Shown: positions 1-58,473 of the stretch, in pieces
How the letters are laid out: every line of letters begins with the position of its first letter
Position numbering within the stretch: position 1 is the stretch's first letter
Assembly: GCF_000337915.1 (NCBI RefSeq)
Contig: NZ_AOJE01000010.1
Location: 34,740-93,212 of the forward strand
Direction: 5' to 3'
Length of the DNA: 58,473 bases
Origin: Halorubrum saccharovorum DSM 1137
GTDB taxonomy: Archaea; Halobacteriota; Halobacteria; Halobacteriales; Haloferacaceae
The notes under the pieces: generated by a model
Database searches by the model: none
Seen by the model: only the letters and a program-made list of their open reading frames with translations
Told to the model about the DNA's origin: nothing
Position numbers and translations under genes: made by a program

Positions 1-147
1 GAGGACCTTGTCGAGACCGCTCTGGAAGAACGCGAGCCCGATCATCAGCCGCAGCGCCAGAATGAACCACACGCTCAGCGTGTGGAGCTGTCCTTCGACC
101 GAGACTCCGCCGATCGCGCTCCGGAGTTTCACCTCACTCGAACTCAT
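1..147 (-). CDS. DoxX family membrane protein, partial (N-terminus)
   Basis: The first 49 codons run off the left edge of the window. After a short polar N-terminus, the segment ALRLMIGLAFFQSGLDKVL matches the start of DoxX/DoxD-like small membrane proteins, which usually have four membrane segments and are linked to quinone or redox functions. The ATG is at 147. An AT-rich TATA-like stretch lies 23 nt upstream, which fits a leaderless transcript and supports this start. The family call rests on one transmembrane segment only. Confidence 0.6.
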   Translation of the reverse strand, partial: MSSSEVKLRSAIGGVSVEGQLHTLSVWFILALRLMIGLAFFQSGLDKVL

Positions 148-169
148 GTATGACAGAAAACAAATGATC

Positions 170-182
170 GTATATATAATTA
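170..182 (-). promoter_or_regulatory. TATA box of the DoxX gene
   Basis: On the minus strand this reads as ATTATATATA, 23 nt before the ATG of the DoxX gene. It is an isolated AT-rich stretch in GC-rich DNA and has the spacing of a haloarchaeal TATA box feeding a leaderless message. Confidence 0.5.
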
Positions 183-290
183 TCTCTCATATGGGCGCTT
201 CGAGATGAGGATATCGCCGTCTCTGAGGCCACGCGACCGACTTCCAGGGTTGCCGTCGTCGTCGGGGGTGCCACGCGCCTCGCCGGCTCG

Positions 291-947
291 TCACCGCCGG
301 GTGAACGGCCCCGGCGGGAGGATGAGGTCGTCGAGTTCGGCGAGCTGTTTGACGTTGAAGACGATTTTCAGATCGTCGCTCAGGGGGTAGCCGTTACAGG
401 AGAGCCGGAACCCGCGCTCCGCCAGCTCCTCGGGCATGATGTGGTCGGTCGGCTGCGACAGTTCCCCCTCCACGAGGTAGACGGCGCAGTTCGCGCACGC
501 GCCGCCGCGACAGGAGAACGGCCACGCGAATCCGCGGTTCTCGGCCGCCTCCAGCAGGCTCTCGTCGGGGTGAACCAGTAACCGGCCGTGAGCCGACTCG
601 TCGAGGTCGGCGTGCGACGCCTTCCGGAACAGGTCGTCGTCGTCGAGCGACCAGCCGTAGTCGTCGATCGCTGCATAGTCGAGGAACTCGACGCGGACCG
701 GCTGCACCGCGTCGGCCTCGCCCTCGTCGTCGCTGAGGTCGATGTCGGCGGGGTCGGTGCCGTCGTCGGCCTCGCCGTTCCGGTCTCGATCGTCGAGTTC
801 GCGGTAGGCGCGCCTGACGAGCTGGAACTCCTCGACGGTCCCTCCCTGGTCCGGGTGGGCCTCCTTCACGCGGTCGCGGTAGGCCCGCTCGATGGCCGCC
901 TCGTCGGCGTCCTCGTCGACATCAAGCACATCGAACGGCGAGACCAT
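291..947 (-). CDS. J-domain / 2Fe-2S ferredoxin fusion protein
   Basis: 218 aa. Residues 1-60 form a DnaJ-like J domain with the HPD motif at 31-33, the signature that contacts Hsp70. An acidic linker follows. Residues 90-210 are a plant-type [2Fe-2S] ferredoxin domain with cluster cysteines at 146, 151, 154 and 184 in the C-x4-C-x2-C-x29-C pattern. Haloarchaeal ferredoxins of this type carry electrons for 2-oxoacid oxidoreductases; here the J domain replaces the usual N-terminal extension. A role in delivering or maturing a redox partner through DnaK is inference. The gene is divergent from fen, with 139 nt between the two starts. Confidence 0.85.
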   Translation of the reverse strand: MVSPFDVLDVDEDADEAAIERAYRDRVKEAHPDQGGTVEEFQLVRRAYRELDDRDRNGEADDGTDPADIDLSDDEGEADAVQPVRVEFLDYAAIDDYGWSLDDDDLFRKASHADLDESAHGRLLVHPDESLLEAAENRGFAWPFSCRGGACANCAVYLVEGELSQPTDHIMPEELAERGFRLSCNGYPLSDDLKIVFNVKQLAELDDLILPPGPFTRR

Positions 948-1056
948 TCGGTACCGGAGCTAGTCGGCTCACGCACATAAACGCTCCACAAGCCGGCAGG
1001 CGGGGGTGCGTCCGGTCGCTGACCGCCCAGCCCGCGGACCGATCCCGAATCGATCC

Positions 1057-1062
1057 TTTAAG
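1057..1062 (+). promoter_or_regulatory. TATA box of fen
   Basis: TTTAAG ends 25 nt before the ATG at 1087. The same spacing is seen before several other genes in the window. It favours the 1087 start over the in-frame upstream codon at 1006. Confidence 0.5.
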
Positions 1063-1086
1063 AGCCGCCACGACCACGGATCGGTG

Positions 1087-2064
1087 ATGGGAAACGCGGA
1101 CCTGCGCGACCTCGCGGCGATCCGCGACGTGGCCTTCGCGGAGATCGAGGGGAGCGTCGTCGCCGTCGACGCGCACAACTGGCTGTACCGGTACCTCACG
1201 ACGACGGTGAAGTGGACGAGCGACGAAGCGTACACCACCGCCGACGGCGTCGAGGTCGCCAACCTGATCGGCGTCGCGCAGGGACTTCCGAAGTTCTTCG
1301 AGCACGGCCTGACTCCCGTGATGGTGTTCGACGGGGCGGTGACCGAGCTGAAGGCCGACGAGGTCGCCGACCGGCGTGAGAAACGTGAGGCGGCGGAAGA
1401 GCGCCGGGCGGCCGCCGAGGAGCGCGGCGACGCGGTCGAGGCGGCGCGGCTGGAGGCCCGGACGCAACGGCTCACCGACACGATTCAGGAGACGACCCGG
1501 GAACTGCTCCGCTTACTCGACGTGCCGATCGTCGAGGCGCCGGCGGAGGGCGAAGCGCAGTGCGCGCACATGGCGGCGACGGGGACGGTCGACCACGCCG
1601 GCAGCGAAGACTACGACACGCTGCTGTTCGGCGCGCCGACGACCCTCCGCCAGCTCACGAGCAGGGGCGATCCCGAGCTGATGGACCTGGCGGCGACGCT
1701 CGACGGCCTCGGCTTCGACCGGCAGGGACTCGTCGACGCCGCGATGCTCTGCGGCACCGACTTCAACGAGGGCGTCCGCGGGATCGGACCGAAGACGGCG
1801 GTGAAGGCGGTCCGCGAGCACGGCGACCTGTGGGGCGTCCTGGACGCGCGCGGCGCCGAAATCCCGAACGCCGAGGCGATCCGCGAGCTGTTCATGGACC
1901 CGCCGGCGACCGACGTGGAGGTGGACGCGACGGTGAACCCCGACGTCGACGCCGCCCGCGAGTACGTCGTCGAGGAGTGGGGCGTCGCCGCCGACGAGGT
2001 CGAGCGCGGGTTCGAGCGCATCGCGGAGTCGCAGGTCCAGACCGGGCTCGACCGGTGGACGTGA
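1087..2064 (+). CDS. fen: Flap endonuclease 1
   Basis: 325 aa, the usual archaeal FEN-1 length. The protein begins [12 protein letters not shown], the classic N-terminus in which Gly2 becomes the active-site end after Met removal. The N (XPG-N) region has [14 protein letters not shown], and the internal region has [14 protein letters not shown] and the metal-binding [11 protein letters not shown] helix-hairpin-helix ([11 protein letters not shown]) binds downstream DNA. The C-terminus QTGLDRWT is a PCNA-interacting (PIP) box. The enzyme removes 5' flaps in Okazaki fragment processing and repair. The in-frame extension to 1006 is rejected because it would cover the promoter and break the conserved N-terminus. 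Confidence 0.96.
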
Positions 2065-2109
2065 GCCGCCGGAGTCCCGTCGCGGACGGAAGTCCGCCGC
2101 GAACACACC

Positions 2110-2116
2110 TTTTATT
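2110..2116 (+). promoter_or_regulatory. Probable TATA box of the gcvH-gcvPA-gcvPB cluster
   Basis: TTTTATT lies about 150 nt before the gcvH start. If used, transcription would start near 2140 and leave a 5' leader of roughly 120 nt, unlike the leaderless pattern elsewhere in the window. The leader contains a 21-codon Arg-rich ORF at 2195-2260 that ends 3 nt before the gcvH ATG. Confidence 0.35.
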
Positions 2117-2263
2117 TCCTCGTCGTCAGAAGGGTGACGTACACGTGTCGCGGACCGCGTTCCAACACGGGATTCCGGAAGTAACCGGCCAACGATGCGG
2201 AGCAGACGCCGACGGCGCGCTCGCGCGTCGATCCCGGAGGCGGACCGCGACGACCCCTGACCA

Positions 2264-2647
2264 ATGAGTTTCGAAGTACCCGACGACAGACGGTACCTGG
2301 AATCGCACGAGTGGGCGACGACCGGCAGCGACGCCGTTCGGATCGGCGTCTCCGACTTCGCGCAGGACGAGCTCGGCGACGTGGTGTTCGTCGAGCTGCC
2401 CGAAGTCGGCGACGAAATCGCCGGCGGCGAGACGTTCGGCGTCGTCGAGTCGATCAAAGCCGTCTCGGACCTGTACGCACCGGTGTCCGGCGAGGTCGTC
2501 GCCGTCAACGAGGAGCTGTTCGACCGCCCGGAGCTCGTCAACGAGGACCCGTACGGTGACGGGTGGATGCTCGAAGTCGATCGCGTCGAGGGCGGCGACG
2601 CCGACGGGCTACTCGACGCCGACGAGTACGACGACCAGATCGCGTAG
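2264..2647 (+). CDS. gcvH: Glycine cleavage system H protein
   Basis: 127 aa. A lipoyl-domain protein that carries the aminomethyl group between the P, T and L proteins of the glycine cleavage system. The lipoylated lysine is K65 in [14 protein letters not shown], the standard GcvH motif. The C-terminus is acidic and extended, as in other haloarchaeal proteins. It is followed by gcvPA after 116 nt and gcvPB, so the three probably form one transcription unit. No gcvT lies nearby. Confidence 0.96.
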
Positions 2648-2763
2648 CGGCCGGATCTCGAAGCGCGATCCACCAGCGGACATACGACCATGACCACGCC
2701 ACCCTTCGATCGACGAGCCGGTACCGGGCGACCGAACGACCGCAGACAGGACGGGACGAACCG

Positions 2764-4092
2764 ATGAGCGGGAGCGGCGGCACGCCGTACGCGCCCCACA
2801 CCGACAGCGAGACCGCGGCGATGCTCTCGGCGATCGGCGTCGACGACGAGGAGGCGCTGTTCGACATCCCCGACGCCGTCGCGTTCGACGGCGAGTTCGG
2901 GATCGAACCGCGCTCGGAGCGGGAGATCCGCGCGGAGTGTTCGCGGATCTTCGCGCGCAACGACGACCTCGCCGAGTTCCTCGGGCGGGGCCACTACGGT
3001 CACTACGTGCCGAGCGTCGTCGACCACCTCGCCGACCGCGCGGAGTTTCTCACGAGCTACACCCAGTACCAGCCGGAGGTGTCGCAGGGGTTCCTGCAGG
3101 CCCTCTTTGAGTACCAGTCGATGCTCGTGGAGCTGACGGGGCTCCCGGTCGCGAACTGCTCGATGTACGACGCCGCGACCGCGCTCGGCGAGGCGGCGAC
3201 GCTGGCCGACCGCGTCCGCTCGACCTCGGGCGACGTGGTCCTCGTCCCCGACCACCTCCGCGAGGGGAAGCGCGCGGTGCTGGAGAACTACTGCGCGGGC
3301 GCCGACCTGACCGTCGAGTCGTACCCGATGACCGACGGGAACGTCGACGTCGACGCGCTCGCCGACCGCGCCGGCGACGACGTGGTCATGGTGTACGCCG
3401 AGAACCCCACCGTCCGCGGCTGCATCGAAGAGCGCCTCGGAGCGATCGGCGACCTCGCGGCCGACGCCGACGCGCTGTTCACGCTCGGGTCGGACCCGGT
3501 GTCGCTGTCGGTGCTCGAAGAGCCCGCGAGCGTCGGCGCCGACGTCGTCGTCGGCGAGGCGGGCGCGCTCGGACTTCCCACCGCCTACGGGATGGGGCTC
3601 GGCCTCTTCGCCTGCAGCGACGACTTCCTCCGGCAGGTCCCGGGGCGGCTCGTCGGCGCCGCCGAGGACGCGGCGGGCGACCGCGCGTTCACGCTCACGC
3701 TTCAGACTCGCGAACAGCACATCCGGAAGGAGCGGGCGACCTCGAACATCTGTACGAATCAGGCGTGGGTCGCGCTCCGCGCCGCGATCCACGCGGCGAC
3801 GCTCGGTCCCGACGGGCTCGTCGACCTCGCGAACGACTGCGTCAGGGAGGCGGCCGCGCTCGCTGACCGGATCGACGAGGTGAAAGGCGCCGCCGCGCCG
3901 GTCCACGACCGGCACCACGTCCGCGAGTTCGCCGTGCGCGTCGACCAGCCCGCGGCGGCCATCGCGGCGGACTTAGAGGCGGAGGGGTTCGCGGTCCACA
4001 CGATCGGCGAACACCTGCTGCAGGTGTGCGTGACCGACCTGAACGCGGGGCGGACCGACGGTCTCGTCGCCGCCTTCGAGGAGGTGATCTGA
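2764..4092 (+). CDS. gcvPA: Glycine dehydrogenase (decarboxylating) subunit 1
   Basis: 442 aa. N-terminal half of the split P-protein found in archaea and some bacteria; with GcvPB it decarboxylates glycine and loads the aminomethyl group onto GcvH. The segments [34 protein letters not shown] and [14 protein letters not shown] are family signatures. The start is placed at ATG 2764 (MSGSGG), which aligns with the usual N-terminus; the reading frame stays open upstream into gcvH but that part is antisense-like Arg-rich sequence. The stop TGA is directly followed by the GTG of gcvPB. Confidence 0.95.
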
Positions 4093-5523
4093 GTGATCCA
4101 CGACCAGGCCGACTACGCCCGCGAGGGCGAGGACGTCCACGAGCCGCTGCTCTCGGAGAAGGACGAGACGACCGTCGACGTGCGCGAGGGGTCGCCGCTG
4201 CCCGACGACCTGACGCGCGAGGAGCTCACCCTCCCGGCGCCCTCCGAGCCGGAGATCGCCCGCCACTACACCCGGCTCTCGCAGATGAACTGGGCGATCG
4301 ACTCGGGGCCGTACCCGCTCGGGAGCTGTACGATGAAGTACAACCCGAAGTTCACCGAGGACGTGGCCGCCGATCCGAACGCGGCGATCCACCCGGACCG
4401 CTCCGCGCGGGCGGCCCAGGGGAACCTCGAACTGCAGTACCGGCTCCAGGAGTACCTCGGCGAGATCGGCGGGATGGACGCGGTCACGCTCCAGCCGCCC
4501 GCGGGCGCCGCCGGCGAGTTCACCGGCATCGCGGTCGCGAAGGCGTACCACGAGCACCACGGCAACGACCGGTCCGAGGTCGTGATCCCCGCCTCCGCGC
4601 ACGGCACCAACTTCGCGACCGCCGCGATGGCGGGCTACGACGTGGTCGAACTGCCGTCCGGCGACGACGGGCGGGTCGACGTCGAGGCGCTGGAGGCAGC
4701 CGTCGGCGACGACACCGCCGCGCTCATGCTGACCAACCCGAACACGGTCGGGCTCTTCGAGCGCGACATCACGGAGATCGCCGATATCGTCCACGACGCC
4801 GGGGGGCTGCTCTACTACGACGGCGCGAACCTCAACGCCCTGCTCGGCCGCGGTCGGCCCGGCGACATGGGGTTCGACGTGATGCACTACAACGTCCACA
4901 AGACGTTCGCGACCCCGCACGGCGGGGGCGGGCCGGGCGCCGGCCCGGTCGGCGTCGTCGACGAACTCGCCGAGTTCCTCCCCTCCCCGCGGGTCCGCGA
5001 GCGAGAGGACGGGAGCGGCTACGAGCCCTTCGATCCCGACGAGACGATCGGGAAGGTCCACGGGTTCGGCGGCAACTGGCTCGTCCTCGTCAAGACCTAC
5101 GCGTACATCGCTCGGCTCGGCGACGAGGGGCTCGCGGACGCGGCCGCGAAGGCGGTGCTCAACGCGAACTACCTCGCGGAGCAGATCGACCTGGACGTGC
5201 CGTACGGCCCCTTCCACCACGAGTTCGCGGCGACGGCGGGCGAGCGCGACGCCGCCGACGTGGCGAAGCGCATGCTCGACTTCGGCGTTCACCCGCCGAC
5301 GACGAAGTGGCCGGAGATGGTGCCCGAGGCGATGCTGACGGAGCCGACCGAGATCGAAGGTCGGTCGTCGCTCGACGACCTCGCGGAGGCGTTCAATCTC
5401 GCGTACGCGGACTCGGACGAGGCGCTCGACGCCGCCCCGAACCGCACCGCTGCGGCTCGGATCGACCAGGTGAGCGCCGCGCGGGATCCGAAGCTCTCGT
5501 GGCAGGCGCTGGACGGGGAGTAG
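4093..5523 (+). CDS. gcvPB: Glycine dehydrogenase (decarboxylating) subunit 2
   Basis: 476 aa, starting at GTG 4093 immediately after the gcvPA stop, so translation is likely coupled. This is the PLP-binding half of the P-protein. K270 in NVHKTFATPHGGGGPGAG is the Schiff-base lysine and the Gly-rich stretch is the cofactor loop. MNWAIDSGPYPLGSCTMKYN near the N-terminus is the typical P-protein motif. It acts with GcvPA on glycine and hands the product to GcvH. Confidence 0.95.
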   Translation: MIHDQADYAREGEDVHEPLLSEKDETTVDVREGSPLPDDLTREELTLPAPSEPEIARHYTRLSQMNWAIDSGPYPLGSCTMKYNPKFTEDVAADPNAAIHPDRSARAAQGNLELQYRLQEYLGEIGGMDAVTLQPPAGAAGEFTGIAVAKAYHEHHGNDRSEVVIPASAHGTNFATAAMAGYDVVELPSGDDGRVDVEALEAAVGDDTAALMLTNPNTVGLFERDITEIADIVHDAGGLLYYDGANLNALLGRGRPGDMGFDVMHYNVHKTFATPHGGGGPGAGPVGVVDELAEFLPSPRVREREDGSGYEPFDPDETIGKVHGFGGNWLVLVKTYAYIARLGDEGLADAAAKAVLNANYLAEQIDLDVPYGPFHHEFAATAGERDAADVAKRMLDFGVHPPTTKWPEMVPEAMLTEPTEIEGRSSLDDLAEAFNLAYADSDEALDAAPNRTAAARIDQVSAARDPKLSWQALDGE

Positions 5524-5529
5524 CGCCCC

Positions 5530-6264
5530 TCACGGCTCGCTGGTAGCGATGTCGACCGGCTCCGTTCGGTCGCGTTCGCGCCTCGGCTCGGCGTCGTCGC
5601 CGAACGGCGTCTCCCCGCTCTTCTCCCGGTCGTCGCAGTCGAACTCGCCGTCCACGAACCGGCGTAACACCCGCCCCTCGGCGCGGTGGAGGGTCTCGCT
5701 GCACGTCGACTTCGCGAGGTCGCGCGACTCGGCGAGCTCCGTGAGCGTGCACTCTCGGGGGGTGTCGTAGTACCCGGCAGCGACGGCGGCGAGGACGAGG
5801 TCGCGCTGGGCGTCCGTGAGGACGAGGTCCTCCTCGGTGTTGCTCGCCTCGACACCCACGGTGACGCCCTCACCGGTGAGCCGTCGGCAGAACGCGGTGA
5901 GCCGGGAGCGATCGCCGGCGACCTCGACGGTCGCGCGCCCGTTCGTCACCGTGACCGGTTCTTCGATCGGGAGGCCGACCGCTCGCGCGGCTGCGACGTG
6001 CGGCGGCGGTGCGGGGGCGACGACTCGGAGCCGCGTCGCCGGGCCGGCGCGCTCGCTGACGTCGACCCGATCGACGCGGTCATGGTCGCGCAGCGTCGCC
6101 TCCGTCGCCGCGCGGTCGGTGCCGGCGACGGCGAGCGGGGTCACCTCTCCCTCCGCGGCGGCGACCGTCTCGGTCGCACGGAGCGTCGCGTCCGGGTGGC
6201 TCCGCGACACGTCACCCAGCCACGAGCCGCTCGGGAAGTCGAGCCGGACCGTCAGTCGGGTCAT
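5530..6264 (-). CDS. Bat-type helix-turn-helix regulator (HTH-10)
   Basis: 244 aa from ATG 6264 (MTRLTVRLDFPSGSW); another in-frame codon at 6279 is possible. The last ~60 residues contain LTDAQRDLVLAAVAAGYYDTP and LTELAESRDLAKSTCSETLHRAE, the HTH-10 domain of bacterio-opsin activator (Bat) regulators, which are abundant in haloarchaea. The N-terminal ~150 residues are a variable sensory region with no clear motif. It converges on gcvPB with only 6 nt between the stops and is divergent from thrC. Its targets are unknown; regulation of thrC or gcv is only a positional guess. Confidence 0.8.
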   Translation of the reverse strand: MTRLTVRLDFPSGSWLGDVSRSHPDATLRATETVAAAEGEVTPLAVAGTDRAATEATLRDHDRVDRVDVSERAGPATRLRVVAPAPPPHVAAARAVGLPIEEPVTVTNGRATVEVAGDRSRLTAFCRRLTGEGVTVGVEASNTEEDLVLTDAQRDLVLAAVAAGYYDTPRECTLTELAESRDLAKSTCSETLHRAEGRVLRRFVDGEFDCDDREKSGETPFGDDAEPRRERDRTEPVDIATSEP

Positions 6265-6373
6265 ACGCGGAGGTAGCACCTCCCGCTCTCTCCCGTTTCC
6301 TCTTCATCCGTTTCGGGTTTGAAGCCGATCTCGGACCGATGGACCGAAGTCGGGAGCGGTCGAACGCGACTCC

Positions 6374-7636
6374 ATGGAAACGACGGACGCGTTCACGGGG
6401 CTCTCGTGTGTCGACTGCGGCGAGGCGTTCGGTCCGGAGGCCGCGACGCACCGATGCCCGGACTGCGGCGGGATCCTCGACCCGACGTACGACCTCGATC
6501 GGATCGACCTCTCCCCCGAGGACCTCGCCGAGCGTCCGTTCGAGTCGATGTGGCGGTACGCGGAGCTGCTACCCTTCGCGACTGACGCGGCGGTGTCGCT
6601 CGGCGAGGGCGCGACGCCGCTGATCGAGTGTCCGGGGCTCGCGGACGCGATGGGCGTGGGACGGGTCCTCCTGAAAGACGAGGGATCGAACCCGACGGGG
6701 ACGTTCAAGGACCGGGGGCAGTCGCTGGCGATGACGGCCGCGAGCCAGCACGGCGCGGAGGAGGTCGCGCTGAACAGCGCCGGCAACGCCGGACAGGCGG
6801 CGGCCGCGTACGCGGCCCGCGCGGATCTGGACGCCCACGTGTTCCTCCCCTCGCGGGCGGGGTTCACCCAGAAGGCGATGACGGAGGTCCACGGCGCCGA
6901 CCTGACCGTGACGGATCCGATCGACGGAAACTCGCAGATCGGCGACGCCGGGCGCGCGTACGCGGAGGCGATGGAGGACCACCCCGACTGGTACTCGACG
7001 AAGACGTTCGTGACTCCGTACCGCCACGAGGGGAAGAAGACGATGGCGTTAGAGCTGCTCGAACAGCTCGACTGGGGGGCGCCCGACGGCGTCGTCTACC
7101 CGACCGGCGGGGGCGTCGGCCTCGTCGGGATGCACAAGGCCGCCCGCGAGGTTCGCGAGCTGGGGTGGACCGACGAACTCGTTCCGATGTACGCCGCGCA
7201 GGCGGCCGGGTGTGCGCCCGTCGTCGACGCCTACGAGTCGGGCGCCGACCGCCACGAACCGGTCCCGGACGACGAGGTCGACACGGCTTGCAACGGGATC
7301 GCGATCCCGGATCCGGGCGCGAGCCCGCTCGTCCTCGACGCGATCCGAGAGTCGGACGGGGGCGCGGTGGCGACGACCGACCGCGCGATCCTCGACGCCG
7401 CGATCGAGGTCGCTCGGACGGAGGGGCTGGAGGTCGGCGCGACCTGCGCGGCCTGCGTCTCGGGGGCGTTCGCGCTGGCGGAGTCGGGCGAGTTCGGCCC
7501 CGATGACACCGTCGTCCTCCTGAACACCGGCGCGGGCAACAAGGACGTCGACGCCCTGCGCGCGCACCTCGGGGAGCGGGAGGTTGAGGCGGGAGAGGCG
7601 GCGACCGAGACGGCGGGAGACGACATCGACTCGTGA
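6374..7636 (+). CDS. thrC: Threonine synthase
   Basis: 420 aa. PLP enzyme converting O-phosphohomoserine to threonine. An N-terminal zinc ribbon (Cys 12, 15, 28, 31) is typical of the archaeal subclass. K112 in NPTGTFKDRG is the PLP lysine, and PTGGGVGLVGM is a phosphate-binding loop. The C-terminus ends in an acidic, Ala/Glu-rich tail. It stands alone, convergent with the cupin gene (16 nt between stops). Confidence 0.9.
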   Translation: METTDAFTGLSCVDCGEAFGPEAATHRCPDCGGILDPTYDLDRIDLSPEDLAERPFESMWRYAELLPFATDAAVSLGEGATPLIECPGLADAMGVGRVLLKDEGSNPTGTFKDRGQSLAMTAASQHGAEEVALNSAGNAGQAAAAYAARADLDAHVFLPSRAGFTQKAMTEVHGADLTVTDPIDGNSQIGDAGRAYAEAMEDHPDWYSTKTFVTPYRHEGKKTMALELLEQLDWGAPDGVVYPTGGGVGLVGMHKAAREVRELGWTDELVPMYAAQAAGCAPVVDAYESGADRHEPVPDDEVDTACNGIAIPDPGASPLVLDAIRESDGGAVATTDRAILDAAIEVARTEGLEVGATCAACVSGAFALAESGEFGPDDTVVLLNTGAGNKDVDALRAHLGEREVEAGEAATETAGDDIDS

Positions 7637-7652
7637 GAGCGCGACCGGACGG

Positions 7653-8129
7653 CTACATCTCCCAGTAGTCGACGTCGCCGTCGATCGCGTAGTACCCCTC
7701 CAGCGAGCGCTCCTCGCGGCCGCCCGGCGGCGACCCGACGTACACGCCGAAGGTGTCCGAGTCGGGGTACACCGTCACGTCCGGCTCGGTCATGGTCGAC
7801 ATCGCGAGGTATCGGACCGGCTCGTCGCCCTCGTTGATGACGCGGTGGGCGCCCGACTCGTCCGCCGGGAACGGGACGTAGTCGCCGGCCTCGATCCGGA
7901 CCGTCTCCCCGTCGTGACGCAAGGTGGCGTTCCCAGACAGCACGTAGATCGCCTCCTCGTTGGCGGTGTGGTAGTGGTACGGCCACGACTTCGCGCCGGC
8001 CGGCAGCTCGTAGAGGCTGCAGCCGATCTCCCCGCCGTCGGCGGCCTCGGCGAGTTGCTTTCGGCGGAACCGGGTCTCCCCGCGCTCCGTGTCGGTCCAG
8101 TCGAGGTCGCTCTCGCTGACTCGTGGCAT
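7653..8129 (-). CDS. Cupin domain protein
   Basis: 158 aa. The single conserved beta-barrel cupin has the two motifs: WPYHYHTANEEAIYVLSGNA (metal ligands His, His, Glu) and, about 20 residues later, GDYVPFPADESGAHRVIN (final His). Proteins of this family bind a metal and may act as isomerases, dioxygenases or sugar-binding sensors. No substrate can be named from the sequence. It is divergent from the 6-phosphogluconate dehydrogenase gene, 116 nt apart, so a role in sugar metabolism is possible but unproven. Confidence 0.8.
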   Translation of the reverse strand: MPRVSESDLDWTDTERGETRFRRKQLAEAADGGEIGCSLYELPAGAKSWPYHYHTANEEAIYVLSGNATLRHDGETVRIEAGDYVPFPADESGAHRVINEGDEPVRYLAMSTMTEPDVTVYPDSDTFGVYVGSPPGGREERSLEGYYAIDGDVDYWEM

Positions 8130-8245
8130 GGGCGTGACACGACCGCCGCGAGCAAAACCGTTCGGGCGTCCCTCCGCGGTCGCTGACGCGCCGGAGCGAG
8201 CCCCGAACCGGAACCACTACGGCGGGCGGTCGCCACCCCTCGCGC

Positions 8246-9172
8246 ATGGAACTCGGCGTCATCGGACTCGGGCGGATGGGGCAGATCGTGGTGAATCGGT
8301 CGCTCGACGCGGGCCACGACGTGGTCGCGTTCGACCTCTCGGCGGAGGCGACCGCGGAGGCGGCGGAGGCGGGCGCGACGGCCGCGGACTCGGTCGCGGA
8401 CCTGTGCGACCGGCTCGACGGGTCGAGCGAGGGAGACGACGACGGCAAGCGCGTCTGGCTCATGGTCCCCGCGGGCGACGCGGTCGACGCCACGCTCGAC
8501 GACTTGGAGCCGCACCTCGATGCCGACGACGTGGTCGTCGACGGCGGGAACTCGCAGTTTCAGGCGTCGGTCCGGCGCGCCGAGGAGACCGACGCCGCGT
8601 ACCTCGACTGCGGCACCTCCGGGGGCCCCGCCAGCGCCGAGGCGGGCTTCTCGCTGATGGTCGGCGGTCCCGAGTGGGCCTACGAGGCGCTCGTGCCGGT
8701 GTTCGACGCGGTCGCGACCGGCCCGGACGGCCACGACCGCATGGGCGAGTCGGGGTCGGGCCACTACGTGAAGATGGTCCACAACGGCGTGGAGTACGCG
8801 CTGATGCAGGCGTACGGCGAGGGGTTCGAACTGCTCACCGAGGGGCGCTACGACCTCGATATGGAGTCGGTCGCGCGCACCTGGAACAACGGCGCCGTGA
8901 TCCGGTCGTGGCTCCTCGAACTCTGCGAGGAGGCGTTCCGCGAGGAGGGCTCCGATCTGGGCGACGTGGCGGACCACGTCGCAGGGGGATCCACCGGGAC
9001 GTGGACAGTCCGAGAGGCGCTCGAACAGGAGGTCCCCGTGCCGATCATCTATCAGGCGCTCGCGGAGCGGTTCGACTCCCGGAACGAGGGGCGCTTCTCC
9101 CGGCGGCTCGCGAACCGGCTCCGGTACGGCTTCGGGCGCCACGAGGTCGCGAGACGCTCCGACGAGGAGTGA
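8246..9172 (+). CDS. gnd: 6-phosphogluconate dehydrogenase, decarboxylating (short form)
   Basis: 308 aa, the length of the short NAD-type family (YqeC/GntZ-like) rather than the ~470-aa NADP form. The N-terminus MELGVIGLGRMGQ is the Rossmann loop, MVPAGD and VDGGNSQF follow, then the substrate motif DCGTSGGPASAEAG and the catalytic GSGHYVKMVHNGVEYALMQ. It oxidises 6-phosphogluconate to ribulose 5-phosphate and CO2 and is the haloarchaeal source of pentose phosphate. Confidence 0.92.
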   Translation: MELGVIGLGRMGQIVVNRSLDAGHDVVAFDLSAEATAEAAEAGATAADSVADLCDRLDGSSEGDDDGKRVWLMVPAGDAVDATLDDLEPHLDADDVVVDGGNSQFQASVRRAEETDAAYLDCGTSGGPASAEAGFSLMVGGPEWAYEALVPVFDAVATGPDGHDRMGESGSGHYVKMVHNGVEYALMQAYGEGFELLTEGRYDLDMESVARTWNNGAVIRSWLLELCEEAFREEGSDLGDVADHVAGGSTGTWTVREALEQEVPVPIIYQALAERFDSRNEGRFSRRLANRLRYGFGRHEVARRSDEE

Positions 9173-9332
9173 GGCCGGGCGGAGAGTGCGGAGAGTGCGG
9201 AGAGGGCGGCGTGTCGCGGATGACCGACCGGTTCCGGTGTGACGCCGACGGGCTTTGGTCTCCTAATTATCACGCTTGATCCTGTCCGAGAAACACTTAT
9301 GTATTTCCGTGACAGAGATTAACATGCACAGA

Positions 9333-9677
9333 ATGTTCGAGCGATTCTCAAGCGGCTACTACCTGGGGGAACTGTACGTGGAACCCCACGACGGCGAGCG
9401 GGCCGTCATCCAGCGGGTCGACCACGAGCACGTCAACGAGCAGCTGTACGCCGACGGCGAGGGCGTCGAGCGACTCGACGCCCCGCTCGTGATGAAGGTC
9501 GGCGGCGGGCACATCCCGGTCGGCGGCGACGAGGACGTGCCGAGCGGCACGCTCGCGATCCCCCAAGAGCTCGCGGACGACGCCCTCCCGGATCGGCGGA
9601 ACGTGCTGTTGGCGGACGCGGACCGCGCCGAGACGCTGCTGCGCTGGGAGGGCTGGGAACCGCACGTGAACGCGTAG
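9333..9677 (+). CDS. Conserved haloarchaeal protein, DUF5802-like
   Basis: 114 aa from ATG 9333 (MFERFSSGYYLGELYVEP), the form in which I recall this haloarchaeal family beginning; an in-frame ATG at 9324 is the alternative. The protein is small, soluble and acidic, without membrane segments or cysteines, and ends EGWEPHVNA. Its function is unknown. A TATA-like CTTATGTATT lies about 40 nt upstream. It is followed by the dispersed repeat copy A. Confidence 0.65.
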   Translation: MFERFSSGYYLGELYVEPHDGERAVIQRVDHEHVNEQLYADGEGVERLDAPLVMKVGGGHIPVGGDEDVPSGTLAIPQELADDALPDRRNVLLADADRAETLLRWEGWEPHVNA

Positions 9678-9742
9678 TGCGACGCGGTCGCTCACTCCGT
9701 TCTCCCTCCAGTGCTTCCGTCGCCTGTGACCGCCTCGCGGCC

Positions 9743-9949
9743 GCCCCTTTGAGTCCCGCCCGCACCGCAACCGCACCTCACGCCTCCCCAGCCTCGTCGG
9801 TCGCCCATCGCTTCGCTCGGGCGACCGACTCCAGCGAGGGACCGACGGTCCCTCTGGCAGCCGGCGGCAACGCCGCCGGCGACCGCGCGCGTGCGGTTCG
9901 CGCCGCGTTGCGGCGCTCACCGGCACACGCCACCGCCCGTCAGTTATGA
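9743..9949 (-). repeat. Dispersed structured element, copy A
   Basis: This fills the 336-base gap between two genes. Read on the minus strand it has, in order: a TATA-like CATAACT (9943-9949), GGTGGCGTGTGCCG, a 7-bp hairpin with a 3-nt loop (9900-9916), CGCACGCGCG, further hairpins including a Gly-Ala-like CCGGCGGC palindrome, an 11-bp hairpin (arms 9796-9806 and 9819-9829), the block CGACGAGGCTGGGGAGG (9783-9799), TGCGGTTGCG, and GGACTCAAAGGGGC (9743-9756). The same blocks in the same order form copy B at 42,383-42,606. There is no credible coding capacity. Confidence 0.75.
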
Positions 9950-9982
9950 GCGGTCGCGCTCTCGTCGCCGCCGCAGACGCAC

Positions 9983-9989
9983 CTTTTAG
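9983..9989 (+). promoter_or_regulatory. TATA box of the Vms1-like gene
   Basis: CTTTTAG ends 25 nt before ATG 10014. It overlaps the upstream alternative start codon at 9990, which argues for the 10014 start. Confidence 0.5.
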
Positions 9990-10013
9990 GTGGCGGAGGG
10001 TTCCCGTTCGGGT

Positions 10014-10925
10014 ATGATCGACAGGCTGCTCGGGCGCGCCGAGCTGAAGGAGCGGATCGCGGAGTTGGAGGAGGAGAAGCGCCACCTCGAACGCCGCGCC
10101 GAGGCCGAGGAGGAGCGTCGGTCCGACGCCGTCGCGGACCGCCAGCGCGCCGAGGAGCGCGTCAACGAACTCGAACACCGGATCGAGTCGCTTGAGGAGC
10201 GCCTCGACCGCGCCGAAGGAGAGGAGGAGTCGGTCGAGTTCCGCCGCGTGAGCGACGCCCGCGGGCCGAGGCTTGTCGACGCGCTCGGGCGCTTCCGGGC
10301 GGTCGAAAGCGACGACGCCGAGGGGCTCCTCACCGCCTTCGTCCCGGACGAGGACGCGGTCCCGTCGAGCGTCGCGGAGTGGTTCGGCGACCGGACCCGA
10401 CTCGTCAGGCGGGCCGCCCCCGCGGTCGTCATCGCTGACGACACCGGGGCGGTGAGCGCGGCGCTGACGCCCCCGATCGAGCCGGCGCCGTTCGACCGGT
10501 GGAGCGACGAGTTCCGCCTCGACGAGTCGTGGTTCCGACCGACAGGGCGGGTCGCCTTCGCGCTCGTCCGGTCGGACACCTTCGCGCTCGGCGTCTACGA
10601 GGGCGACGAGCGGGTCGACTTCGAGGGGTTCACCTCCGACGTGAAGGAGGCGCACTCGAAGGGCGGCTTCTCGCAGGGGCGGTTCGAGCGCCGGCGCGAG
10701 GGGCAGATCGACGACCACCTCAAGAAGGCGACCGCGGCGCTGACGGACCTCGACGACTCTGACGCCCCGATCGACCGGACGATCGTCGTCGGCGAGCGCA
10801 GCGTGCTCGGCGAGCTCCGAGAACACGCCGACGTCACCGATGTCTCCGACGCGACCGGGAAGCCGCGGGACGCGCTCGCCGACGCCTTCCGTGACTTCTG
10901 GACGACCCGGATCCACGCGATCTGA
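10014..10925 (+). CDS. Vms1/ANKZF1-family peptidyl-tRNA hydrolase (archaeal release-factor-like)
   Basis: 303 aa. Residues ~5-75 form a long charged coiled coil (repeated Glu/Arg heptads). The rest is an eRF1-like VLRF1 domain. The key segment, around residues 213-226, is SKGGFSQGRFERRREGQ, matching the Gly-Gly-x-Ser-Gln-x-x-Arg-Phe core of Vms1/ANKZF1, whose Gln is the catalytic residue that releases peptides from tRNA on stalled ribosomes. A role in ribosome rescue follows from the family. The gene is monocistronic as far as can be seen. Confidence 0.8.
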   Translation: MIDRLLGRAELKERIAELEEEKRHLERRAEAEEERRSDAVADRQRAEERVNELEHRIESLEERLDRAEGEEESVEFRRVSDARGPRLVDALGRFRAVESDDAEGLLTAFVPDEDAVPSSVAEWFGDRTRLVRRAAPAVVIADDTGAVSAALTPPIEPAPFDRWSDEFRLDESWFRPTGRVAFALVRSDTFALGVYEGDERVDFEGFTSDVKEAHSKGGFSQGRFERRREGQIDDHLKKATAALTDLDDSDAPIDRTIVVGERSVLGELREHADVTDVSDATGKPRDALADAFRDFWTTRIHAI

Positions 10926-11065
10926 GGGCGAGATGACCCCCGCAAGCACCGCATAACTATATCCCGGCCTCGACATCGCGCAGTCGGAGGGGCACGTCAC
11001 ACGCTCCCTCCCCCCTACTTCTCGACCCGCCCAGCGTCGCATCGCGACGCCGACTCGTCGCCCCG

Positions 11066-11121
11066 GTCGCGTCAGCGCGGTCGTGTTAACGCGGTCGCGC
11101 CAACGCAGTCGTGTCAACGCA
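11066..11121. repeat. Tandem repeat, 4 x 14 bp
   Basis: Four adjacent 14-bp units of the form GTCGYGYYARCGCR lie at 11066, 11080, 11094 and 11108. They sit 43 nt before the start of the surface metalloprotease gene, within its likely 5' region. The units are imperfect, so this is an older duplication or a cluster of related protein-binding sites. Confidence 0.7.
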
Positions 11122-11163
11122 GCCACGAACAGTCCTAAACCCGGTGCGCGCGGTACGGCACAC

Positions 11164-13308
11164 ATGAGCCGGTCCGAGCCGTCCTCCGGTGTTCGAACCG
11201 CGGTCGTCGCGTCCCTGGTCGTCGCGCTCCTGATCGTCGGGGTGGCGGCCGCCGGCGTCGGGGTCGCTCCGGTCGCCACCGGTGAGACGGCTTCCCCCGC
11301 CGAATCGTTCTCGGGAAGTCTCGACGCGGACTCGGTGGCACAGACATCCGGAGACGACGCCGACGTGATTCGGTTACGCCACGAACTCGCCCAGACCGAC
11401 GAGCGCGGGTCGATCGACGTCACGACGCGGGCGGCGATCCCCGATCGGGTCACGGAGCTCGAAGTGACGCTGCTCAGCGTCGACGCCGGCGCCGATGTCG
11501 AGGCCGACGGGTTCGCCCCGGTCGACGACGCCGAGACCGGCGAGTCCGTCTGGGAGTGGGACGGCGAGACCGCGGACCCCTCGCTCACGTACGCCGTCGA
11601 CGCGAACGACACGGTCGAGCAGGAGGGGCCGCTCGCGACCGACGGCACCTACCGCTTCGTCGACGCGGGCGAGTGGGCGCTCGTCCGGACCCCCCGCGTC
11701 GCCGCCGCGTGGTCGTACACCGGGCAGTACGAGGCGCAGGTCCGGCTGGACCGCGAGACGGTCGTTCCCGGGGAGGGCGTCGCCTCGCAGTCGATGGCGT
11801 TCCTCGGGCCGCACGAGGAGTACGTCCGCGAGGCCGCGGGCCAGCGCTACCGGCTGATCGTCCCCGACGCCGCGGACCCGGTCGCGGAGCCCGACGAGGT
11901 GTTCGGCGTGTTCGCCGACGCCTCGAACGCGCTTCAGGTCGGCGCCCGCGACGAGGAAGTGGTCGCGTTCGCCGCGCCCACGGGCGAGGTGTCGTGGGCG
12001 GTCCGCGGGCTGCAGACCGGCGACGCGGACCTGTGGGTCAGCGACGAGGAGCCCGCCGGCACGGCCGCGGACGTCTGGACCCACGAGTACGTCCACACCC
12101 GGCAGGCGTACCGCACCGAGGCGAGCGGTCGGTGGATCACGGAGGCGAGCGCGACCCACTACGCCGCGCTGTTCGCGCTCGAACGCGGCGCCGCGGACTT
12201 CGACGCGTTCGAGCGCACGCTGGCCCGCGGCGAGCGCGATCCCGACGCCTCGGCGGTGCTCGCCGATCCGGCGACGTGGGAGGGGAACCCCGACTACACG
12301 AAGGGCGCGCTCGTCGCCGGCGAGATCGACCGCCGGCTCCGGAACGAGACCGACGGCGCCGCGTCGCTGGCGACGGTCCTCCGCGACCTCAACGAGGCCG
12401 ACGGGCCGGTCACCAACGAGGACGTTCTCGACGCGGTCGAGGCGGCGGCCGCCGAGGGGGCCGACGACGCCACTGCGAGCGAGATCCGCGCCGCCGCCGA
12501 GCGACTGACGACCACGCGGGAGGCCCCCGAGATGTGGGACCGAGACGCCCACGCGGCGGCGTTCGGCGAGACCCCCGCGCAGGTGGGATACGGGCTCGCC
12601 GCCGACGGGGTCCGGGCGACCGGCGAGTACCGGAACCGGACCGTCGCCCGCGACCCCGTCGAACTCGTCGTCGGCGAGTCGCTCGCCGTGGCGGTCGTCG
12701 CGTCGAACACCGGCGGCGCGGCCGGGAGCTACGACCTGTCGCTCTCGGTCGACGGCGAGTCGGTCGCGAACCGGTCGGGGATGCTCGACGCCGGCGCCGA
12801 GGCGGTCGAGCGCTTCGAGCATCGGTTCGACGAGCCGGGCGAGTACGAGGTCCGGATCGGCAGCGAGCGCCTGACCGTCGCCGTTTCCGAGCCCGCCCGC
12901 CCGAACGTCCGCGAGGTCTCGACCGACCGCGACCGCGTTTCCGCCGGCGAGTCGGTCGTCGCGACCGCGACCGTGGGCAACGACGCGAGTGTGCCCGCGG
13001 GCGGGGAGATCGCGTTCCGGGCCGACGGCGAGACGGTCGAGACCGCCCCGGTGCGGCTGGACGCCGGCGAGGAGACGACGGTCGAACGCGAGATCCGATT
13101 CGGGGACGGGGGGTCGATCGGCGTCGGTCCCCGAAACGTGACGGTCAGCGCCGTCGGTCCGGTCGACGAGGCGTCGACGACGGTGGCGGTCGAGGGCGAC
13201 GGACCGGTCTCGGCCGACGGCGCGCCCGGATTCGGTCCCGGGGTCGCTCTCGTCTCAATCGCCGTCGCCGGCGCGGCGCTCGCGCGTCCCGGTCGGCGGA
13301 GCGGGTAG
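11164..13308 (+). CDS. PGF-CTERM surface-anchored metalloprotease-like protein
   Basis: 714 aa from ATG 11164; the frame is open to 11083 but that covers the tandem repeat. Residues ~12-35 are a signal peptide/hydrophobic segment. Around residues 305-325 the motif HEYVHTRQ is an HExxH zinc site, and WITEASATHYAAL ~20 residues later supplies a Glu ligand, as in gluzincins. Two Ig-like CARDB-type domains occupy about 500-690. The C-terminus PGFGPGVALVSIAVAGAALA followed by Arg is a PGF-CTERM signal, processed by archaeosortase A with lipid attachment. Several Asn-x-Thr/Ser sites suggest N-glycosylation. Its substrate is unknown. Confidence 0.75.
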   Translation: MSRSEPSSGVRTAVVASLVVALLIVGVAAAGVGVAPVATGETASPAESFSGSLDADSVAQTSGDDADVIRLRHELAQTDERGSIDVTTRAAIPDRVTELEVTLLSVDAGADVEADGFAPVDDAETGESVWEWDGETADPSLTYAVDANDTVEQEGPLATDGTYRFVDAGEWALVRTPRVAAAWSYTGQYEAQVRLDRETVVPGEGVASQSMAFLGPHEEYVREAAGQRYRLIVPDAADPVAEPDEVFGVFADASNALQVGARDEEVVAFAAPTGEVSWAVRGLQTGDADLWVSDEEPAGTAADVWTHEYVHTRQAYRTEASGRWITEASATHYAALFALERGAADFDAFERTLARGERDPDASAVLADPATWEGNPDYTKGALVAGEIDRRLRNETDGAASLATVLRDLNEADGPVTNEDVLDAVEAAAAEGADDATASEIRAAAERLTTTREAPEMWDRDAHAAAFGETPAQVGYGLAADGVRATGEYRNRTVARDPVELVVGESLAVAVVASNTGGAAGSYDLSLSVDGESVANRSGMLDAGAEAVERFEHRFDEPGEYEVRIGSERLTVAVSEPARPNVREVSTDRDRVSAGESVVATATVGNDASVPAGGEIAFRADGETVETAPVRLDAGEETTVEREIRFGDGGSIGVGPRNVTVSAVGPVDEASTTVAVEGDGPVSADGAPGFGPGVALVSIAVAGAALARPGRRSG

Positions 13309-13323
13309 CCAGAGGGTGCGGAG

Positions 13324-13761
13324 CTAAAACGGCGCGTCCGGTCCCTCGTCCACGCCTTCGTTCGGGTTCGTCCCGCCGTCGCCCCCGTCGACGCTCGTCG
13401 CGACCAGTTCGCCGGCGCTGCGCTCCCACGCCTCGATGCCGCCGCGGAGGCTCTCGACGCGCGCGTCCTGCGTTCCCGCGTAGCTCCCGATCAGCTGGGC
13501 CGCCTGCCGGCTGGAGATCCCGTGGGGACAGACGGTGACGATCCGCGCCGAGCCCTCCAGTTCCGCGATCCGGGTCGTCAGCTCCGGGAAGGGGATACAC
13601 TCGCTTCCGGGGACGTGCCCGCGGTCGAAGGCGCGCCGGTCGCGGATGTCGACGATTCGGAGGTCGTCTGTGTCGGCGTCATCGGCGTCGGCGTCATCGG
13701 CGTCGGCCCCATCGCCGTCGAGCAGCGCCGCCAGCTCGTCGGGGTCGATCTCGCCGTCCAT
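13324..13761 (-). CDS. Rhodanese-domain protein
   Basis: 145 aa. A single rhodanese domain with RIVDIRDRRAFDRGHVPGSE and the active-site loop VCPHGISSRQAAQLI, where Cys would carry a persulfide. It probably transfers sulfur or acts as a redox sensor. Near the N-terminus an acidic Ala-Asp linker is encoded by two exact 15-bp units (13672-13701). Its ATG at 13761 shares one base with the TGA of the upstream cupin gene, so the two are translationally coupled. Confidence 0.85.
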   Translation of the reverse strand: MDGEIDPDELAALLDGDGADADDADADDADTDDLRIVDIRDRRAFDRGHVPGSECIPFPELTTRIAELEGSARIVTVCPHGISSRQAAQLIGSYAGTQDARVESLRGGIEAWERSAGELVATSVDGGDGGTNPNEGVDEGPDAPF

Positions 13762-14087
13762 CAGGGGAGCGGACAGAGGCTCGCCGTGATGACGGCGCGC
13801 TCGTCGGTGTCGTTCCGGGCGCCGTGGACGGTTCCGCGCTCGTTTACGACGACCGCGGGCGCCGCGAGCGACTCCTCCTCGTCCCCGCGGATAACGGTCG
13901 GCTCGCCTTCGAGGATGTGGAAGACGTTGGTGGCGTCGCCGTGCTCGTGCGGCTCGACGGTCGCGCCCGGTCCGAGCGCGAACGCCTTGACGAGCACGTC
14001 GTCGGTGACGACCAGTTCGGCGGTCTCGACCTCTCCGTCGTCGGGGGAGAGGTCGTCGACCGCGTCGGCGTATCGATCGAGCGTCAT
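13761..14087 (-). CDS. Cupin domain protein
   Basis: 108 aa from ATG 14087 (MTLDRYADAVDDL). It has a small cupin barrel with GATVEPHEHGDATNVFHILEG (His/His/Glu ligands) and VVVNERGTVHGARND (distal His). The overlap with the rhodanese start suggests the two work together, for example in sulfur or thiol chemistry as cupin-type dioxygenases and rhodaneses often do. That pairing is inference. Confidence 0.75.
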   Translation of the reverse strand: MTLDRYADAVDDLSPDDGEVETAELVVTDDVLVKAFALGPGATVEPHEHGDATNVFHILEGEPTVIRGDEEESLAAPAVVVNERGTVHGARNDTDERAVITASLCPLP

Positions 14088-14178
14088 ACCACCCCTCTCC
14101 GGCGTTGGTACAAAAGGCGTTTGGCGGGGCGGGATCGGAGCCCGGACGCGCCCCGGAGAGAGGCGCGGCCTCGGCGGC

Positions 14179-15165
14179 CTACTCCCGCGCGCCCGGCGGC
14201 AGCGGATCGGCGTGGTCGGCGATCGCCTCAGCGACGCGGTGGGGCTCCTCGTGGACGACCCAGTGAGTCGCCGCGTCAAGGGTGAGGAGGCGACCGTCCG
14301 CGCAGCGCTCGACGCTCTCGCCGGCCAGCCGCCTCGAGAGGAACCGGTCCCGCGCGCCCCAGATCACGAGCGTCGGCACCTCGACGGTCTCGGTCTCCGG
14401 GGTCGGGCGGTCGCGGACGATCGCCCGGTACCAGTTCACCATCGCCTCGAACGCGCCGTCGCGGCTCCACGCGCGGCGGTAGCGCCTGAAGTCCTCGTCG
14501 CCGAACGTCCCCGGATCGCTCGACTTCCGGAGCCCCCGCACGGCGAGCCGCCAGTTCCCGGCGCTGGCGACCGCCTCGGGGAGTTTCGGAAGCTGGAACG
14601 CCAGCATGTACCAGCTCTTGAGCCGCTGGTCCCACGAGTTCCGGATGGCGCGCTCGAAGACGGTCGGGTGCGGGACGTTGACCGCGACGAACTCCGAGAC
14701 TCGGTCGGCGTGATGGAGCGCGAGCCACCACCCCACCGCCGCGCCCCAGTCGTGGCCGGCGACGGCGGCGGTCTCGCGGTCGTAGGCGTCGATCAGGCCG
14801 ACTACGTCCCGCGCCAGCGCGTCGATCCGGTAGTCGCTCACGGCGGGCGGCTTCTCGGAGAGATTGTAGCCGCGCTGGTCGGGGACGACGACGCGGTAAC
14901 CCGCGTTGGCCAGCGGCGCGAGCGTCTCGTGCCAGCCGTACCAGAACTCCGGGAACCCGTGGAGAAGGACCAGTAGCTTCCCGTCTTCGGGACCCGCCTC
15001 GACGACGTGAAGCCGGACGTCACCGGCGTCGATCGCCCGCGACTCCCCCGGAACGCCCTCGGGGATCTCGTCCGACGGGACGGGCTCGTCGAGCGCCTCG
15101 ACCCCGAGACGTCGGTCGCCGGCCGGCTCTCCCTCCTGACTCCCCTGGCTCGACGCGTCGGTCAT
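14179..15165 (-). CDS. Alpha/beta hydrolase, epoxide hydrolase-like
   Basis: 328 aa from ATG 15165 (MTDASSQ). The oxyanion motif LLHGFPEFWYGW, the nucleophile elbow AGHDWGA with Asp, the acid in WGARDRFLS and the catalytic His in THWVVHEEP match the epoxide hydrolase/haloalkane dehalogenase branch. The Asp nucleophile favours epoxide hydrolase over esterase. The N-terminal ~50 residues are a disordered acidic extension. The natural substrate is unknown. Confidence 0.85.
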   Translation of the reverse strand: MTDASSQGSQEGEPAGDRRLGVEALDEPVPSDEIPEGVPGESRAIDAGDVRLHVVEAGPEDGKLLVLLHGFPEFWYGWHETLAPLANAGYRVVVPDQRGYNLSEKPPAVSDYRIDALARDVVGLIDAYDRETAAVAGHDWGAAVGWWLALHHADRVSEFVAVNVPHPTVFERAIRNSWDQRLKSWYMLAFQLPKLPEAVASAGNWRLAVRGLRKSSDPGTFGDEDFRRYRRAWSRDGAFEAMVNWYRAIVRDRPTPETETVEVPTLVIWGARDRFLSRRLAGESVERCADGRLLTLDAATHWVVHEEPHRVAEAIADHADPLPPGARE

Positions 15166-15440
15166 GCGTTCCTCTCGGCGCGCGAGCGTCAAATAGCTAC
15201 GTTCCGTCAGGGGAATTCGCACCGCCCGACGCCGCCTTGGGAACCGAAATCCTCAAGCCGCTGGCAGACCGCTGTCGGGTATACTAGTGATTCTGTCGAT
15301 CGGCCCGACGAGTTCGGGGGTCTTCGCCGACCCCTCAACTCGACGGAGGTTCGCGTTCCGCTCCCTCCGGAGGCGAGACCCGGTGCGACCGGTCGGGCCG
15401 GTTCGCGGTTCGACGGCGTCAGAATCTCCTCTCGCATAAC

Positions 15441-17048
15441 ATGGTATCGGATACGTCGGCCTCGGACACAGCGGCATCGGCTTCGAAGTCGTCGGACTCG
15501 AACGGATCGGGCTCGGTCGACCCGGATTCGACGGACCCGGATTCGACGGACCCGGATTCGACGGACCCGGATTCGACGGACTCCCCCTCGGTGTCGACTG
15601 AAGAGATATCTAACGTCCTCCTCGTCACGATCGACTCTCTCCGGGCGGACGCGATCGGACCCTACGACGACGACCGGCACTCGCCGGTGCTCTCGGAGTT
15701 GGCCGCCGACGGGACCGTCTTCGACCAGTCGTTCGCGACCGGAAACTGGACGCCGTTCTCGTTCCCGTCGATCCTCGCCTCCGAGCCCGTCTTTGCCCGG
15801 AACGGCGACATCGGCGTGAAAGGGTCCCGGACGCTCGCGTCGGTGCTTTCCGAGGCCGGCGTCGCGACCGGCGGCTTCAACGCCGCGAACGGGTTCCTCA
15901 CCTCCCACTGGGGGTATCCGGAGGGGTTCGACGAGTTCGAACCGTTCGTCACGAGCGTCGGGTCGAGCCGGTACAGTCGGTATCTCGCGGCGCACCCGAC
16001 GGTCGAGGCGTGGATCCAGCTCGTCACGTCGCCGTTCCGCCGCCTCGGCTCTAAGATCCGAGGCGACAGCGACGACCGCCCCTTCCTCGACGCGTCGCGG
16101 ATGTTCGACGTCGAGGACGCCGCGACCGACTTCGTCGAGGACGCCGACGACCCGTTCTTCCTGTGGGTCCACTACATGGACACCCACACCCCGTACGTCC
16201 CCGCGCCGCGGTACATCCGCGAGGTCTCGGACGGGCTGGTCGGCACCCACCGGATGCTCCACGCCCACACGCGCACGAGCCTCGGGTGGGAGGTCGGCGA
16301 GCGGACCCTGCGGGAGCTCCGGACCCTGTATCAGGCGACGGTTCGACAGGTCGACGCCAGCGTCGGACGCCTGCTCGACACGCTCGAAGCGGCCGGGATC
16401 GCCGACGAGACCGCGATCGTGGTCGCCGGCGACCACGGCGAGGAGTTCCAGGAGCACGGCCACCTCGCGCACTACCCGAAGCTGTACGACGAGCTGATTC
16501 GGGTGCCGCTCATCGTGAACGTCCCCGGCGAGGACGGCGGGCGTCGGGTGTCCGAACACGTCGGCCTCGACGCGATCCCGCCGACCGTCGCCGACTTGCT
16601 CGACGTCGAATCGCCCCCGGAGTGGCGCGGCGAGTCGCTCGCACCGACGGTCAGCGGTGAGGAGTCGCCCGATCAGGACCCGGTGGTCTCCGTCACCGTC
16701 CGGGGCGAGGAGGTGACCGACCAGCCGATCCCGCGGTCCCTGTCTGACGGCGACCTCCTCGTGAGCGTCCGCGACGACGAGTGGACGTACATCGAGAACG
16801 CGGACACGGGAGAGACGGAGCTGTATCACCGACCGTCGGACCCGACTCAGCAGGAGGACCGCTCTGCGGATCCGTCCGACGAGGCGCTCGCGGTCGTCGA
16901 GCGGTTCGCGCCGATCGCCGCCGACCACGTCGCGGAGCTCCGCGACAGACAGGCGGACGCGGTGGCGGCCGGAGACACCGAGGAGGGCGACGACGGAGAG
17001 GTCGACGAGGACCTCGAAGCCCGCCTCGAAGCGCTCGGCTACCGGTGA
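15441..17048 (+). CDS. Sulfatase/phosphatase-superfamily protein (haloarchaeal sulfatase-like)
   Basis: 535 aa. A Ser/Asp-rich N-terminus is followed by LLVTIDSLRADAIGPY (metal-binding Asp) and, around residue 330, VVAGDHGEEFQEHGHLAHYP (metal-binding Asp-His). The region that should hold the formylglycine Cys/Ser-x-Pro-Ser-Arg reads NWTPFSFPSILAS, so there is no Cys and no Arg; the nucleophile may be a Thr or Ser, as in LTA-synthase or phosphoethanolamine transferase relatives. There is no signal peptide. The stop shares a base with the ATG of the next gene, a GtrA-like protein, which points to polysaccharide or glycan modification. Confidence 0.8.
   Translation: MVSDTSASDTAASASKSSDSNGSGSVDPDSTDPDSTDPDSTDPDSTDSPSVSTEEISNVLLVTIDSLRADAIGPYDDDRHSPVLSELAADGTVFDQSFATGNWTPFSFPSILASEPVFARNGDIGVKGSRTLASVLSEAGVATGGFNAANGFLTSHWGYPEGFDEFEPFVTSVGSSRYSRYLAAHPTVEAWIQLVTSPFRRLGSKIRGDSDDRPFLDASRMFDVEDAATDFVEDADDPFFLWVHYMDTHTPYVPAPRYIREVSDGLVGTHRMLHAHTRTSLGWEVGERTLRELRTLYQATVRQVDASVGRLLDTLEAAGIADETAIVVAGDHGEEFQEHGHLAHYPKLYDELIRVPLIVNVPGEDGGRRVSEHVGLDAIPPTVADLLDVESPPEWRGESLAPTVSGEESPDQDPVVSVTVRGEEVTDQPIPRSLSDGDLLVSVRDDEWTYIENADTGETELYHRPSDPTQQEDRSADPSDEALAVVERFAPIAADHVAELRDRQADAVAAGDTEEGDDGEVDEDLEARLEALGYR
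15519..15578. repeat. Perfect tandem repeat, 4 x 15 bp, in frame
   Basis: Four identical copies of GACCCGGATTCGACG encode Asp-Pro-Asp-Ser-Thr units in the N-terminal linker of the sulfatase-like protein. Perfect identity indicates recent slippage. Confidence 0.9.
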
Positions 17049-17470
17049 TGATTCGATCCGTTCTCAGGAACCTTACGAGCGGGCCGATCGCCGTTCAGAT
17101 GCGTCGGTTCGTCGTCGTCGGTGCGCTCACGGCGGGGATACAGATGGGCCTGCTGTGGTCGTTTGTCGACGTCGCGGGAGTGAACTACCTGATCGGCGCC
17201 ACCATCGCGATCGAGATCACGATCATCCTCTCGTACGTGCTCAACAACGCGTGGACGTTCCAAGCGAGTCAGAACACGGGCACCACGGACTACCTCACCG
17301 GTCTGCTGAAGACGAATCTGGTCCGTGGGACGGCCATCCCGATCCAGCTCGCGGTCCTCTACGCCCTCGTGGAGTGGGGGAGTCTCATGTACCTCGTCGC
17401 CAACGCGATCGCCATCTTCCTCAGCGGGCTCTATCGCTTCGTCCTCGACTCCCAGTGGACGTGGGGATAG
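17048..17470 (+). CDS. GtrA-like membrane protein
   Basis: 140 aa with four hydrophobic segments. MRRFVVVGALTAGIQMGLLW and SYVLNNAWTFQ are the hallmarks of GtrA (PF04138), a family thought to help flip undecaprenyl- or dolichyl-linked sugars across the membrane. Its ATG overlaps the TGA of the sulfatase-like gene by one base, so the two are made together. Joint work on a lipid-linked surface glycan is likely but unproven. Confidence 0.85.
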   Translation: MIRSVLRNLTSGPIAVQMRRFVVVGALTAGIQMGLLWSFVDVAGVNYLIGATIAIEITIILSYVLNNAWTFQASQNTGTTDYLTGLLKTNLVRGTAIPIQLAVLYALVEWGSLMYLVANAIAIFLSGLYRFVLDSQWTWG

Positions 17471-17568
17471 TCGTCAGGGTAGCGTCGGGCGTGGGAATCG
17501 CCGTCGGACGCGGGACGGCGTCGGGCGTGGCGATGACCCGCCGCGGGACACCCCGACGCGGCGAGTCT

Positions 17569-18270
17569 TCAGAAGGGGAGTCGCGGCTCGATACGAGCGA
17601 CGAGGTCTCTGACCGTTTCCTGCTTGTAGTAGCCGACGATCGACGCGAGGACGACGACCGCGATGAGCGCGAACGCTAAGAGGAACTGTCCGTCGGCGAT
17701 CCTGCCGCCGGCGTAGACGGTGAACACGTACGCCGGCAGGCGACCGACGCTGATCACGGCGATGAAGGTGGGGAGCTTCCACTTCGTGAGCCCGCTCAGA
17801 AAGCAGATGGCGTCGTCCGGAAGACCGGGGATGATCACGAACGCGAACAGCCCCGGAACCCCGACCGTGTCGACGAATCCGTCGAAGCGGGCGACCACGT
17901 CCTCGTGAATCACGTCCTCGACGAACGACCGACCGTACCGTTTCGCGAGCGAGAAGGCGATCGAGCTCCCGATCAGCACGCCCGTGAGGCTGTAAACGGT
18001 GCCCCAAAAGGAGCCGAAGAGATAGCCCGCGACGAGGGCGACAACCTGTCCGGGGATCGGTGCGACGATGACCTGGAGGGCCTGGATGGCGATGAACACG
18101 AGCGGGGCGAGGACGCCGAACTGCTGGAGCCACACCCGCAACGCTTCGGCGTTCGTGATGAATCCCGCGTACTCGCGGACGAAGAGGTAGAGGGCGACGA
18201 ACCCGACGGCGACGCCGACGAGCGCGAGGATTCCCCGCCGTCTGTCCGACGCCGAGGCGAAGAGTCTCAT
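17569..18270 (-). CDS. TVP38/TMEM64 (DedA/SNARE-associated) family membrane protein
   Basis: 233 aa from ATG 18270. About six hydrophobic segments surround the SNARE-associated core, with IVAPIPGQVVALVAGYLFG, GSSIAFSLAKRYGR and IPGLPDDAICFLSGLTKW matching the conserved Pro/Gly motifs. DedA/VTT proteins act as lipid scramblases or transporters. The in-frame extension to 18828 runs through the island boundary and is rejected. Confidence 0.88.
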   Translation of the reverse strand: MRLFASASDRRRGILALVGVAVGFVALYLFVREYAGFITNAEALRVWLQQFGVLAPLVFIAIQALQVIVAPIPGQVVALVAGYLFGSFWGTVYSLTGVLIGSSIAFSLAKRYGRSFVEDVIHEDVVARFDGFVDTVGVPGLFAFVIIPGLPDDAICFLSGLTKWKLPTFIAVISVGRLPAYVFTVYAGGRIADGQFLLAFALIAVVVLASIVGYYKQETVRDLVARIEPRLPF

Positions 18271-18410
18271 TCGTGTTGTACCCGGCCAGCGGTGGACTTG
18301 AAGCTTGTTAAAGTAACAGTTGTCGGGGACGACTACGTCTGGTTTCCGCCTCTCGTCACTCGGGAGAACGGGTGCGGCCACCCGGAAGACCGTCGTTAGT
18401 CGATCAAAAG

Positions 18411-18434
18411 TGCGGGAGAAGTGGGCAGGCACGA
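18411..18434. repeat. att-like direct repeat, left copy (displaced tRNA-Pro 3' end)
   Basis: TGCGGGAGAAGTGGGC followed by AGGCACGA. It matches 25475-25498 at 23 of 24 positions; the difference is A for C in the acceptor stem. The orientation is direct, as needed for site-specific integration into a tRNA 3' end. Confidence 0.75.
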
Positions 18435-18587
18435 TGTCATCTAACCGTGTTCGTGATCGGCTCGCACTGTTCTCCCGTGTCGTTCTGCCCAGTTGCGTTC
18501 GTGATCTGAGTCTCCGTTTTTCGTCAGCTGATCGACGTACTCCTGCCGCTGTTCCATCCGGTCTCGGTAGCGTTTCCACCGGTCCTC

Positions 18588-18950
18588 CTACGAGGCCCAG
18601 TCGTAGTGATTCTCGATCGTCTTCACCGTCGCGTCGACCCGCTCCGCGACCTCGGGCGGGATCTCCTGGTTCAGTTGCCACGTGATCGACCCCGTCCGTA
18701 TCGGATGGGGAGATCTCGACGACGGGCACTTGCTCAGGTGGACGTACCGCGTCCACTCGCAGGTGTCCGGGTCCTTGTCGTGCGGACAGCCTCCGGCCAC
18801 GCACGGCTGCGTAGCGCCGTAGCTCCACACCCGGTTCCCGTCGGCCGTCCCTGCGCGCTCGCTATGAGCGGCTTACGGCCGTGATCGTCCCGAACGTCGA
18901 AGCAATTCTCCCGGACGTACTCGCTGACGACGCGAGCGAGTTCGTCTTCG
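18588..18950 (-). pseudogene. Tyrosine integrase C-terminal remnant, frameshifted
   Basis: Reading down from about 18950: LARVVSEYVRENCFDVRDDH and PLIASAQGRPTG, then a frame change near 18850, then YGATQPC, CPHDKDPDTCEWT, SKCPSSRSPHPIRTGSITWQ and VAERVDATVKTIENHYDW. This is the C-terminal half of a haloarchaeal phage-type integrase: His-x-x-Arg box (PHPIRTG) and a terminal catalytic Tyr (ENHYDW). The N-terminal half and the first Arg box are gone, and the 5' side runs into a type IIG remnant. The position next to the left att copy fits an original island integrase. Confidence 0.75.
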
Positions 18951-19200
18951 TCGCCGTCTCTCGGAAGTTCGCGAACCCGATCGCCTCGTCGACGGCGACC
19001 GGAATGAAGTGCTCGATCAGGTCTGCCTCCCACTCAGTGGGGTCCGTGATCCGGAACGCCGGCAGGTACCCCGCCTCCGTGTAGTCCCACTGGTCGGTCT
19101 CGTGCCCGTCCTCGTCGTCGGGCTTGTAGCGGGTGGTGGCCTCTATGAGGACCGTGTTCGAGGACTCGCGATCGAAGGCCTGACCGAGTTGGATCAGTTC
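18930..19200 (-). pseudogene. Eco57I-type (type IIG) restriction-modification protein, C-terminal fragment
   Basis: One uninterrupted frame with no start codon reads ELIQLGQAFDRESSNTVLIE, then TTRYKPDDEDGHETDQWDY, AGYLPAFRITDPTEWEADLI and VAVDEAIGFANFRETATKTN. I recognise this as the C-terminal part of haloarchaeal Eco57I-family RM enzymes, from memory of the family. It begins right after the amidase stop and joins the integrase remnant, so it is a scar of at least two rearrangements. There is no methylase or nuclease domain. Confidence 0.6.
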
Positions 19201-19215
19201 AGGCCTTCCGCGATA

Positions 19216-21057
19216 CTATCCGGATTCGGATCCGTCTCCGATCGTCCGCAGATCCGGCGGATCCTCGTCACAGCCTAAGCGTTTCGCCGTTCGATTTTTA
19301 TGCTGACTCTCGTTCCACGATTCGATCACGTCCGGTGTCCACTCCTCGACTTCCGGCTCGACCGATCCAAAGGACTCGGGCGAACGTCGCTTCGAGCTCA
19401 CCTGCTCATACGCGTACCCGAGTTCAAACAGCACCTCTTCCTGGTACTCCCGGGCGAAGAATTCGATCCCGACCGGTAGATCGCTTTCCGCTGTAAAGCC
19501 AGCTGGCACGGTCATCGACGGGAACTCCAGCGCCGGCGTCAACTGAGCGTTCGAACCCCACGATTCGTTTGTGTCGAGCGTGGGCGGAGTTTGCTTGAGA
19601 GTCGGGTATACGATCGCGTCGAGATCGTGTTCGGCCATCGTTTGGAGGACGAACTCCTGTAGGTCATCGCGTCGGCTTAGCCCATAGAGATAGTCGACGT
19701 TCTCGTCAAGCGCATCGACGTCCACCTCTTCTCGGGACCGAATGTAGCAGATCTCCGGAGCGAACAGTTCGGAGTCGACAATATCTTCCAGCGTATCGGG
19801 CTGATCTTGATCATCCAGGCTGTCGAGATAGCTGTTGATATCACGATTGAACTCATCTCCCGACGAGACGTTCGCTTCGTTGATGAAGTCCCAAGAGGGC
19901 GGGTCAACCGGGTCGACGACTGTGGCGCCCCCTTCCCTGAGATCGTCTAGCGCCTCGTTGAACACCGTTTCGACCGCTTTGGCGTCTGCGATCGTATCTG
20001 GGTCTTCCTCGTCGTCGTCCGGGCCGACCCAGTCCCGGTACACGCCGATACGAGCGCCCTCCAGACCGTCTTCGTTGAGATAGTCAGTATAGCTCCCTTC
20101 ATCATCGATGGGTGTTCGACGGACGCTTTCGGCGGTCTCCGAATCTGCTGGATCGTAGCCAACCATCGCGTCCGTTAGCAGTGCCGCGTCTCTAACTGAC
20201 CGAGTCATCGGTCCCGAGGTATCCTCCGTGAGCGCTAGCGGGACGATTCCGTCCCGACTAATCAGGCCGGTGGAGGGGCGAAGCCCCACCAGACTGTTCG
20301 CTGCCGCAGGTACTCGAACAGAGCCGCCGGTATCAGATCCAGTTCCGAGCACACCGAGGTTTGCTGCAATACCGGCCCCTGTCCCGCCACTCGACCCGCC
20401 AGCGGAGTGCGTTAGTTCGTATGGGTTGTACGTCACGCCTCCGAATGAACTCACAGTGTTGTAGGAGAACGCGAACTCACTGAGGTTGGTCTTGGCGAGG
20501 ACGATGCCGCCTGCATTACGTATCCAAGATACGATCGTGGCGTCGTCAGGTGGCGTCGAGTCTTTAAGTGAGACCGAGCCAGCAGTCGTTGGAATGTCTT
20601 CCGTATCGTGATTGTCCTTTAGCAGTACCGGGATTCCGTGAAGTGGACCGACTAATTCGTTCGATTCGAGCGCTTCGTCCAGTTCCTCAGCTCGGTCCAT
20701 GACGTGGGGGTTAATTCGAACGATCGCGCCAAGCTCATCCTCGAATTCCCGGATCCGCTCAAGATACTGTGCAACAACGCTCTGGACCGATATCTGATTC
20801 GTCCGGTACAGTTTCCGAAGCTCACCTGCCGTCGCCTCGATTGGATCGAACTCCGGTTTTCCTGGCGGTTTTTTCGGTTTATTGCCCGGGTGACCTTCTG
20901 GTTTACCACGAGGGGGATCTGCAAGTGCTGTATTTGGCAGCAGACCTGCGCTGCCTATCACACCTATCGAACCTAGGATCGTCCGTCTATTTATTGATGA
21001 AAGAACGGATTTTGATTCATCTTTGCTATCTTCCTGTTCCAAATTGCCCTTCGACAT
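19216..21057 (-). CDS. Amidase-signature enzyme with Tat signal
   Basis: 613 aa. The N-terminus has a twin-arginine signal (NRRTILGSIGVIGSAGLL, residues 23-40), so it is exported folded. After a Pro/Lys-rich linker comes a full amidase domain: Lys147 (VLLKDN), cis-Ser at 222/223 (AGGSSGG) and Ser nucleophile 246 (GSDTGGSVR), which form the Ser-cisSer-Lys triad. It should hydrolyse amides, perhaps peptide amides or wall-like substrates; the exact substrate is unknown. Base composition is clearly lower in GC than neighbouring core genes, in keeping with acquisition on the island. Confidence 0.88.
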   Translation of the reverse strand: MSKGNLEQEDSKDESKSVLSSINRRTILGSIGVIGSAGLLPNTALADPPRGKPEGHPGNKPKKPPGKPEFDPIEATAGELRKLYRTNQISVQSVVAQYLERIREFEDELGAIVRINPHVMDRAEELDEALESNELVGPLHGIPVLLKDNHDTEDIPTTAGSVSLKDSTPPDDATIVSWIRNAGGIVLAKTNLSEFAFSYNTVSSFGGVTYNPYELTHSAGGSSGGTGAGIAANLGVLGTGSDTGGSVRVPAAANSLVGLRPSTGLISRDGIVPLALTEDTSGPMTRSVRDAALLTDAMVGYDPADSETAESVRRTPIDDEGSYTDYLNEDGLEGARIGVYRDWVGPDDDEEDPDTIADAKAVETVFNEALDDLREGGATVVDPVDPPSWDFINEANVSSGDEFNRDINSYLDSLDDQDQPDTLEDIVDSELFAPEICYIRSREEVDVDALDENVDYLYGLSRRDDLQEFVLQTMAEHDLDAIVYPTLKQTPPTLDTNESWGSNAQLTPALEFPSMTVPAGFTAESDLPVGIEFFAREYQEEVLFELGYAYEQVSSKRRSPESFGSVEPEVEEWTPDVIESWNESQHKNRTAKRLGCDEDPPDLRTIGDGSESG

Positions 21058-21259
21058 ACAAAACGTCAGATGATTCTAGTTTATATTAGTCTTTTGTACA
21101 AATTTGATATTATTAGCACAGGACCACACATGTTCCCGGATGAATATTAGGGAATATCTATAATATCTATTCATACGAGGGGATTATCGAGGAATAAGGA
21201 GCGGATCAGAAATATTTGAGCAGAAATGATGGGATATATAGTATCTGTAGAATATCCTT
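21058..21259. promoter_or_regulatory. AT-rich spacer upstream of the amidase
   Basis: About 200 bp of unusually AT-rich DNA with several TATA-like stretches (for example GTTTATATTAG near 21080 and AATATCTATAATATC near 21155). It must contain the amidase promoter on the minus strand. No ORF, tRNA or clear repeat is seen. Confidence 0.4.
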
Positions 21260-21868
21260 CTACGACTCGATCTGCCACGTAATTGCCGCCCCTTGCGCCT
21301 GCACCGGATGCTGCAGGCCGTCGAACTCCGCAACCCCACACACGTCGACGTCGATATCGAACCAGTGCTCGATGTCGCGAGCCGTCTTGTCGGCCAACCG
21401 TTCAGCCGTATACTGCTCGGGAAGATTCGCGACGGTTTCCGGGTCGTCGTCCGATCGCTCGTAGAACAGCCCGAGCAACCCCCCGTCACGATCGAACCCG
21501 GACTCGTGGAGCTTCTGGGCGTCGCTCAGCAGGGTGTGCTCGTGAAACGGGCTGAACACGCGCATCGGCATCGAGTCCTCCGGATCGCCGTTCGCCCGCC
21601 AGTATCGGAGGAGCTTGCATTCGACCGGGATCCCGTCCGGGAGGACGAGATCGCAACTCTCGGAGCCATCGGGATACGGGACCTCCAACCGGGTGTCACC
21701 GTACGCCGCGCTGTGGCGCCGTAGCTCGTCGACGAGGAGTTCCACCTGCTGCGTCTCGTCCTCCGAGCCGATCCCGTCTCCGTACTGTCCCTCGGTGTTC
21801 CGATCGACAGTCGGGATGACAGTTGCGAGGTCGTCAGCCAACCGTGTCAGCGCGTTCTCGCTGGTCAC
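21260..21868 (-). CDS. PD-(D/E)XK-like nuclease A (uncharacterised)
   Basis: 202 aa. D73, E83 and K85 in SCDLVLPDGIPVECKLLRYW give the D-x9-E-x-K pattern of PD-(D/E)XK nucleases, preceded by the predicted strand TRLEVPYPDG. The protein also contains a conserved-looking FSPFHEHTLLSDAQKLHESG. No full family name can be given. It lies 5 nt downstream of nuclease B in the same operon, with no methylase next to it. Function as a restriction or anti-invader nuclease is inference. Confidence 0.6.
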   Translation of the reverse strand: MTSENALTRLADDLATVIPTVDRNTEGQYGDGIGSEDETQQVELLVDELRRHSAAYGDTRLEVPYPDGSESCDLVLPDGIPVECKLLRYWRANGDPEDSMPMRVFSPFHEHTLLSDAQKLHESGFDRDGGLLGLFYERSDDDPETVANLPEQYTAERLADKTARDIEHWFDIDVDVCGVAEFDGLQHPVQAQGAAITWQIES

Positions 21869-21873
21869 GTTCC

Positions 21874-22413
21874 TCAGTACCCGATCAGCAGCGTCTCGAA
21901 GGGGAGTTCGATCCGGCCCGACGCATACACGGTGTCGATCACGTCGCTGCTCTTCTCGTACGCTCGGCTCTCAGTCGTTCGGCCGCCGCTGTTGTACCGA
22001 TACACGTTCGGAACCACGAGCACGAGCGTGTCCACTTGGACCATCACCGCCGCTTGCACTATGTCTCGGTACAGTGCGTTCCCCAACACGGCTCGCGACG
22101 CCTCTACCTCCAGTCCGTACCGCTTGCTCTCGTGATACCCGTCAACCTCGTACTGGAGGTCCGCCTCGCCGTTCTCGCCGAACAACACCGGTCGGAAGAT
22201 CTTCTCGTCGTTCGCTTTGCCTTCCTCGATCTCGAACCCGATCGCCTCCAGGTCGTCGCGAACGACATCGAGCACGTCGTCGCTCTTTAGCCCGTTGTCG
22301 CCCTCAGCTGTCGAGATCGCGTCCTCGTTTGCCCGAAACCCGGCAACGATCTCGTCGACAAAATCAGGCGGCGCATGAGTCCGTGGAAAGTAGCAGTAGC
22401 GAATGTCAGACAT
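21874..22413 (-). CDS. PD-(D/E)XK-like nuclease B (uncharacterised)
   Basis: 179 aa. QYEVDGYHESKRYGLEVEAS has a D91 / E102-x-E104 arrangement like the BglII/BamHI-type E-x-E variants. DIVQAAVMVQVDTLVLVVPN and YASGRIELPFETLLIGY complete a fold I have seen in broadly distributed restriction-endonuclease-like proteins. It is the first gene of a two-gene operon with nuclease A. The pair may form one heteromeric enzyme, since both halves carry an active-site-like motif. Confidence 0.55.
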   Translation of the reverse strand: MSDIRYCYFPRTHAPPDFVDEIVAGFRANEDAISTAEGDNGLKSDDVLDVVRDDLEAIGFEIEEGKANDEKIFRPVLFGENGEADLQYEVDGYHESKRYGLEVEASRAVLGNALYRDIVQAAVMVQVDTLVLVVPNVYRYNSGGRTTESRAYEKSSDVIDTVYASGRIELPFETLLIGY

Positions 22414-22547
22414 GGATCCGTCGTCGACGGCCGGGTGTAAGAATCCACAGGGAGGCTACTGGGTCACGTCGTTGGGCTATTCGGATCCTCGGCCGATCAG
22501 CATCCGACAGAGAGGGAGTCGTGACCGGACGTCTAGAGAACCGGGCC

Positions 22548-23009
22548 TCACGCCGCCGCGCGCTCCTCACCGGAGTCGCTCACGGTGAGTTCGACATCGA
22601 GGCGGATGCGTTCGTACGGGAGGTACGGCCGCTTCGAGCGCTCGTCGTCTTCGACGATGAAGACGATGCCGTAGTCCGAAAGAAGCGTGACATCGTCGTG
22701 GACCGTCCTGTAGTCCCGATCGAGCTCCTCCGCGAGCGCGCTGATGCTCTCCGCGGCGCCGTCGGTGTCCATCAGCGTCTGGAGCAGTTCGATCCGCCGA
22801 TCGGTGAGGATCTTCCGCAGCTCGCCGACCGTCGCGAACGACACCACCGCGGGCTGCGCTTCCCCCTGAGCGGCCGCGTCGACCGTGCCGAACGTGTCCT
22901 CGCGCATTGCGTCGAACGACTCGACGGTGACGCGAAGCACGCCGGGGTGCGGCCGGTCGCGAGGGTCGCTGTACTTGTCGGGCCAACCGTCGTTGTCGGA
23001 TTCAGTCAT
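22548..23009 (-). CDS. HTH antitoxin of a TumE-type toxin-antitoxin pair
   Basis: 153 aa. The middle contains a winged helix-turn-helix (RRIELLQTLMDT, ISALAEELDRDYRTVHDDV, LLSDYGIVFIVEDDERSKRP), like the HVO_A0114 family of putative DNA-binding proteins, which act as antitoxins for TumE (DUF6516) toxins. Its start overlaps the toxin stop by 8 nt, so both come from one message. It probably represses the shared promoter at ~23,330. Confidence 0.75.
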   Translation of the reverse strand: MTESDNDGWPDKYSDPRDRPHPGVLRVTVESFDAMREDTFGTVDAAAQGEAQPAVVSFATVGELRKILTDRRIELLQTLMDTDGAAESISALAEELDRDYRTVHDDVTLLSDYGIVFIVEDDERSKRPYLPYERIRLDVELTVSDSGEERAAA

Positions 23010-23304
23010 TGGTGGTCTCCGTGTCCGCCAGCGTCGCGATCTCGTTCAGGAACCGAGCCACGTGCGCCGCGATCCCGTGGAACTCGATCTCTGTGTCTTC
23101 GCCGAACCGAACGTGCCGGTGATGCCAGCCGAGATCGTCGTCGTCGTGCGCGTCGTCGTATCGGAGCAGTTCGCCGGTCTCGGGATGATAGTACTGAAAC
23201 CGGTAGAACCACCCGTCCGGATACTCCTCGTCACGGATCGCGAATATCTCCACGCGTCCACCGGGGACGGCGCGGTTCAACTCGATCGGGTGGTGCTCCG
23301 GCAT
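23002..23304 (-). CDS. TumE-like (DUF6516) toxin
   Basis: 100 aa, first gene of the pair. GWFYRFQYYHPETGELLRYD, the central DDDDLGWHHRHVRFGE and the C-terminal helix VARFLNEIATLA match the compact TumE/DUF6516 family, proposed to be RNA-acting toxins. The toxin-first order with a downstream HTH antitoxin is usual for this family. The TA pair may have helped keep the island in place. Confidence 0.75.
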   Translation of the reverse strand: MPEHHPIELNRAVPGGRVEIFAIRDEEYPDGWFYRFQYYHPETGELLRYDDAHDDDDLGWHHRHVRFGEDTEIEFHGIAAHVARFLNEIATLADTETTND

Positions 23305-23321
23305 CCTGCTGTACTGTAACC

Positions 23322-23340
23322 TATGTCCCCATAGAACATA
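23322..23340. promoter_or_regulatory. Palindromic operator/promoter of the TA pair
   Basis: TATGT (23322-23326) and ACATA (23336-23340) form an inverted repeat with a 9-nt spacer, 18-36 nt upstream of the toxin start. It overlaps the only TATA-like sequence there (CTTATGTTCTATG on the minus strand), so binding by the antitoxin would block transcription. Confidence 0.45.
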
Positions 23341-23417
23341 AGTCTACTTCCGAATTTGTCGCTCTGATTCAGTTGGGAGAGGACACCTAGATGGTCAGCA
23401 GTGTGGCAAAACTGTGA

Positions 23418-23729
23418 TCACATCATTCCGTGTTTTTCGTAGAATTCTTCGAGGGTGTCACAGTCGTGTTCATCTTTCATCGTTACCCATCCCCCGAATC
23501 GGTATCTTCGCCAGCATTTTTGCCCGTTGATGAATACCGGGTTGGTCCCGGTTTCTGGTTCCATTTGTATCCCGCCGTCGCGATCTGGTTCGCGGTCAAG
23601 ATATTCGAAGCCGTACTTCGCGGGCCCGCCGTCATCACCTACAGCCTGCTCGTCACAGTCGTTGCAGACGGGGTTTGGATAGTTACCCGTGGCGCCCCCC
23701 ACAGTACTACCGCAAATCGGACAATCCAT
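23418..23729 (-). CDS. Small zinc-ribbon protein, unknown function
   Basis: 103 aa from ATG 23729 (MDCPICGSTVGG); the frame is open to 23789 but that would overlap the upstream integrase remnant. Two CxxC knuckles (CPIC and CNDC) form a zinc ribbon, followed by an acidic Gly/Asp-rich region and GQKCWRRYRFGGWVTM. Such short zinc-ribbon proteins are common on haloarchaeal mobile elements. No function can be assigned. Confidence 0.5.
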   Translation of the reverse strand: MDCPICGSTVGGATGNYPNPVCNDCDEQAVGDDGGPAKYGFEYLDREPDRDGGIQMEPETGTNPVFINGQKCWRRYRFGGWVTMKDEHDCDTLEEFYEKHGMM

Positions 23730-23752
23730 GTCTGGAAGTTGAGATGTTGGGA

Positions 23753-24070
23753 CTATGAGTGTGTTGCTCGAATCCTCTGCAGGCGGCAAAAATACGAACC
23801 GGCCGGTCTCAGAACACAGTCTATCGAAATATGCGGGGATCTCGATGCGAATACCGGCCAGGCCCGGTCGATGTGGTCGTAGACCCGCTCGGTCGTCTGG
23901 ATGCTCGCGTGTCGAAGTCGGTTCCGCACGTCGTAGAACGTGTTTCCTCCTTCGATGTTCAGCATCCGATAGGCGACGCTGTGGCGGAGCGTGTGCGACG
24001 TCACGTCTTCCGAGCTTCTCGCCCGGCGACGGTCATCGGCCGCACGGCGGCGGTAACAGCTGCGTCTCAC
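23753..24070 (-). pseudogene. Second integrase remnant (catalytic C-terminus only)
   Basis: TSHTLRHSVAYRMLNIEGG and VRNRLRHASIQTTERVYDHI contain the His-x-x-Arg box, the second His and the catalytic Tyr of tyrosine recombinases. Upstream of about 24040 the frame is Arg-rich and not integrase-like, so the SAM-like DNA-binding domain and the first Arg are missing. It is not a fragment of the 18.6-kb remnant, because both carry their own His-Arg box and Tyr. Confidence 0.7.
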
Positions 24071-24206
24071 ACGACATTCCGTTCCGACTCGGTCGACATC
24101 CGGTCAGCCTGTCGCGACGGCCACAGCACGCCAACGCCTTCTACCGCCTATTAATTGCTAGTTGTGAACAAACCTACCGGTTTGCAACGAACTTTACGGT
24201 GAGCTC

Positions 24207-24890
24207 GTGACGGACCAGCTGATGTCGATGTTACACACCGAGTCGGTCGATCGGCTGCTTTCGCTCGCGTCGACCGACCGGGACGCCGTCCTCGAAGAGA
24301 TGGAAGAGCGCGCCGAGCGTGATGGATTCCCGACCGTCGGTCCGGAGGTCGGTTCGACACTCCGCCTCGCGGCCCGCCTCGCGGACGTGGACACTGTCTT
24401 CGAGTTGGGCTCGGGCTACGGCTACTCCGCGTACTGGATCGCGCCGGTCGTGGGGAGCGACGGAACCATCGTGCTCACAGAGGTCGACGAGGACGAGCTC
24501 GACGCCGCTCGGACATACTTCGAACGCGGCGGCTACGACGACCGCGCAGTCTTCGAACACGGCGACGCCCTAGAGACGGTCGAGCGCTACGACGGCCCCT
24601 TCGACATGGTGCTTCTCGATCACGAGAACGATCGCTACGTCGAAGGCTTCGAGGCCGTTCGAGAGAAGGTCGCGCCGGGTGGCCTCGTCATCGCGGACAA
24701 CGTGCTCCACTCGACCGGGATGGATCCAGACGACGTGGTTGCGTATCTCGAAGACGGGACGGAACCGGACACGGACTCCTCGCTGCCCGGTATCATGGCC
24801 TACTATGAGCGAGTTCGAGCCGATCCCGACTTCGAGACGACCGTCCTCCCCGTCGGTGAGGGGCTGTTCGCCTCGGTCCGCGTCCGCTGA
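24207..24890 (+). CDS. SAM-dependent O-methyltransferase family protein
   Basis: 227 aa from GTG 24207; ATG 24222 is an alternative. Motif I is DTVFELGSGYGYSAYW, motif II-like VLTEVDEDELDAAR, and FDMVLLDHENDRYVEGFEAV and PGGLVIADNVLHSTG follow the O-methyltransferase family 3 (catechol-like) pattern. The substrate is unknown. It is the only plus-strand gene in the island and the closest to core-like codon use. Confidence 0.85.
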   Translation: MTDQLMSMLHTESVDRLLSLASTDRDAVLEEMEERAERDGFPTVGPEVGSTLRLAARLADVDTVFELGSGYGYSAYWIAPVVGSDGTIVLTEVDEDELDAARTYFERGGYDDRAVFEHGDALETVERYDGPFDMVLLDHENDRYVEGFEAVREKVAPGGLVIADNVLHSTGMDPDDVVAYLEDGTEPDTDSSLPGIMAYYERVRADPDFETTVLPVGEGLFASVRVR

Positions 24891-24906
24891 TACCCGGTCC
24901 GACTTA

Positions 24907-25383
24907 TCACCGGTATTGTTCCAGACTGGTGAGCCGAGCGCGTTCTACGATATCGGGGTTCATCTCCCCTCCATCCCGTAGGGGGATGGAGAGCTGGCGC
25001 ACGCGCAAGCGAGTAAGTTCCCCGAAACGGGGTTCGCCATTGGCTACGTATGCTAAAATCAGGTGCGCAGTGGTGTCCTCGATAGCGGCAGGCGTGGAGA
25101 TGAGTAGTGGAATCTGGTCATCTTCCACGGACTGAATGTTTCCCCGATGGTCCCAGCCATCGTGGATCGCCTTCCAGTCCTCCTCTAAGTGGCGCATTTT
25201 GAGACGGAGCCTGGACAGGTCTTGCGCGTCTTCGTGATACTGATCGATATATCCATTCGAAGAGCTACTACAATAAACGCCGTCGTCGTCGATCTCTACA
25301 CTCGAATAGTGCGAGGGCTTATCATAATTCGCACGCGAAAGGTGTCCGACTCCAGACGAAATCCCATGAAGACGGGGACTCAC
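24907..25383 (-). CDS. Hypothetical acidic protein at the island's right end
   Basis: About 158 aa if it starts at GTG 25383; the frame is open farther but becomes Arg-rich. The C-terminal part is acidic and protein-like (VEIDDDGVYCSSSSNGYIDQ, LRLKMRHLEEDWKAIHDGWD, RFGELTRLRVRQLSIPLRDG). No family is recognised. Its 5' side faces the tRNA-Pro 3' end only ~90 nt away, so it may be truncated by integration. Confidence 0.45.
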   Translation of the reverse strand: MSPRLHGISSGVGHLSRANYDKPSHYSSVEIDDDGVYCSSSSNGYIDQYHEDAQDLSRLRLKMRHLEEDWKAIHDGWDHRGNIQSVEDDQIPLLISTPAAIEDTTAHLILAYVANGEPRFGELTRLRVRQLSIPLRDGGEMNPDIVERARLTSLEQYR

Positions 25384-25474
25384 GGATGCGACGCGATTCA
25401 CAGCAACCGCAGCGGTACGGTGCTGTGATGATGGAGCCGACGCTGTGTTGCGGTTTCGTCGGTTCCAAAACGGA

Positions 25475-25498
25475 TGCGGGAGAAGTGGGCCGGCACGA
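25475..25498. repeat. att-like direct repeat, right copy (tRNA-Pro 3' end)
   Basis: This 24-bp copy spans 11 bp of 3' flank plus the discriminator, acceptor stem and part of the T stem of tRNA-Pro. It keeps the tRNA sequence intact, as expected for the functional side of a tRNA-targeted insertion. Confidence 0.75.
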
Positions 25499-25558
25499 AT
25501 TTGAATCGTGGTTACGGCCACCCGAAGGCCGAAGGATACCAAGCTACCCCACCGGCCC
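25486..25558 (-). tRNA. tRNA-Pro (anticodon CGG)
   Basis: 73 nt without encoded CCA. Acceptor GGGCCGG pairs with CCGGCCC, the discriminator is A, the D arm is GGGTAGCTTGGTATCC, the anticodon stem is CGGCC/GGCCG with the 7-nt loop TTCGGGT, and the T arm is CACGA-TTCAAAT-TCGTG. No intron is seen. It serves as the integration target of the adjacent island. Confidence 0.93.
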
Positions 25559-25581
25559 GCATTCTCAGGAAGGCCGTTCGT

Positions 25582-25591
25582 TCTTTTAACC
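25582..25591 (-). promoter_or_regulatory. Promoter of tRNA-Pro
   Basis: On the minus strand GGTTAAAAGAA lies 24-33 nt before the first tRNA base, a good TATA box at the right distance. Confidence 0.55.
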
Positions 25592-25651
25592 TTTCCGAAA
25601 ACCGGGGCGATCGGACGCCGCTCGCGGCGCGACTCCCACCGAACGCTCGCC

Positions 25652-26122
25652 TCAGACCTCGAAGTACCGGTCGCGGTGGGCCCGGCAACCGGGGTTGAAC
25701 GCGGCGTCACAGCGGGGGCAGGCGTCGTCGTCGGGCCTCTCTCGACTGCCAGCGGCGCGTTGCGCCTCTCCGTCATCGGGCGGAGCCCGGTTGCCCGAGG
25801 GACTCTGTCCCTCGCTGTCGCCGTCGAGGTACTCGCGGGCGGTGAGCGTCGCGCCGCAGGCGCCGCACAGCACTGCCGCCTCGTCGAACCGGTCGCGTGG
25901 CCACGGTTCAGCCTCGTGGTCGGTCGCGGCGTCGTGACACGCGTCGCAGGGGTAGTACGTCTCACAGCAGCCGAACCGGAGCGCGACCACGTCGACGGCG
26001 CTGTCCCAGTGCGCGCAGCGGGTCTCGGGGTCCACGGCGACGCCCCGGAGCGGGACGGAGAACCGGTCGTCGGTCGCGGGCGCGGTCGTCGTGCGCCGGT
26101 CGTCAGTAGGAGGCGTATCCAT
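25652..26122 (-). CDS. CHY-type zinc finger protein
   Basis: 156 aa from ATG 26122. The core has [40 protein letters not shown] and [17 protein letters not shown], the Cys/His spacing of CHY zinc fingers, which bind several zinc ions in one compact domain. A further CxxC-like pair ([15 protein letters not shown]) ends the protein. The linker of about 35 residues before it is disordered. The start overlaps the end of trmY by 20 nt, so they share a transcript. Confidence 0.8.
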
Positions 26123-26744
26123 CGGTGTCGATCCAGTTATGGACGACGGAAATCGTGTGGTCGGCGTGGAGGCGCTTCGGGCCGACCCGCACGCGGCGGT
26201 CGGCGCGGTCCGCGAGCAGGTCGCGCTCGGCGGGGGGAAAGTCGTTGTGGTCGGAGAGCACGAACACGGGGTCGGTCGGGGGCGCGGCGTCGACGAGGGG
26301 GTCGCCGTCCTCGTGGAGCTGGACGAGGGTCGGGCCGTCTGCGCCCGCGGACGTGCCGGAGCGGGGGGAACCACCGCCGTCGTCGAGCACCCGGTCGAGG
26401 GTCGCCTCCAGCCCCATCCGGCGGAGCTCGACGCCGGGCGAGACGTCGGCGGGCATGTGCCCGATCGCGTCGTCTCGCGCGTCGATCGCGTCCCGGATCC
26501 GCGCGGCGACGTTGCGCTCGTCGGGGTGGAGGTGTCGGAGGCTGTCGGCGTCGAAGGTGACCGTGAACTCGTCGGCGGCGACGAGGTGGACCCGAACCGC
26601 CTCGCGGATCCCGTGCGAGAGGAAGACGCCGGCGGCGACGCATCTACAGAGGAGGTCGAGCCGGCCCGCGCCGGGGAGGTCCGACAGCGAGATCGCGTCC
26701 GGGTCAGTGGGCACGTCGCGGCCGATGACGACGAACTGGCGCAT
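26103..26744 (-). CDS. trmY: tRNA (pseudouridine-54 N1) methyltransferase
   Basis: 213 aa. SPOUT-class methyltransferase that makes N1-methylpseudouridine at position 54 of archaeal tRNAs. [20 protein letters not shown] at the start, [20 protein letters not shown], and the C-terminal knot [19 protein letters not shown] with [20 protein letters not shown] are the TrmY signature. It is followed by the overlapping CHY gene and is divergent from a 47-aa zinc finger gene. Confidence 0.93.
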
Positions 26745-26766
26745 ACGCGGGGGTCGCCCCCGACAC

Positions 26767-26774
26767 TCATAAGC
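26767..26774. promoter_or_regulatory. Shared, near-palindromic TATA box (trmY / small zinc finger)
   Basis: CTCATAAG reads CTTATGAG on the other strand. It lies about 23 nt before the trmY ATG (minus strand) and about 21 nt before the ATG of the small zinc finger gene (plus strand), so one sequence can serve both leaderless genes. Confidence 0.4.
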
Positions 26775-26794
26775 GACCCGACCCGAGGGGGACC

Positions 26795-26938
26795 ATGAGC
26801 GTCACCGGGATCTGTCAGATCTGCGAGGCGGCGCCGGCGCGCCACGGCTGCCCGCACTGCGGTCGCGCGGTCTGTGAGGACCACTGGAGCGACGCCGCCG
26901 GGGCCTGCACGGCGTGCGCGCAGGGGCGGACGCAGTGA
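26795..26938 (+). CDS. Zinc finger micro-protein (47 aa)
   Basis: The ORF reads [20 protein letters not shown] and so on, with CxxC, C-P-x-C, C-x2-H and CxxC elements (eight Cys/His in 47 residues), resembling HIT-type or treble-clef zinc fingers. Small zinc finger proteins of this size are common and functional in haloarchaea. The stop is at 26936-26938. Its role is unknown. Confidence 0.7.
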
Positions 26939-26974
26939 GTGAGGTCGAGGGGCACCGCGCCGGCGACGCCTCGC

Positions 26975-27805
26975 CTATCGGTACCGATTCAGCCGCTTTT
27001 TGAGCCGCTTGGCGGCGTCGCCCGCGGCGCCGAAGTACGTCGCCTCGTCGCCCGGTCGGCTCGACTCCTCGCCCGCGAAGATGATCCCGCGCGAGGAGTT
27101 GACGAGCCCCACGTCGACGGCGGCATCGGGATGATCGGCGAGCCCGTGCTCGACCGCGGCCTCCGCGTCGCCCCCCTGCGCGCCGACGCCGGGGACGAGG
27201 AAGGGGATCTCGGGGACGATCTCGCGGACCTCGGCCAACTCCTCGGGCGCGGTTGCCCCCACGACTAAGCCGACGTTGCCGTTGCCGTTCCACACGTCCG
27301 CGAGCGCCGCGACGCGTTCGTAGAGGGGCTCGCCGGAGGCGAGTTCGAGGTCCTGGAGGTCGCTTCCGCCCGGGTTCGAGGTGCGACAGAGGACGAACAC
27401 GCCCTTCGCCTCGCGGTCGAGGAACGGCTGGAGAGAGTCGCGACCGAGGTACGGGTTCACCGTGATCGCGTCGGCGCGGTCGAGCGCCTCGGCGTAGCGG
27501 CGGGTCGTGTTGCCGATGTCGGCGCGCTTGGCGTCTAAGAGGACCGGTACGTCCTTTCCGTGGGCGTACGCGATCGTCTCCTCCAGCGCGCGCCAGCCGT
27601 CGGCGTCCTCGTAGAAGGCGGCGTTCGGCTTGTAGCAGGCGGCGTGCTCGTGAGTCGCGTCGATAATTCGGCGGTTGAACGCCCATCGCGGCAGGTCGGC
27701 GTCGGCGACGAACGCGGGGAGCCGGCTCGGGTCGGGATCGAGCCCGACGGAGACGACGCTGTCGGTCGACTCGATCCGGTCCGCGAGCGTCTCGAAGAAG
27801 TCCAT
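26975..27805 (-). CDS. pyrF: Orotidine 5'-phosphate decarboxylase
   Basis: 276 aa, the longer type of OMP decarboxylase. The N-terminus has VVSVGLDPDPSRLP, the catalytic motif LLDAKRADIGNTTRRY has the Asp-x-Lys-x4-Asp core, and LVPGVGAQGGDAEA near the C-terminus binds the phosphate. It makes UMP in pyrimidine synthesis. It is a single gene, downstream and convergent with the small zinc finger gene. Confidence 0.94.
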   Translation of the reverse strand: MDFFETLADRIESTDSVVSVGLDPDPSRLPAFVADADLPRWAFNRRIIDATHEHAACYKPNAAFYEDADGWRALEETIAYAHGKDVPVLLDAKRADIGNTTRRYAEALDRADAITVNPYLGRDSLQPFLDREAKGVFVLCRTSNPGGSDLQDLELASGEPLYERVAALADVWNGNGNVGLVVGATAPEELAEVREIVPEIPFLVPGVGAQGGDAEAAVEHGLADHPDAAVDVGLVNSSRGIIFAGEESSRPGDEATYFGAAGDAAKRLKKRLNRYR

Positions 27806-27860
27806 GGGCGGTGTGGGGTCGGGGGCGCGCTAAACGTTGCGTTCCGTTCGGGTCGGTCCG

Positions 27861-28631
27861 TCACTCGCGGCGGTCGTTCGCGCACCCATGCCCGGCGCAC
27901 ACCCCGATCGTCCCGAACAGGTACCGGTCCTCAGTCACCGCCTCCGCGTTGTCGGCGAGCGCCCGATGCGCCGCGGCGGTCCGGGCGTCGAGCTGATCGA
28001 GCGGGTCGCCACCTCCCGCGTCGAACAGCCGGCCGTTCAGTCGGGCGAACGCGGAGAGGGCGGCGTTGGCAGGGCGGGTCCCCCGCGGTGCGAACGCCGC
28101 CACGACGACGCTGTCGGCCACGCCGCACCAGTCGCTCACGACCGCGTACGGGTCCGGGAACAGCGACGTGACGAACGTCGCGAGGACGGCGTCGGCCGAG
28201 CGGACCGGCGGCACGGTGGCGTCGCCCCGAACGAACTCGACGTTCTCCCACCCTCGTCGCTCAACGAGCGCGCGGGCTCGGTCGAGCATCGCTCCGGTGA
28301 GGTCGACGCCGACGACGCGACCGGTCGGCCCCACTGCCTCGCGCAGCGCTGGGAAGTTGACGCCGGGGCCACACCCGAACTCGACGACGGTGTCGCCGGG
28401 GTCGAGGTCGAGCGCCCGGACGCCGCCCGCGCGGACGCCCCCGACCGAGGCGGTCGCTCGCGCGAACCAGTCGTAGACTCGTGCCCACGCGGCGTACCCG
28501 CGCTGGATCCGGTGGACCGCGGGTTCGTCGTCGTGTTCGGGGTCCGACTCACCCCCGGAGCGCGACCCACCTTCCGAGCGCGACCGCGACGCCGCCGAGC
28601 GCGACTGCGGACGCCGACGGTCTCGGGTCAC
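27861..28631 (-). CDS. Class I SAM-dependent methyltransferase
   Basis: 256 aa with GTG at 28631 overlapping the upstream TGA as GTGA. A low-complexity Arg/Ser stretch of ~45 residues leads into RGYAAWARVYDWFARATASV, motif I DTVVEFGCGPGVNFPAL, VVGVDLTGAMLDRARALVER and NVEFVRGDAT. This is the UbiE/phospholipid-type fold; the substrate is unknown. The C-terminal YLFGTIGVCAGHGC is Cys-containing. An internal start near 28520 would remove the low-complexity part. Confidence 0.8.
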   Translation of the reverse strand: MTRDRRRPQSRSAASRSRSEGGSRSGGESDPEHDDEPAVHRIQRGYAAWARVYDWFARATASVGGVRAGGVRALDLDPGDTVVEFGCGPGVNFPALREAVGPTGRVVGVDLTGAMLDRARALVERRGWENVEFVRGDATVPPVRSADAVLATFVTSLFPDPYAVVSDWCGVADSVVVAAFAPRGTRPANAALSAFARLNGRLFDAGGGDPLDQLDARTAAAHRALADNAEAVTEDRYLFGTIGVCAGHGCANDRRE

Positions 28632-29413
28632 GAGCGGGCGCGGACCGCCGCGGGAGGCGTCTTCGGCCACCACAGCTCCGGGCCGTCGCGCGCGACGGTG
28701 GAGTAACACCGCTCGCTCCCGTCGCAGTCCCGCGGTCGCTGGTAGTCGATCCCCCGCTCCCCGAGATACGTCACGTAGCCGTCGTCGACGCGGTCGAGCT
28801 TCTCGTGGCACACCCACTTGTCGCCGTAGATCCGCGCGCCCACGTCGCGGTACGGGCAGGTGAACGTCGTCCGCTCGGCGCCGGCCTCGCTCTCGGTCTC
28901 GTCGATGTCGACGCCGACCGACCGATACGCCAGCCGGAGCCGCCGGACGACGCGCTTCGGCGACGACGCGCCGAGGAAGAGCCCGTGCGCGAGGGCGTAG
29001 CCGAACCCGTGGAGCAGTCGCTCGACGCGGGTCAGGTCGTCCGGGTCGTCGTCGACGAGCGACCGGAGGGTCGCGTACCAGCCGGCGATCTCGGTCACCT
29101 CGTCGAGCAGCGCGTCGGCCTCCGCGAGCGCCCGCCGGCGGTCGGGGAGGGGCGCCGCGCCGTCCGCGAGCCGAAACGACGGCACCGACTCGACGTGCGC
29201 GAGCACCTCCTCGCGGAGGGCGTCGCCGTCGGCGAACGCCTCGGTAACCGCCACGAGCGCCGGATACCACTCGCGGATCAGCCTGCCGTACGTCCCGTCG
29301 AGGAGGTCGTCAACGCGGTCCGCCCCGTCGACGCGGTCCGCCCCGTCGACGACCCGCGCAGCGGGGAACGCGTCGACGACCCGCCGGAGTTCGGCGGGGT
29401 CCGGTCCTGCCAT
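28628..29413 (-). CDS. Uncharacterised Cys-containing haloarchaeal protein
   Basis: 261 aa. Mostly helical N-terminal part (HGFGYALAHGLFLGASSPKR), then a C-terminal domain with TFTCPYRDVGARIYGDKWVC and DCDGSERCYSTV, i.e. four Cys in two pairs that could bind a metal or form an active site. I do not recognise the family with confidence; an L-2-amino-thiazoline-4-carboxylate hydrolase-like fold is one possibility. Near the N-terminus an 18-bp unit is exactly duplicated (29313-29348). Overlap with the methyltransferase start suggests a shared pathway. Confidence 0.6.
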   Translation of the reverse strand: MAGPDPAELRRVVDAFPAARVVDGADRVDGADRVDDLLDGTYGRLIREWYPALVAVTEAFADGDALREEVLAHVESVPSFRLADGAAPLPDRRRALAEADALLDEVTEIAGWYATLRSLVDDDPDDLTRVERLLHGFGYALAHGLFLGASSPKRVVRRLRLAYRSVGVDIDETESEAGAERTTFTCPYRDVGARIYGDKWVCHEKLDRVDDGYVTYLGERGIDYQRPRDCDGSERCYSTVARDGPELWWPKTPPAAVRARS

Positions 29414-29503
29414 GATTTCACGTGGTGGGTAAGGCCCTTGAATCTGCAGGTCGCCGAGATGAGGGCGCTCTCGGCGTCCGCGACCCGTCGGTGTCGCGGC
29501 GGT

Positions 29504-30856
29504 TCACCGATCGAACGGGCTGTCGATGCCTTGGGCCAGCGGCATGTCGAAGTAGTCCAGCTCGTCGACCTCGCTGATCGAGCCGTCGGCGATCCGCTCG
29601 AAGGTCGCCATGAATCCCTCGACGGTGATCTTGACCGTCGTCCCGATCGCCTTGTGGCCGCGCTCGTCGCTCTGGTGAGACACCTCGTAGAGCATCCCGG
29701 CGGCGTCGGTCCGGGGACACAGCGCGTCGAGGTACGACCCCCACAGCGGCCCGTACCCGTACCGGGTGAGCGTGTTGAACTTGCCCTTGCCGAACTGCTG
29801 GGCGCGCTCGTTGACGAGCTGGTTGAGCTGCAGCGAGCGCCGCTGGGCGTCCTCCGAGAGGTACGGGTTTCCGCTTCCGACGTAACCGGCGTAGTCGACG
29901 CCCTCGAGGCCGGCGTATCTCGGGCCGAACGGCGCCATCACGCTCATGATCGACTGCCACTGCGGGCCGTTACCCTTGTCTGGGGACTCCGGAACCACGT
30001 TCGCGCCCTGGTGGTGGTGCGTGATCGCCCAGTCGGGGTCGGCGTCGAGGAACGACTCGGTCACTGCCTGGGTCTCGGGGTTGAGGTTGAGCCCGACGCC
30101 GAACAGCTCGTCGTACGGGTTCTCGCCGCTCGGGTCGCGCACGTCGAGCGAGATGTCTTCGACCGGGACGTTCAGGTATCCGAACTCCGGGAAATCGTCG
30201 AGAACGGACCACCAGTCCTCGTCCTCGTCGCCCGGCTCGAAGCCGGGGAGGATACTGAACCCGCGATTCAGGTCGTACCCCGGCACGTCGCCGGAGTAGT
30301 ACGACTGCGCGTTGAGGTACCGCGAGTCGCCCTCCTCCCACGCGTTGATGTTGTACCGGCGCTGTCGGAGCTCGCCGTCGGTGCCGAGCCCGTCGTCGCC
30401 GACGAAGTTGGCGCCGTCGGGGTTGACTCGCGGGACGATCGTGATCGTGAGGTTGTCGAGGATCTCCTCGACCTGCCGCGAGCCGCCCGTTGCCAGCCGG
30501 TTGAGGATCTTCACGACGGCCTCGGCGCCCGAGGGTTCGTCCCCGTGGATCTGGTTGATGAGGTGGAGGCTCTCGTCGCCGTCGCCGATCGTGACCTCCC
30601 AGATCGGGTCTCCGCGGCCGGCCGAGGCACCGATCTGGTCCAGTTCCATGCGGTCGCTCCGCCGGTCGATCTTCTGAAGTCGCTTGCCGAGCTCCTCGTT
30701 GTCGAGGTACGCGTTGTAGTTGATCGCGCGCTCGTTCGGCGCCCACGGGCCACCCGGTCGGTAGTCGCGACCGCCCGACTGTCCGCTCACCGTGGATCCG
30801 AGTCCCGCGAGGCTCACCGCGGCGATACCGGTCCGAAGGAACTGCCGTCTGTGCAT
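29504..30856 (-). CDS. Tat-exported M14-family zinc carboxypeptidase-like protein
   Basis: 450 aa from ATG 30856. The N-terminus MHRRQFLRTGIAAVSLAGL is a twin-arginine signal. NQIHGDEPSGAEAVVKILNR carries the His-x-x-Glu zinc ligands, VPRVNPDGANF and GYDLNRGFS are substrate-binding motifs, and the third His lies in ITHHHQGANVVPES. It should remove C-terminal residues from peptides or cleave related amides outside the cell. It is preceded by an AT-rich promoter region (30872-30905). Confidence 0.88.
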   Translation of the reverse strand: MHRRQFLRTGIAAVSLAGLGSTVSGQSGGRDYRPGGPWAPNERAINYNAYLDNEELGKRLQKIDRRSDRMELDQIGASAGRGDPIWEVTIGDGDESLHLINQIHGDEPSGAEAVVKILNRLATGGSRQVEEILDNLTITIVPRVNPDGANFVGDDGLGTDGELRQRRYNINAWEEGDSRYLNAQSYYSGDVPGYDLNRGFSILPGFEPGDEDEDWWSVLDDFPEFGYLNVPVEDISLDVRDPSGENPYDELFGVGLNLNPETQAVTESFLDADPDWAITHHHQGANVVPESPDKGNGPQWQSIMSVMAPFGPRYAGLEGVDYAGYVGSGNPYLSEDAQRRSLQLNQLVNERAQQFGKGKFNTLTRYGYGPLWGSYLDALCPRTDAAGMLYEVSHQSDERGHKAIGTTVKITVEGFMATFERIADGSISEVDELDYFDMPLAQGIDSPFDR

Positions 30857-31066
30857 GCTGATAACACCCAACAGAAATTGTTTAATTTATCGTATTAATA
30901 TCTTTCTGAGCTTATGCTTCTGAGGGGCTATTTATCCCCTATCGAACCCCGACACGCTCACCGTTCCGCCGCACGTCGCGGCGTGCCCAGCGTCTGAGGG
31001 AGAGCCCGGCGAACGCGCCGTTAGCGCGTCAGACGGTCTGGCTCCGACCCGAGAGCGCGAGGTCAG

Positions 31067-32086
31067 TCACTCCGTCGACTCCCCGGCTTCCCCGAGTCGA
31101 TCCGGTGGCGCGTCGCGCTCGGAGAGCATGTCGATCACTTCGAGCAGCAGCGACACGACGAGGGGACCGACGATGAGCCCGACCGCGCCGAGCGTGAGGA
31201 TCCCGCCGACGAACCCGACGAAGTACAGCCCCGGGGAGATCCTGCCGGCCCAGTCGGCGAGCTGCGTCCGGATCACCGCGTCGGGAACGAAGGAGACGAC
31301 GACGAGACCCAGCGCTAACACGGCGACCGCCCGCCCGGTCTCCCCGACGAGGAGGTCGCCCGCGGCCATCGACACGACGAGCACGCTCGGCCCGACGACG
31401 GGGATGAACTGGAGGACACCGGCGATGATGGCCAACAGGACCGGCGAATCGTACCCGAGGAGCGCGAACAGCGCCAACGCGAGCACGAACGTCCCCGCCG
31501 CCGTCGCCGCCTGCAGGACGTAGATCGAGTACAGCGTCTCCCGCGTCCGCTCGTGGAGTCGCGTCGGGATGTCGTGATACTCGGCCGGGACCACGCCGAA
31601 GACGGCCGTTCCGACCGCTCTCGGCCGGTAGAAGAGCCCGTACACGAGGAACGTGAAGACGACGAGTTCCAAGACGAGCCGCGGCGCCGCGGCCGCGATC
31701 GCGATCGCGACCTGCCGGAGCCACACCTCGGCGGCCGCCACGTACGGCACCGTCTCGATGACCAGCTCGAACCCGCCCACGCTGATCGGGACGATGTCGG
31801 GTATCTGCCCGAGAATCTCGATCAGCTCCGCCCGCCGCCGATACAGCACGTAGAGCAGCGGAACCACGAGGAGCACGGCGGCGACGAAGGCGACGGCGGT
31901 GGTGGTGACGCACGCGATCCGTCGGGACAGCCCCCGTTCGACGAGCCACTGACGAACGGGGTACAGGACGTACGCGACGGTGACCGCGAAGACGACGGTC
32001 CGGAGCACTTCCGCCAGCACGACCGCCGCGAGCGCGGCCAACGCCACGAACAGCGCGCCCAGCAGCCGCCCTCGGTTGAGGACCAT
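31067..32086 (-). CDS. AI-2E family transporter (PerM-like permease)
   Basis: 339 aa with about eight hydrophobic segments in the pattern of PF01594: two at the N-terminus, a long amphipathic region (RRRAELIEILGQIPDIVPIS), and a C-terminal bundle containing LQFIPVVGPSVLVVSMAAGD and ILTLGAVGLIVGPLVVSLLLE. Family members export small molecules or act as Na+/H+ antiporters. The substrate is unknown. Confidence 0.88.
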   Translation of the reverse strand: MVLNRGRLLGALFVALAALAAVVLAEVLRTVVFAVTVAYVLYPVRQWLVERGLSRRIACVTTTAVAFVAAVLLVVPLLYVLYRRRAELIEILGQIPDIVPISVGGFELVIETVPYVAAAEVWLRQVAIAIAAAAPRLVLELVVFTFLVYGLFYRPRAVGTAVFGVVPAEYHDIPTRLHERTRETLYSIYVLQAATAAGTFVLALALFALLGYDSPVLLAIIAGVLQFIPVVGPSVLVVSMAAGDLLVGETGRAVAVLALGLVVVSFVPDAVIRTQLADWAGRISPGLYFVGFVGGILTLGAVGLIVGPLVVSLLLEVIDMLSERDAPPDRLGEAGESTE

Positions 32087-32239
32087 AGGCCGGCCTCACA
32101 TCCCCCGGCAAAAGTCGTTGCGGTGGTGGTGTTCTGAGCGGTCGCGACGGCGGTGTCGACCGCCGCGTTCCGGGTCTCTCCTTCCGAGGCCGCCACTGGG
32201 GACCGTAGCACCTAACCTCGCGCCACTCCCACGTCCGGT

Positions 32240-33400
32240 ATGCGCATCGACCCGTTCGGCCTCGAACGCTGGTTCGCGGAGTACGAACACGAGGCCGACA
32301 TCATGTTGGCCGAAAGCGGCATCCGGTCGCTCGACGCGAGTCGGTTCGACCTCGACCCGGGGAAACTCGACTACGTCATCCCGACGAACGGGGACCCCGA
32401 CTTCCGGGCCGCAGTCGGCGACCGATACGGCCGGAGCGCCGACGAAGTGCTCTTCACCTGCGGGACGCAGGAGGCGAACTTCCTGACGTTCCTCTCGCTG
32501 CTCGGCGACGAGAGCGCCGTCGACGGGAGCGAGGACGACGCGGAGGGCCCGACCGCCGGAGTCGGCTCCGGAACCCACGCGGTGGTCGTCACGCCCACGT
32601 ATCAGGCCCTCCACGCGGTCCCCGACGCGTTCGGTGAGGTCACCCGCGTCGAGCTGGAGCCGCCGGAGTGGAAGCTGGACCCGGACGCGATCGCCGACGC
32701 CGCCCGCGACGACACCGCCGTGATCGTCGTGAACAACCCGAACAACCCCACCGGCCGATACCACGACGAGGCGGCGATGCGGGCGGTCTACGACGTGGCG
32801 GTCGATCGCGACGCGTACCTCCTCGCCGACGAGGTGTACCGCCTGCTGGCCGAGGAGCCGCAGCCGCCGGTCGCGAGCTTCGGGTCTCACGGCATTTCGA
32901 CGACGAGCCTCACGAAGGCGTACGGCCTCGCCGGGCTTCGGTTCGGCTGGATCGCCGGCCCCGAGGCGGTCGTCGAGCGCGCGTGGCGCTGGAAGGATTA
33001 CACCACCATCTCGCCGAGCCTGTTCGGGCAACACGTCGCGAAGCAGGCGCTCGGTCGACGCGAGCCGAACATCCTGGAAGAGAACCGCGAGCTGGCGGAG
33101 ACGAACCGCGCGCTCGTCGCCGACTGGCTCGACCGCCACGGCCTCGACTGGTACGACCCCGTCGGCGTCAACGGGTTCGTCACGGTTCCTGACGGATTCG
33201 ACGACGGCGAGGCGTTCTGTCGGGCCGTCGTCGAGGAGGAGAGCGTCGTGCTCGCGCCCGGCGGGCTGTTCGGCTTCCCGGACCGGTTCCGGATCGGGTT
33301 CGGGCTCCCGACCGAGGAGCTCGAAGAGGGGCTCGACCGCGTGAGCCGCGTCATCCAGGGCGAGAACGCGAGCGTCGCCGACGCGGAAGGGGGTGCCTGA
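32240..33400 (+). CDS. PLP-dependent aminotransferase, class I/II
   Basis: 386 aa. VVNNPNNPTGRYHDEA, YLLADEVYRLLAEE and the Schiff-base lysine in STTSLTKAYGLAGLRFGW define fold-type I aminotransferases. GTQEANFLTFLSLL is the phosphate-binding start. The closest functional groups are aspartate/aromatic aminotransferases or capreomycidine-synthase-like enzymes; the amino acid used cannot be told. It is followed after 1 nt by a small membrane protein gene. Confidence 0.9.
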   Translation: MRIDPFGLERWFAEYEHEADIMLAESGIRSLDASRFDLDPGKLDYVIPTNGDPDFRAAVGDRYGRSADEVLFTCGTQEANFLTFLSLLGDESAVDGSEDDAEGPTAGVGSGTHAVVVTPTYQALHAVPDAFGEVTRVELEPPEWKLDPDAIADAARDDTAVIVVNNPNNPTGRYHDEAAMRAVYDVAVDRDAYLLADEVYRLLAEEPQPPVASFGSHGISTTSLTKAYGLAGLRFGWIAGPEAVVERAWRWKDYTTISPSLFGQHVAKQALGRREPNILEENRELAETNRALVADWLDRHGLDWYDPVGVNGFVTVPDGFDDGEAFCRAVVEEESVVLAPGGLFGFPDRFRIGFGLPTEELEEGLDRVSRVIQGENASVADAEGGA

Positions 33401-33401
33401 G

Positions 33402-33674
33402 ATGGGGTTCTTCAGCGACATCAAGGAGGACGTGGTCGGCTTCGTCCGCGACCCGACCGACGAGCAGAAGGCGCTGTTCGCCGCGGCCGTCGTGATGATG
33501 ATCGCCGACCGCGCGCTCTGGTGGATCGACTTCCCGTTCGTGGTCCGGACGACCGCCGCGGTCGGCGTCGGCTTTATCGGTCTCTTCGTCGCCAGCTACC
33601 TCCTCACCGGGCAGTTCGTCCCGCCGGACGGGAACGCCGACGAGGACGAGTACGTCGACGAGATGGATCCCTGA
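33402..33674 (+). CDS. Small two-span membrane protein
   Basis: 90 aa. There is a cytoplasmic-like start MGFFSDIKEDVVGFVRDPTD, two hydrophobic segments (about 25-45 and 50-68) and an acidic tail. It is a haloarchaeal protein of unknown function, co-transcribed with the aminotransferase (1-nt gap). Confidence 0.75.
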   Translation: MGFFSDIKEDVVGFVRDPTDEQKALFAAAVVMMIADRALWWIDFPFVVRTTAAVGVGFIGLFVASYLLTGQFVPPDGNADEDEYVDEMDP

Positions 33675-33746
33675 TCGGCTCACGGCCGAAGCGGCTCCGG
33701 CCCGCCGATCCCGTCTCCCGATCCCCCGCGACGGCGTTCCAAACCG

Positions 33747-33752
33747 TTTATA
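33747..33752 (+). promoter_or_regulatory. TATA box of eif5a
   Basis: TTTATA ends 25 nt before the ATG at 33777. Confidence 0.6.
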
Positions 33753-33776
33753 CCCGCGCCTCCGGAAGTAGCGCTT

Positions 33777-34154
33777 ATGCCGCGAGAGCAGAAGCAGGTT
33801 CGCGAACTGCAGGAGGGAAGCTACGTCATGATGGACAGCTCGCCCTGCAAGATCAACCACTACAGCACAGCCAAACCCGGGAAACACGGGAGCGCGAAGG
33901 CGCGCGTCGAGGGCAAAGGCGTCTTCGACGACAAGAAGCGCTCGCTCTCGCAGCCGGTCGACGCGAAGGTCTGGGTCCCGATCATCCAGCGGAAGCAGGG
34001 CCAGGTCGTCTCCGTCTCCGGGAACGACGCGCAGGTCATGGATCTGGACACCTACGAGACGTTCACCATGCGCATCCCCGAGGGGGAGGACTTCAACTCC
34101 GACGACAACATCGAGTACCTGGAGTACGAGGGCCAGCGAAAGGTCGTCGGGTAA
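33777..34154 (+). CDS. eif5a: Translation factor IF-5A
   Basis: 125 aa. The first domain carries [20 protein letters not shown] with K36, the lysine modified to deoxyhypusine/hypusine from spermidine-derived or agmatine-derived aminobutyl groups. The second domain is an OB fold. It relieves ribosome stalling at proline-rich and other sites. It is 9 nt upstream of an agmatinase-family gene, which links it to polyamine metabolism. Confidence 0.96.
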
Positions 34155-34163
34155 TCGAGGTCG

Positions 34164-34994
34164 ATGTTTCCGGGAGCGACGGCGGACCGCGAGGCTGCTT
34201 CGTACGTGGTCGTCGGCGCTCCCTTAGACGCCACGACCACCTTTCAGCCGGGCACCCGGTTCGGACCGGACCGGGTCCGGCGCTTCGCCGAGACCTACGA
34301 CGACTACGACCGCAGAACGGACAGCGACTTCTCAGCGCTCGGCGTCTGTGACGCCGGCGACGTGCGCCCGTGGGACGACGTGGAGGAGTACCTCGACCAC
34401 CTCGCCGCCGAGCTTCGAAGCGTCACCTACGACGACGCCGTCCCCCTCCTCGTCGGCGGCGAACACACCGTCACGCACGCCGGCGTCGAAGCGGTCGACC
34501 CCGACGTGCTCGTCGTCTGCGACGCTCACCTCGACCTGCGCGACGCCTACGACGGGAACCCGCTGAGCCACGCCTGCGTCACCCGGCGCGCCCTCGACGA
34601 CCTCGGCGTCGACCGCGTCGTGATCGTCGGCGCGCGCACCGGCTCGGAGGAAGAGTGGGACCGCGCAGCCGCCGCCGACGTGACCGTCGTCCCGCCCGAG
34701 GACGCCCGGGCGTGGGTCGACGGGATCGACGCGGCCGCCTTCGAAGGCGAGTCGGTGTACTGCTCGGTCGACATCGACGGGCTCGACCCCGGATTCGCGC
34801 CGGGAACGGGAACGAAAGAGCCGTTCGGGCTCGATCCGCGGGAGGTACGCGACCTCGTCCGCGCGGTCGCGCCCGCCGCGGACGGGTTCGACGTCGTCGA
34901 GGTTAACGACCGCGACGACGGGCAGGCGGCGGCGCTGGCGGGAAAGCTCCTCCGGGAGTTCGCACGGTCGCACGCAGCCGCCCGGGACGACTGA
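34164..34994 (+). CDS. speB: Agmatinase/arginase family ureohydrolase
   Basis: 276 aa. Manganese motifs GGEHTVTHAG, CDAHLDLRDAY and CSVDIDGLDPGFAPGTG are complete. It converts agmatine to putrescine or a related guanidino substrate. Haloarchaea are thought to build the eIF-5A modification from agmatine, so the co-location with eif5a is functional. It is only 9 nt downstream of eif5a and probably co-transcribed. Confidence 0.9.
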   Translation: MFPGATADREAASYVVVGAPLDATTTFQPGTRFGPDRVRRFAETYDDYDRRTDSDFSALGVCDAGDVRPWDDVEEYLDHLAAELRSVTYDDAVPLLVGGEHTVTHAGVEAVDPDVLVVCDAHLDLRDAYDGNPLSHACVTRRALDDLGVDRVVIVGARTGSEEEWDRAAAADVTVVPPEDARAWVDGIDAAAFEGESVYCSVDIDGLDPGFAPGTGTKEPFGLDPREVRDLVRAVAPAADGFDVVEVNDRDDGQAAALAGKLLREFARSHAAARDD

Positions 34995-35027
34995 TCGCGT
35001 CGGCCTGTACGCTGATCGCGTCGGGAT

Positions 35028-35279
35028 TTACGACAGCTCCGAGAGCCGTCGCCGGGCCGCGGTCACCGCTTCTACGGCGTCGATCCACTCGCGGGGATCC
35101 GTACACCAGATGCGGTCGCCCTCGACGCTGACGCAGAACACGGACTCGCTGGAAGGCGCGAGAGTGACTCGGTCGACGTCGGGGCGGTCGCCGAGGTAGG
35201 AGTCGATCAGGCGTCGAGCGGTCTCCGCCTCGGACCGGAGGCGACTGCCGGCGGCGTACTCGATGGCGATCTCGGCCAT
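35028..35279 (-). CDS. Small conserved protein, possibly Rdx/SelW-like
   Basis: 83 aa. EIAIEYAAGSRLRSEAETAR, VTLAPSSESVFCVSVEGDRI and WCTDPREWIDAVEAVTAARR suggest a small alpha/beta fold with a late Trp-Cys, loosely like Rdx/SelW-family proteins but without their CxxC near the N-terminus. Function is unknown. It is convergent with speB (33-nt gap). Confidence 0.55.
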   Translation of the reverse strand: MAEIAIEYAAGSRLRSEAETARRLIDSYLGDRPDVDRVTLAPSSESVFCVSVEGDRIWCTDPREWIDAVEAVTAARRRLSELS

Positions 35280-35389
35280 ACCTCCGCGTACATCCTACAT
35301 GATTAATAAACACGCTCTTCTGGCAGCGCTTGCGATGTTCTCGGGGAGACGCCGGACGGGTGCCGGTCGACACCCGTCGGGAGCCGCCC

Positions 35390-37018
35390 TCACCGCCCGT
35401 CGTACACCACGTCGCCGTCGACGACCGTCATCGACACCTCGATCTCCCGGATCGCCGCCGACTCCTCCCACGGCGAGGCGTCGAGGACGGCGAAGTCGGC
35501 GCGCTTGCCGGGCTCGACCGTGCCGAGCCGGTCCTCGTCGAAGCCCGCGTACGCCGCGCCCCGGGTGTACGCGCGCAGGGCCTCGGTCACCGTGAGCCGC
35601 TGCGCCTCGACGGGGGCGTTGACGGCGTGGTGCACGCCGAGTAAGGGGTCCATGGGCATCCCGTCGGAGCCGAACGCGAGGCGGACGCCCGCGTCGAGCA
35701 TGTCGCGGTAGCGGTTCGTCGCGGCGGTGCGCTCCGGTCCGAGCCGCGCCTCGTAGAGCCCGCCGTCGCCCGCCCACTTGAGGAAGTTCGGCTGGACGCT
35801 GGCGACGACGCCCGTCTCCGCGAGCCGCTCGATCGCCGCCTCGTCGGCGAGTTCGACGTGTTCGATCCGGTGACGAGCCTCGCCGGGGTCGGCCTCGGAG
35901 GCCTCCTCGTAGGCGTCGAGGACGGCGTCGACCGCCTCGTCGCCGATGGCGTGAGCGGTGAACTGATAGCCCGCCGCGGTCGCGTCCGCGACCGTCGCCG
36001 CCAGCTCGTCCGGGTCGACGACCCACTGACCGGTCTCGTCGGGGGCGTCGGCGTACGGCTCCGAGATCCGCGCGGTCCGCCCGCCGAAGCTCCCGTCGGT
36101 GTACGACTTGATCGCGCCCGTCTCGACCGCGTCGCTCCCGGCGTTCGTGGACAGGCCGACCTCCCGCAGCGCGTCGAGGTGATCGCTCCAGTAGTTGATC
36201 CGAACGCGAGCGGTCAGCTCGCCGGCGGCGTCGAGGTCGCGGTAGACGCGCGGGGCGTGCGAGCCCCGAACCATGTCGTGAAAGCCCGTGACCCCCTTCG
36301 CGGCGCAGTCGTCGAGCGCGGCCGTGACGAGGCTGCGAGTTGCTTCCGCGCCCGGCTCGACCGCCTCGTAGACCGGGTCGATCGCGCTCTCCAAGAGCAC
36401 GCCCGTCGGCTCGCCGGCGGCGTGGGTCGGCACCGTCTCGTCGGGGGCGCTCGCCAGTTCGTCCGCGAACCGGTCGAGGACGACCCCGTTGACCGCTGCG
36501 ACGTGCATGTCCTCGCGGAACGCCGCGACCGGTCGCTCCGTCGAGACGCGGTCGAGGTCCGCGCGGGTCAGGTAGCGGTCCTCGTCCCACGCCGACTCGT
36601 CGTAGCCGTAGCCGAGGACCCAGTCGGTCGCGGGATCGCCGGACTCGTCGTCGGACGCCTCCGAGTCCCGGTTCTCGACCTCCGCCGCCTCCGAGTCCCG
36701 GTCTTCCACCTCCGCCGCCCGCTCAGCGAGCAGATCGATCGCCTCGTCCGGCGAGTCGGCGACGGAGAGGTCGGCGTGGACGAGGTAGCGTCCGACCGTC
36801 GTCAGGTGGGTGTGCGCGTCGATGAACCCGGGGAGGAGCACGCGCCCGTCGAGGTCGATCACCTCGGTGTCGACCCCTTCGAGGAACCGCACCTCGTGGC
36901 TCCGGCCGAGGCGAGCGATTTCGCCGTCCCGGACGGCGACGGCCTCGTGGGTCAGATCGGGGGCCGCGAGCGTGTGTACCTCTCCGTTTACGAACAGTCG
37001 GTCCGCGGCGTCGGTCAT
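35390..37018 (-). CDS. YtcJ-like metal-dependent amidohydrolase
   Basis: 542 aa from ATG 37018. LLPGFIDAHTHLTTVGRYLV has the metal-binding His-x-His, FTAHAIGDEAVDAVLDAYE and RHRIEHVELADEAAIERLAE give further ligands, and FGSDGMPMDPLLGVHHAVNA contains the catalytic Asp. These are the marks of amidohydrolase family 3. The substrate is unknown. Around residues 100-120 a 30-bp unit is duplicated in frame (36657-36716), encoding a Glu/Asp/Ser linker. Confidence 0.88.
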   Translation of the reverse strand: MTDAADRLFVNGEVHTLAAPDLTHEAVAVRDGEIARLGRSHEVRFLEGVDTEVIDLDGRVLLPGFIDAHTHLTTVGRYLVHADLSVADSPDEAIDLLAERAAEVEDRDSEAAEVENRDSEASDDESGDPATDWVLGYGYDESAWDEDRYLTRADLDRVSTERPVAAFREDMHVAAVNGVVLDRFADELASAPDETVPTHAAGEPTGVLLESAIDPVYEAVEPGAEATRSLVTAALDDCAAKGVTGFHDMVRGSHAPRVYRDLDAAGELTARVRINYWSDHLDALREVGLSTNAGSDAVETGAIKSYTDGSFGGRTARISEPYADAPDETGQWVVDPDELAATVADATAAGYQFTAHAIGDEAVDAVLDAYEEASEADPGEARHRIEHVELADEAAIERLAETGVVASVQPNFLKWAGDGGLYEARLGPERTAATNRYRDMLDAGVRLAFGSDGMPMDPLLGVHHAVNAPVEAQRLTVTEALRAYTRGAAYAGFDEDRLGTVEPGKRADFAVLDASPWEESAAIREIEVSMTVVDGDVVYDGR

Positions 37019-37069
37019 GGGCGAGACCGGGGGTGGGAGCGTGTTAACCGTTCGGGAAACGGCGACCGA

Positions 37070-37075
37070 TTTATT
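37070..37075 (+). promoter_or_regulatory. TATA box of the first usp gene
   Basis: TTTATT ends 25 nt before ATG 37100. Confidence 0.55.
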
Positions 37076-37099
37076 CGGTGACGGGACGAACCCTCGCGT

Positions 37100-37549
37100 A
37101 TGTACGACCGGATACTGCTCCCCACGGACGGCAGCAAGGGCGTCGACCGCGCGATAGACCACGCGATAGACGCCGCCGAACGCTACGGCGCGACCCTCCA
37201 CGTGCTCTACGTCGTCGACAGCGACGTGGTCAACGCCTACTCCGGCGACGAGTTCGTCGACGGCTCTGAGGGCGCCGAAGAGACGCTGGAGGAGCGCGGC
37301 CGCGAGGCGCTCGACGAGGTGGCCTCGCACGCCGCGGACGCCGGCGTCGACACGGAGACCGAGCTGGTGTACGGCGTCCCCCACGAGGCGATCCTCGAGT
37401 ACATCGACGACGCGGACATCGACCTGACCGTGATGGGCTCGAAGACCCGGTCGGGAGACTACCGCCGGATGCTCGGCTCGGTCACCGAGCGCGTCTCGCG
37501 GCAGTCGACCGCGCCCGTGAGCATCGTAAAGACGACGGTCTCTGGGTGA
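37100..37549 (+). CDS. Universal stress protein (UspA family)
   Basis: 149 aa. MYDRILLPTDGSKGVDRAID is the N-terminal Usp strand and loop, LTVMGSKTRSGDYRRMLGSV followed by TERVSRQSTAPVSIVK is the nucleotide-binding end. It resembles ATP-binding Usp proteins though the G-x2-G spacing is altered. It is the first of two usp genes in a row, followed by a phosphate transporter. Confidence 0.9.
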   Translation: MYDRILLPTDGSKGVDRAIDHAIDAAERYGATLHVLYVVDSDVVNAYSGDEFVDGSEGAEETLEERGREALDEVASHAADAGVDTETELVYGVPHEAILEYIDDADIDLTVMGSKTRSGDYRRMLGSVTERVSRQSTAPVSIVKTTVSG

Positions 37550-37614
37550 CGCCGTCACCCCCACGTGTGCCAGACGATCACTATCGACTTGTGTGAGGGG
37601 GTCTACGATCGGGT

Positions 37615-38046
37615 ATGGCGCCATCGCACGTCCTCGTCCCGCTCGACGGATCGCCGCTGGCGGACGACGCACTCACGCAGGCGCTCGAACTCTTCGACTG
37701 TCGGGTGACGGTCCTCAACGTCGTGACGCCGCTCGACGCGGGAATGAGCGAGGGAGGGATTCTCGAATCCGGCGAGGAGCGCCGCCAGGACGCACGTGAC
37801 CGGGCGGCCCGCGTCATCAGTCAGGCGAGGTCACGGGCCACCGAGATCGACCGCGAGATCGAAACGGTGGTGGAGACCGGCGACCCGGCCGAGACCATCC
37901 TCGAATACGTCGACGCCCACGACGTCGACCACGTCGTCATGGGGGGACACGGGGGCGAGCGAGGGAGTATCGCTCGGCGACTGCTCGGAACCGTGGCGAC
38001 GAGCGTCGTCGGCGAGGCACCGGTGACCGTGACCGTCGTTCGCTGA
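37615..38046 (+). CDS. Universal stress protein (UspA family)
   Basis: 143 aa. HVLVPLDGSPLADDALTQAL at the start and VVMGGHGGERGSIARRLLGT near the end give the canonical G-x2-G-x9-G-(S/T) ATP site. It is divergent in sequence from the preceding usp, so it is not a recent duplicate. It is convergent with the PiT transporter (21-nt gap). Confidence 0.9.
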   Translation: MAPSHVLVPLDGSPLADDALTQALELFDCRVTVLNVVTPLDAGMSEGGILESGEERRQDARDRAARVISQARSRATEIDREIETVVETGDPAETILEYVDAHDVDHVVMGGHGGERGSIARRLLGTVATSVVGEAPVTVTVVR

Positions 38047-38067
38047 TTCACCCAGACACGGTCCACT

Positions 38068-39279
38068 TCATCCGCCGAGAACCGCGGCGAAGGCCTTGTA
38101 GAGCCCGAATCCGATCGCGATCGAAGCGACGAGCGTGATGAGCCAGAACGCGAGAGTGACGCCGATTTTCCGACGGGAGACACCGGCCGACCCCCCGGCG
38201 AGTCCGCCGCCGATGACGCCGGAGATGATGATGTTGTTGAACGAGATCGGGATCCCGAGCGCGATGGCCAGCTGCGCGATGATGAACCCGGGAACCAGCG
38301 CGGCGATGGAGCGTCTGACTCCCAACTGCGCGTATTCGCGGGAGGTCGCCTGGAGTAGTTTGGGCGCTCCCATCCAGGCGCCCGCGAGAATACCGGTCGC
38401 GCCGAGCGCGAGCAGGACGATACTGGGGAGCCCGAGTTCGACCCCGTAGAGGTTCTCGAGTGGGCCGGTCGCCAGTCCGACCTGGCTCCCGCCGCTGGAG
38501 AAGGCGACGACGCTCCCGAGGACGATGAGGAACGTCCGGATACCCCCCTCTACCGACGCCTGGGTCCGCCGGCGAATCAGGTAGAACCACGCCGCGGCGG
38601 CCGCCAGCGTCACGAGCACCACCACGGGGTCGACGTCGGCGACGGTCGGCGTCTCGACCCGTCGCGCGAGGAACCCCGCGACGGAGCTCTGGCTCGCGTC
38701 GGGCGGCGAGGGGATGACGCCCAGTCGCACGTTGGCGATGATGCCGCCGACGACCGCCGCGAGCAGCGGGACGCCGACCGTCTCCGGGATGTCGTCGCGC
38801 CGGAGGATCGTGGCGGTGAGATAGGCGAGCCCACCCGAAACGGGGGGAACGAGCGCCCAGAACAGCGCGATGCGGCGGTAGGTGTCGATGGCGGGGTCGC
38901 CGCCGAGCGAGAGCCCGACGCCGACCATCGCTCCGGTCGTCGCGAACGCCGCCGGGACCGGGTAGCCGCTGTAGACGCCGAAGGCCATGAACCCGGTCGC
39001 GGTCAGCAGCCCCGCCGTCGCCGCCAGCGACGTTATCTGGACGCCGTCGATGAGCCCCGCCCCGACCGTCTCGGAGATCGCTCCGCCCTGCGTGAGCGCA
39101 CCGAGCGCGGCGAGGATACCGATGAGGAAGGCCGCCCGCATCGTCGAGATGGCGTTGGCGCCGATCGCGGGGGCGAAGGGCGGCGAGTTGCTGTTGGCGC
39201 CGAGCGCCCACGCCGTGGCGAGGCTGGTGAGCGTCGCCAGCGCGACGAGCACCCAGAAGACAGATCCCGCCACGCTCAC
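38068..39279 (-). CDS. pit: PiT-family inorganic phosphate transporter
   Basis: 403 aa with about ten membrane segments. The duplicated PiT signature is visible as WALGANSNSPPFAPAIGANA near the N-terminus and SFNNIIISGVIGGGLAGGSA near the C-terminus. PiT proteins import phosphate (or metal-phosphate) with H+ or Na+. The two usp genes next to it may form a phosphate-stress group, which is inference. Confidence 0.9.
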   Translation of the reverse strand: MSVAGSVFWVLVALATLTSLATAWALGANSNSPPFAPAIGANAISTMRAAFLIGILAALGALTQGGAISETVGAGLIDGVQITSLAATAGLLTATGFMAFGVYSGYPVPAAFATTGAMVGVGLSLGGDPAIDTYRRIALFWALVPPVSGGLAYLTATILRRDDIPETVGVPLLAAVVGGIIANVRLGVIPSPPDASQSSVAGFLARRVETPTVADVDPVVVLVTLAAAAAWFYLIRRRTQASVEGGIRTFLIVLGSVVAFSSGGSQVGLATGPLENLYGVELGLPSIVLLALGATGILAGAWMGAPKLLQATSREYAQLGVRRSIAALVPGFIIAQLAIALGIPISFNNIIISGVIGGGLAGGSAGVSRRKIGVTLAFWLITLVASIAIGFGLYKAFAAVLGG

Positions 39280-39401
39280 CGTCCCCCACTGACGGCGGTT
39301 CGAGCCATGTCACCCACTTCGGCGGAGGCCGTGATTAAACGTTCCCCCGCGTGAGTCCACGGCGGCAGTAGCAGGTCGGTGTTCCCGCCGCACGCGACCG
39401 A

Positions 39402-39773
39402 TCAGATCGCGCCGAGCGTCCGGACGAAGGGCACCCCGACCGCGTCGGTGACGCCCGCGAACGGGAGCACCGCCAGCACCAGCACCGCCGACGCCCACGC
39501 GACGAACCCGATGATCCCCGCGTGGACCCACGAGGCCCCGTAGCGCGCCCGGATGACCCAGACCCACGCGAGAAGCGGGAGGAACTCGCCGATCAGCGGG
39601 ACCCACGAGAGGAAGAAGGCGGTGAGCCCCCACACGATCGCGCCGACGAGCGCCGTGAACACGGCGTGGCCGTAGTCGCGCGTGCCGGTCACGACCGCCG
39701 CGGCGATGAAGATGGCCAGCCCGCCGACGAGCAGGCCGATTGCGAACGTGACGGCCGATCCGATGAGGCTCAT
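39402..39773 (-). CDS. Small membrane protein, four spans
   Basis: 123 aa with four hydrophobic segments: AIGLLVGGLAIFIAAAVV, AVFTALVGAIVWGLTAFFL, LIGEFLPLLAWVWVI and GIIGFVAWASAVLVLAVLPF. It is widespread in haloarchaea and its function is unknown. It stands alone between the pit gene and the esterase gene. Confidence 0.75.
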   Translation of the reverse strand: MSLIGSAVTFAIGLLVGGLAIFIAAAVVTGTRDYGHAVFTALVGAIVWGLTAFFLSWVPLIGEFLPLLAWVWVIRARYGASWVHAGIIGFVAWASAVLVLAVLPFAGVTDAVGVPFVRTLGAI

Positions 39774-39898
39774 GGGCCTCCGTTTCGGGGCGAGCCACTT
39801 GGGGCCGTCGGCGGGGGATCGGAATCGCTCGCCGGCTCTCCCGGCCTCCAGTCCCCTCCCGCCCTACAGCCGCTCCCGCCCTCCAGTCCCCTCCCGCC

Positions 39899-40900
39899 CT
39901 ACAGCCGCTCCCGCACGTCGCCGGCGACCGCCGACAGCGCCGCCTCCGCGTCGTCGACGCGGTCGGCGAGGCTACAGAACCCGTGTGCCATCGCCGGGTA
40001 GTGGCGGTGTTCGACCGGGGTCCCCTCGCTTTCGAACCGCTCCGCGAGTGCGACGCCGTCGTCCCGAAGGGGATCGAACCCGGCGGTGACGACCGTCGCC
40101 GGGGGGAGGTCACCGAGGTCGCCGGCGCGGAGCGGCACGGCGAAGGGGTTATGCGCGTCGACCGGGCTCCGGAGGTACCGGTCGAAGAACCACCGCATGT
40201 TGGCGCGGGTGAGGAGGGGGCCGTCGGCGTTCTCGCGGTACGAGTCGGTCTCGAAGTCGTGGCCCGCGATCGGATAGAGCAGGAACTGGCCGGCGATGTC
40301 GACGGAGTCGACGCCGGGCGACTCGGGTCCGAACTCGCGGGCGTGGAGGGCAGACGCGAGCGCGAGCGTCGCCCCGGCGCTGGTGCCGGAGACGCCGACC
40401 CTGTCGGGGTCTCCGCCGAACGCCGTCGCGTTGCGCGCGACCCACTCGACGGCCGCGGCCGCCTCGTCGACCGCGGCGGGGAAGGGGTGCTCCGGGGCGA
40501 GCCGGTAGTCGACCGAGACGACGACGGCGTCCGCTCGGCTCGCCAACTCGCGGCACGGGCCGTCGATCGAGTCGAGCGTGCCGAGGGTCCACCCGCCGCC
40601 GTGGAAGTGAACGAGGGTGCGGGCGCCGCCGGCGCCGTCGCTCTCGTCACGCGCTCCGCCGCCGGCCGAGGCGTCGAGGGCGGCCTCGGGGCGGTACACA
40701 CGCACCGGCACCTCGCCGTGCGGACCGTCGAACGCGAGGTCTCGCACGTCGGCGACGGGCGGTTCGGGGTTGCCGGAGAACACCTCGTCCTCGACGCGTC
40801 TCGCGGCGTCGACCGAGAGTTCGTGCCACTCCGGGAGCCCGAGCGCCGCGATCTCGTCGACGACGGCGGCGATCTCGGGGTCGAGTTCGTCCGCGCGCAT
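39899..40900 (-). CDS. HSL-family alpha/beta hydrolase (esterase/lipase)
   Basis: 333 aa. LVHFHGGGWTLGTLDSI is the HGGG oxyanion motif, VGVSGTSAGATLALAS the nucleophile Ser elbow, and the C-terminal VEHRHYPAMAHGFCSLADRV supplies the His; the acid lies in ELTAGFDPLRDD-like sequence. These are hormone-sensitive-lipase-type carboxylesterases. Start codons of this gene and rad25 are 49 nt apart and divergent. Confidence 0.9.
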   Translation of the reverse strand: MRADELDPEIAAVVDEIAALGLPEWHELSVDAARRVEDEVFSGNPEPPVADVRDLAFDGPHGEVPVRVYRPEAALDASAGGGARDESDGAGGARTLVHFHGGGWTLGTLDSIDGPCRELASRADAVVVSVDYRLAPEHPFPAAVDEAAAAVEWVARNATAFGGDPDRVGVSGTSAGATLALASALHAREFGPESPGVDSVDIAGQFLLYPIAGHDFETDSYRENADGPLLTRANMRWFFDRYLRSPVDAHNPFAVPLRAGDLGDLPPATVVTAGFDPLRDDGVALAERFESEGTPVEHRHYPAMAHGFCSLADRVDDAEAALSAVAGDVRERL

Positions 40901-40949
40901 GGCGGACGGAGGCGGTGCCCCTTTGTAAGTCGGTCGGCAACGTCCGCCG

Positions 40950-42326
40950 ATGGACGTCCGGCTGACCTACGAGGACGGGACGATCCGGGTCGCCGCCGGC
41001 GGCGCGCCGGAGTCGCTCCCCCCGCTCCCCGGCGTCGAGAGCGATCCGCGGTCGGGGACCGGCCGCGCGCCGGCCCACCGCTACGCCGCGATCCGCCGGG
41101 CCCTTGAGGTCGCCGGGGTGACCGTCGAGGACCACGTGCTGGACGCGAGCGACCGCGCGGGGGCGGACGCGGGACTCGCCGGCGGTCTCTCGACCGACTA
41201 CGACCTCCGGGAGTACCAGCGCGAGGCGCTCGACGCGTGGCGCGACGCCGGCGACCGCGGGGTGCTCGAACTCCCGACCGGGGCCGGCAAGACGGTGATC
41301 GCGATCCGGGCGATGGTCGAGTTGGGCGTGCCGACGCTCGTAGTGGTTCCCACGGTCGACCTCCTCGATCAGTGGCAGCGGGAGCTGGAGGCGGAGTTCG
41401 ACGTTCCGATCGGTCGGTTCGGGGGCGGCGAGCAGCGCCGCGAGGCGATCACGGTGTCGACGTACGACTCGGCGTATCTCAAGGTCGAGGATGTCGGCGA
41501 CGCCTTCGAGTTCGTCGTCTTCGACGAGGTCCACCACCTCGGCGGCGAGGGGTACCGAAACGTGGCGCGACTGCTCGCGGCGCCCGCGCGGCTCGGGCTC
41601 ACGGCCACCTTCGAGCGCCCCGACGGCGCCCACGAGGCGGTCGCGGAGCTGATCGGCGACCGCGTGTACGCCCTCGACGCGGACGACCTGGCCGGCGATC
41701 ACCTCGCGCCCTACGACATCCGCCGGATCGAGGTGGAGCTGACACCCGACGAGCGCGAGCGCTACGACGCGAAGCAAGGCACCTTCGTCGAGTACGTCCG
41801 CGACGCGGGGATCACGTTCACGAGCGGGAGCGACTACCGGGAACTGGTCAAGCGGTCGGGCAACGACCCGGCCGCCCGCGAGGCGCTCCTCGCGAAGCAG
41901 GACGCCCGCGAGATCATGATGAACGCGAGCCGGAAGGTCGATCGGCTCGAAGCGATCCTCGACCGTCACCGCGACGACCGGGTGATCGTCTTCACCGCGC
42001 ACACCGACCTCGTCTACCGGCTCTCCGAGCGGTTCCTGCTGCCGGCGATCACGGCCGAGACGGGCGCGAAGGAGCGCCGCGAGATACTGGAGCGCTTCCG
42101 CGATGGGACCTACGGTCGGGTCGTCGCCGCCAACGTCCTCGACGAGGGTGTCGACGTGCCCGACGCGAACGTCGCGGTCGTGCTCTCCGGGTCGGGCAGC
42201 GAGCGGGAGTTCACCCAGCGGCTCGGGCGGGTGCTCCGACCCAAGGACGACGACGGTCGGGCGACCCTCTACGAGGTCGTCAGCGCGGAGACCGCCGAGG
42301 AGCGGGTCGCGAGCCGCCGGCGTTGA
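40950..42326 (+). CDS. rad25: XPB/Rad25-type DNA helicase
   Basis: 458 aa. An N-terminal damage-recognition-like domain (1-80) precedes helicase motif I VLELPTGAGKTVIAIRAMV, motif II FVVFDEVHHLGGEGY (DEVH), motif III LGLTATFERPDG, motif V VAANVLDEGVDVPDANVAVV and motif VI REFTQRLGRVLRPK. Archaeal XPB is an ATP-dependent 3'-5' helicase that may work with a Bax1 nuclease in excision repair. It is followed by the dispersed structured element copy B. Confidence 0.92.
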   Translation: MDVRLTYEDGTIRVAAGGAPESLPPLPGVESDPRSGTGRAPAHRYAAIRRALEVAGVTVEDHVLDASDRAGADAGLAGGLSTDYDLREYQREALDAWRDAGDRGVLELPTGAGKTVIAIRAMVELGVPTLVVVPTVDLLDQWQRELEAEFDVPIGRFGGGEQRREAITVSTYDSAYLKVEDVGDAFEFVVFDEVHHLGGEGYRNVARLLAAPARLGLTATFERPDGAHEAVAELIGDRVYALDADDLAGDHLAPYDIRRIEVELTPDERERYDAKQGTFVEYVRDAGITFTSGSDYRELVKRSGNDPAAREALLAKQDAREIMMNASRKVDRLEAILDRHRDDRVIVFTAHTDLVYRLSERFLLPAITAETGAKERREILERFRDGTYGRVVAANVLDEGVDVPDANVAVVLSGSGSEREFTQRLGRVLRPKDDDGRATLYEVVSAETAEERVASRRR

Positions 42327-42382
42327 GCGGGACCATCCGAGGGAGGATATTTAATTCAGTCCGAGCGGCCGCGACGATTACG

Positions 42383-42606
42383 TATAAATCGGTACGGTGG
42401 CGCGTGCCGACGAGCGGCCGTAGGCCGCGAGTCGCACGCGCGAGGGAGTCGCTGGCGGCGGCAGCCGCCAGCGACGAGGCTGGGGAGGTGTGAGGCTGCG
42501 GTTGCGTTCCCGCGAGCGATAGCGAGCGGGAGCACGGAAGTCGCAGCGCCGAGCGAAGCGAGGCGACCGTCTTCCGGCGGTGCGGTCGGGTGGGACTCAA
42601 AAGGGC
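42383..42606 (+). repeat. Dispersed structured element, copy B
   Basis: This sits in the 401-base gap between rad25 and udk. In order: TATAAAT (42383-42389), GGTGGCGCGTGCCG, a 6-bp hairpin with a GTA loop (42414-42428), CGCACGCGCG, a 12-bp hairpin with a 4-nt loop (arms 42448-42459 and 42464-42475), CGACGAGGCTGGGGAGG (42472-42488), TGCGGTTGCG, a variable hairpin arm, and GGACTCAAAAGGGC (42593-42606). The blocks match copy A, while stem sequences differ but remain paired. Between 42,607 and 42,727 there is a palindromic CTTATAAG at 42,662 and nothing else clear. Confidence 0.75.
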
Positions 42607-42727
42607 AGCCTCACGGCTGGGGCTTTGGAGGTGGTCACCGCCGATTCGCTGTCAGTAACCACTTATAAGCGAGCACCTGGGCCTTCGGAAGCGTACCCCG
42701 CCGATCCAACGCAACCGTCGAATTCGT

Positions 42728-43423
42728 TCAGTCGCCGTCCATGTCGAGCGAGCGCTTCTCGCCGAGCTCCTCCTCCAAGCTCCCGCGCTCCCAGCTCCGG
42801 ACGGCGTCGCCGTCGACCTCGGCGCGGAGCTTCTCTTCGAGGAGGTTCACCGCGACGCTGTTGGCGCCCTCCGGGATGATCAGGTCGGCGTGTTTCTTCG
42901 AGGGCTCGATGAACTGCTCGTGCATCGGTTTCACCGTCGAGAGGTACTGGTCGATGACGCCCTCCAGGTCGCGGCCGCGGTCGATCACGTCACGGCGGAT
43001 TCGGCGAAGGATCCGCACGTCGGCGTCGGTCTCGACGAACAGCCGGAGGTCCATCATGTCGTTTATCTCCTCGTCGTACAGCGCTAAGATCCCTTCGAGC
43101 ACGATGACGTCGGTGGGATCGACCGTAACGCGCTCCTCCTTCCGGTTGTGGATCTCGAAGTCGTACTGGGGCATCTCGACGGATTGGCCCTCCAGCAGCG
43201 CTTCGAGGTGCTCTCTGAGGAGTTCCCACTCGAACGCCGAGGGGTGATCGTAGTTGACCGACTGGCGCTCTTCGAAGTCGAGGTGCGAGAGGTCCTCGTA
43301 GTAGTTGTCCAGCGGGATGCGGGTGACGCTGTCGCCGAGGTCGCGGGTGACGAGCCGTGAGACGGTCGTCTTCCCCGCGCCGGTCCCCCCCGCGATCCCG
43401 ATCACGAACGAGGGAATGGTCAT
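42728..43423 (-). CDS. udk: Uridine kinase
   Basis: 231 aa. Walker A VIGIAGGTGAGKTTVSRLV, DNYYEDLSHL and PSAFEWELLREHL, and VIVLEGILALYDEEINDMMD are the uridine/cytidine kinase motifs. It phosphorylates uridine to UMP in pyrimidine salvage. It is divergent from the CBS gene; a TTCAAA box lies 25 nt upstream of the ATG. Confidence 0.93.
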   Translation of the reverse strand: MTIPSFVIGIAGGTGAGKTTVSRLVTRDLGDSVTRIPLDNYYEDLSHLDFEERQSVNYDHPSAFEWELLREHLEALLEGQSVEMPQYDFEIHNRKEERVTVDPTDVIVLEGILALYDEEINDMMDLRLFVETDADVRILRRIRRDVIDRGRDLEGVIDQYLSTVKPMHEQFIEPSKKHADLIIPEGANSVAVNLLEEKLRAEVDGDAVRSWERGSLEEELGEKRSLDMDGD

Positions 43424-43602
43424 GCCCCCGACTCGGGCGTCGGAGGGTTTGAAGGCTCCTTTTCGTCGCCGTCCTCGACGCGCTCGCGATCGCTAAAAAC
43501 GTCCCCGTCCCGAGAAGCATACCCGTTCCGCCCCGCCTCACGCGGTTTCCCCGCCGATCGGCAGTCTACGCCCGGAATACGTATAACGATACCGGGGGCA
43601 CC

Positions 43603-43608
43603 TTTTAG
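43603..43608 (+). promoter_or_regulatory. TATA box of the CBS-domain gene
   Basis: TTTTAG ends 25 nt before ATG 43633. Confidence 0.55.
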
Positions 43609-43632
43609 CCGTTCGCTGCGGAACCACGGGTT

Positions 43633-44274
43633 ATGCGAACAGACACCACGGTTCGCGACGTGATGCATCGCGAGTTCCTCGGCGTGAGCGAGTCGGACCC
43701 GCTGCGCGACGCGGCGGCGCTTTTAGTCGACGAGGAAACGAACTGCCTCGTCGTCCTCCGGGGCGGCGAGTCCGTCGGTCGGCTGGGCTGTCGGGACGCC
43801 CTCGGTGCACTTCTCGACACGGGCGGCGACGAAGGCGGCGAAGGCGGCGAAGGCGACGGCGACCTCACGGTCGGGTCGGTCATGGGACCGCCGCTCCCGA
43901 CGGTGGCGCCCGACGACTCGCTGGCCGCCGTCGAGGAGCGGCTCGTCGCGGAGGGGTCCGACCGGATCGTCGTCGTCGAAGACGGCGAGGCGGTCGGCGT
44001 CGTCACCGGTGGCGACGTGCTCGCCGCGGGCGCGCCCCGGAGCGGCGACGGCGTCCACGACCCCCTCAGCGACGGGGAAGCGACCGGAGAGCCCCGACGC
44101 GGAGACACGGCGATGATGGGGTCTGACGGCGGCGTCGACCCCGCCGTGGAGGCGTCCTCTACCGACGCGTCGGGATCGCCGACGCAGGGCGTCTGCGAGA
44201 GCTGCGGGGCGCTCGTCCCCGACCTCGTGAGCGCGAACGGGCAGGCGGTCTGTCCCGAGTGTCGCGAGGTGTGA
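43633..44274 (+). CDS. CBS-domain protein with C-terminal zinc ribbon
   Basis: 213 aa. Two CBS repeats (VRDVMHREFLGVSESDPLRD and VGSVMGPPLPTVAPDDSLAA), separated by a Gly/Asp/Glu linker built from GGCGAAGGC-like units, form one Bateman module that may bind AMP, ATP or SAM. The C-terminus CESCGALVPDLVSANGQAVC with CPEC is a rubredoxin-like zinc ribbon. Such proteins may be regulators; no partner is nearby. Confidence 0.87.
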   Translation: MRTDTTVRDVMHREFLGVSESDPLRDAAALLVDEETNCLVVLRGGESVGRLGCRDALGALLDTGGDEGGEGGEGDGDLTVGSVMGPPLPTVAPDDSLAAVEERLVAEGSDRIVVVEDGEAVGVVTGGDVLAAGAPRSGDGVHDPLSDGEATGEPRRGDTAMMGSDGGVDPAVEASSTDASGSPTQGVCESCGALVPDLVSANGQAVCPECREV

Positions 44275-44345
44275 CTCGATCCGCCGGCACCGCCTCGTTC
44301 TGCCGCCGGTAGGCTCAAACGCCCGGCGTGCCGAAGGCCGATCGA

Positions 44346-44897
44346 ATGGATGACAGCGACGGCGTGCGCGTCACGCCCGCCAGCGTCGACGACGTGGACC
44401 TCCTCACCGACCTGTGGGTCGCTCTCGCCGAGGGACAGCGGGCGCACGGGTCGACGCTGCTGTCCGAGGGGAACCGCGGGGCGGTCCGGGAGTGGGTCGC
44501 GCGCTCGGTGGTCACCGGTGAGATCCTCGTCGCGCGCGAAGACGACGACGAGCCGGTCGGATTCGTCGGGTTCGAGCTCGATCGGGGCGGCTACGAGCGC
44601 GACCGCACCCGCGGGGTCGTGAGCAACCTGTTCGTCGTCCCCGAGCGACGCGGCGAGGGGATCGGCGCCGACCTGCTCGACGCGGCCGAGCGAGCCCTCC
44701 GCGAGGCGGGCGCCGAGACCGTCGCGCTGGAGGCGCTCGCCGCTAACGAGCGCGCCCGCGAGTTCTACGCGGCGGAGGGGTACGAGCCGCACCGCGTGGA
44801 GCTGACGAAGTCGCTGACGGCGAGTGGCGAGGAGGAAGAAGACGGCGCTGACGACGGAGGCGGGAGAGAGGGAGACGGCGACGACCGGAGCGACTGA
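44346..44897 (+). CDS. GNAT-family N-acetyltransferase
   Basis: 183 aa from ATG 44346. The core has SNLFVVPERRGEGIGADLLD, the acetyl-CoA pyrophosphate loop (R-x-x-G-x-G/A), and LEALAANERAREFYAAEGYE. The substrate is unknown. The C-terminal ~30 residues are an acidic, disordered tail. Confidence 0.87.
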   Translation: MDDSDGVRVTPASVDDVDLLTDLWVALAEGQRAHGSTLLSEGNRGAVREWVARSVVTGEILVAREDDDEPVGFVGFELDRGGYERDRTRGVVSNLFVVPERRGEGIGADLLDAAERALREAGAETVALEALAANERAREFYAAEGYEPHRVELTKSLTASGEEEEDGADDGGGREGDGDDRSD

Positions 44898-44992
44898 CCG
44901 CGACATCGCGAGGCCCTGACGACGACATCGCGTCTCGTCACCTTCGCCGAAAGCGACACGCACTCATAGGAGGACCGAGTACGCCCGCCTGC

Positions 44993-45066
44993 GCCAGGGG
45001 AGCATGGGCGGTTCATGCACTCGACTTGTAATCGAGACTTCCGGGGTTCAAATCCCTGCCCTGGCT
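44993..45066 (+). tRNA. tRNA-Thr (anticodon TGT)
   Basis: 74 nt without CCA. Acceptor GCCAGGG pairs with CCCTGGC, the discriminator is T, the D arm is GCAT-GGGCGGTTC-ATGC, the anticodon stem is CTCGA/TCGAG with loop CTTGTAA, and the T arm is CGGGG-TTCAAAT-CCCTG. It marks the boundary between core chromosome and the CRISPR-carrying accessory region. A CCCCT/AGGGG hairpin follows at ~45,087-45,102. Confidence 0.95.
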
Positions 45067-45144
45067 TCGTACGATTCGTTCAATTTCCCCTGCTAAAGGG
45101 GAGTTCGCACCTAATACAACTAGTGTCCACCCAAATAAAATGGG

Positions 45145-47322
45145 GTGTCGTGCGAGCCGACCCGTGGCTCCGCGCGCCAGCTGCGACGGAAGGGGGTGGT
45201 CGCAGTGACCGACCCGGACGACTTCTTCGGGCAGCTCGACGAGGCCGAGGTAGTCACTGACGACCAGACGGATTCTGTCGAAACATCGGTCGAGCAGACG
45301 GAAGCGGATGCACTCCGGGCAGATGCGGATACGACAGCCAACTCAACCACATCTACGGGGTCACGGCGACGAACCGTTAACCCCCGATACATCGCCAGAT
45401 GTCGCTTCTGTCAGAGTAAATTCAAACAACACCGCATCGCGGCGAGACACGAGGGCAGATGCGACGCGGAACCGGTCACGCAGTGTCGATACTGCGGCGA
45501 GGTGCATACCCGGACCGACGACCCAGAAATTCATCTCAAGACCTGTGAGGCGTACGAGCGCGCCGAGAAACGCCTCGACGACGAGGCCGAGTCGGATGGG
45601 GCCGACAGCGATGAGGAGACCAACTCCGGCGACGAACACTTCTCTCGGCGGTTCATCGACCCACAACCCCACGAGTTCCACGCGTATCTCAAATGGGATT
45701 GTTCGGATCTTGACAATCCGCTTCGGTCTTACTTCGGGCTTCGGTCGCTACAGGGCGAACACGACTTTGAAGAATATGGTCCGCTCGAAACGACGACGGA
45801 AATCAATGGTCAAGAGTGGAACGTAGATTTCGGATTCAAACGCTGCGGTATTGCCCCCCGAAATGTCGAAAATTTCCAACTCGAAGAGGTGAGAGAGTAC
45901 AAAGTCTACGTGTATCCGAAGGGGTATGATTCGTACGTAGATGCCAAGTCAGAGGCACGGAAGCGCGTGTACTTCCGTATCTCTCCCCGGTGGCCGGATA
46001 TCGAGACTAAGGAAGGGTATAGTGCGATGTCCAACCCCTACGACTTGGAGGGATACGACGTGGAAGTTGAGGGCTCATATTGGGACTTCGAGCAGTATCC
46101 AACGGTGCTCCGGCAGTCGCTCGATGCGCTCGCAACGCGTCAGGGATTCCGGTTCAACAGTCCGACCCCGATCTATCCGAGCGACTTCGATGAGGATCGG
46201 ATTCATAAGTCGTCGAACATCGTCGACGCGGAGCTGTACGTCAGAGTACTCAACGGAGAGACCGGTAAGGTCATCGCGTACGACGGAACGCTTCACGAAA
46301 TCTCCCTGTTGCTCGCCGGCGACCGCGAAGGGTACGCGAAGTCCGTCCGTGACGACCGGGAGTGTCCCGGTCACTACCATACCGCGACCATCGATTCTCG
46401 TCGTGCCGGCGAGTTAGTCGGCGGTCACGAATTGGCGAAGGAGTTCAAGCACTATCACATGCGAAACCCCGACGCCGTCGAGGGAACGCCACTCGAAAAC
46501 CCGAAGATCGGGGTCTCCTTCCAGAATTCGATCCACGACGACACGCTGTACTGGAACGACCTCGACACGCTCGTCACGGAGCTCGACGAGGCGCTGTTGA
46601 ACGTTCTCAACTGGTCGAGCATTCCGACCCGCCCGGACGGCCAGATGTTCGTCGACGACGACTATTTCGAGGTGACCGGTTCTCGTCGGTGGCGGAAGCT
46701 TCTCCCCGACCGTCTGCCACGAATCGAGGACAAACAAGACGACCAGATCTTCGCGACGGCGGCGCGGATGAACGAGACGGACACAGAGCTGGTCGAGACG
46801 CTCCTCACGGACGGCGGAGAGACATCTCCGAAGCAGTTGGCCCAATCCATCGACGTTCATATCGACACCGTCTATCGCGCTCTCAAGCGGCTCTCGCCGC
46901 TCGTGGATCATACCTACGGGGAGGTTCAACTCGGATCGAAGTACATCGCCCAGGAGCTCACGGGCTACATCGACTCGGTGTCGAACAGCATCAAGTCCGG
47001 CTTGGAGAACGCTCTTGACGGGCTCACCAGAGCGGAGGCTCACGCCGGTGACGACGACCCGTGGAGTCGGTGGCTCGACAGATACGGCGGGGAGATCAGC
47101 CGAACCGAGGGTGCCGATCCGGATGATCTCGACATCGGATTCCGGGCCGATACTCTCACTGAGGCGCGTCGTCTCCTCCGGAGTGGGGCGAGCCAGTGGT
47201 CGAAGGTGACGGGCGAGGACCTTCGGCAGTTCGCGTTCGAGTTCGCGCCAAAAATCACTCTCGTCGACGGTCGCGTATACGAACCCCGCCACTTTGCCGA
47301 CGCGCTAGGAACCCCCGGCTAG
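45145..47322 (+). CDS. Large zinc-finger/HTH protein, unknown function (mobile-element-like)
   Basis: 725 aa from GTG 45145; GTG 45205 (MTDPDDFFGQL) is an alternative. Residues ~85-135 hold two Cys/His zinc knuckles (CRFCQSKFKQHRIAARHEGR then Cys, and CRYCGEVHTRTDDPEIHLKT then Cys). A large middle part (~170-520) has no known domain, with conserved-looking YWDFEQYPTVLRQSLDALAT and HTATIDSRRAGELVGGHELA. A helix-turn-helix lies at ~560-610 (SPKQLAQSIDVHIDTVYRAL). It is typical of haloarchaeal viral or plasmid gene sets and sits directly after tRNA-Thr. A role in replication or regulation of an element is only a guess. Confidence 0.7.
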   Translation: MSCEPTRGSARQLRRKGVVAVTDPDDFFGQLDEAEVVTDDQTDSVETSVEQTEADALRADADTTANSTTSTGSRRRTVNPRYIARCRFCQSKFKQHRIAARHEGRCDAEPVTQCRYCGEVHTRTDDPEIHLKTCEAYERAEKRLDDEAESDGADSDEETNSGDEHFSRRFIDPQPHEFHAYLKWDCSDLDNPLRSYFGLRSLQGEHDFEEYGPLETTTEINGQEWNVDFGFKRCGIAPRNVENFQLEEVREYKVYVYPKGYDSYVDAKSEARKRVYFRISPRWPDIETKEGYSAMSNPYDLEGYDVEVEGSYWDFEQYPTVLRQSLDALATRQGFRFNSPTPIYPSDFDEDRIHKSSNIVDAELYVRVLNGETGKVIAYDGTLHEISLLLAGDREGYAKSVRDDRECPGHYHTATIDSRRAGELVGGHELAKEFKHYHMRNPDAVEGTPLENPKIGVSFQNSIHDDTLYWNDLDTLVTELDEALLNVLNWSSIPTRPDGQMFVDDDYFEVTGSRRWRKLLPDRLPRIEDKQDDQIFATAARMNETDTELVETLLTDGGETSPKQLAQSIDVHIDTVYRALKRLSPLVDHTYGEVQLGSKYIAQELTGYIDSVSNSIKSGLENALDGLTRAEAHAGDDDPWSRWLDRYGGEISRTEGADPDDLDIGFRADTLTEARRLLRSGASQWSKVTGEDLRQFAFEFAPKITLVDGRVYEPRHFADALGTPG

Positions 47323-47439
47323 CGCGACACCTCGTGAGAGGCATCACTATCGATTCGGGTAGTTAGCGGATTATTTTGCTTCTTTTCTGACGGTGATCGC
47401 GACTAGTTCGTCGATCTCTCGCTCCCTGAGTGACTACAC

Positions 47440-47620
47440 TTTCTCCCGCACCGCCCTAACTCCGAGGTGGGGTACCCACCTCTCCGTTAGGTGTGTGGCT
47501 AAGGAGCCACTGGAGTAAACCACTGCCTCGCTTCGCTCGGCAGATTACAGCAAAAACACAGGAGGTCGGCGCGCCTGACTCGGCGCGCCTTGCTACCGTT
47601 GCTTACCGTAGCAAATTCTC
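47440..47620. other. Hairpin-rich intergenic region
   Basis: This lies between the large zinc-finger gene and the CRISPR fossil repeats, in a stretch of 379 bases without a gene. It contains, in order: a hairpin GAGGTGGG-GTA-CCCACCTC (47464-47482) extended by CTAAC/GTTAG across symmetric TCC bulges, TGGCT-AAGG-AGCCA, a GGCGCGCC direct and inverted pair near 47,560-47,583, and TTGCTAC/GTAGCAA (47590-47614). No ORF is credible. It could be a structured RNA, a terminator cluster or an element end. Confidence 0.5.
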
Positions 47621-47636
47621 CAACAAATTATAGCGC

Positions 47637-47665
47637 GCTTCAGTCCGCAAAATTCCATCTGTAAG
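47637..47665 (-). repeat. Fossil CRISPR repeat
   Basis: GCTTCAGTCC followed by ATCTGTAAG at its other end matches about 21 of 30 positions of the CRISPR repeat. It is exactly 36 nt, one spacer length, away from the next degenerate repeat at 47702. This makes it a decayed repeat of the array's old end. Confidence 0.6.
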
Positions 47666-47701
47666 CTTCGACGATCCCGCAATCAATTTGATTGACGTAA
47701 C

Positions 47702-48389
47702 GTCTCAATCCAACAAGAATCGTCTGAAACCTTGCATCCCGTCGACGACGCTGTCGCGCAAGCTCGCCGAGGCTTCAACCCCACAATGGTTCGTCTGAAA
47801 GCTCGTTGCGCGGCGATACACGGTTGACGCAATTTCTTGCTTCAACCCCACAAGGGTTCGTCTGAAAGCACGTCCGAGTCGATCAGGTTGTGGCAGAGGT
47901 TGCTTCAACCCCACAAGGGTTCGTCTGAAAGGGATATCGGCGGGGACCCGAGCGTGGTCTACAACGGGCTTCAACCCCACAAGGGTTCGTCTGAAAGCGT
48001 CGCGGAATTGGCTGCCCAGCCCCTCACGGGTGCTTCAACCCCACAAGGGTTCGTCTGAAAGGAGTTCGACAGCGATGTCTCGGTGTACTTCTCGTAGCTT
48101 CAACCCCACAAGGGTTCGTCTGAAAGCCGCTGTCTGGACCGGCGCCGCGATCCGCGCGGCGCTTCAACCCCACAAGGGTTCGTCTGAAAGTGCGTTGGAC
48201 TGTACATCTGAACCAAGGTCGAGGACGCTTCAACCCCACAAGGGTTCGTCTGAAAGTGGTCTCCCCCTGGATGTCGTCGTCCTCGAAGGCAGCTTCAACC
48301 CCACAAGGGTTCGTCTGAAACGCTCCTGGTCTGTTCGTCGGCAAACGTGTTGACCCTGAGCTTCAACCCCACAAGTGTTCGTCTGAAAC
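47702..48389 (-). CRISPR. CRISPR array 1 (type I-B), 11 repeats, 10 spacers
   Basis: Repeats of 30 bp start at 47772, 47839, 47902, 47968, 48032, 48097, 48161, 48227, 48292 and 48360, with a degenerate 29-nt copy at 47702. In the crRNA sense (minus strand) the repeat begins CTTTCAGACG (GTTTCAGACG in the two leader-proximal copies) and ends GTTGAAGC, which should form the 5' handle. Spacers are 33-41 bp. The leader is on the right (48390-48462), so the degenerate end at the left is the oldest. The repeat closely resembles the Haloferax volcanii type I-B repeat. Confidence 0.97.
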
Positions 48390-48462
48390 GGTGGCTGATT
48401 TAGGCACCATGGCCGGTCTACTGGCTCCTCACACACAAGCGTTCCGTCGACCTCCAGTAACC
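48390..48462 (-). promoter_or_regulatory. Leader of CRISPR array 1
   Basis: On the minus strand this reads GGTTACTGGAGGTCGACGG, then TTGTGTGTGAG, TAGACCG, TGGTGC and CAGCCACC directly before the first repeat. The same blocks with the same spacing precede array 2, which identifies this as the leader used for transcription and spacer integration. Confidence 0.85.
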
Positions 48463-48499
48463 TCTGATCCACAGGGTCGATGATACTCGTCTGCCCAGA

Positions 48500-48760
48500 C
48501 TAGAGAAACCGACTGTCTTCGGCAGGGTCCTCACCATACACGGTTCGATCCACAAGCGTTTCTGATGAGAGTTCGTAAATTATCACACTCTCACCGGTTA
48601 TGAGGAGGTCTTCGATAGAATTTCGAAGTTTTGAGAGGTCTCCTTCTGTGATGTGACCTTCAAGCACCGAGTTCTGTACGTGGGTGAGATAGCGCCGACA
48701 GAGTTTCAACATCCGTTGGGTCCGTTCCGCCTCCATATCGTAGACTAATACCACGTACAT
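48500..48760 (-). CDS. cas2: Cas2
   Basis: 86 aa from ATG 48760, which shares one base with the cas1 stop. MYVVLVYDMEAERTQRMLKL is the Cas2 ferredoxin-like strand with the conserved Asp8. It forms the integrase complex with Cas1 that inserts new spacers. It is the last gene of the cas operon, 110 nt from array 1. Confidence 0.95.
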   Translation of the reverse strand: MYVVLVYDMEAERTQRMLKLCRRYLTHVQNSVLEGHITEGDLSKLRNSIEDLLITGESVIIYELSSETLVDRTVYGEDPAEDSRFL

Positions 48761-49752
48761 CACCACCACCTCCGGAACGCCTCATACGGCTCGTCGGCGA
48801 GAAGGTGCTTTTTGAGCTTGTAGGCCTCCAGTCGCAAGAGGTACTGATAGCTCACCTTTCGATCGAGCCGAGGATGGTCGACCGTCTCCTCTAGGGTTTT
48901 CTCGAATTCTCTCGTATACGTCTTGCGGCCAGATTCGGAGAGGAGACAGGCACCGACTTCGGAGCGGAAGTCCGATTCGGAGAGCTGTTGACGGTTGAAC
49001 AGCCGGAACATCACGCGGTCCGCGATCACCGGCTTGAACAGGTCGGCGATGTCAAGTGAGAGCGAATAGCGCCGCTCACCGGGCTCGTGGAGGTAGCTCA
49101 CGGAGGGCTCAAGCGCGGTGGCACGAATGGCAGAGACGCAGTTTGCGTACACGAGCGAGTTACCGAACGAAATTACACTGTTCACCTCGTCTGTCGGGGG
49201 GTCGAAGTGTCGCCCATTAAAGGGGTAATTGTCGGGGAGGATTGTTGAGAAAGTTCTGTAGTACGCCTTTCTCGCCGTAGCTTCGACGCCCATGAGCTCA
49301 GGCACGTTGTCGGTGTCGTCAATTAGCTCGGCGGCATCATCCAGTCCGTCGAGCGCTCGTTGGAGGTCCCGTCCACGGTTGTGGTAGTAGGAGACATTCG
49401 AGCGCATGTTGTGAATGCTTCCGGCGACGAACTCACGGGCGATTCGAAGCCGGTGATCGTCGTCCTCGTAGGCGGAGACCTGAGCGACGACCGTTTGACC
49501 GGATGTCTGGCCTTTCTCCGGCATGACCGAGCCGGCGTAATAGTCCTTCCAGCCAAACACGTGGGCTGCGACCCCTTCGTTGTTGAGGAACGAAACGAAG
49601 CGCGTGTTGAAATCGATCTGCCCGTGGAGGAACACGGCCTCCGCGTGTTCGATCGGAATATGCTTTTTCTCGCCATCATCGGTGACGACGCGAAGCGTAT
49701 CGTCTCGTCGTTCGATGTGTCCGTCGGAGAATACGTGGTAGTTCTTGTCCAT
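48760..49752 (-). CDS. cas1: Cas1 (type I-B)
   Basis: 330 aa from ATG 49752 (MDKNYHVFSDGHIERRDDTL). The metal-binding residues are visible as Glu in MGVEATARKAYY, His in SYLHEPGERRYSLSLDIADL and Asp in the same stretch. It catalyses spacer integration. Its start is 1 nt after the cas4 stop. Confidence 0.96.
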   Translation of the reverse strand: MDKNYHVFSDGHIERRDDTLRVVTDDGEKKHIPIEHAEAVFLHGQIDFNTRFVSFLNNEGVAAHVFGWKDYYAGSVMPEKGQTSGQTVVAQVSAYEDDDHRLRIAREFVAGSIHNMRSNVSYYHNRGRDLQRALDGLDDAAELIDDTDNVPELMGVEATARKAYYRTFSTILPDNYPFNGRHFDPPTDEVNSVISFGNSLVYANCVSAIRATALEPSVSYLHEPGERRYSLSLDIADLFKPVIADRVMFRLFNRQQLSESDFRSEVGACLLSESGRKTYTREFEKTLEETVDHPRLDRKVSYQYLLRLEAYKLKKHLLADEPYEAFRRWW

Positions 49753-49753
49753 A

Positions 49754-50365
49754 TTAACACCAGCAGAAGTCGTGATAGGCACACGACGAGCAGAAGGGCT
49801 TTTCGATGGCTTCGGGCGGCGTGTCGTTCGTGACGACGCGGTGGATTCCACGGATCGTGTCCTCTACCTTTTCGCGGCGCTCGTCGTCGAGTTCGACCGA
49901 TTCGCGTGTTCGTTCGGTCGGGTGAACGAGCACACCGTCGCGCTCGACGCCCACAAACTCTTCGAGATACCAGAGGTAGTACGACAGTTGCATCTTCGCC
50001 GGTTCCACCAGCGACGAGGAGGGTTTGATCTCGACGACGCGTCCGTCCTGTAGGAGGTCGAGTGACACCATCCCAAGCGAGAGGTTGTCTCGTTCCTCCT
50101 CGTAGGCCGTGTCGTCGACACGAGTGCCGCGAACCACGGAGGGATTCTCTCGGTCGATCTCGAGATGCCGGCTAGCGAACCAGAGTTCGCGCTCGCAGAC
50201 GACATAGTACTGTATCATCACACCCGTCACGCGGAAGGGGTCATCGTCGCGCTCTCCGGCGACGGTCTCCCGAAGACGCTTGACGGGATCCACGCCGTCG
50301 AAATCCCCTCCAGCAGCACCGGATTTTCTATCTCTATTTCCACCTGCCCCGTTTGTCGGGGTCAT
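49754..50365 (-). CDS. cas4: Cas4 nuclease
   Basis: 203 aa. Cys57 (YYVVCERELWF) and the C-terminal cluster CSSCAYHDFCWC (192-203) provide 4Fe-4S ligands, and VSLDLLQDGRVVEIKPSSSL holds the RecB-like nuclease residues. It trims prespacers and helps PAM selection. Its start overlaps the cas3 stop by 4 nt. Confidence 0.93.
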   Translation of the reverse strand: MTPTNGAGGNRDRKSGAAGGDFDGVDPVKRLRETVAGERDDDPFRVTGVMIQYYVVCERELWFASRHLEIDRENPSVVRGTRVDDTAYEEERDNLSLGMVSLDLLQDGRVVEIKPSSSLVEPAKMQLSYYLWYLEEFVGVERDGVLVHPTERTRESVELDDERREKVEDTIRGIHRVVTNDTPPEAIEKPFCSSCAYHDFCWC

Positions 50366-53022
50366 AGAAGTCGTGCCTCCACGGAGTCATCGGGCGTGAC
50401 GACTCCCTCGGTCGCGTCGAAGTAGTCGTCGAACCGTGCCTGTCGAGCGTCGATATGGAGGCGATCGTCTCGCTCGTCGATCGGTGAGCAGTGAGCGAAC
50501 AACTCCTCGTCGTCGCTTCCGTACATCGGCACAGAGACCTGTAGCGGTTTCAGTAGCTCCGTCTTCGCTTCGACCGTCTCCCAATCGTATTCGCGATAGG
50601 CGTCTCGGAGTTCGTCGATGTGAATTTTCTCCTCACGTGTACGCGTGACGATAACCTCGACCGACGGCGGTTCGTCGATCAGCGATAGACGTCCGAGCGT
50701 TTCGGCGTCCGCCTTCTTGATGTGCTTGAGGTACTCCGGGTTCCCGACTCCGCGCTCGTTGAGCTTCCCAAAGTAGGACTCGACGGCACTTCGCGTGACG
50801 GTGTACTCGTCCATCGGGTCCCCGTCGTACACCTCTGCCAGCGCGAGCGCAGCGATCTTCGTCAGGCTGTCGCCGCCGTAGTCGTACACGGCTGCGGATG
50901 GTGTTCGCTCTCTCCCCTCCGGCGGTTCGAGGACCCAAGTTGTTACAAGACCCGTCTCCCGGTCGAACGATCGGTTACATCGGCCCGCCGCCTGAACGAT
51001 GCTGTCAAGCGGGGCGAAGTCCCGGAACACGCGGTCGAAACTCACGTCGACTCCCGCCTCAATGAGTTGTGTCGAGACGAAGACGACCGGCAGTTCGTGT
51101 TCCGTCAGCTCGATTGCAACGTCGATGAGGTGCTTGCGGTCCACTGGCCGGTGTCGCGTTGTAAGGTGGACGAGCAGCGGCCGGTCACTATCCCATCCAT
51201 CGAGCGCTCGCTCGACGGTCAGCTCGGGCGATATGTCGGCGGGTTTCCCGCCCTCGCTCGCGAGCACACGGTCGTACACGTCGTTGACTACGAGCGGGTT
51301 GGCATGCTGCTCGACTGACTGAGTCAGCTCTCGCGCGCTGTCGATAGTGTTGCAGATCGAAAGGACGGACGCACCCTCGCTTGCGACTTCAGCTAGTCGC
51401 TGGCCGGCGCGGTCGTAGTCGAGCGGTGCCGGCTCGCCATCGAGCGCAGCCTCCACAGACGGGCCGAGCTCGAACCGGACGCGGTCGAGCCCCTCGTAGT
51501 ATCGTTCGGGATCGGGAACGAGCTCTGCTGTCTCATCGTCCTCGCTTCCGGTGAACAGCTTCGGCTGGGTGGCCGTCATGGCGATCACCGTGGCATCGTA
51601 CTCCTCAACGAGCAGGCGAGCAAGTCGCTCGACGAGCGCCCACCACCGGTGGGGAAGCGCCTGCGGTTCGTCGAGTACCACGACGCTATCGTAGAGAGAC
51701 GGCAGCTTCATCGACTGGACGTTTCCCGGTCCTGCGAGACTCTCGAACAGTTGTACGAACGTCGTCACGACCATTCCCGACCGCCAGCTCTCACCGAGAA
51801 TTGCCTCCGCGTCGGCCCGAGTGTCGTCGGGAACTTCCTCGGGCGATCCGGGAAGCGGCACGCGCGTCTCGGAGAGATGGTGGTCGACGGTCAACACGTC
51901 GCTGTCGACACGATCGACGTCGAACACGGACTCACTCTCTGTGGCCACCTGGTCGATGATGGAGGTGAACGGAAGCGCATACACGAGCCGTCCGTCTCCC
52001 GCTTTTCGGTCGAGAACGGTCAGCCCGGCATCGAGCCCGGTGAGCGTCTTCCCAAGCCCCGTCGGCAGCGTGAGCGTTGCGACGGAATCGCTCGATTCTG
52101 CGAAATCCTCCGCTCGGGAACGAACTTCTCGGCGTGCCTGTTCCCGTTTCTCATTCAACGAGCGCGTTCGATCGTCCACACCCGAGCGCTTGGCGTCCCA
52201 CTGGAGCGTCCGAACTTTCGCGTCGATCGCGGTTCGTCTCGGCGTGGGTGATCCGTATATCATCTCCGACGGCAGATCCACTTCACTCGTCAAATGACGG
52301 GCACTCGTCTTGTCCGCGAGCACGAGCGCGCTCCAGGTCTGGAGAACCCCATCGTAGAACTCTTCGGACAGTTGTTCGGATTCTTTGAAGGACAGCTTTC
52401 GACCGCCAAGCACGTGCTTGCCGATCTGCGTAAATCGGTCCTGCTCGTGGATCTCGTGTAGCCATTCACAGAACCCCTCCCACGATCCCTCACCGCCGGT
52501 CGAGCGGTCGATCAGGGCGTCGGCGACGGTGGATTCGTTCGCGTCGATGTTTGCGACCTGCTCAAAGGTATCCTCACGGAACAGTCGGTGGAGCGGCCCC
52601 TCGTCGCGCTCGGCGGTTGCCTTGCGGACGTAGTCAGCTGTGTCCGGGAGTTGGCCGTGGTGTCTCGCGACTGTAAGAAAGCCGACCAGCGGATCGTCGC
52701 TCTCGAACCCGGCCGCGTCGAGCACGTAGTATGCCACGAGCGCACCGAGCGGCGCGTGGTGGGACGGCCCACCTATCTCACGGCTGTCATCGTCCGCGTG
52801 TAGGTGCTTCTGGAACCACGTGGTGAGCTTTCCAATGTCATGGATCCATGCTATCCGCTGACCGATGTCGACGACAGCGCTGCCGGCTACAGTCGTCGCT
52901 CTCTCTGGGACGAACGTCTCGATCCGCTCTGCGACATCTGCGAGGTGGACGTCCAGTGGCACGTCGACGCCGTCACGCTCGCGAAAGTGTGACGGTGGTG
53001 CGTCGATGTCGAATCCGTTCAA
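50362..53022 (-). CDS. cas3: Cas3 helicase-nuclease (HD domain fused)
   Basis: 886 aa. The HD nuclease domain has His61-Asp62 (AWIHDIGKLTTWFQKHL) and further His at 88-89 and 121-122. The SF2 helicase has Walker A LPTGLGKT (319-326), the DExH-box variant DEPQALPHRW (451-460), and VFVSTQLIEAGVDVSFDRVF and DSIVQAAGRCNR in the C-terminal lobe. It is recruited by Cascade and degrades the non-target strand. It is complete with no frameshift. Confidence 0.96.
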   Translation of the reverse strand: MNGFDIDAPPSHFRERDGVDVPLDVHLADVAERIETFVPERATTVAGSAVVDIGQRIAWIHDIGKLTTWFQKHLHADDDSREIGGPSHHAPLGALVAYYVLDAAGFESDDPLVGFLTVARHHGQLPDTADYVRKATAERDEGPLHRLFREDTFEQVANIDANESTVADALIDRSTGGEGSWEGFCEWLHEIHEQDRFTQIGKHVLGGRKLSFKESEQLSEEFYDGVLQTWSALVLADKTSARHLTSEVDLPSEMIYGSPTPRRTAIDAKVRTLQWDAKRSGVDDRTRSLNEKREQARREVRSRAEDFAESSDSVATLTLPTGLGKTLTGLDAGLTVLDRKAGDGRLVYALPFTSIIDQVATESESVFDVDRVDSDVLTVDHHLSETRVPLPGSPEEVPDDTRADAEAILGESWRSGMVVTTFVQLFESLAGPGNVQSMKLPSLYDSVVVLDEPQALPHRWWALVERLARLLVEEYDATVIAMTATQPKLFTGSEDDETAELVPDPERYYEGLDRVRFELGPSVEAALDGEPAPLDYDRAGQRLAEVASEGASVLSICNTIDSARELTQSVEQHANPLVVNDVYDRVLASEGGKPADISPELTVERALDGWDSDRPLLVHLTTRHRPVDRKHLIDVAIELTEHELPVVFVSTQLIEAGVDVSFDRVFRDFAPLDSIVQAAGRCNRSFDRETGLVTTWVLEPPEGRERTPSAAVYDYGGDSLTKIAALALAEVYDGDPMDEYTVTRSAVESYFGKLNERGVGNPEYLKHIKKADAETLGRLSLIDEPPSVEVIVTRTREEKIHIDELRDAYREYDWETVEAKTELLKPLQVSVPMYGSDDEELFAHCSPIDERDDRLHIDARQARFDDYFDATEGVVTPDDSVEARLL

Positions 53023-53813
53023 CTGAACATCACCCGCCGTCCATCCACACGTGAGGTCTCGACGTCGTGGACGTGGACCGGCTCCGCGTCCGGCGAGTAG
53101 GCCAGCGAGAGGAACTTCGTCGTCGTGCGCCCGCCAGCGTCGGCCGCCATAAACCCCGGCGACCGCTCCACACGAACAGGATTTCCGGGGGCGAGTTCGA
53201 CATCGTCGATCGCCTCAACGACGACCGAGTCGATGTCCGTATCCTCTGCCTCACATGATTCGGCCTCGAACGTTCCGAGGTACTCCACCTCGGCGAGATG
53301 CTCCGACAGGCCGAGGCTCGGCGGGTAGTGGCTCGTCCCCTCCTCTAGGCGCGTCCGAAGATCCCCGAACAGCTCGGAGTCGTCGAGCTGGACATCGATT
53401 CGATATGCGGGATCAACGAGTACCTCATAGTTGTGTTGCTGGCGTAATTCGGTTGAGTCCGGCATCGAGATTCGCGCGTGGCCGCGAGACGGTACCCTCT
53501 TCATGTCCTCTTTCGCCGTCGACAGCGTGTTCTGTGGGAGGTTCATCGTGCGCAGTTCCTCGGTCGGTTGAACGGCGATCCCGGAGCGTTCGGAAGCGAA
53601 GGCATCGTAGTAGCTGTCCCTATCGAGCCCGAGGATCGCGGCGATGATCCCGGCAATCGTCGTCCGGGGAGGGATTCGGTACGTCTGTTTGACGATGTTC
53701 CCCTCGACCCGCCGGAAGTGTCCCCACTGGCCACGGAGTTCGAACGAGAGACACTCAGCTGACTCGGTGCCGAAGTTGTCGTCGTCCCAGTCGCCGAGCG
53801 AGTGCTGGGTCAT
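53019..53813 (-). CDS. cas5: Cas5 (type I-B)
   Basis: 264 aa. The N-terminal CLSFELRGQWGHFRRVEGNI and IPPRTTIAGIIAAILGLDRD are the Cas5 RAMP motifs. Cas5 caps the 5' handle of crRNA in Cascade. Its start shares one base with the cas7 stop. Confidence 0.93.
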   Translation of the reverse strand: MTQHSLGDWDDDNFGTESAECLSFELRGQWGHFRRVEGNIVKQTYRIPPRTTIAGIIAAILGLDRDSYYDAFASERSGIAVQPTEELRTMNLPQNTLSTAKEDMKRVPSRGHARISMPDSTELRQQHNYEVLVDPAYRIDVQLDDSELFGDLRTRLEEGTSHYPPSLGLSEHLAEVEYLGTFEAESCEAEDTDIDSVVVEAIDDVELAPGNPVRVERSPGFMAADAGGRTTTKFLSLAYSPDAEPVHVHDVETSRVDGRRVMFS

Positions 53814-54943
53814 CAGTCGTCCGCGCTCGGCATCGTCTCGGCGGCCTCGTCATACACGTCGACCACGCTGACGGCGTCATCGCCGACTACGTCACGAAGG
53901 ACATCGTGGAGCCCGTGGTCGCCGACCTCGGCGCCGGCAGCGAGACGCTCACCGTCGACGGCCACGTCCAGCACGTCGCTCGTCGCGACGCGAACGCGCT
54001 CGATGCGGTCAGCGTGTCGGCCGAGCCGCTCGACGAGGTCGGTCAGATCGACCGTGAGGTCCCGAACGTTTCGGATCTCGTCGACCGGCTCCGATGTCGA
54101 CTCGTCGACCGCGAGATCGCGAGTGAGCCCGCCGATGTGGAACCCTTCGTCGGCATACTCGACGCGGAGGTAGAGTCGAGGCTCCTGTCCCACCTTACTC
54201 CGGCTAATCGTCTGGTTCTTAATCGCTCGCCAGCAGAGTGTGTCGAGGCGCTCGACATCCGCAGGCGTCAGCTTCGTATCGTCCGAGCCATGCTCATCGA
54301 CGAGTCCGTGAAACGCGATAAAGCCGTACTGGATCCGGTGGTCGTCAAGGTCGAACCCACCTTGCTCCTTATCGGCGCCAGTCGCGATAACGCTCGTCAG
54401 GCTGTTATACTCCTCGTTCTCGGTAACCGAATGGATCGTTTTCCCCGGAGAGAACTGTACGGGCCCCGTGAAGTGGTCCGGGAGGTAGTCCTCGAATCCC
54501 TCGTAGTTTCCCTGCATGTCCATACTCATCGTCGCCCCGAAGTAACGCACGTCGGCGGCGTCGTCGAGGAAGGTACCAAATACCTCCTCACGGAGCTCGG
54601 CCGCCTCCTCCTCGTCGAGATCGTCGAGGTCCCACTCATCCGGATCGAGTGACTTGAGACAGTTTTCCAGAAGCTCCCATCGCTGGGCTTGGTTGCCACC
54701 CTCTCCCTTGACGTTCCGGACATAGACGCCGTGGCCGTCGGCGTCGAGTTGGTCACGGAGATAGCGTTTCAGCCGCACGTCCGTGACGATAGCCTGCTCC
54801 GTCCGGGGGTCAATCCGGGGGCGGTTCGCCCCGCTTAGTGGATTCCCGTTCGGATTGGCGTCGACCGCGTCGTAACAGAAAACGATCTCCGAACGATTCT
54901 CCACGGGCTCGTACTCGTCGTCAGCGTAGGCGTGTTCACTCAT
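53813..54943 (-). CDS. cas7: Cas7 (Csh2) backbone subunit
   Basis: 376 aa. RSEIVFCYDAVDANPNGNPL near the N-terminus and TEQAIVTDVRLKRYLRDQL are the Csh2 signature. Multiple copies form the Cascade backbone along the spacer. It overlaps the cas8b stop by 8 nt. Confidence 0.94.
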   Translation of the reverse strand: MSEHAYADDEYEPVENRSEIVFCYDAVDANPNGNPLSGANRPRIDPRTEQAIVTDVRLKRYLRDQLDADGHGVYVRNVKGEGGNQAQRWELLENCLKSLDPDEWDLDDLDEEEAAELREEVFGTFLDDAADVRYFGATMSMDMQGNYEGFEDYLPDHFTGPVQFSPGKTIHSVTENEEYNSLTSVIATGADKEQGGFDLDDHRIQYGFIAFHGLVDEHGSDDTKLTPADVERLDTLCWRAIKNQTISRSKVGQEPRLYLRVEYADEGFHIGGLTRDLAVDESTSEPVDEIRNVRDLTVDLTDLVERLGRHADRIERVRVATSDVLDVAVDGERLAAGAEVGDHGLHDVLRDVVGDDAVSVVDVYDEAAETMPSADD

Positions 54944-57089
54944 TGGTGTCGGGGATTGCGTCGTCGTCAGTCTGTTCGTCGGCCTCCTCGTCCGAGATCC
55001 AATTGTTCATGCCGTAGGCGACGCCGAGCGCGTAGTAGTAGCGCAGTTCGCTCGTGTCGATGTCCCAGCCGCCGTCGCGCTCCGCGCGCGGGAGCGTCTC
55101 GACGAGCTTGTCGACGACCTCGGCATACATCGTCGAGGACATCCGGTTTTCGCGTGAGTAAACGACGTTCTTGTCGAGGACATCGCTCGCGAGCCGCTCT
55201 ATCTTCGAGCCGGTGACGGATTTGATCGAGTACTGGTCGACGAGCGTCGTCGACCGGTTCTCCGAGGACTGCTGGTAGCTGGAGACCTGTCCGACGAGTA
55301 CGCCGAGCAGGAATCCTCCGCGCCGCTGCGGGTTCTCGGTCGCAAGCGCCGGCGTGTCATCGAGGAACTGTTCGAGTTTCTGTGCGCGTTTGACGGCTTT
55401 CGATCCGCCGTCGGTTCGAGCGCGTTGTGTCGTGTCGAGTTGCATCTGGGATGTTGCGTACTCCGCCGGTTTCGTCAGCGATTCGTCCTCGCCCGTCAGC
55501 AGACCTGCCGCCGCGAACGCACACAGCTGTGCGTGCTGCATGGCGACAAACATCGACGGGAAGCCCTCATCATCCTCGTCGCTCTCCTCGATCAGACGGT
55601 CGGCATACTCCTCGAGCACGCGCTCAACGGGGATCGATCCTCCGGAGAGTGACGCGACCAGCGCTTGAATGCGGAGGTCGTCCGCGGACACCGTGTCGTC
55701 GTCATCCGGCGTCGCGAACGTCGACTGGAAGTAGGTACCGCCGGCTATCAAACCGAGCATCGTCTCCACATCTGTACGCAGCAACGACCACTCCTCGTGT
55801 ACAGGTAGCGCGGGTCGAACGTCTGGGTTCGGGAGGTCCGCAGTGTCGTCGAAGGCCCAACTGGAGAGTATCGCACAGTGTTCGCGGGCGAGCTCGACTG
55901 GGTGCATCAGCGAGGCGTTCATCTCATCGCCGAACACGTCGTACCGTTTGGTTTGGTGTTGAAGCACAGCGGCGACGTAGAACTGAAGTCGGTCGCCATC
56001 AGGATCGTCCCACTCCTGAGGGTTGTAGTCGCTGTACATCTGCTCAACAGGAGTCAGATCCTCTTCGTCCGCCACCTTGTACAGCGCAGTGTACAGCTCC
56101 CGCGCGTCTCCGGGTGTCGGCTGCCCGAAGAAGTACGGCAGGTAGTAGACGTTCGATTCCAGTGTGTAGTACGAGCAGACGTCGATGAACGTCGAAGCGT
56201 TCATCAGCGTGACGGCGACGTCCTCCGAGACGGGGTGCGATCGCCACGCCTCGTCGGGGTCGAGTCCAGGAAACTTCTCAAGCTGCTTGCCGAGGAAGTA
56301 GTTTAGCGGGTCCTCAGCAGTTCCGACGGTCGGTCCGTCCTGCCCCGTGACGAGGTCCGTCGCTTGGCCGATGGAGTTCGTCGCGGCGTTCTTCGAGACA
56401 AGCTTCGAGCGCTTGCGCGTACGCATCGCCTCGTTGAACACCGTAGTCCCGCACGCACCCGGTAGCTCGTAATCTCTGTCGGGTTCGAGCTTGACCGCGA
56501 CGGTCGTCAGTGCCGTCGTCGATCCCTCAAGCTGTCTTTTGACGGCGTCAACGATAGTTTCCTTAACACCGTCCCGATCGCCCAGTTCGGCGAGCTCCTC
56601 GACGATCCAGCCGTCTTCGTGCTCGGCGGCGGCCTTTTGGATTACCTCGTCGGCTGCCCAGTAAGTAAGCCGCTGGTAGAGGTACTCGGCCACCTTCTCC
56701 GGTTCCTTGCCCGCACCGGTGCGGTGTGTAATACTGTGGTCGAACCCCCGTGCCGCGTCGTACCACGCGTGTGCGACCGCTTCCACGTCCTCACGCGAGT
56801 AGCTCTGGAATTCGACCGGGTGCTTCGGGTCGAGTTTCGGGTCGTCACCCGTGAGGTCGACACGGAGGATTGCTAGGCTCTCCGGCTCGCCGAACAGGTC
56901 CGTCGACTTCTCTGGCGTGAGGTACGGCGCGAACTCGCCGCCACCGGCGGTCGCGAGCGTGTAGAGCCGGCCGTAGAGGTACTGGAGGTCGCGTAGCGAA
57001 GCGATCGGGCGATCGGGGAGCTCGGCGGCGAGGTTCTCGTCGTCACTGTACGTCTTCCTGAACTCCGCCGGTTTCGGAAGGAGGCTCAT
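54936..57089 (-). CDS. cas8b: Cas8b (Csh1) large subunit
   Basis: 717 aa from ATG 57089 (MSLLPKPAEFRKTYSDDENL), whose ATGA overlaps the cas6 stop. It is the large, poorly conserved Cascade subunit that reads the PAM and recruits Cas3. Residues ~250-300 contain a putative Csh1 core (LPGACGTTVFNEAMRTRKRS). The position between cas6 and cas7 is the usual one for haloarchaeal I-B loci. Confidence 0.93.
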   Translation of the reverse strand: MSLLPKPAEFRKTYSDDENLAAELPDRPIASLRDLQYLYGRLYTLATAGGGEFAPYLTPEKSTDLFGEPESLAILRVDLTGDDPKLDPKHPVEFQSYSREDVEAVAHAWYDAARGFDHSITHRTGAGKEPEKVAEYLYQRLTYWAADEVIQKAAAEHEDGWIVEELAELGDRDGVKETIVDAVKRQLEGSTTALTTVAVKLEPDRDYELPGACGTTVFNEAMRTRKRSKLVSKNAATNSIGQATDLVTGQDGPTVGTAEDPLNYFLGKQLEKFPGLDPDEAWRSHPVSEDVAVTLMNASTFIDVCSYYTLESNVYYLPYFFGQPTPGDARELYTALYKVADEEDLTPVEQMYSDYNPQEWDDPDGDRLQFYVAAVLQHQTKRYDVFGDEMNASLMHPVELAREHCAILSSWAFDDTADLPNPDVRPALPVHEEWSLLRTDVETMLGLIAGGTYFQSTFATPDDDDTVSADDLRIQALVASLSGGSIPVERVLEEYADRLIEESDEDDEGFPSMFVAMQHAQLCAFAAAGLLTGEDESLTKPAEYATSQMQLDTTQRARTDGGSKAVKRAQKLEQFLDDTPALATENPQRRGGFLLGVLVGQVSSYQQSSENRSTTLVDQYSIKSVTGSKIERLASDVLDKNVVYSRENRMSSTMYAEVVDKLVETLPRAERDGGWDIDTSELRYYYALGVAYGMNNWISDEEADEQTDDDAIPDTNE

Positions 57090-57898
57090 CCGCTGTGTTC
57101 CTCCGGAGCCGGCTCGCCGAACGGGCTTCGCTTCTCGGCGACGTTCAGGAAGCCGAGCCCAAGCCCATTCCGCTCGCCGAGCCCGCACGAGAGCGCGAGG
57201 TTGAGATGACGACGGTGGTGGTCGTCGCGAACCGTGTAGGGAAGTCGCCACTTGCTAAGGACGTACGTCATCGTCTGCCCCTGTGTCACCTCGACTGGTA
57301 CTGCGAACGTCTTGATCAACTCGTAGCCGTCGAAGAGCTCTCCCGGTCGGTCGCTTGGCCCCGGTAGATGGTCGGGTGCGTGTCGCCCGTGTTTGGCGTC
57401 GAGATTGGACTCGATCTGCGTTCGGAGTGGCTCCATACCGAATTCGGGTTGCCAGAAGGTCGCCGTGTCACCGCCGGGATGGTCGATGCCGTACTCCTCA
57501 CATCGCCACGGAGGGATCCGAATGAGCAGTCCGGTACCGCTCTCGAGGACACCGGTGCTTCCGGGCTCACCGACGTTGGGCTCGATCACCGAGAGGTCAT
57601 CAACCGTGAAAGGCATTTGACCGATATTGAGTTCGGGCTCCTGCTGGAGATTCTGAGCCACGTGCGTGAGCAGTTCCTCGTCCGGTGAGGCGACGAGCAG
57701 CGTTCGCTCGTCGCCTTCCGACATATCTCGGGGTGGAAATGGGTTCGAGAACGTGAATCCCGGCGGCTCGTTCGTGTCGTGGGGGGCCTCGTACTCCGTT
57801 CCGTCGAGGGCGCGCCACACCCGTCCGCGGAGCTTGTGGTGGTACGTGTTATCGTACGCGGTGTCTGCCCGTGCCGACAGCCGCGCTACGACGCGCAT
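57086..57898 (-). CDS. cas6: Cas6 pre-crRNA endonuclease
   Basis: 270 aa, first gene of the operon. MRVVARLSARADTAYDNTYH leads into candidate catalytic His at 20, 21 and 40, and the C-terminal Gly-rich loop CGLGERNGLGLGFLNVAEKR is the RAMP signature of Cas6. It cleaves pre-crRNA within the repeat to leave an 8-nt GTTGAAGC handle. Confidence 0.95.
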   Translation of the reverse strand: MRVVARLSARADTAYDNTYHHKLRGRVWRALDGTEYEAPHDTNEPPGFTFSNPFPPRDMSEGDERTLLVASPDEELLTHVAQNLQQEPELNIGQMPFTVDDLSVIEPNVGEPGSTGVLESGTGLLIRIPPWRCEEYGIDHPGGDTATFWQPEFGMEPLRTQIESNLDAKHGRHAPDHLPGPSDRPGELFDGYELIKTFAVPVEVTQGQTMTYVLSKWRLPYTVRDDHHRRHLNLALSCGLGERNGLGLGFLNVAEKRSPFGEPAPEEHSG

Positions 57899-57900
57899 CG

Positions 57901-57940
57901 ATTGATCCTTCGTTCAATATGTGTTTGAATCATCAATAAG
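57901..57940 (-). promoter_or_regulatory. Promoter/operator of the cas operon
   Basis: Upstream of cas6 a TATA-like CTTATTG (57934-57940) overlaps nested inverted repeats: ATTGAT (57901-57906) with ATCAAT (57932-57937), and TTCAA (57913-57917) with TTGAA (57925-57929). A dimeric repressor could bind here. The remaining stretch to 58236 holds another AT-rich block (GTTAATATATTTTC near 57967) and no credible gene. Confidence 0.45.
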
Positions 57941-58236
57941 TTGCATATTGTGCCGACTATAGCTTGGTTAATATATTTTCCCCCATAGATAGTTCATTTG
58001 AGATTCAGATCGATATGACGGATCGAAATCGACCCGGAGCGCTCGCTGTCGAAGCGCCCTGTTCCCGTGACCGTCGACGTCGCGTCGGGTGAGATATCGC
58101 GCTGATCGACAGGAACGTCCGAGTTCATGCCGGTAGTGACACCTACGCCTCGAATATCCACCCGGCGATCGGCGAACGAGTGGCTCGGCCTCTTGGGGGA
58201 ATCCCGCGAGCGTCGTCGACCCCCTGGGGGTTTGGG

Positions 58237-58310
58237 GGCTATTGAAGGTCGACAGAAAAATTTGTGTGTGAGCCCCCAATAGACCGCCTGTGGTGCGCAA
58301 AGCAGCCACC
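58237..58310 (+). promoter_or_regulatory. Leader of CRISPR array 2
   Basis: This reads GGCTATTGAAGGTCGACAG, TTGTGTGTGAG, TAGACCG, TGGTGC and CAGCCACC directly before the first repeat, homologous to the array 1 leader. A 7-bp inverted repeat (GGGGGCT at 58234-58240 with AGCCCCC at 58271-58277) could form a hairpin here and is absent from leader 1. Confidence 0.85.
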
Positions 58311-58473
58311 CTTTCAGACGAACCCTTGTGGGGTTGAAGCGAGCGCTCGGTGGACGGCTCGGCGGGAGTAGCGCACTTTCAGACGAACCCTTGTGGGGTT
58401 GAAGCGCCCTCGCGGGTAAAGCACGTCTGGAACGACGTAACGACTTTCAGACGAACCCTTGTGGGGTTGAAGC
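58311..58473 (+). CRISPR. CRISPR array 2 (type I-B), start only
   Basis: Three identical 30-bp repeats at 58311, 58376 and 58444 begin CTTTCAGACG and end GTTGAAGC, with spacers of 35 and 38 bp. The array continues past the window edge. It uses the same repeat as array 1 in the opposite orientation, so both can be served by the one cas operon between them. Confidence 0.97.

Follow-up and report, generated by a model that had tools for sequence, protein, structure and literature searches.

The stretch of DNA analyzed here (hereafter the window) comprises 58,473 nucleotides of contig NZ_AOJE01000010.1 from Halorubrum saccharovorum DSM 1137. In it, a cluster of hairpins (47440 to 47620) is bordered on the left by a 725-amino-acid (aa) gene on the plus strand (45145 to 47322) and on the right by a CRISPR array on the minus strand, followed by cas1, cas4, cas3, cas5, cas7, cas8, and cas6. 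The 725-aa gene, here called rep, starts 79 nt past a tRNA-Thr gene (44993 to 45066), the last 14 nt of which (TCCCTGCCCTGGCT, 45053 to 45066, plus strand) form the core of attL and the left end of an integrated element. These 14 nt are repeated beyond the window as attR (G000:C10:102169-102182, window-equivalent 67430 to 67443), with a tyrosine integrase gene just inside the right repeat (L116:8877-10118). Between the two att sites the G+C content drops from ~70% to 54 to 64%, and three relatives (L190, L192, and L195) have empty sites, in which tRNA-Thr is joined straight to the right flank. Together, the repeats, the integrase, the G+C drop, and the empty sites define an element of ~22.4 kb (window-equivalent 45053 to 67429).

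The type I-B CRISPR-Cas system on the element is complete and has two arrays, a short one and one of ~80 repeats; no virus genes were recognized in the element. Relatives of rep also adjoin tRNA genes (Thr, Ala, Phe, Pro, and Arg), and no homologues of these cas genes were found in the 9- to 14-kb stretches around them, so the CRISPR-Cas system looks like cargo of this particular element. Spacers of its arrays gave one 20-nt exact match and one 23-nt partial match (96%) to the compared loci, the remaining matches being short and chance-like. A degenerate CRISPR repeat (47705 to 47730; 21 bits, below the Rfam cutoff) lies at the trailer end of array 1, between array and hairpins. Near the integrase, the element also encodes a nucleotidyltransferase-domain protein (L116:6908-7570; NTP_transf_2, weak HVO_A0114 match), possibly a toxin-antitoxin or addiction component.

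The family to which the 725-aa protein belongs (DUF7845/PF25227; E value, 1.2e-106; 357 bits against a cutoff of 27; hmmscan) usually carries the annotation "transcriptional regulator" but was named Rep-Arvir, and its members shown to be rolling-circle initiators, by Wang et al. in April 2026 (PMC13107129). Evidence from hmmscan, alignments, and an AlphaFold model identifies the gene as a Rep-Arvir initiator, with two N-terminal zinc fingers, a TBP-like catalytic domain, and a winged helix-turn-helix (HTH), in that order. Zinc-finger residues C86, C89, H102, and C106, and C114, C117, H130, and C134, are invariant in the alignment with relatives; Reps of the SNJ2 type lack both finger motifs. 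Replication of SNJ2 requires Rep residues Tyr283, E25, and E303 (PMC13107129). Tyr437 (KHYHM) aligns with the catalytic Y283 of SNJ2 (KHYYM) and is invariant, and Glu177 (QPHEF) aligns with E25 (CHEF). The equivalent of E303 is Gly456, so that the acidic residue is absent; family members HGPV1 and HRPV3 also have Gly there, without a proven explanation (PMC13107129), and E303 is therefore not a defining feature of Rep-Arvir.

For the 725-aa protein as a whole, AlphaFold gave a poor model (pLDDT, 50), and the usable model was that of residues 166 to 601, built with a more diverse alignment (pLDDT, 79.6; pTM, 0.74). It matched TBP chains (Z, ~8.5 over 176 to 177 residues) and MarR/ArsR winged-helix chains (Z, 8 to 10.5), and the predicted fold, a TBP-like domain plus a MarR-like winged HTH, is in line with PMC13107129. 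A Foldseek search of viral models yielded no match that could be interpreted. The relation of Rep-Arvir to Rep_trans (PF02486) is purely structural (PMC13107129); at E values of ≤0.01, Pfam detected only PF25227 and not PF02486, and a Rep_trans entry is absent among the PDB matches listed for the model, which is not evidence against the relation.

All stems that the initial annotation had named in the hairpin cluster are present, together with one that it had not. The first, H1, is an inverted repeat (GAGGTGGG-GTA-CCCACCTC, 47464 to 47482, plus strand). It had been described as extended by CTAAC/GTTAG arms, which do flank it across TCC/TCC (47456 to 47460 and 47486 to 47490). The second, H2, hereafter the nick hairpin (47487 to 47510, plus strand), reads TTAG and then GTGGCT-AAGG-AGCCAC; its stem (47495 to 47500 paired with 47505 to 47510) contains the named TGGCT/AGCCA. 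The unnamed hairpin, H3 (CTGCC...GGCAG, 47523 to 47543, plus strand), is followed by H4 (GGCGCGCC-TGACTC-GGCGCGCC, 47568 to 47589, plus strand) and by a fifth hairpin (TTGCTAC...GTAGCAA, 47590 to 47614, plus strand). Folded as RNA, 47440 to 47625 reached −76.8 kcal/mol on the plus strand (z, −4.5) and −90.9 kcal/mol on the minus strand (z, −6.2), and none of 200 shuffles folded as well on either strand, which bears out the suggested folding check: the hairpins are real and far beyond chance.

A blastn search of 47430 to 47640 against 170 genomes of the same family found strong homologues of ~47459 to 47592, with a sharp 3′ edge of conservation at ~47592, in relatives that include Halorubrum and Halobellus. 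The initial annotation had suggested a search for homologues next to relatives of the 725-aa gene, and the gene 5′ of every strong homologue spanning the nick hairpin was, in the same orientation, a homologue or remnant of rep (170 genomes). We also looked for the possibility that the stems are conserved nowhere else; they are conserved in other genomes. H4 is the 3′ limit of the conserved element. Neither the CTAAC arm nor the fifth hairpin is kept in relatives, so the CTAAC/GTTAG extension and that hairpin were set aside; the GTTAG arm is conserved because TTAG precedes the nick hairpin and not as the partner of CTAAC. The fifth hairpin, although present in the window, was not found in the aligned relatives, lies outside the conserved element, and, as far as these sequences show, does not belong to the origin discussed below. 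No further copies of the hairpin region were found in the same genome.

A covariance model of the element had matches in 127 of 391 genomes across the haloarchaeal class. Among the 100 matches at E values of ≤1.2e-4, 52 sit 737 to 893 nt downstream of a listed DUF7845 domain; with a tblastn check of the remainder, 87 of the 97 checkable matches (100 minus 3) lie beside rep or a remnant, and most of the 10 unlinked ones look degraded. An orphan copy with a strong score (79 bits; L180:3603-3737, G041 contig 2) lies downstream of a gene for a chromosomal Cdc48-like AAA ATPase, and the 3.6 kb upstream of this copy contain no rep gene. The pairing of rep with the element also occurs in plasmid p163 and virus LSV-48N. 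In viral contigs, the SNJ2-type hairpin pattern was found in nine stretches, all near a rep gene, and the pattern with a 6-bp stem was not found.

In SNJ2, the origin comprises an inverted repeat and, behind it, a hairpin at positions 176 to 197 past the rep stop codon; replication depends on the hairpin stem and on the loop AA (A191 and A192), mutation of which abolished replication, and just 210 bp downstream of rep sufficed for unstable replication (PMC13107129). Single-stranded DNA intermediates were observed, and the hairpin is the presumed nick site (PMC13107129). The SNJ2 hairpin (TTAGGGGGTGTGGCTAAGGCCA, +176 to +197) is matched in the window by 47487 to 47510 (TTAGGTGTGTGGCTAAGGAGCCAC), the window hairpin GTGTGGCTAAGGAGCCAC corresponding to GTGTGGCTAAGGCCA of SNJ2; A191 and A192 are A47501 and A47502, both invariant in the alignment. 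The spacing is likewise kept. Conserved motif 1 (GAGAGGCATCACT, 47336 to 47348, plus strand) begins 14 nt past the rep stop (GAGTGGCAACACT at 13 in SNJ2), and across dozens of haloarchaeal loci motif 1 (GAGWGGCAWCRCT) mostly starts 11 to 16 nt past the stop and the hairpin at +170 to +176, rarely up to +223. The window nick hairpin lies at the usual distance, ~172 nt after the stop codon, and the inverted repeat precedes it as in SNJ2. By position and by analogy with PMC13107129, H1 is the putative counterpart of the SNJ2 "bind site." Its sequence varies from relative to relative, in agreement with the findings of PMC13107129 on the inverted repeat; in several close relatives H1 is weak, which counts against reading the cluster as an origin. 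Both SNJ2-defined origin parts, the inverted repeat and the nick hairpin, are thus present here.

Two classes of origin were distinguished. In the SNJ2-like class, the stem has 4 to 5 bp and the loop is TAAG, whereas in the class seen in the window, the stem has 6 bp, the loop is AAGG, AAAG, or AAGA, and H3 and H4 follow. Common to both is a short AAA..AC motif ~10 nt 3′ of the nick hairpin, to which, from alignments and sequences, AAACCAC (47517 to 47523, plus strand) belongs. Of the loci whose region is full length, 24 combine zinc fingers, the 6-bp stem, and H4, and 42 lack all three; the exceptions are two loci with the 6-bp stem and neither fingers nor H4, and one with H4 and no recognized finger pair. 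H4 is thus present in 24/24 zinc-finger loci versus 1/45 without a recognized finger pair (that one having a frameshifted rep), counts that track a phylogeny, in which loci are not independent events. A chimera was observed on G041 contig 1 (L079/L186), where the Rep is SNJ2/HGPV1-like and lacks zinc fingers, and the origin after it has an SNJ2-like left half and a window-type right half in which H4 has decayed.

All six positions of the nick hairpin stem are paired in 26/26 aligned sequences, with compensatory changes in three pairs. For the stems of the nick hairpin and H4 together, 99.5% of cells pair, with 12 double changes versus 2.2 in shuffles (0/500 shuffles as high); these shuffles leave relatedness in, and sliding the partners likewise destroys the signal. 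The position of H3 is kept in the zinc-finger clade while its stem sequence shifts with compensatory changes, to the point of being replaced entirely with pairing kept (CTGCC/GGCAG, CTGTC/GACAG, GCCACC/GGTGGC, GTGCCC/GGGCAC, and GGAGTCT/AGACTCC). In H4 it is the loop that is conserved (TGACTC, TGACCC, or TACTC), and the stem covaries (GGCGCGCC, GCCGCGCC, and GGGGGCC). Since the SNJ2 origin works with 210 bp and no counterpart of H3 or H4, these two hairpins exceed the minimal origin. We tentatively suggest, at somewhat less than even odds, that H3 and H4 (loop TGACTC/TACTC) constitute a second functional module in zinc-finger Rep-Arvir replicons, a module that would either confer specificity through recognition by the fingers or act as a single-strand origin at which archaeal lagging-strand synthesis starts.

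Sequence breaks were compared among 69 distinct elements by identity in the 100 nt before versus the 100 nt after the nick hairpin. Of 44 pairs at least 85% identical before it, 30 fell below 65% after it. HHPV3 (L085) and HHPV4 (L094) are identical through GTGTGGCTAAGGCCAC and different from the next base on; between HHPV3 and a G221 element, it is the sequence before this 16-mer that differs and the sequence after it that is identical, and Harhisp1 (L093) shows the latter pattern as well. L036 is listed with HHPV3, HHPV4, and Harhisp1 among pleomorphic viruses whose halves are exchanged exactly at the GTGTGGCTAAGGCCAC hairpin. Pairs of moderate identity could alternatively reflect faster divergence of the flank; the identical ones could not. 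From these comparisons, we read the nick hairpin as a recombination breakpoint between viruses and elements. Breaks there would be expected if Rep nicks and joins strands at this site, and for staphylococcal plasmids an exchange at rolling-circle origins has been proposed before (PMC5037232). The exchange point at the GTGTGGCTAAGGCCAC hairpin suggests where Rep nicks, and the breakpoints predict a nick within GTGTGGCTAAGG(AG)CCAC.

We conclude, with a probability of about 0.91, that the hairpins serve as the rolling-circle (double-strand) replication origin of the mobile element in which the neighboring Rep-Arvir gene lies. This reading is supported by the conservation and covariation of the stems, their constant spacing from and association with rep, the conserved catalytic residues, the fold, and the breakpoints at the hairpin. 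Weighing against it are Gly456 in place of the E303 that SNJ2 needs, the weak H1 of several close relatives, the presence of H3 and H4, for which the minimal origin gives no explanation, and the copies away from any rep gene, above all the strong one in G041. Of the roles offered in the initial annotation, an origin recognized by the adjacent zinc-finger/HTH protein is the one strongly favored, by a PF25227 Rep and an SNJ2 origin motif at the expected place. On the model of its SNJ2 homologue, Rep would dock on H1 through its winged HTH; in the zinc-finger clade the fingers perhaps help docking, and H3 and H4 are possibly contacted too. Y437 would then nick GTGGCT-AAGG-AGCCAC in its AA-containing loop, staying attached to the 5′ end while displacement of one strand is primed from the free 3′ OH. 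That this copy is active we only infer, and the integrated copy may be silent.

A structured RNA had also been proposed. A noncoding RNA of this kind, transcribed with or against rep and acting as a partner of the DUF7845 protein (guide, antitoxin, or regulator), would suit the strong folding of both strands (best on the minus strand), the conserved loops, and the constant company of the same protein, but nothing beyond foldability speaks for an RNA. At the gathering threshold, Rfam matched only CRISPR repeats and tRNA, none within 47440 to 47620, and at a permissive threshold it gave weak matches to the region far under their cutoffs. G-U pairs occupy 1 of 364 stem cells, which is unusual for RNA; moreover, the protein initiates replication, and mutagenesis in SNJ2 identified the counterpart of the central hairpin as a cis-acting replication element, interpreted as DNA (PMC13107129). 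We regard such an RNA as improbable. A transcription terminator is less probable again: the cluster does lie between the convergent rep and CRISPR array, and motif 1, in the view of the SNJ2 authors, may lie close to a termination site (PMC13107129), but no T-run follows the hairpins, the region is too long and too conserved, and in the relatives searched it is conserved with rep where no cas genes are near. The end of a transposable element, comparable to the hairpin ends of IS200/IS605 and raised earlier as an element end, could account for the sharp 3′ edge at ~47592 and for the breaks between viruses, but is a negligible prospect, as the true ends are tRNA-Thr and the 14-nt direct repeat ~20 kb rightward (with empty sites in three relatives), Pfam finds no transposase domain in the DUF7845 protein, and strand transfer at the nick site during rolling-circle replication explains the breaks.

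Read as a rolling-circle origin, the cluster very probably belongs to a kind known since 2026 (PMC13107129), of which the copy here is a variant with two extra conserved hairpins. It shares with SNJ2 (Betapleolipovirus) a site downstream of a PF25227 rep, motif 1, the inverted repeat, the hairpin GTGTGGCTAAG..., an equal distance from the stop codon, and the loop AA (PMC13107129); it differs in having a 6-bp stem and AAGG loop rather than a 4- to 5-bp stem and TAAG loop, in the two further hairpins (SNJ2 has no conserved H3 or H4), and in a Rep with two zinc fingers, which SNJ2 Rep lacks. LSV-48N (lemon-shaped Haloferax virus, PP151251.1) has H1, the 6-bp hairpin, H3, and H4 (loop TACTC) next to a zinc-finger Rep of 48% identity that is annotated as "transcriptional regulator," but carries its own structural genes and a DnaA-like gene, whereas the window element carries CRISPR-Cas; LSV-48N occurs both integrated and circular, with coverage exceeding 20-fold (PMC12714723). 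Plasmid p163 of Halorubrum sp. BOL3-1 (NZ_CP034693.1) has a Rep 84% identical and an origin 92% identical, but is a free plasmid record with no homologue of these cas genes in the stretch examined. Rolling-circle plasmids of the pT181/RepD family (Rep_trans, PF02486) likewise have a Tyr initiator with a TBP-like fold and a bind site beside the nick stem-loop (PMC13107129), but the present system shows no PF02486 sequence match, has a winged HTH fused to its Rep, and has unrelated origin sequences. Compared with the main text of PMC13107129, the zinc-finger class with H3 and H4 and the recombination breaks appear to be new; "zinc finger" and "single-strand origin" are absent from that main text, the supplements of which hold a plasmid-origin figure.

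An intergenic hairpin cluster and a gene family annotated as a transcriptional regulator can thereby be named and given a mechanism. The origin model of 2026 for Rep-Arvir reaches beyond pleomorphic viruses to replicons of a second class, that with zinc fingers, comprising plasmids, integrated elements, and a lemon-shaped virus, and the role of the extra conserved hairpins in this class is now open to testing. The nick hairpin marks where viruses and elements swap replication modules, and in H. saccharovorum a complete type I-B CRISPR-Cas locus travels on an element that has a rolling-circle replicon and an integrase of its own.
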